20,932 nt of DNA, from positions 1 through 20,932 of the IMG/VR virus record IMGVR_UViG_3300008108_001512, one strand, 5' to 3'. Position 1 is the first letter of the stretch. Every line of letters starts with the position of its first letter. Source of the stretch: a virus. The translations under genes and the position numbers were made by a program. The notes beneath the pieces were generated by a model. That model had not been told where the DNA came from. It did not search any database and saw nothing but the letters and a program-made list of their open reading frames with translations. This document shows positions 1-20,932 of this stretch, piece after piece.

Positions 1-1436
1 CCCCGCATGTCCCCCAAAGTTCTGTCAAGTTCTTGGGCGGCTTCTTTAAATTCCGGTACACCGTAGTAGCTAGCGATCTGTTGCTCGGACCCTTTATTGA
101 TCCAGCCGTCTTCCCCGATTCCAAAAATCGGATACCACTTACCTGCCTCGACGCCCTTCTTGCCCGCCTGTCCACTGCTAAGATAAAACGGAACTCGTTG
201 TCCGTTAACATCCACAACAGTGATGTAGCGATCATAGTAGTTAACTACGGGTGACCCGGTTTCCCCCCAAATAGCGTTGCCGGATTCATCTTTAGCTACA
301 CCACCATCAGCACCACGGCGAGGGCGCAATACTGGAATCGAAAACGCATTCAGTGAACCAAACTTCGTTCCTTCTCCTGTAGGAGAAACTGCAACATCGC
401 TGATAGGCTGAGCCATTCCAGCGGATGTAGGTGTTTCAACCGCGCTGGCACCGGGTACCCCCGTGGGGCCTCCAGCCATTGCCACGCTAGACTGATCTCC
501 TCCATTGAGAGGGGCTGACGGTCCTCCGACTCCTGCATCTTGTTCCGCCTTGTCTAAAAAGTCTTTTATCGCTGTGACGCGATCAACTTCGGCACCTTCT
601 TCAGGAGTTATCAGTCCTGTTTTTGCAAGTGTTTCTCCCGGCTTGGGAGCGGGGCGAGGCTGAATAGTAGGACGCGCAGCGGTTTCGTCAACCCCTTCTT
701 CGGGAGCGACTCCTTGCGGGATGATTCTATTTACTTCAGCTTCCAGTCCCGTGGCAGCGGGTCCCGCTTTGCCCGGAAATACAGCACCTGTCACTGCGCC
801 CGCACCGCCACCAAGGGCGGTAGACTCACCAATCGTGCGACCGACATTACGAGACAGAGGCGCTTCAGCGGCAATATTCTGTCCAACCTGACCGGTAACT
901 GCGCCAGCGGTTTCACCCGCAGCTTCACCTAAACCGGTAGTAGTAGCACTTTTAACACGACCAGCAGGGGCACCGCCGAAGATCGTTTTTTCTATACCCG
1001 GAAGAGCCTTAGATGCGCCAAAGGTTACTGCCGCTGTAGCCCCGGCCACTGCACGGGCACGGGTGAGAGCCGTTTCCTGAGCGTGGGCTTTAGCTTCGTC
1101 TTCTGGGACGCCCGCCTTTACAAGCTTTGTAAACTCGTTTTTAAATACTTCGTCGTAGGTTTCTTTACCGGAAGAAGCGCCTTCCTGTATAGCGCCTTGC
1201 CCCAAAGCGACATTAGTGCCAACTTTTTGGGCAGAGGCTTTAGCGGCGGCGGTCCTAGCAGCGGCTTCAGCAGCGGCTTCAGCGCCTTCTTTTGCGGCTT
1301 GCTTGCCAACGGCACCGAGTCCAAGTTTCCCTATAAAGGTGGCATATGCTGTAGTGCCACCCGTCAACAAAGCAGCGGCAACGTCAGGAGCAAGTTCCCC
1401 AAGCTTCTCAATAAAAATAGAAGGTCCCAGCCGCAT
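1..1436 (-). CDS. Large Ala/Gly-rich internal virion-type protein, downstream part (runs off the left edge)
   Basis: This reading frame stays open from about 1436 to base 1 with no stop, so the gene continues beyond the window. An in-frame ATG lies at 1436, but the true start is probably the ATG at 1767, in another frame (see the next entry). The first ~200 residues are Ala/Gly-rich with alternating hydrophobic and small residues, like membrane-interacting segments of phage ejection proteins. A low-complexity Pro/Glu-rich linker follows. The last ~110 residues contain a conserved-looking block with PFYLSSGQAGKKG, GKWYPIFGIGEDGW and a terminal LDRTLGDMRG. From memory, that block recurs in very large internal proteins of uncultured aquatic phages. 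No catalytic motif is visible. The position after the transglycosylase gene fits an internal or ejection protein. The function is inferred; the open frame is seen. Confidence 0.72.
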   Translation of the reverse strand, partial: MRLGPSIFIEKLGELAPDVAAALLTGGTTAYATFIGKLGLGAVGKQAAKEGAEAAAEAAARTAAAKASAQKVGTNVALGQGAIQEGASSGKETYDEVFKNEFTKLVKAGVPEDEAKAHAQETALTRARAVAGATAAVTFGASKALPGIEKTIFGGAPAGRVKSATTTGLGEAAGETAGAVTGQVGQNIAAEAPLSRNVGRTIGESTALGGGAGAVTGAVFPGKAGPAATGLEAEVNRIIPQGVAPEEGVDETAARPTIQPRPAPKPGETLAKTGLITPEEGAEVDRVTAIKDFLDKAEQDAGVGGPSAPLNGGDQSSVAMAGGPTGVPGASAVETPTSAGMAQPISDVAVSPTGEGTKFGSLNAFSIPVLRPRRGADGGVAKDESGNAIWGETGSPVVNYYDRYITVVDVNGQRVPFYLSSGQAGKKGVEAGKWYPIFGIGEDGWINKGSEQQIASYYGVPEFKEAAQELDRTLGDMR

Positions 1437-1767
1437 CGACTGCTTTATCTATAACGGCCCGCTGATAAGCAGATTCAGGAGTTCGGATCTCTTCCGCTTT
1501 TTTCTTAAGAGACTCTACTGTCCCCGCAAGCGGCGCGTTTTTGAAGTCACCAGTAGCTAAGCCATACAGTTGAGGAACGACACTTAGCGTACTAGCGATC
1601 CCGCTAGTAAGAGATGCCCCTGCCCTAGTACCTTCACTTTTAAGTTCTGCCGGAATACCGTGACTACCCGCAAACCTACCGATAGCCAGCTTGCGGGCTG
1701 TCTCCACATCCATGTCATCAGGGATAGTTACATAAGACCCATCTGGCAGAGTGAAGTATCGAGACAT
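1408..1767 (-). CDS. N-terminal piece of the large internal virion-type protein (frameshifted)
   Basis: This gives 119 codons from an ATG 7 nt after the stop of the transglycosylase gene. The N-terminus, MSRYFTLPDGSYVTIPDD followed by an ETARKLAIGRF helix, resembles the small N-terminal module that opens many giant phage internal proteins. The frame ends abruptly in a nonsense tail (GTFYFY, then stop). Dropping one G from the GGG run (plus-strand CCC at 1426-1428) joins ...IDKAVDAAG directly to PSIFIEKLGELAPDV in the long downstream frame, which reads as one sensible protein. I therefore treat this entry and 1-1436 as one gene split by a one-base gain, either real or from sequencing. The Shine-Dalgarno sequence is weak, suggesting coupling to the gene upstream. 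Confidence 0.7.
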   Translation of the reverse strand: MSRYFTLPDGSYVTIPDDMDVETARKLAIGRFAGSHGIPAELKSEGTRAGASLTSGIASTLSVVPQLYGLATGDFKNAPLAGTVESLKKKAEEIRTPESAYQRAVIDKAVDAAGTFYFY

Positions 1768-1774
1768 AATTTAC

Positions 1775-3595
1775 TTATTTAAGCAGAGGACCGAGGTCTT
1801 GGCCCTGCCGGGGAGCGGCAGGGGCAGCGGGAACAGGTTTGCTACCCCGTATGTATTGTTCCGCATACGCATGGGCAAGCTCAAGAGATTTTTCTCTCAC
1901 GGTTAACGGATTAGCGTTTGGTCCGAGTAACGCCCTAGCTTGACTATCAAACGTATCACGGATTTCGGGTTTACTTAGATAGTCGGACATAAATCTATCA
2001 AACCGTGCGTCTTGCTGATCCGTCGCTCTACCACCGCCCCCACCCTGCCGGATACCGGCAGCGCCTAACATAGCATCAGCCCGAGTCTGAGCATTTCTTT
2101 CGCTAGATGCACGTTGTTCGGCTTCTCGGCGGTCCCTACGTTGACCTTCGAAGTCGCGTTGCAAAGCGGAAATAATGCCGCTATTAGCAGTGCGATTAGC
2201 GGTGGTGTCCCTAATAACGTCCCTTTTACCAGCTCTGTATAGTTGCATCTCCAGCTTACTGGAGTCTACAAGACGCTCCATGATCCGATTGGCTTCTGTC
2301 CTATTCCCTTTAGCCATTTCGAATTCATACTTAGCCTGAAGAAGCTCGTTCTGTTTGTGCAGGCGGTCAGCTTCCCGGAGTTCTTTTTGACCCTTCTCGT
2401 AGCTGTCAAACCCTACCGTCATAGCAGGGCCAAGACTACCCAAGAACCCACCCAGACCTCGCTGCCTTGAACCGCCGAGGGCAGCAAGCCCTCTTCTCCA
2501 AGCCATATCGGTGTTTTCTTCCTTCATCCGCGCCGTATCCGGCTTCATCTCAGCTACCTTAGCCCGGAATGCGTCTACGAAAGGTTTATTAAACTTATCA
2601 CCTTGTTCGTATGCCCGTTGATTAGCGGCAAGAAGCTCTTCTTCTGTAGGGGCTTTGGGTGCTTCACCGAGTGCCTTAAGCGCGTCATCACGCTCTCTCT
2701 CAGTAATTTTTTCCAGCCTAGCGGCTTCGTCAATAAGTTCTCTATTAAGCGTAGGTGCGCCAGCGGCAGCAACGGCTGTAGCCGGGGCAGATTTTTCAGT
2801 GTCCCTATTTTGGGGAAGCCCACCTCTGTTAATCCCACGGTTCCTAAACCCCTCCGGGTCAGAAGTTAAAGCGGCGATTTTACCGGGGTACTCAAGTGAC
2901 TCTTTAGGACGGGGCTTACCATTGGCACCCAATCCAGTCCTGAGATACGCCCGCACATTACCCGGCCCCCAGTTGTAGGCCATGGAAGCAAGTTCCCAAT
3001 TACCGAATTGGTTATGCAGATCCGCGAGGTACCTAGCAGCCGCGTCTTTAGACTTGGCGAAATCAAGGCGGTCTTGATCCGTTTTTAGGCCATACTGCCT
3101 GCCTGTTGGCCCCTGAAATTGAAATGGACCTAGCGCATCGGCGCTGGACGGACCCATTCTTTGACTAAAAGCCGACTCGACTCCGTGATGCGCCCTAAGA
3201 ATATCTTCGGGTACGTATTGATTAGAGTAGTCAAACTGTGTAGAACCGCCACCCTTAAACGAGACAATGCCGCCTTCTGCGGCACGGAACATATCATCTC
3301 TAACAGGTAAAGCGCCGATACCAGCTATGCTTTCGGGGCGGGGTTGAGGAGTCTCGGACTGGATCTTCTGTTTTACCGCTTCTGCAATGCGGTCAACAAT
3401 AGTCGTCGGCTGAGTCGGGTTAGCATTACCCTGCGCTTTAGCCTGACTCGCCTGAGCGTTAGCCTCCATGTTCGCTTGGTTCCTGAGTGCCAATTCAATA
3501 GCACCGCGAGGAAACGGGCTGCGATCACCCATCGCTAGATACTGTTTAAGTAGTTCGGGTGGAGCTTTAGTAAGCTCTTCAGGCGTCCTAAACAT
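1775..3595 (-). CDS. Virion-associated lytic transglycosylase (SLT-like)
   Basis: A 606-residue protein. Residues ~130-220 look like a soluble lytic transglycosylase fold: HHGVES (Glu140 the likely catalytic acid), GPFQF (156-160), and MAYNWGPGNV (205-214), which matches the family's A-Y-N-x-G motif. Such domains cleave peptidoglycan locally during genome entry. Residues ~1-100 are Gln/Ala-rich, and a phage-typical GGIVSFKGGG segment lies at 108-117. Residues ~270-600 are mostly charged helix (KELREADRLHKQNELLQAK) with a glycine run near 515-520, probably the part packaged inside the virion. The ATG lies 12 nt after the upstream stop, whose TAAGGTTAG may double as a poor ribosome site. Placement among putative ejection proteins fits a penetration enzyme rather than the lysis endolysin, which is encoded at 9487-9960. 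Confidence 0.8.
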   Translation of the reverse strand: MFRTPEELTKAPPELLKQYLAMGDRSPFPRGAIELALRNQANMEANAQASQAKAQGNANPTQPTTIVDRIAEAVKQKIQSETPQPRPESIAGIGALPVRDDMFRAAEGGIVSFKGGGSTQFDYSNQYVPEDILRAHHGVESAFSQRMGPSSADALGPFQFQGPTGRQYGLKTDQDRLDFAKSKDAAARYLADLHNQFGNWELASMAYNWGPGNVRAYLRTGLGANGKPRPKESLEYPGKIAALTSDPEGFRNRGINRGGLPQNRDTEKSAPATAVAAAGAPTLNRELIDEAARLEKITERERDDALKALGEAPKAPTEEELLAANQRAYEQGDKFNKPFVDAFRAKVAEMKPDTARMKEENTDMAWRRGLAALGGSRQRGLGGFLGSLGPAMTVGFDSYEKGQKELREADRLHKQNELLQAKYEFEMAKGNRTEANRIMERLVDSSKLEMQLYRAGKRDVIRDTTANRTANSGIISALQRDFEGQRRDRREAEQRASSERNAQTRADAMLGAAGIRQGGGGGRATDQQDARFDRFMSDYLSKPEIRDTFDSQARALLGPNANPLTVREKSLELAHAYAEQYIRGSKPVPAAPAAPRQGQDLGPLLK

Positions 3596-3607
3596 ATCTA
3601 TCTAACC

Positions 3608-4897
3608 TTACTTAAGAGCGTTTTTGAGGAAGTCTAACCCGCCAAGTTGACCGAGAATGTTAACCCCGGAAGCGAGAGGGTTGACCGGCTCATAGTTCTG
3701 AGATTCCGTAACTGCGCTGTAGGACGCAGGGGGCAGGGCGCTCATGATGCCCTTTTGGAAATTAAGATTCTCATACGGCTTTTGTTGCTGCGCCAAGAAT
3801 GTTTGATAAGCAGTGTCCAGTCCAGCTTGGTCAAGAGTTCGGGGCAAGGACCCGTATTGCATCTGCGTACCCAAAATCCCTAACCCCGACTGATACCCCT
3901 GATAGTTAGCTAAGTTTTGCGCGTACTGTTGCTGGAACGCGGCTTGATTAGCAGCGAGGTTGGCCTGATTCTGCGCGTACTGCTGTTGGAAATCAAACTG
4001 CCCAGCAGCTTGGTTAGCTTGATTCTGAGCCTGTTGAGTTTGCAGGCCGAGTTGGCCCCCGGCAAGATTGGCTTGGTTTTGAGCTTGTTGAGCTTGCAGG
4101 CCAAATTGACTACCGGCAAGATTGGCTTGATTTTGAGCTTGCTGTTGCTGGAAATTAAACTGACCGCCAGCAAGATTAGCCTGATTCTGAGCTTGTTGCG
4201 TTTGGAAACCGAGGGCGTTCTCGGCATTAAACTGACCCATTCCAGCCCCGTAGGCACTCTGAAGGCCCTTGGTCTGAATATCGTTCAGCAATTGGGCGGT
4301 GTTTCTCTGCCTTTCAGCTTCGACAAGTCCATAACGTGAACCACCAAATGCCCCTACTCCTACAGCACCCGCTGCCTCTTTCTGAGCGTCAACGTCTGAC
4401 TGCCTACGGGCCTCTCGCATCGCAATATCTGTAACACCCTGTTGGTAGGGCGACATATACTGCTGCATCCTATTAGGATCAGTCCATGATTGCTGAGTGA
4501 ACTGCGTCGGGTTATAGGCCGCATTGAACTGCGTCGGATTGTACGTGTTCGAAAACTGCGTCGGATTGTACGTATTCGAAAATTGCGTCTGGTCGTATGA
4601 CGCATTGAATTGCGACGGGTTAAACGAAGTATTGAACTGCGTCGGATTGTACGCTTGAAGACTACCGATACCACCGAGTGCTTGCTGTTCAAGATTACTA
4701 AGACCCGCTACCCGATAAGGAGTAGTTTGCTGAGCTTGGGCAGCTTGCTCCGCTCCGTATTGTTGATAAGGTGTCTTCGCGACGGCAGCGGCATTCTCGA
4801 ATAGATCCGTTACATACGGTTCCATTGCGGTAGAAATACCGCCTTCAGTAGTCTTACTAAAGTCTACTGGCTGTCCAGTTGAATCAAGCGCGGCCAT
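3608..4897 (-). CDS. Gln/Asn/Ala-repeat virion protein, putative internal or ejection protein
   Basis: A 429-residue protein with three parts. Residues 83-136 are six copies of a nine-residue unit of the type YNPTQFNxx. Residues ~137-228 form a charged, helical, conserved-looking centre (SPYQQGVTDIAMREARRQ, GAFGGSRYGLVEAER). Residues 231-338 are six copies of an 18-residue unit of the type FQQQxAQNQANLAGGQF. The centre resembles a protein common in uncultured aquatic phages, usually left as hypothetical and encoded near the transglycosylase. The repeat-rich helical region would suit a rod or channel-like internal protein, but I cannot assign a function. AAGGAAC upstream of the ATG is a reasonable ribosome-binding site. 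No signal peptide or membrane segment is visible. Confidence 0.75.
   Translation of the reverse strand: MAALDSTGQPVDFSKTTEGGISTAMEPYVTDLFENAAAVAKTPYQQYGAEQAAQAQQTTPYRVAGLSNLEQQALGGIGSLQAYNPTQFNTSFNPSQFNASYDQTQFSNTYNPTQFSNTYNPTQFNAAYNPTQFTQQSWTDPNRMQQYMSPYQQGVTDIAMREARRQSDVDAQKEAAGAVGVGAFGGSRYGLVEAERQRNTAQLLNDIQTKGLQSAYGAGMGQFNAENALGFQTQQAQNQANLAGGQFNFQQQQAQNQANLAGSQFGLQAQQAQNQANLAGGQLGLQTQQAQNQANQAAGQFDFQQQYAQNQANLAANQAAFQQQYAQNLANYQGYQSGLGILGTQMQYGSLPRTLDQAGLDTAYQTFLAQQQKPYENLNFQKGIMSALPPASYSAVTESQNYEPVNPLASGVNILGQLGGLDFLKNALK
3884..4207 (-). repeat. Six in-frame 54-bp repeats (18-residue AQNQANLAG unit)
   Basis: The repeats cover residues 231-338 of the protein at 3608-4897. Each unit has the form [FL]Q-x-Q-x-AQNQANLAGxQ-x-x. 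Copies 1-4 are close to one another and copies 5-6 drift (QQQYAQN, then LANYQGYQ). The regular length and Ala/Gln/Asn content predict a continuous helix with an 18-residue period. Confidence 0.9.
4490..4651 (-). repeat. Six in-frame 27-bp repeats (YNPTQFNxx unit)
   Basis: The repeats cover residues 83-136 of the same protein. Copies 4-6 begin with YNPTQF, the second is FNPSQF and the third YDQTQF. The aromatic/Asn-Pro/Gln-Phe pattern differs entirely from the 18-residue repeats downstream, so the gene carries two independent repeat expansions. Confidence 0.9.
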
Positions 4898-4906
4898 TTC
4901 TGTTCC

Positions 4907-6751
4907 TTATACCGGGAGGTATTTTTCGGCTTTGATCTGCCGTCCCTGCCGGGGGTTGCCCGTGCGGGCATGGCGGATGCGGTTCATCATGTCGTGGAGT
5001 TTCTTGGCACCAGCATTCGATGATCCGTTACCAATGTGGCTGACTACATCCGCAGGGATTACAAACTCGCCGTCGGCAAGGCGAGCTTCCTGAACGCCAT
5101 CAATATTGGCCTTAATATTATCACTCATGCCATCACCGGGGCCACTCAAATATCTGCCGCCAGCCTTGTACTCATTACGGGGCAACCCTGAGATACCACC
5201 GCCAGCAGCTTTGTAAATACGTTCACCGGTATAGTTACTGTAGTAGGTTTGGGTTTTTGGGTCCCACCGTCGGGCCTTGGGATCGGGGCCTTTCCCACCT
5301 ACAGGTTTAAGCGTTCCACGGCCTGACCCTGATTTACTCGCTGCATAGCCAAGACCACCAGCTACGATAAGCTTGAGAAGGTCCTTCATCCAATTGGAAT
5401 CAGTTGAAGTTGACGATCCGGGCGGCTTAGTATCTGAAGGCGGCTTAGTATCTGAAGGCGGCTTAGTAGTGGATGAAGAACCATCCGGGGTAGAGAGATC
5501 GGGAGGAGGCTCTTCATACTCCCAATTATTAAAGTCCGACATATCCAACTGATCGGTATTGATACCAAGTTCGCCAAGCGCCCTTAACGCGGCAGCGGAC
5601 AGTCCTCTAGTTGCAGCGGGGGGGAGGTTCGAAGTCGAAGGGGCGGATGGGGTAGAGGGAGAAGCCGCATCGCTCGGCATTTCTGGAAAATCCAACGTAT
5701 TAGAGGGATCTGCCAAATTACTCGGATCTACAACCTCACCAAACTCAGAAGGGTCGATTGGCTCATAAGAGCCATCCGGCCCAAACAATTCAGAGTCGAT
5801 TGAATCGTAGTAATCCGTAGGGATATCGAGAGAACCGGAACGGGGACTAGGAACATCTGAAGGAACATCCGAAGGAATGTCCGCATACTCATTTCCAAAC
5901 CAATCCGACCCGATATCGGGGGCCGCATCTGAAAGACTAGCGATTCCGCCCGTACCGGATATAGCTGATCCAGCGGGGCCATAAAGCCCACCAGCGGTGC
6001 CGGGAGTTAATGCCGTGTTAATCCCAAGTTCGCCGAGAGCGGCAAGGTCAGCAGCGCCCGCAGCACCGCCATAAATACCGCCGATAGTACCGGGAGTTAA
6101 CGCTGTGTTAATTCCAAGTTCGCCAAGGGCGGCGAGTTCAGCAGCACTACCCGCAGCGGCACCACCACCGGCACCTACTCCTGAAAACAGGGAAGGCACT
6201 GCGCCCGCTGCAACTACCCCGCCGATAATAGGAGCCGCACGCCCAAGAAACTCGGTATAGCTTTTCCATCCGCTATTTATAGGGACGAACTCTTCCTGCA
6301 CCTGCCCATCAGGGAGGTAGTTATATCGGACGTAGCCGCTGTCTTGGTACTTGTCGTTAAAAGAACGAGAAGGCGTCTTTAAAAAGTCTTGGGAAATGAC
6401 CCCTGAATTCGGGTCATATGTGTAGGTTTTATCGCCTTGTACTGTCTGCCAAGATGTAGTTGTCCACGGTTCTACATAACCGGCTCCACCGCCTCCACCA
6501 CCTTCTGAAGTAGGATCGGAATACCAACCCCCGGAGGTACCAATAGTCGGGCCTTGGGCTTGGATCTGATCGTAAAGCGACTGATACGTCAGGGGTTGCG
6601 ACGAAGGCGTCGACGTGGGAGCGGGGGCAGGTTGTGGAGTAGGTTCCGGTGCGGGGGCGGCTTGCGGTGCCGCTTCAGCCGCTTGTAGCGAAGCAACATA
6701 ATCCCACCAGCTTCCGCCGCTGCTATCGTTACTGCTATCGGTTCCACTCAT
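4907..6751 (-). CDS. Low-complexity virion protein with conserved C-terminal module
   Basis: A 614-residue protein. The first ~50 residues are Ser then Pro/Ala-rich, a Gly-rich stretch lies near 85, and a short aromatic domain covers ~95-165. A hydrophobic Ala/Gly segment at ~170-200 could associate with membrane. ALGELGINT occurs three times, and Ser/Pro/Asp-rich linkers fill ~260-460. The last 100 residues (515-614) form a recognisable module: AGGGISGLP, SGPGDGMSD, ARLADGEFVIPADVVSHIG, AGAKKLHDMMNRIR and a basic tail. From memory, this module terminates many otherwise unrelated internal proteins of phages and prophages; its role is unknown to me. GGGGAG upstream of the ATG serves as ribosome site. 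The neighbours suggest an internal or tail-associated virion protein. Confidence 0.72.
   Translation of the reverse strand: MSGTDSSNDSSGGSWWDYVASLQAAEAAPQAAPAPEPTPQPAPAPTSTPSSQPLTYQSLYDQIQAQGPTIGTSGGWYSDPTSEGGGGGGAGYVEPWTTTSWQTVQGDKTYTYDPNSGVISQDFLKTPSRSFNDKYQDSGYVRYNYLPDGQVQEEFVPINSGWKSYTEFLGRAAPIIGGVVAAGAVPSLFSGVGAGGGAAAGSAAELAALGELGINTALTPGTIGGIYGGAAGAADLAALGELGINTALTPGTAGGLYGPAGSAISGTGGIASLSDAAPDIGSDWFGNEYADIPSDVPSDVPSPRSGSLDIPTDYYDSIDSELFGPDGSYEPIDPSEFGEVVDPSNLADPSNTLDFPEMPSDAASPSTPSAPSTSNLPPAATRGLSAAALRALGELGINTDQLDMSDFNNWEYEEPPPDLSTPDGSSSTTKPPSDTKPPSDTKPPGSSTSTDSNWMKDLLKLIVAGGLGYAASKSGSGRGTLKPVGGKGPDPKARRWDPKTQTYYSNYTGERIYKAAGGGISGLPRNEYKAGGRYLSGPGDGMSDNIKANIDGVQEARLADGEFVIPADVVSHIGNGSSNAGAKKLHDMMNRIRHARTGNPRQGRQIKAEKYLPV
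6015..6144 (-). repeat. Tandem pair of ~100-bp repeats encoding AALGELGINTALTPGT
   Basis: Two adjacent copies of a roughly 33-residue unit (AALGELGINTALTPGT, then GGxYG and a short spacer) lie in the middle of the 614-residue protein. A lone third copy of the core (ALGELGINT) lies near 5555-5590, about 145 residues further along the protein. The boundaries given mark the two core copies approximately. Confidence 0.7.
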
Positions 6752-6768
6752 TTTTTACTCCCCAATAT

Positions 6769-7431
6769 TTACGGCAAAGCCGATACGAAACTAAGTGTAG
6801 CAATCAAAGACGCCGTTGAAGGCCGCACCGGACTAATTTGCGTCGGGAAATGCTGGAGAGATACCGTTGCGCTATCAGTAGACCACACTAGTTGAATGTA
6901 GTCATTAGTCTGCATGGAGAGAAAATAATTCCAACCGACGATACTATGCCCGTTAACGCCGCCATGGGAATTAGGCACAGAAATAAGCCCAGTAGATCCC
7001 ACAACGTCTGTAGACGCACCGCCACCGTTCCCCTGCCTGAGCCAAATACTCGCATCATGTAGCTGCGTATCTGTATTTACAAACTGCCCCGACCACTGAA
7101 GATTATAAACGCCGGGGTTACTTACTTGGATCTTATTAGTCCCTACAACTGAAACACTGTTAGTAAAGTCCGTTGTATCAAACGTCATCAGTGTGGCGGT
7201 GTTAGCAACGGCAGTTTGGTCAACGTAACTAGAAAACGCTCCATGGGGGAACGAAATAAACTTACCCCCCGCAGTGTCTAGTAGGGAACCAAAAATATTA
7301 TCTAGCCGCTCAAAGTACAGACGTAGGGCGTTGTTTAACTGATTCTGATAGACCTCATCCCACGATTTAGGCGGGGTGAGAAGCCTCGGGGCATATGTAC
7401 GCCCTAACTTAGTTCTATCAATCGTTGTCAC
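6769..7431 (-). CDS. C1q/TNF-like jelly-roll virion protein
   Basis: A 220-residue protein. Residues ~15-55 are helical (SWDEVYQNQLNNALRLYFERLDNIF). The rest reads as a jelly-roll of the C1q-like type seen in phage tail-associated proteins: FPHGAF near 60, GVYNLQWSGQF near 107-117, DASIWLRQGN and NDYIQLVWSTDSATVSL near the end. The start is GTG at 7431 within GTGA. The TGA in that overlap is the stop of the nozzle gene in its repaired frame, which supports both the start choice and the repair. The likely role is a surface or tail-tip structural protein that trimerises through the jelly roll. The fold assignment is from sequence pattern only. Confidence 0.72.
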   Translation of the reverse strand: MTTIDRTKLGRTYAPRLLTPPKSWDEVYQNQLNNALRLYFERLDNIFGSLLDTAGGKFISFPHGAFSSYVDQTAVANTATLMTFDTTDFTNSVSVVGTNKIQVSNPGVYNLQWSGQFVNTDTQLHDASIWLRQGNGGGASTDVVGSTGLISVPNSHGGVNGHSIVGWNYFLSMQTNDYIQLVWSTDSATVSLQHFPTQISPVRPSTASLIATLSFVSALP

Positions 7432-9298
7432 GACTTTCTACCATCCGGACGGATGTCGATACGGGGGTTACCAAGCTGCCACTGTGATCCGAGGGTGTTA
7501 CTTTCGATCCTGAAAGCCATTTGACGGCCACGGAACCGTAAGAAAACCTGCTTGGTGTACTGTTCAACAGGGCTTGCAACTGCCTGAATGACAGATTCAG
7601 GAGACTCAGGTTTATACCCCACTCCGGGGTAGTCTCTCGGTTTAACAACAACCGTAACTTGCGGGGCATTTGCGGGGCATTAGATGTAGAACCATTAAAG
7701 GTTACATCAGGAATCATACGCCAACAGAAGGTCATTCTGTCACCGTCCCCGTCAAGATCAAAGTCCGCTGTCTCGATGTATGCGTTAATAGCGACAGGAG
7801 TGCCCGTAGTATTATCGTCGTTACCAGTTTCGTGGTAAAGAATACGGCTGTCTTTAATTGCCATCGGGAACTGCCGGATACCGCTATCCAACCAAGCAGT
7901 GCGCTGCATCGTGCCGTAGTACCAAGCGCGGTCAAGATGGTTAAAGACTACGTACCTATCTGGAGTAGCCGTAGTATTTGAGGCCGAGCAATAGAACCAC
8001 CAAAGCTCAGTAAAGCCCTCGTTCGTACCCGAGATAATTTGATCTTTCTGATCGAAATTGATGTCATTAAAGACATACGCTCGTAGGGCGCAGGGTAGAG
8101 TTTCCACCCGTCCAGAGTACATATAGAACTTATCCGCACCCATCCAGTAGACGATATTGTTCGCTACCACCATAGAATGCGGAGATATTACTGATACATT
8201 GTCAGCAAGTTGGCTTAGGTTAAATACGTAAGGCGGGCCGACATACTGCATAGAGTAGACGGACGAGTCGGTAAACACAACGATCTCCTGCTTCGTGGAG
8301 ATAGCCGCGATGATCTTAGATCCTGAAGAAAGTCGGATACTGCCCGCCTGATTAGTAATAGCGGGAGTCCACTGGAGCGGATCTTCTTGGTCAGACCAGC
8401 GAATCAACAGGGGGTCAATCGTGGCAGAACCAATCTCGTTCGTCCCAAAAACCAGCACAAACCTAGACGTATCTGAGATAAGTAGTTCGTTTTGAAACAG
8501 TGGTACGTCAGAAGCGCCGACAAGGCTAGAGAGTAATACACCACGATTGCTGTAATTCGTAGGCAGATTAGAAGCATCCCAATAATAGATCGCTCCGCTT
8601 CGTGGTCCGTAAATCAGGTTCTGCCCGTAATTATGCGCGTTCCACAACCGTAGGGGCGTAGTTACCCCCGTAGTCGCAGCTTGTCCCCAACCCGAGTTAC
8701 CCCAAGCCCCCGTTCCCCACCCGAAATACTGCGTTGCCTGTGCTAGCCCTACACTAATCTGATAGGCAGCGGATACAGACGCGCCGCCACCCACCCCGGA
8801 ACCGGAAGGCGTAGTAGATACGACAATGCTGTAGGTATTAGCAGTTAGGTAGGTTAACTGAAACTCTTTGTTCAGATCACCAGCAGTAAGGCCATTAAAA
8901 CCAACAGCACCGGTAAAAGTAACGAAATCGCCCGTAGAAGCGCCATGTGCAATATGTGTGACGGTAACGGTAGTTGTACCGTTGGTTGTAAAGGGGTTTG
9001 ATACTAGGGCTGAGGTCGTCCGAAGGGGGGTGATATCGAAGTAAGCGCCGGCATTCTCAACATAGTATTTGAGATGCGTACCGATACCAACATTGTTATA
9101 ACCCGAATTAGTTGTCCAGTTCCACATGGTACGGGCTGTACCAAGAAATGTATTAGACGACACCGGAATCCAGCCACCGATCTTCTCAGGCTTAGCTGAA
9201 CGGAACCGCACCTTATCGCAGATATACCAAGTTCCTTCCGCAGCATAAGAAGTGGACTCTCGATTAACACCCGGATTAAAGACTAGCTTTTTAAGCAT
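7418..9298 (-). CDS. Tail nozzle/stabilisation-type structural protein (C-terminus frameshifted)
   Basis: A 626-codon frame as it stands. Start ATG 9298 opens MLKKLVFNPGVNRESTSYAAEG, a typical N-terminus for a long beta-rich phage protein that forms the distal tail nozzle or head-tail stabiliser in short-tailed phages (T7 gp12, P22 gp10 or SU10 nozzle type; assignment from memory). Blocks supporting this include WYICDKVRFR, WNWTTNSGYNNVGIGT, IRWSDQEDPLQW, VVFTDSSVYSMQYVG, HSMVVANNIVYWMGADKFYMY and RMIPDVTFNGS. The sequence is sensible to about residue 541. From there an 11-bp tandem duplication shifts the frame and the last ~80 codons are not native. The repaired gene would end at 7428 with 619 residues. 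The gene lies 18 nt after the holin-like gene, unusually far into the operon for a neck protein. Confidence 0.82.
   Translation of the reverse strand: MLKKLVFNPGVNRESTSYAAEGTWYICDKVRFRSAKPEKIGGWIPVSSNTFLGTARTMWNWTTNSGYNNVGIGTHLKYYVENAGAYFDITPLRTTSALVSNPFTTNGTTTVTVTHIAHGASTGDFVTFTGAVGFNGLTAGDLNKEFQLTYLTANTYSIVVSTTPSGSGVGGGASVSAAYQISVGLAQATQYFGWGTGAWGNSGWGQAATTGVTTPLRLWNAHNYGQNLIYGPRSGAIYYWDASNLPTNYSNRGVLLSSLVGASDVPLFQNELLISDTSRFVLVFGTNEIGSATIDPLLIRWSDQEDPLQWTPAITNQAGSIRLSSGSKIIAAISTKQEIVVFTDSSVYSMQYVGPPYVFNLSQLADNVSVISPHSMVVANNIVYWMGADKFYMYSGRVETLPCALRAYVFNDINFDQKDQIISGTNEGFTELWWFYCSASNTTATPDRYVVFNHLDRAWYYGTMQRTAWLDSGIRQFPMAIKDSRILYHETGNDDNTTGTPVAINAYIETADFDLDGDGDRMTFCWRMIPDVTFNGSTSNAPQMPRKLRLLLNRETTPEWGINLSLLNLSFRQLQALLNSTPSRFSYGSVAVKWLSGSKVTPSDHSGSLVTPVSTSVRMVESRDND
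7428..7658 (-). pseudogene. Out-of-frame native C-terminus of the nozzle-type protein
   Basis: Directly downstream of the 11-bp duplication, this frame reads VTVVVKPRDYPGVGYKPE, followed by VEQYTKQVFLRFRGRQMAFRIES, SQWQLGNPRIDIRPDGRKS and a TGA. The RGRQMAF, QWQLG and R-x-D-x-RPDGR series is, from memory, the usual C-terminus of this phage protein family. Its TGA forms the GTGA overlap with the next gene. With one duplicate copy removed it joins the 7418-9298 frame to give 620 codons including the stop. As the sequence stands, ribosomes would not read it in this frame. Confidence 0.78.
7659..7680 (-). repeat. Perfect 11-bp tandem duplication causing a frameshift
   Basis: The plus strand shows TTGCGGGGCAT twice in a row (7659-7669 and 7670-7680). 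Eleven bases change the frame. Deleting one copy turns ...SNAPQMPRKLRLL into ...SNAPQVTVVVKPR, which continues the conserved C-terminus of the nozzle-type protein. Confidence 0.93.
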
Positions 9299-9316
9299 AG
9301 CGGTTCCGAATCAGGA

Positions 9317-9490
9317 TTACGCCTTCTTATCGGCTACAAAAACGCCGATTGCACCGGAGATCGCCATACCAGCAGCGACAAGCGCATCTATCTTAGCAGC
9401 GTCGAGAGCGATACCAAGGGCAGTCAGCATATAGACAAAGCCACGCCAAGTAGAGGCTTCGGCAAGACGGGCAAGGAGGTAAGACTTCAT
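9317..9490 (-). CDS. Small holin-like membrane protein
   Basis: A 57-residue protein beginning MKSYLLARLAEASTWRG. The ATG at 9490 overlaps the endolysin stop (ATGA) and has AAAGGA seven bases upstream, so I prefer it to longer in-frame starts at 9586, which would lie inside the lysozyme gene. STWRG is followed by a hydrophobic stretch at ~18-30 and a second, Ala/Gly-rich one at ~37-53 ending IGVFVADKK. This layout matches small phage holins of the TWRG...GAIG type encoded beside endolysins. The expected role is to permeabilise or depolarise the inner membrane so that the endolysin reaches the wall. No spanin pair was seen. Confidence 0.78.
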   Translation of the reverse strand: MKSYLLARLAEASTWRGFVYMLTALGIALDAAKIDALVAAGMAISGAIGVFVADKKA

Positions 9491-9960
9491 GGTTTTTCCT
9501 TTGTTAAGGGTTCTTTGAACAGATCGCGCTCGGCTTTGCGCCGGTTCACTAAACCGGGAAGGATTCTTCCTCCCGCATAGACCCACTTATCGAACTCAGC
9601 AGCGGCGGCTTCGTACTCACGCGCATTCAGCTTACGAAGTAAAGAACTTCTAGCTAAGGCTCCTGCACCTAGATTATAGGTAAAAGATACCAGCGCGTCG
9701 AATCTATTCTGATTGAGCGGAACACTTACAAGCTGATTAACAGACGTAGCGAACTTCTTAACGTCTTGCTTGAGGTAATCAAGCGCCTGCACTTGGGTGA
9801 TTACATCACCCTTCTTGACTTTGCGCCCGTCCGGATAGACAGTAGTCCCGTACCCGATTGTCCACGGATCACCCCCCGTGCCGGGGTCGGGATAAGCCTT
9901 GAGCCGCAGACCCTCAAAGTCGGCAATGAGTTTCAGACCTCGGGGAGAGATTTGCATCAT
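9487..9960 (-). CDS. Endolysin, GH24 lysozyme (muramidase)
   Basis: A 157-residue protein with the phage-lysozyme signature. ISPRGLKLIADFEGLRLKAY carries Glu16, followed by Asp25 and Thr34 in WTIGYG, the Glu-Asp-Thr triad of T4-type lysozymes, with a short GTGGDPW insertion between Asp and Thr. FDALVSFTYNLGAGALARSS (88-107) and LPGLVNRRKAERDLF (134-148) are the other family blocks. The length is normal. It would cut the glycan between MurNAc and GlcNAc. There is no signal peptide or N-terminal anchor, so release should depend on the holin-like protein next door. The first of two ATG codons (9960) sits in an ATGA overlap with the upstream stop. Confidence 0.93.
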   Translation of the reverse strand: MMQISPRGLKLIADFEGLRLKAYPDPGTGGDPWTIGYGTTVYPDGRKVKKGDVITQVQALDYLKQDVKKFATSVNQLVSVPLNQNRFDALVSFTYNLGAGALARSSLLRKLNAREYEAAAAEFDKWVYAGGRILPGLVNRRKAERDLFKEPLTKEKP

Positions 9961-10220
9961 GGCTTATAGATACTGAACAGATTAACCATATTATCAACGA
10001 GTTCTTGCTGATTTGCGTCGTCGGCGGCAATTCTGTCGGGTATGTAATAGCCTATACGCTGGGCAACCTGTGGAACTCTAGAAGGCGGTATAAACAAAAC
10101 ACATGCGTAGAATTTACCCGCCTCTCCAATCGGCGTATATGGCGGGTCTAAAGGCGTAGTTTCTACATACTCTACATCGGGTAAAGCAGCGAAAGCGGCT
10201 ATTAGACTTGCCTCGCTCAT
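9957..10220 (-). CDS. Unknown 87-residue protein between the radical SAM gene and the endolysin
   Basis: The ATG at 10220 lies 1 nt after the radical SAM stop, and its own TGA overlaps the endolysin start (ATGA). The protein reads as a compact soluble alpha/beta domain: SEASLIAAFAALPDVEYVETTP, a Pro-rich turn (LDPPYTPIG), a strand FYACVLFIPP, the helix VPQVAQRIGYYIPD and a C-terminal helix ELVDNMVNLFSIYK. I recognise no family. It has one cysteine and no membrane segment. Its position makes it either an accessory to the radical SAM system or an ordinary small phage gene before the lysis pair; the sequence does not decide. Confidence 0.8.
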   Translation of the reverse strand: MSEASLIAAFAALPDVEYVETTPLDPPYTPIGEAGKFYACVLFIPPSRVPQVAQRIGYYIPDRIAADDANQQELVDNMVNLFSIYKP

Positions 10221-10221
10221 A

Positions 10222-11667
10222 TTAAACCTCCACTACAGCAGACTTTGAGTAAACTTCAACGCCTTCTACGTCTTTTTTTACAGAAACAACTTTTACCGGG
10301 AACGCTTTGATTTTTGGCTTTTCTTCGTGCTTGAAAACATCCCCCCAGATATCCATGCGCTCAGCGGGAAGATTCTCGGACTCTATCAGCGTCGGAATAA
10401 ACCCGTTAGTCATCTTAGCGATAGCTAAAGCGAAGAACACAACCGCATCGGAATAAGCACTGTCGCAGGATGCCGTCCAGTTATCGCCCTCGATAAACAT
10501 ACAAGAGCCTTTACAAATGTGCAGGACAGGGCATTCGGCGCAAGCGGGCCTATTACTCCAGTGTGTAGCTGTCTTTATACGGACCGCTTCGATATCTTCA
10601 ATATTGCCTGCGTGGTGGCTCTCACCATTGTGTGAAACCTGTACGTGACTCACGTTTTGGCAGGTTATTACGTTACCTTTTAGGTCAATCGCAATCGTAT
10701 TTTCCCGATCCATCCCACACTTCTGTCCTGTCTTTATAGACGGACTATGAGAAAGAACATCCTTAATAAACCCGTCTATCTTTAAAGGGACTAGGTGAAA
10801 ACCTATTTCGGCCTCAGTCGAGAATATGTCATTGAAAGCTGTCTTACGAAATTCGAAATGCTTTTTCTTCGTATCTAGCAGGTTGCTCATACCGCCGTCG
10901 TCATAGGCATCGACTACGCCGCCCTCTCCGAGGATCACATCCGGATCGCCCGTAAGCTCAACAAACCACTCATATATTTCTTTGCGGCTGTAGTTACTCG
11001 CCGTAAGCATAGAATTAAAGCTAATGCGCTTGTCTTTACGCATGGCTTTATAAAAATCTAGGATGGTTTTCTTCTGTTCGGGGTCATCAAAAGGATCGGG
11101 GCCACGAATAGCTTGGCCGGGGCCGTCATGGCTTATCCCAACGCTAAAATTATTTACTAACAGCCAGTAACATATCTCGGGAGTAAGGATAGACCCGTTG
11201 GTGATGATCGAGAATTTAGGTTTCTTTTTCCATGAGGCAAACTTCTCATGCAGGCGCTCGGCTAACGGGCGCAGCGTCTTCCAATAAACAAGCGGCTCAC
11301 CGCCCCAAAACTCAATCCCTAGCCCGCGTTCCTCATTAAATTCAAGGTTATCAAGCTTTGCCAAGAAGGTATCAATGTCTTTCTTGCTTGTTTCTGGCGC
11401 ACGTTCTACAAAACGCTGACTACAATAATCACAAGAATAATTACAAGAAAGACCTAATTGGATCTTGAGGATCTGTACATGTTTACTTTTCCGAAGAGGA
11501 GCGTCTTTAGAAAAGGGAATAGATAACGTATTGTTTTGAGCGGCTATAGACGGATTATGAAAAACAAAACCAGCTTCCGTATGGAGAATATTGGTTTCAT
11601 TGTTATAGAGGAGCCTAATAGAATCTCCTGTAGAAGGATTCTTAGCCGTTACAACAAATTTGGTCAT
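10222..11667 (-). CDS. Radical SAM/SPASM peptide maturase-type enzyme
   Basis: A 481-residue protein. Residues ~65-300 are a radical SAM domain: the cluster motif Cys75-x3-Cys79-x2-Cys82 (CNYSCDYC), GGEP at 122-125, SIITNG at 153-158 and SHDGPG at 179-184. Residues 317-401 carry a complete SPASM set, C-x13-G-x4-C (317, 336), then C-x2-C-x5-C-x3-C (376, 379, 385, 389) and Cys401. These bind two auxiliary [4Fe-4S] clusters in family members such as anaerobic sulfatase maturases and enzymes that make thioether or C-C crosslinks in peptides. A ~65-residue N-terminal extension and ~80-residue C-terminal tail are not recognised. The gene starts 6 nt after the Cys-rich gene without a clear Shine-Dalgarno sequence. 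The neighbour is the obvious candidate substrate; no CxPxR sulfatase motif is present there. Confidence 0.92.
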   Translation of the reverse strand: MTKFVVTAKNPSTGDSIRLLYNNETNILHTEAGFVFHNPSIAAQNNTLSIPFSKDAPLRKSKHVQILKIQLGLSCNYSCDYCSQRFVERAPETSKKDIDTFLAKLDNLEFNEERGLGIEFWGGEPLVYWKTLRPLAERLHEKFASWKKKPKFSIITNGSILTPEICYWLLVNNFSVGISHDGPGQAIRGPDPFDDPEQKKTILDFYKAMRKDKRISFNSMLTASNYSRKEIYEWFVELTGDPDVILGEGGVVDAYDDGGMSNLLDTKKKHFEFRKTAFNDIFSTEAEIGFHLVPLKIDGFIKDVLSHSPSIKTGQKCGMDRENTIAIDLKGNVITCQNVSHVQVSHNGESHHAGNIEDIEAVRIKTATHWSNRPACAECPVLHICKGSCMFIEGDNWTASCDSAYSDAVVFFALAIAKMTNGFIPTLIESENLPAERMDIWGDVFKHEEKPKIKAFPVKVVSVKKDVEGVEVYSKSAVVEV

Positions 11668-11673
11668 CTAATT

Positions 11674-12060
11674 TTAGCCGCAGTCGGGAGGGGCGCAGTC
11701 ACAATCACAGTTGTAACTAGCGGTAGTAGAAAAATTGCAGTTATAAGTACAGGCGCAATTACAGTTAGCTTGTAACCAATTTCGCGTATCGCAGTTTGCA
11801 CAATTTACGCTACCACTAATAAAACAATTGACGCACTGTATATTGCCGCAGTTACAGTTATTCGTGCAGTTACCGTTGCTACAGTTACCATCTGTATTTT
11901 TTTGGTACCAAGCCATCCCCCCGTAACTTCTAAGCGCATTGGGCGAAGGCCGTTGATCGGACCTAGTATTGGCGTAGACCCACGAAAGCTCAATCGGAAG
12001 AGGGTCCCCTGTTTCGTTCTTTATATTGATAAGCGAAAGGGGTGGAGAAGGTAGTGTCAT
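11674..12060 (-). CDS. Cysteine-rich Asx-Cys protein, candidate radical SAM substrate
   Basis: A 128-residue protein. Residues 1-~57 lack cysteine (LPSPPLSLINIKNETG, IELSWVYANT, ALRSYGGMAWYQ) and faintly recall the short N-terminal domain of phage tail-tip or adhesin proteins (LPxxxxISLxxIxxExG). Residues 60-127 hold 16 cysteines, at 60, 65, 69, 71, 76, 79, 87, 90, 100, 102, 104, 108, 118, 120, 122 and 127. Eleven follow Asn and three follow Asp. The protein ends CDCDCAPPDCG. The ATG overlaps the tail-fibre stop (ATGA), so it should be made with the fibre, and the maturase follows 6 nt later. I propose a virion-displayed protein whose cysteines are modified by the maturase. Metal binding or plain disulfides are alternatives. 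It lacks a signal peptide. Confidence 0.85.
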   Translation of the reverse strand: MTLPSPPLSLINIKNETGDPLPIELSWVYANTRSDQRPSPNALRSYGGMAWYQKNTDGNCSNGNCTNNCNCGNIQCVNCFISGSVNCANCDTRNWLQANCNCACTYNCNFSTTASYNCDCDCAPPDCG

Positions 12061-14387
12061 GCTTTTCCTTCTAGAGCTTCAATACGAGCGCGAAGGCGCT
12101 GCACTTCTTTGGCGAGTTCGACACAAGCTACAAGGGCGGCATTACCGTAGGAAACCGCCAAAAATCCGTTTTCACCTTCGTGGACCGCTTCCGGAAGGAC
12201 AGTCTGCAAAGACTGCGCGGTAACACCAACCTGTCGGGCACCGGAACTTATCTTCGTATAGGTACCGTACTTAACACCCGCAAGACCTTCTAGAAATCCC
12301 GCGCTTAAATCGCTCCAGTCTTTCTTTAGACGTTCATCTGAATTGGCGATAAAGTCGGTAGCATAAACGTAGTCGGCATTTGGATTACAGTAAATACCAT
12401 CGGTATTATAAAGACTGCTACCCGAGTTCCACACCATCCGGTATGTGCTAGCGGCGTTGCTGTCAGTAACCGTGATGTTGGTTGCGTTTGTTGCATTTGT
12501 GGCGTTGGTAGCGGTGGAGGCACTACCCGCAGAAGTCGCATACGCGACAGAAGCCCCGTCAACGTACTGCTTTGTCGCTGCGCCAAGGGCTACGGTGGGG
12601 TTCGCATTAAGGACTAGCGCACCGGTCATGGTGTCCCCGGTTTTATTCACCGGAGTAAAACCAAGAGAGTTCTGTTTTGTGCCAAGGCCCGTATCTACAT
12701 ACTGCTTTGTAGCTGCGCCAAGGGCTACGGATGGATCAGCGTTCAGGACCAATGAACCCGTCATTGTATCCCCGGCTTTATTTACTGGGGTATACCCTAA
12801 TGAAGCCTGCTTTGTACCCAGCCCAGTATCAACATATTGCTTAGTCGCAGCGCCGAGGTTAACAGCGGGATCGGCTGAAAGAACCAGCAGACCCGTCATC
12901 GTGTCACCGGCCTTATTCACGGGAGTAAACCCGAGGCCCGACTGCGAATCCACGTATGCTTTAGTGGCGGCATGCAGTGACAGAGTGGGGGCACCCGAGA
13001 GAGTAAGAATCCCCGTCATCGTATCCCCAGCTTTATTTACTGGAGTAAAACCGAGGGACGCTTGCTTACTGTTAAGTCCCGTATCGACGTACTGCTTAGT
13101 CGCGGCCTGAAGGTTAGTGGAGGGGTCACCCGGCAAAGTAAGTGCGCCGGTCATTGTGTCACCGGCTTTATTTACTGGAGTAAACCCGAGGGACGCCTGT
13201 TTAGTAGCTAATCCAGTATCAACATAACCTTTAGTAGCGGCCCCGAGCGTAACGGACGGGTCAGCGTTCAGAACCAACGCACCGGTCATCGTATCCCCAG
13301 CTTTATTTACTGGAGTAAAACCGAGAGAGTTCTGTTTTGCGCTAAGACCGTTATCAACGTATTGCTTAGTAGCTGCACCAAGATTAACAGAGGGATCTGC
13401 GGACAAGACCAGCAAACCTGTCATCGTGTCCCCAGCTTTATTCACTGGGGTATAGCCAAGGCCCGATTGAGCGTCTACGTACGCCTTGGTAGCAGCGTGA
13501 AGAGAAAGAGTAGGGGCACCGGAGAGAGTCAGAATCCCCGTCATCGTATCCCCGGCTTTATTTACCGGAGTGTAACCAAGGGACGCTTGTTTTGTACCGA
13601 GGCCAGTATCGACATACTGCTTTGTAGCCGCGCCAAGGGCTGCGGAAGGATCAGCGGACAGGTTTAGCAAACCCGTCATCGTGTCACCGGCTTTATTCAC
13701 CGGGGTATAACCCAGACCACCACCGGCAACGGCAGAATCTACATATTGCTTAGTCGCAGCGCCGAGGTTAACAGCAGGGTTTCCTGAAAGAATCAGCAGG
13801 CCGGTCATTGTGTCACCGGCCTTATTTACTGGAGTGAAACCAAGCCCCGACTGCGAATCCACGTAGGCTTTAGTAGCAGCATGCAGAGCGACTGTCGGAG
13901 GACCGGAGAGGGTCAACAGACCCGTCATCGTATCCCCAGCTTTATTTACTGGGGTATAACCCAGCGTAGCCTGCTTACCGCTTACAGCATCAATTACATC
14001 TGTTCCGTTACACAAAACAACTGCGGTAATACCGCTAGCGATAGTGACCCCGGACCCCGCTGAGGTTTTCAGAACAATGCTTTGCCCACCGGTTGTGGCG
14101 TTACGCACCACATAGAGCTTCGAAACACTAGGGCAAATAATGTTGCGGGTAGCAGAAAGAGAGACTGACGAAGTGATGTTTAGCGCCATCGACCGGGATT
14201 GGTCTACAGCCCCGTTATTAACCGTCAACGTGTAGTCAGTATCGGTGATACTTACAGAGGTATATCCAGCAATCGCCTGCTCAATCAGAGTGCCAAGGTT
14301 GGTATTGGTAGTAGTACCCCAAGTACCGGATTGGTCACCAGTACCGATAAGTTCGATACGGAGGTTTGATGAGTAAGTCGATGCCAT
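12057..14387 (-). CDS. Tail fibre with eleven repeats and S74 intramolecular chaperone domain
   Basis: A 776-residue protein. Residues 1-~135 form a tail-fibre N-terminal domain (TYSSNLRIELIGTGDQSGTWG, NLGTLIEQAIAGYTSV, KLYVVRNATTGG) expected to attach to the tail. Residues 142-610 are eleven repeats of 40-45 residues, each with GDTMTG and AATKxYVD. A Thr/Asn/Ala-rich spacer follows, then from about residue 683 a peptidase S74 chaperone domain (SDERLKKDW, VGVTAQSLQTVLPEAV, YGNAALVACVELAKEVQRL). S74 domains drive trimer folding and then cut themselves off at a conserved Ser, here plausibly Ser683 of SDERLK. The ATG follows the preceding stop by one base. The gene stop overlaps the Cys-rich gene. 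It is the likely host-recognition fibre. Confidence 0.93.
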   Translation of the reverse strand: MASTYSSNLRIELIGTGDQSGTWGTTTNTNLGTLIEQAIAGYTSVSITDTDYTLTVNNGAVDQSRSMALNITSSVSLSATRNIICPSVSKLYVVRNATTGGQSIVLKTSAGSGVTIASGITAVVLCNGTDVIDAVSGKQATLGYTPVNKAGDTMTGLLTLSGPPTVALHAATKAYVDSQSGLGFTPVNKAGDTMTGLLILSGNPAVNLGAATKQYVDSAVAGGGLGYTPVNKAGDTMTGLLNLSADPSAALGAATKQYVDTGLGTKQASLGYTPVNKAGDTMTGILTLSGAPTLSLHAATKAYVDAQSGLGYTPVNKAGDTMTGLLVLSADPSVNLGAATKQYVDNGLSAKQNSLGFTPVNKAGDTMTGALVLNADPSVTLGAATKGYVDTGLATKQASLGFTPVNKAGDTMTGALTLPGDPSTNLQAATKQYVDTGLNSKQASLGFTPVNKAGDTMTGILTLSGAPTLSLHAATKAYVDSQSGLGFTPVNKAGDTMTGLLVLSADPAVNLGAATKQYVDTGLGTKQASLGYTPVNKAGDTMTGSLVLNADPSVALGAATKQYVDTGLGTKQNSLGFTPVNKTGDTMTGALVLNANPTVALGAATKQYVDGASVAYATSAGSASTATNATNATNATNITVTDSNAASTYRMVWNSGSSLYNTDGIYCNPNADYVYATDFIANSDERLKKDWSDLSAGFLEGLAGVKYGTYTKISSGARQVGVTAQSLQTVLPEAVHEGENGFLAVSYGNAALVACVELAKEVQRLRARIEALEGKA
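12558..13964 (-). repeat. Eleven tail-fibre repeats of 40-45 codons
   Basis: Each copy begins LG[YF]TPVNKAGDTMTG and ends AATK[QAG]YVD. Three copies (1, 4, 8) have the variant LHAATKAYVD with a short QSG linker; most others have LGAATKQYVD with a longer TGLxxKQ linker. Copy 11 has VNKTGD. The copies differ mostly at third codon positions. Copies 4-5 (13326-13580) and 8-9 (12801-13055) form a duplicated two-unit block. Confidence 0.93.
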
Positions 14388-14388
14388 C

Positions 14389-14572
14389 TTAGTTTGCTCT
14401 CAGAATTGCTGTAGAGGTGTCAGGCGTGGGCATTTGAATGACCAAGTTGCCGCTACTAATAATTCGATCTGACCCAAAATCAAAAACCGCTACAGCGCGG
14501 TTCGATTTAGTCGAGTTGTAAATCATTGCTTTACGGTACGTTAGTACCACGGACGGGATGGTCCCCCTCCGG
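14389..14572 (-). pseudogene. Out-of-frame C-terminal half of a small beta-rich structural protein
   Basis: This frame reads TIPSVVLTYRKAMIYNSTK, then RAVAVFDFGSDR and QMPTPDTSTAILRAN, ending with TAA one base before the tail-fibre ATG. It matches my recollection of the C-terminal strands of the protein whose N-terminus is at 14747 (ALIYNSxKSNxAVAVLxFGxDK ... TAILRI). It is in a different frame from that N-terminus, and about 25 residues expected between the halves are missing. The junction is at the G-rich run around 14562-14572. Confidence 0.7.
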
Positions 14573-14747
14573 GGCTGTATCCTGAACCGGAAGCTTCGTT
14601 TGTTGATGTGTAAGTTGTTGTTGACGCGCTGAGCGGAGCCGCTGACGTATAGAGCGCGATTTTAAAGACATCACCCGTCGTTGTTGTGAAGTCATGGATC
14701 GCCTTGAATAGTTCGACCTTGAACGAATTACAAATGACTTGGGTCAT
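14541..14747 (-). CDS. N-terminal part of a broken small beta-rich structural protein
   Basis: A 68-codon frame starting MTQVICNSFKVELFKAIHDF, with GDVFKIALYTSAAPL and TSTNEASGSGYSPGG. It is the typical start of a ~130-residue phage structural protein often found near the adaptor gene (family recalled, name unknown). After SPGG the frame runs into PSRPWY and a stop, while the expected C-terminal strands appear in another frame at 14389-14572. The simplest reading is a deletion of roughly 70-75 nt, not a multiple of three. As it stands the product would be a truncated protein. The ATG sits one base after the adaptor stop. Confidence 0.72.
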   Translation of the reverse strand: MTQVICNSFKVELFKAIHDFTTTTGDVFKIALYTSAAPLSASTTTYTSTNEASGSGYSPGGGPSRPWY

Positions 14748-14748
14748 C

Positions 14749-15378
14749 TTACTTCACCGGGTAACGGACCTGATCGCTACGGAACGTGTCCTGACGATTC
14801 TTGGCATCTGCAAGTTGTTTGAGAAGCGCTGCTGCTTCTTTAAACTTAGCTTCGTAAACCTGCAACAGGTCCGCATCGCCCTTCATAAATGTATAGGCTT
14901 CAACTAATGCGCCATACAGAAGGACGGAACTAAAGTTATCCCCGAGCCAGCTTGTGCCTGCCGGGGCAGTGATCGAACTTGGGTAACCGTAATACGCTAC
15001 CTGAACCGGGAAAACCGCGTTAGGAACCGGGGCGAGCGTAAGCTCATATGCTTGGGACAAGGCGTAATACTGGGGCTGACCGGTAGCTGTCGTCGGAAAT
15101 GCTTCCCGCAAAAACGTAAAGTCCTTGTTTATCAAGTACGCATAAGCACTGGACGGAAGCTGAAGTGCGACCGAGAACGTAGCTAGATAGTCAGCGGGTA
15201 GTGTGAGCGTAGCCACGCCAATACTCGTAGACAGAGTTGAATACTTAAAGGACGCGGGAAGCTGTACGGCATTAGCAATCCGCTGTTCCGCCTGCGTAAT
15301 GAAAGTATTAACGTCAGTCGTGGAGAACGTGTTCTCCGTATATGACTGAATCTCTGCTACAAGTTCAGAGTAGTTCAT
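14749..15378 (-). CDS. Head-tail adaptor protein, SU10-adaptor-like
   Basis: A 209-residue protein: MNYSELVAEIQSYTENTFS, TFITQAEQRIANAVQLPA, LTLPADYLATFSVAL, then a strand-rich middle (YALSQAYELTLAPVPNAVFPVQVAYYGYP) and a C-terminal helix (YEAKFKEAAALLKQLADAKNRQ). The pattern (N-terminal helices with QAEQRI, P-x-D-[YF] strands, LAPVP...VxYYxxP, LLYGALxEAxxFMKGD) is that of the adaptor proteins joining portal to tail in short-tailed phages such as SU10. The length is normal and no disruption is visible. The ATG overlaps the upstream stop (ATGA). It presumably forms a dodecameric ring on the portal; this is family knowledge, not visible here. Confidence 0.82.
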   Translation of the reverse strand: MNYSELVAEIQSYTENTFSTTDVNTFITQAEQRIANAVQLPASFKYSTLSTSIGVATLTLPADYLATFSVALQLPSSAYAYLINKDFTFLREAFPTTATGQPQYYALSQAYELTLAPVPNAVFPVQVAYYGYPSSITAPAGTSWLGDNFSSVLLYGALVEAYTFMKGDADLLQVYEAKFKEAAALLKQLADAKNRQDTFRSDQVRYPVK

Positions 15379-15572
15379 TTGCTAAGTGCGACGTTCTTCA
15401 GAAACTTAGTACCCTTGGTGGCGGCACCTGCACCACGCATGGTGCTGTACTCTTTCTGTCCCACACCGGGGGCAAACTTACCTTTAGTCCACACGCCAGC
15501 CTTGCCGATATCCGTTTGGGGATACCCTGCGACATTAGGCACGGGGACTGATTTGGATTGGCTTGACTTCAT
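15375..15572 (-). CDS. Small basic phage protein with MRGAGAATKGTKF motif
   Basis: A 65-residue Lys/Gly-rich protein that starts and ends in ATGA overlaps with both neighbours, so it is very likely translated. The sequence has little predicted structure apart from a short segment before MRGAGAATKGTKFLKN near the C-terminus. The RGxGAATKG motif is a recurrent tail of small phage proteins of unknown role, seen here beside two other small basic proteins. No enzymatic or membrane feature is visible. Confidence 0.78.
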   Translation of the reverse strand: MKSSQSKSVPVPNVAGYPQTDIGKAGVWTKGKFAPGVGQKEYSTMRGAGAATKGTKFLKNVALSK

Positions 15573-15739
15573 TTGGTTTTGCTCCGCTGATTCATAACGC
15601 GGGCCATATTGCGGCCATATTTCTTGGCATCAACCGAAGTCACGCCACCGGCCTTAAAACCCTTAACGGCTTTATCGGGATGGGCATTGGGCGTGCTTTT
15701 ACGCATGTGAGCGGCCAGCGCCTTTTTTACGTTCATCAT
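15569..15739 (-). CDS. 56-residue basic phage protein (AGGVTS...KKYGRNMAR)
   Basis: A small gene filling what would otherwise be a 180-base gap. It starts MMNVKKALAAHMRKS, continues through HPDKAVKGFKAGGVTSVD, and ends AKKYGRNMARVMNQRSKTK with TGA. AAGGTG lies seven bases upstream of the first ATG (15739), and the stop overlaps the next start (ATGA), so the reading frame is well supported. The AGGVTS-x-D-x-KKYGRNMAR-x-MNQ series recurs in small phage proteins; its function is unknown. The strong positive charge would suit binding to DNA or packing inside the capsid, but that is a guess. Confidence 0.85.
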   Translation of the reverse strand: MMNVKKALAAHMRKSTPNAHPDKAVKGFKAGGVTSVDAKKYGRNMARVMNQRSKTK

Positions 15740-15750
15740 ATTAGTTCACC

Positions 15751-16131
15751 TTAAACGGAGAAGAATCCACCGGCATACATGCCGCCTTTTAACATACCAC
15801 CAGCAAAATACGTCCGGATAGAAACCGAAGAATCAGTTAGTATTCCAACCGATAAGGCCATACCCGTACCGGAGTTGATTACTTCCGTATAGCTCCTACT
15901 TTGAGGGTAGCTAGTATCCGGCCTCGGATTACGTACAGCTTGAGGGTCGTTTACCGGATAAAGGCCAAGCTGAAGCTGCGGATGATCCTGTTCCCAACAT
16001 TCGGGGCATACGAGGATATTTACATTCTTGGTCTTAATCGTCAATGTCTTAAGCTTCGAAAGCTTAAACCGAAAACTACACCGGTCGCATTGTGCGATTG
16101 AAAACTTACCTGAGGAAAACCGATTAGGCAT
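15751..16131 (-). CDS. Zinc-ribbon phage structural-region protein
   Basis: A 126-residue protein. Residues 3-50 form a four-cysteine ribbon: CDRC (15, 18) and CPEC (42, 45), with FRFKLSKLKTL between and WEQDHPQLQLG after. This is the standard start of a protein common in phage neck gene clusters (NRFSSGKxSIAxCDRC). Residues ~55-75 are Pro/Arg/Asp-rich (DPQAVRNPRPDTSYP). The rest is a small beta segment (GMALSVGILTDSSVSIRTYFAGGMLKGGMY). AGAGGAAA upstream of the ATG is a strong ribosome site. The protein probably binds Zn(II); its exact place in the virion is unknown. Confidence 0.8.
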   Translation of the reverse strand: MPNRFSSGKFSIAQCDRCSFRFKLSKLKTLTIKTKNVNILVCPECWEQDHPQLQLGLYPVNDPQAVRNPRPDTSYPQSRSYTEVINSGTGMALSVGILTDSSVSIRTYFAGGMLKGGMYAGGFFSV

Positions 16132-16139
16132 GGTTTCCT

Positions 16140-16421
16140 CTATCTATAAAACATATTTCTCGGCACGAACCTGACGGGGGCTTTTTCACGATCCTCTTCC
16201 GACGCGAGCGCCCACTGCCTCTCGTACTCAGCCTGAAGCATTGGTATCCGCTGCGCGGACTCAGGGAGCTTCATCGCAATTTGATAAGCCAGACCGGCAG
16301 TCAACGCCGGGAGGAAACGGTACGGAATATCAGCGGTATTGTCCCCATTACCCGCGTCCTGAAGCCGACGCAATCTCCAGTACACGAACGTGTAGGAATT
16401 ATCCGAAGGGACCGGCCACAC
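16140..16421 (-). CDS. C-terminal part of a broken neck-cluster structural protein
   Basis: This frame reads, from about 16448, RQYVYPTITVWPVPSDNSYTF, then VYWRLRRLQDAGNGDNT, IPYRFLPALTAGLAYQIAMKLP and EEDREKAPVRFVPRNMF. The order (PTITVWPVP, YTFVYWRxRRxQDAG, RFLPAxxAGLAYxxAxKxP, AxEEDREKAxVRFVPR) is the C-terminal half of a ~230-residue protein I recall from many phage neck clusters. A formal start exists only as GTG at 16421 within the conserved region, so this is unlikely to be an independent gene. The N-terminal half is in another frame at 16301-16717. Confidence 0.75.
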   Translation of the reverse strand: MWPVPSDNSYTFVYWRLRRLQDAGNGDNTADIPYRFLPALTAGLAYQIAMKLPESAQRIPMLQAEYERQWALASEEDREKAPVRFVPRNMFYR

Positions 16422-16717
16422 AGTAATCGTCGGGTATACGTATTGCCGGGGTTCTGTCGGACTACATGCTCGATCAAATCAATCGTATCAACAGGCAGAT
16501 TGTACGTAGCAGTGCCCGCTACAAGCGGGATAGTCCCGCTTTCAACTGTCCAAAGATTAACTCCCCGGTTCGCCCACTCCGTTGTCAACAGATTAAAACT
16601 GCGGCGAGCGGTACGAAAATCATAGCCCGAGCGCATCTCTGATCCTGCCCGATCAAAGGCTTCTTCGAACAGGTCTGTAAGCTGGAGATCAAAAGACGAA
16701 GTACCGGAAGTAGTCAT
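16301..16717 (-). CDS. N-terminal part of a broken neck-cluster structural protein
   Basis: This 138-codon frame starts MTTSGTSSFDLQLTDLFEEA, then YDFRTARRSFNLLTTEWANRG, NLWTVESGTIPLVAG and NLPVDTIDLIEHVVRQ. It is the recognisable N-terminal half of a phage structural protein encoded near the adaptor. After residue ~89 the frame turns to nonsense (TYTRRLLCGRSLRII), while the conserved C-terminal half continues in another frame. About 30 residues expected between the halves are missing, so I infer a deletion of about 100 nt, not divisible by three, near 16440-16460. Together the two parts span 578 nt, which is not a multiple of three. The start is 2 nt after the upstream stop. Confidence 0.75.
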   Translation of the reverse strand: MTTSGTSSFDLQLTDLFEEAFDRAGSEMRSGYDFRTARRSFNLLTTEWANRGVNLWTVESGTIPLVAGTATYNLPVDTIDLIEHVVRQNPGNTYTRRLLCGRSLRIIPTRSCTGDCVGFRTRVMGTIPLIFRTVSSRR

Positions 16718-16719
16718 AA

Positions 16720-17781
16720 TCAGGTAGCGTCAGTGGTTATAGCAGTCCGGTTACCGCTTCCGTCGATTGTAGCAGTCACGCGAGTTTTAGCGTTAGTAAT
16801 TGCAGCGTTAAATGTTTCTGTGCCCGAATTAGTTCCTGCGCGCCGCCCGAGTAGTACGGAAGCCATAAGACGCAAGGACTGACGGAATGTCAATCCAGTC
16901 TCGACGTTCTCGCTATCCATAACCTGCGTGGAAATCTGCGCGGCGGTCGGAACGGCAGCGGTCACTTGGCCTGAGGTCAGGGTAGACGCCCCATACGAAA
17001 TTAGCGCAGAGTTAGTAGCCGACTGCGCCTGAGCCTGAGTTAGCGTCGAAGCGCCGAAGGCGGTAAGCGCGGAAGTAGCGGCGGTTTGAGACTGGGCTTG
17101 AGTCAGAGTGGAAGCGCCGAAGGCGGTAAGTGCGGCAGCGGCTCCGGCTTGAGCTTGGGCTTGAGTTAGTGTCGAGGCGCCAAAAGCAGTAAGTGCGGCA
17201 GTGGCAGCGGCTTGGTTCTGACTCTGCGTGATAGCGTAGGTCGAAGAATAGATTGCGTAGACGCTCGTAGAAGTAGGCGTCACAACCCAGTTAGTATCAA
17301 CCGTACACGTTTTAGTTGCCTGCGCGTATGCGGTGATAATCCTAGACTGACCTGCGCCAGCCCCCGCAATAATCGAGACTACAGAGCCAACATAGTTACC
17401 ATCAGAAGATGAGGCGGTGGCGTCTAGCTGAATAGTGCTTGTCGTACCGCCTTGGGCAAGGCGACTACGTACCGCGCCGTCAGGTAAGGTGGTAATCCGA
17501 AAGAGTTGGTCCGTCAGATAGGTTCTGTCAACAACTTGAACCACAACCTCAAGGGCCGTCATTTCCGCAGAGGAAAGGCTCCAACTCCAAACATATTCTC
17601 CGGAGATAGCCGTAGGTGTCGTGGTTATATTCGAACCGGCCCCGCCGTCTTTTATGACTTTAACAGATCCAGCCGTATATACAGCCCAGTCTGCGGCATT
17701 GGCGAAGTTGGCGCTGTTGGCCTTAATTACGGGCGAGCGGAACGTAAAAGCCGTACCAAATGGTGCCCAAATTGGAGTCAT
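16720..17781 (-). CDS. Fibre-like virion protein with four 21-residue repeats
   Basis: A 353-residue protein. Residues 1-~98 form a beta-rich domain (PIWAPFGTAFTFRSPVI, GEYVWSWSLSSAEMTALEVVVQVVD). Residues ~118-180 carry GNYVGSVVSIIAGAGAGQSRII and CTVDTNW, a motif common in phage tail proteins. Residues 187-270 are four 21-residue units of Ala/Gln-rich helix ending ALTAFGASTLTQ. Residues ~285-345 are a conserved phage module (TGLTFRQSLRLMASVLLGRRAG, TRVTATIDGSGNRTAI). There is no enzymatic motif. The ATG overlaps the upstream stop as TAATG. The modular layout suggests a tail-associated fibre or spike component. Confidence 0.75.
   Translation of the reverse strand: MTPIWAPFGTAFTFRSPVIKANSANFANAADWAVYTAGSVKVIKDGGAGSNITTTPTAISGEYVWSWSLSSAEMTALEVVVQVVDRTYLTDQLFRITTLPDGAVRSRLAQGGTTSTIQLDATASSSDGNYVGSVVSIIAGAGAGQSRIITAYAQATKTCTVDTNWVVTPTSTSVYAIYSSTYAITQSQNQAAATAALTAFGASTLTQAQAQAGAAAALTAFGASTLTQAQSQTAATSALTAFGASTLTQAQAQSATNSALISYGASTLTSGQVTAAVPTAAQISTQVMDSENVETGLTFRQSLRLMASVLLGRRAGTNSGTETFNAAITNAKTRVTATIDGSGNRTAITTDAT
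16972..17223 (-). repeat. Four in-frame 63-bp repeats (ALTAFGASTLTQ unit)
   Basis: The repeats are exactly four 21-residue units covering residues 187-270. Copies 1-3 share ALTAFGASTLTQ and the last has ALISYGASTLTS. The variable half is Ala/Gln/Ser-rich (AQAQAGAAA, AQSQTAATS, AQAQSATNS). Confidence 0.92.
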
Positions 17782-19355
17782 TACACTACACCTCTAAAGA
17801 TCCCGCGCCATACGCCACGGCTAATATACTCGCCTACCATATTTGAAGTAACAACGGGAGGGGTCGAAGACGAAAGTAACGCAAGTGGCGGGGCGGTATA
17901 AATTTGCCATGGATTACTACTAACCGCAGCTATTTCAGAGGCGGAAAGAGCGCGGCTCCAAACATAGAATAGCGATCCAGTCGTCCCATCCGCCATGGGG
18001 TCTTGCCCCCCACCTCCAAACTGCTTTCTAAATAGCTCAATCCTATCTACACTGATATTACCACTGCCTAAAAGCGCGGACGTACCGGCGGTGGCTGGCA
18101 CACCATTTACATAAGACGCTATTAGATTATTGGCTGAACTGACTGTTACCGCTAGGATCGACCTTCCGCCGGAAGACGGAAGAGCCTGTGAAGAATTAAA
18201 GTCTGCATAATACGGTCTTGCATCTGCACCAAAATTATTTGATGGGTACGCCTTATAATGAACGTGTATTCTTTGGTCAGTAACAGATCCGTTGTATATA
18301 CCGCCTGACGATGAGTAAATACCGGCCTCTGGCGTGTTACTAACCTCTTGAACGATTGTCCATTGATTAGACGTTATTGTTTGTGGTAACACAAATGCTG
18401 TTGAGTTACCGACGGTCTTTAAATACGCTATAGCGGGACCGTTAAGCGTCTGTATCTGCGCGTATTTAGCGCCAAAAGCATCTGTAAGTGGCGTAGCATT
18501 TGGAGTAAGCGCAACTTCCAGCCCTTTTGTTAAAGGGTTGTTTCGGTTTATCCTCGTCGCTTGCTGCGGCTGCGCGATAACCCGCTTAGGAATAAAAATG
18601 CGCCTTCCGGAAGATACGGGAGTAGACGTTGCTACTCTAAGCGCCGAAGTTGGGGCAAATATCTGCCACGGGTTATTAAAGAACGCCTGCCGCATCTGCG
18701 GCGTCCACATAAGGGTGGCCTTTAAGGCGAGTGATACATAGTTTTGGGGTGCGGTTTGAGGGAAACCTACGTCCCCAACCCCAAAATAAACATTAGTACC
18801 ATATCCCGAATAACCGCTTGATGTTGAAGCGGTTGAAAACGAGTTTGTTAATCTATCGACTGCAAGATTAACCGTACTAAGCGTCGGATCGTACCAAACA
18901 ATAACTTTATAAGTTTGATTTAATGTTGCGGGAGTGAATGACCACGCTATTTTTTCAGAGCCGTCATATAAATATCCGCCAAATCCGTTTGTCGGGTCAA
19001 CCAAAATCGCCCGATCATTATGTCCTACAAGACTAACTTTACCTATTGGTGTAGACGTTATTGTAATAATACTAGCGATTGTCCAGCCATCAGTGGGAGC
19101 GGGTGCCGTCGTTTTCTGCCTAGTTGCCTGACCCGTAGAATCGCCATAACGATCTGCTAAAGCCCCGCCCTGCGCGGCTTGGAAAGTCGCGCCTTTATAT
19201 ATCTGATTTGAAATACCACCAATATTTATAAAGCCATTACCAGACGCCGCTGAATAGACATGTTGAAGCCCCTTAGATAGGGGGCTATCCCAGTTGATAC
19301 GCGAAGCTTGCTGCGGCGGCTGCGCGGTCTGGCGGCGTGGAAGGATAAAAGCCAC
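17781..19355 (-). CDS. Tandem LamG/concanavalin-A-like virion protein
   Basis: A 524-residue protein made of two related halves, ~4-245 and ~253-495. Each opens with a basic segment, then QPxQQAxRIN and PLxKGL, contains a beta-sandwich of the LamG/concanavalin-A-like type, and closes with [NS]NPWQI[FY] and a small hydrophobic tail (227-242; 480-497). NPWQI after a WTPQMRQAFF or LSASEIAAV helix is the familiar end of phage LamG domains. Such domains usually bind carbohydrate or decorate the virion, so a receptor- or surface-binding role is plausible. The last ~25 residues (GEYISRGVWRGIFRGVV) lie outside the duplication. The start is GTG with no strong ribosome site, 3 nt after the upstream stop. 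Confidence 0.82.
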   Translation of the reverse strand: MAFILPRRQTAQPPQQASRINWDSPLSKGLQHVYSAASGNGFINIGGISNQIYKGATFQAAQGGALADRYGDSTGQATRQKTTAPAPTDGWTIASIITITSTPIGKVSLVGHNDRAILVDPTNGFGGYLYDGSEKIAWSFTPATLNQTYKVIVWYDPTLSTVNLAVDRLTNSFSTASTSSGYSGYGTNVYFGVGDVGFPQTAPQNYVSLALKATLMWTPQMRQAFFNNPWQIFAPTSALRVATSTPVSSGRRIFIPKRVIAQPQQATRINRNNPLTKGLEVALTPNATPLTDAFGAKYAQIQTLNGPAIAYLKTVGNSTAFVLPQTITSNQWTIVQEVSNTPEAGIYSSSGGIYNGSVTDQRIHVHYKAYPSNNFGADARPYYADFNSSQALPSSGGRSILAVTVSSANNLIASYVNGVPATAGTSALLGSGNISVDRIELFRKQFGGGGQDPMADGTTGSLFYVWSRALSASEIAAVSSNPWQIYTAPPLALLSSSTPPVVTSNMVGEYISRGVWRGIFRGVV

Positions 19356-19358
19356 GGC

Positions 19359-19838
19359 TTAAGTGTAATAGACTTCGCGATAGCTAACAGTGACCGTCGC
19401 GCCGAGGGCGGCAGCGCCGTTGTCGTTATGAAGCACGACACCCCACTTAGGTGGCACCGAGCCGAAAGCTTGGGACAGGCTGAAGACCTGACGGATAGTG
19501 ATTGCGTTTGCGCCTTGGTTAAGCTGAACCGTACCAAGGAAGGTCAGGTTCGAAGGCGAACCGATAGCGGTCAGGGCCTTATCCGTGCCGTCCACGTTAT
19601 CAAAGAGGCTTGAGTCCCCCTGATAGTTCGTTCCGTCTTCCGAGCGGTACGCATACACCACAACCTGCTTGTTGTTAGTAGGAGCGGTAGCAGTCGTCAG
19701 AATGTTGACGGTGACCAAGTAATCGGTCGTATTGTTCGTCGTTCCGCTAGTAACTGCGGCAGAAGACCGCGCAGAACCAAACGCCAGCGAGCCAGCGGTA
19801 ATGGTCATCGCGGTAGAAGTACCGTATTGAACGGCCAT
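19359..19838 (-). CDS. Beta-rich virion structural protein (decoration-like)
   Basis: A 159-residue protein starting MAVQYGTSTAMTITAGSLAFG, with Thr/Ser/Val-rich strands throughout: DYLVTVNILTTATAPTNNKQ, VVVYAYRSEDG, TFLGTVQLNQGANAITI, PPKWGVVLHNDNGAALG and VSYREVYYT. The pattern is of a single beta-sandwich similar to small phage capsid-decoration or head-associated proteins (MAVQxGTxTAxTIT...). There are no cysteines, membrane segment or catalytic motif. AAAAGGAC six to ten bases before the ATG is a good ribosome site, consistent with a structural protein made in quantity. Confidence 0.72.
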   Translation of the reverse strand: MAVQYGTSTAMTITAGSLAFGSARSSAAVTSGTTNNTTDYLVTVNILTTATAPTNNKQVVVYAYRSEDGTNYQGDSSLFDNVDGTDKALTAIGSPSNLTFLGTVQLNQGANAITIRQVFSLSQAFGSVPPKWGVVLHNDNGAAALGATVTVSYREVYYT

Positions 19839-19852
19839 AATTTAGTCCTTTT

Positions 19853-20350
19853 TTAGCACATCTTGCCACGGGTCTTACCCCGTGATTCGATACCGCCCCC
19901 ACGGGCGTATTTTTTGACGCGACTAGGCTTCATGTTTTCCATCTCGGCCTGTTCGTGTTTAATCATCGACTTAGGAGCGCCTTGCTTTTTCATGAAGGCC
20001 ACTTCCCTGCCCATCATATCTTTTGGTTCTTTCACAGCACCGCCTTTGGCTTTCTTTTCGGGAGGAGGACTACTACCAGCGCCTTTAATCATTTTAATAA
20101 AAGGGTTCGCCAGATCAAACTTCTCTTTTTCCTTGGGAGGCTCTTCTTGCTTGGGTTCTTCTTTAGGGGCGGCTTTAGGCTCAGCCTTTTTACCCAAAAC
20201 CCAGTCTAAAAATCCACCGGAAGCAAACTTCTTCGGCCCCTTGGTGAACTCCTTGCCAACAGACTGAGAAACACCGGCCTTCTTCGCAAAAGCCGGGTTA
20301 TGGGCTACAGCCTGCATGAAGCGTTCTTGTTTAGCAGATTTAGTAGGCAT
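19853..20350 (-). CDS. Lys/Gly-rich small phage protein (PTKSAKQERFMQAVA)
   Basis: A 165-residue basic protein. The start MPTKSAKQERFMQAVAHNPA with AKKAGVSQSVGKEF is the typical N-terminus of a small phage protein family of unknown function. A Pro/Lys/Glu-rich middle (KKAEPKAAPKEEPKQEEPPK) looks disordered. The end has MKKQGAPKSMIKHEQAEMENM and the basic tail KKYARGGGIESRGKTRGKMC. I choose the ATG at 20350, which overlaps the upstream stop as TGATG. An in-frame GTG lies one codon earlier. The same tail motif occurs in the preceding gene. A capsid-internal or DNA-associated role is only a guess. Confidence 0.78.
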   Translation of the reverse strand: MPTKSAKQERFMQAVAHNPAFAKKAGVSQSVGKEFTKGPKKFASGGFLDWVLGKKAEPKAAPKEEPKQEEPPKEKEKFDLANPFIKMIKGAGSSPPPEKKAKGGAVKEPKDMMGREVAFMKKQGAPKSMIKHEQAEMENMKPSRVKKYARGGGIESRGKTRGKMC

Positions 20351-20932
20351 CACACGATCTTCGTTTTACGCGACCCACGGGCAATACCCCAGCCCTTGAC
20401 AGAACCGCCTTTAGCCATCTTGACGATCTTGCCCGCTGTCTTACCACGGGACTCGATACCACCGCCTTTGGCGTACTTAGCGATTTTGCCGCCCTTCTTG
20501 AAGAAGTTAGGTCCACCTTCCGCAGCCATTACTTCTTCGTCGCGGTTACGAGCGGGGGCGCGAGTCGGGGCAGCGGGACGAGCGGGGGCAGGAAGCCGCG
20601 CAGCGGGGCTAGGAAGCATGGGTGGCTGTCCAGTCAGGGCAGCACGGGAACCTTCAGCGGGAGGGGGAAGTGCAGCACGGCTGTTACCCGGAAGAGAGCG
20701 GGGAATCTCAATACGGGGGCCATTAGGAAGCCGGGTAATAGTAGGGCCAGCTTCCCGAGCCAGCGCAGTACCCGCCGAACTAGCGGCGTCATCCGCAGCG
20801 CCTTTACCAAACATACGGCTAAGAGCATTACGCGCCATACTCGCAGCGCGTCCGAGGGGCAGAAGAGCTTCGGGATAAACAGGCTCAATACCCTGTTCAC
20901 GTTCTTTTTTACTACGCTCAGCACGTTCTTCA
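20350..20932 (-). CDS. Basic Ala/Pro/Gly-rich phage protein (5' end outside the window)
   Basis: The frame is open through the right edge, so at least 193 codons are present and the start is not seen. An internal ATG at 20838 exists, but the upstream part (EERAERSKKEREQGIEPVYP) reads as real protein, so I treat the gene as partial. The middle is disordered Pro/Ala/Arg-rich sequence. The C-terminal 60 residues are strongly basic: FFKKGGKIAKYAKGGGIESRGKT, then KMAKGGSVKGWGIARGSRKTKIV. GGGIESRGKT is shared with the next gene. The stop overlaps the next ATG (TGATG). The function is unknown to me. Confidence 0.7.
   Translation of the reverse strand, partial: EERAERSKKEREQGIEPVYPEALLPLGRAASMARNALSRMFGKGAADDAASSAGTALAREAGPTITRLPNGPRIEIPRSLPGNSRAALPPPAEGSRAALTGQPPMLPSPAARLPAPARPAAPTRAPARNRDEEVMAAEGGPNFFKKGGKIAKYAKGGGIESRGKTAGKIVKMAKGGSVKGWGIARGSRKTKIV

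Follow-up and report, generated by a model that had tools for sequence, protein, structure and literature searches.

A radical SAM enzyme encoded beside fibre-type proteins with Asn-Cys tails in hundreds of uncultured phages suggests fibre tips modified as in bacterial peptide antibiotics

In a 20.9-kb virus contig (IMG/VR record IMGVR_UViG_3300008108_001512, positions 1 to 20,932; these 20,932 nucleotides are hereafter the window) we identified two adjacent genes which, at a probability of about 0.7, represent the enzyme and the substrate of a phage RiPP-like pathway in which a Cys run at the fibre tip would be modified. Sequence comparison suggests that hundreds of uncultured phages, the present one included, in which a radical SAM enzyme is encoded beside a fibre-type protein ending in NCNCNC, may modify their fibre tips as in bacterial peptide antibiotics. 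The Cys-rich protein is very probably the substrate of the enzyme and is probably located in the phage particle. By analogy with known maturases, Cys thioethers are the likeliest chemistry, at about even odds, and a role of the modified tip in adhesion, or any other benefit of it, is weakly indicated. Our search of the open-access literature found no account of radical SAM enzymes modifying phage fibres, and a system of this kind appears to be undescribed so far; a pelagimyophage study mentions cassettes with radical SAM genes in the region for host recognition and assigns them no role (PMC7029224).

On the minus strand of the window, a tail fibre gene (12057..14387, 776 aa, with repeats and a C-terminal S74 chaperone domain, PF13884) is followed by the gene of the Cys-rich protein (12060..11674, 128 aa, 16 Cys), whose start overlaps the stop of the fibre gene, by a spacer of 6 nt (11668..11673), by the radical SAM/SPASM maturase gene (11667..10222, 481 aa), by a short ORF of unknown function directly after it (10220-9957) and by a phage lysozyme gene recognized by domain search (9960-9487). 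The fibre carries about a dozen repeats of about 33 aa (GDTMTG..L..ATKQYVD) ahead of its S74 domain. The radical SAM cluster site of the enzyme is C75-x3-C79-x2-C82 (11422..11445), and its SPASM domain (residues 317-401, 10465..10719) holds C317, C336 (G331-x4-C336), C376-x2-C379-x5-C385-x3-C389 and C401. The original prediction had been built on a complete C-x3-C-x2-C site with seven SPASM Cys, and on a 128-residue, 16-Cys protein encoded 6 nt upstream of the enzyme and directly after the tail fibre; both observations held, and all ten Cys are invariant in an alignment of 40 relatives.

Cys amounts to 0.39% of the residues in the 12 other proteins of the window, the enzyme included, and against this background at least 16 Cys in 128 residues would occur by chance with P ~1.6e-19. 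Since the gene pair is conserved in relatives, the Cys-rich ORF is not spurious. Its predicted structure showed pLDDT values of about 75-85 in about residues 1-54 (11899..12060), where relatives share the consensus MTLPxSGxI..D.N.E.G, and mostly below 50 beyond; residues 60-127 (11680..11883) form a Cys run, mostly of N/D/A-Cys dipeptides, which we propose as the modification site. In such a model the protein would look like a RiPP core behind a folded handle, a low model confidence by itself proving nothing. The protein had no match in Pfam, PHROGs or NCBIfam, nor by tblastn in GenBank phages, and the very low model confidence of the Cys run left nothing to use in a fold search. The assignment of this 128-aa protein to tail fibres is putative, made only through the homology of its Cys run.

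The association between the enzyme and the Cys run was examined from both sides. A profile search with the Cys-rich protein recovered 158 relatives, and the enzyme was present at 79 of the 80 loci fetched, the exception (L100) being a contig that ends no more than about 200 nt from the Cys-rich match. Two arrangements were observed in these loci, with a Cys-rich protein of 115-173 aa upstream of the enzyme, as in the window, or one of about 300 aa downstream of it. A search of viral contigs with the enzyme gave at least 535 relatives, and an ORF with ([NDA]C)x3+ was encoded on the strand of the enzyme at 76 of 90 viral loci found by the enzyme alone, compared with none of 4014 opposite-strand ORFs at viral loci and none of 4969 at bacterial-genome loci (0/8983 together). 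Half of the 14 run-less viral loci (L030, L051, L073, L082, L086, L087 and L089) have a Cys-rich neighbour by a looser criterion, contig ends truncate four more (L003, L035, L048 and L062), and an internally deleted copy is present at L065; the true viral exception is one 44-kb contig fragment, counted as L015 and L094, where the enzyme occurs and no Cys run was detected.

We also scanned viral contigs for (Asn-Cys)x4 codons without regard to the enzyme. Among the matches listed there were 120 stretches, 105 of them in an open frame; the enzyme was encoded within the same few kb in 77 of the 105 and elsewhere in the record in 11 more (88/105). Of the 17 in-frame stretches lacking the enzyme among these matches, 8 carry the run no more than about 1.5 kb upstream of a contig end; the other 9 look like simple repeats or like something other than C-terminal tails. 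The enzyme accompanied none of the 15 out-of-frame stretches listed, full records included, and none of the 110 listed matches of an (Asn-Gly)x4 control (NGNGNGNG). A scan for (Ala-Cys)x4 codons returned mostly dinucleotide repeats, together with two phage-like C-terminal tails among the matches, both with the enzyme. Some of the scanned contigs are near-copies, and collapsing them left, among the matches listed, 130 enzyme clusters with a Cys run and 142 distinct carriers. The pairing of the enzyme with the Cys run is thus beyond chance: homologues of the two genes, far from occurring independently of each other in most phages, co-occur near-constantly, whichever gene comes first and across widely differing phages. 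This is one of the features by which RiPP pathways are recognized, a maturase genetically linked to a ribosomal candidate substrate with a recurring core motif; mere adjacency could also reflect a shared role in assembly. A protein of about 285 aa with no Pfam match (L290 435-1292 and homologues), encoded upstream of the enzyme, belongs to a cluster that spans 94 of 244 distinct loci and is a possible third component.

When GTDB genomes were scanned with the enzyme as sole query, 80 loci were obtained, some of them in cultured hosts such as Burkholderia paludis MSh1, Paraburkholderia BCC1886, several Limnohabitans, Polynucleobacter, Thalassobacter stenotrophicus and Nereida ignava. An ([NDA]C)x3+ ORF was found on the strand of the enzyme in 59 of them; among the 21 others, several have less than 2 kb of upstream sequence and three (L344, L355 and L364) carry a slightly different run. 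One prophage-like locus (L294) encodes the enzyme and a downstream lysozyme-like ORF; no Cys run was found there, and this exception is unexplained. In a sister branch from Variovorax, Ramlibacter and a gammaproteobacterial MAG, ORFs of 64-118 aa ending in (S/T)DC..ISP lie just upstream of the enzyme (L343 7591-7806; L349 7621-7830; L361 7748-7945; L362 7612-7806; L338 7623-7979), and these non-phage ORFs are possibly an uncharacterised family of bacterial RiPP precursors.

The proteins that carry the run are in large part fibres. The Cys run forms the end of tail fibres of collagen-like type (L202, L271) and of further fibre proteins (L207, L216, L211, L285), and carriers of relatives were recognized as tail fibres by collagen (PF01391), phrog_5073 and S74 domains. 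Among the 142 non-redundant carriers listed, 96 end with the Cys run, whereas in others the run is followed by a Hint-like domain (8), by S74 (2) or, in at least 23, by a domain starting with KI(I/V)C. A Hint or Hint-like domain lies directly after the run in L019 5844-7295 (gp28 of phage JWF), L126, L075, L304, L325, L353, L357, L363 and L277; the match exceeded the Pfam cut-off only in JWF gp28 and was weaker elsewhere. Members of the Hint and S74 families are known to cleave themselves, so that the run could become the mature C-terminus. In cyanophage SynMITS9220M01, where a family search did not find the enzyme, a KIxC-type C-terminal domain is preceded by poly-Pro in place of Cys in a protein adjoining annotated fibre genes, which counts towards an enzyme-substrate pair. 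In that protein (L368 1669-3519, SynMITS9220M01_028) a poly-Pro/poly-Arg run occupies the place where relatives of the domain carry the Cys run.

Near-constant co-occurrence with a partner that is usually of tail-fibre type lends strong support, at the level of sequence, to the original prediction of a phage-borne enzyme that modifies a Cys-rich virion or adhesin-type protein. Its idea of one special 16-Cys target has to be widened: modification of a Cys-rich protein by the phage's own enzyme remains well supported, and the target would be a C-terminal (Asn/Ala/Asp-Cys) run borne by many unrelated proteins. The fusion of the run to collagen-like or other tail fibres in many relatives, and the lack of an exporter or a leader peptidase among the most frequent neighbour clusters, make it quite improbable that the Cys-rich product is instead a secreted or injected RiPP-like effector of late infection acting outside the particle, as might be proposed from the free-standing short Cys-rich proteins beside a lysis gene (the lysozyme at 9487-9960 in the window) and from the resemblance of the bacterial sister loci to RiPP operons.

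The enzyme belongs to the radical SAM superfamily (PF04055, 32.2 bits, cut-off 29.5) and to the SPASM family (TIGR04085, 34.1 bits, cut-off 27, with the order C-GX4C-CX2CX5CX3C-C), and over residues 49-429 it matched PHROG 1802 (phrog_1802; E 2.5e-62). This family is catalogued as 'radical SAM domain-containing protein' without a role, and includes gp30 of Achromobacter phage JWF. JWF encodes a tail fibre, gp28, with a NCNCDCNCNCSC run, two genes upstream of gp30; unlike in the window, a Hint domain follows the run. The annotation of the enzyme genes of JWF and of phage 2-1 does not go beyond radical SAM or sulfatase-maturase protein. A radical SAM protein of Campylobacter CP220-type phages was set aside as a relative (26% coverage, 28% identity, no annotated Cys-rich neighbour).

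We compared the enzyme with the profiles of characterised maturases. The best NCBIfam profile was that of the ranthipeptide maturase PapB (2.7e-23), with a score of 82.7 bits far under the cut-off of 340 (NF047865); the SCIFF maturase model gave 45.9 bits against 425 (TIGR03974) and the anaerobic sulfatase maturase model 52.7 bits against 349 (TIGR03942). We therefore did not file the enzyme as PapB, SCIFF or anSME, and its chemistry is not readable from profiles, since it falls far under the cut-off of every characterised maturase model. The sulfatase maturase score speaks against that identity, and it is extremely unlikely that the gene encodes an anSME-type enzyme or is a host-metabolism gene present by chance: the JWF homologue is annotated as an anaerobic sulfatase-maturating enzyme and there is similarity of fold, but no sulfatase was seen among the window proteins scanned and the enzyme is tightly linked to Cys runs.

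The AlphaFold2 model of the enzyme (pLDDT 90.3) had as nearest solved folds CteB (Z 23.4), ChlB (19.9), anSME (19.2) and TigE (17.3), then SuiB and SkfB, all of which we take, partly from entry titles, to be peptide or protein modifiers; the epimerase EpeE was also among them. The N-terminal 60 residues consist mainly of strands and loops, and no RRE-like (peptide-binding) domain was identified in this whole-enzyme model, within which alone the N-terminus was seen. CteB (5wgg, 5why), the SCIFF sactipeptide maturase, is the best structural match over 350 residues and forms thioethers on a Cys-rich substrate, the window pair likewise having a Cys-rich partner; however, identity is 16% and the SCIFF model score is far under its cut-off. 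The PapB/PapA ranthipeptide pair resembles the window pair in that a radical SAM/SPASM enzyme adjoins a Cys-rich substrate, and differs in that the proposed substrate of the window enzyme is a phage protein of fibre type that bears Asn-Cys runs. For PapB, Cys-Xn-Asp spacings of n = 0-6 are acceptable (PMC9413430), which makes short-range Cys links chemically plausible, although such links were reported for Asp/Glu and not for Asn.

The same enzyme-substrate pair might carry out another chemistry, such as epimerisation, the formation of C-C or C-O bonds, or an alteration of the Asn that precedes each Cys. We regard this as possible and as less likely than thioether formation. The failure of the enzyme to reach any maturase model and the presence of EpeE, TigE and SuiB, which forms a C-C bond, among the nearest folds would fit it. 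So would the selectivity of the residue before Cys, which in 1491 cases from 111 non-redundant relatives was Asn in 72%, Ala in 12.5%, Asp in 4% and Gln in 4% (the share of Asn being inflated by a motif filter with a preference for Asn and Asp), as well as the genes for Asp/Asn beta-hydroxylase and 2OG oxygenase that some large phages encode close to the enzyme. On the other hand, the high Cys density itself and the thioether-forming CteB as best structural match argue for thioethers. Asn makes up 27% of the non-Cys residues in the Cys-run segments.

Under the preferred reading, a small Cys-rich protein associated with the tail fibre, presumably at its tip, would be produced directly after the fibre. 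The N-terminal domain of this protein may attach it or present it to the enzyme, and the disordered C-terminal (Asn/Asp/Ala-Cys) run would be the modified core. During particle assembly the radical SAM/SPASM enzyme would bind this protein and modify the run, the likeliest reaction being the formation of thioethers between Cys sulfurs and carbons of nearby residues, following ranthipeptide/sactipeptide logic. A floppy poly-thiol tail could thus be converted into a knot that is rigid and redox-stable and that, at the end of the fibre, contacts the host or holds the tip together. In related phages the same run sits at the extreme C-terminus of fibres, or before a Hint or S74 domain whose self-cleavage would bare it. 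If this is true, a large group of environmental phages bind their receptors with tips that contain more than the 20 standard residues, so that sequence-based prediction of host range would miss the part that touches the host; PHROG 1802, a phage radical SAM family without an assigned role, would gain a function, and new maturases would act on long proteins instead of small peptides.

A subset of loci encodes in addition a Trp halogenase near the enzyme (PF04820, 3.7e-97), and there the Cys run ends in Trp (..FVCACACW, ..WICACACW). Among the clusters listed, 14 have both the halogenase and the Trp, 1 the halogenase only (a weak match), 5 the Trp only and 110 neither (Fisher P 8e-14), the C-terminal Trp thus being present in 14 of 15 halogenase-bearing clusters; the enzyme tree needs just three changes of this trait, which means few independent events. 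This pairing points to tailoring of residues and, together with a radical SAM/SPASM peptide-modifying fold that is not a known metal loader, speaks against a role of the Cys run as ligand of a metal or of an Fe-S cluster in the tip of a trimeric fibre, with the enzyme helping to load or protect it. Such a role is improbable, even though the thiols of an alternating x-C-x-C would all point to the same side of a strand, the run is found on trimeric collagen-like fibres, and the tip of T4 gp37 binds iron through HxH motifs. If the preferred reading of a modified tip is true, it suggests a natural substrate for some phage-encoded tryptophan halogenases.

Halogenase loci include L137 6278-7468, L079, L063 and L030, among others, and the gene is absent from the window and from the records of L002, L005 and L006. 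SrpI, a flavin brominase of the proteusins, has a ribosomal peptide as its substrate (PMC10858898), and the same is proposed for the relatives that bear a halogenase; it differs from the window, which has no halogenase, and belongs to a bacterial natural-product pathway. A link to cyanophage halogenases was dropped: within the limit of the search no member of the window enzyme family was detected in those phages, and near the halogenase of Pelagibacter phage HTVC008M no open frame holds a C-x-C-x-C run, so that we make no claim on the substrate of cyanophage halogenases.

Large-phage loci contain 2OG-Fe(II) oxygenase or Asp/Asn beta-hydroxylase genes downstream (L012 2561-3208; L018 10693-11310; L130 7453-8235), and hydroxylation of the Asn in Asn-Cys is a possible activity of their products; a second radical SAM gene is present at some loci. 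It is an evenly balanced proposition that these genes belong to a multi-enzyme phage RiPP-like line, in which the radical SAM/SPASM enzyme, in some phages with a Trp halogenase, a 2OG or Asp/Asn hydroxylase or a second radical SAM enzyme, would build a cross-linked, sometimes halogenated, non-proteinogenic tip that Hint or S74 processing exposes; this would be a new type of chemistry in virus particles. Two loci (L172 3051-10408 and L213) carry four radical SAM genes and a protein of 67-79 aa with an (NC)n tail, their main enzyme being distant from the window family.
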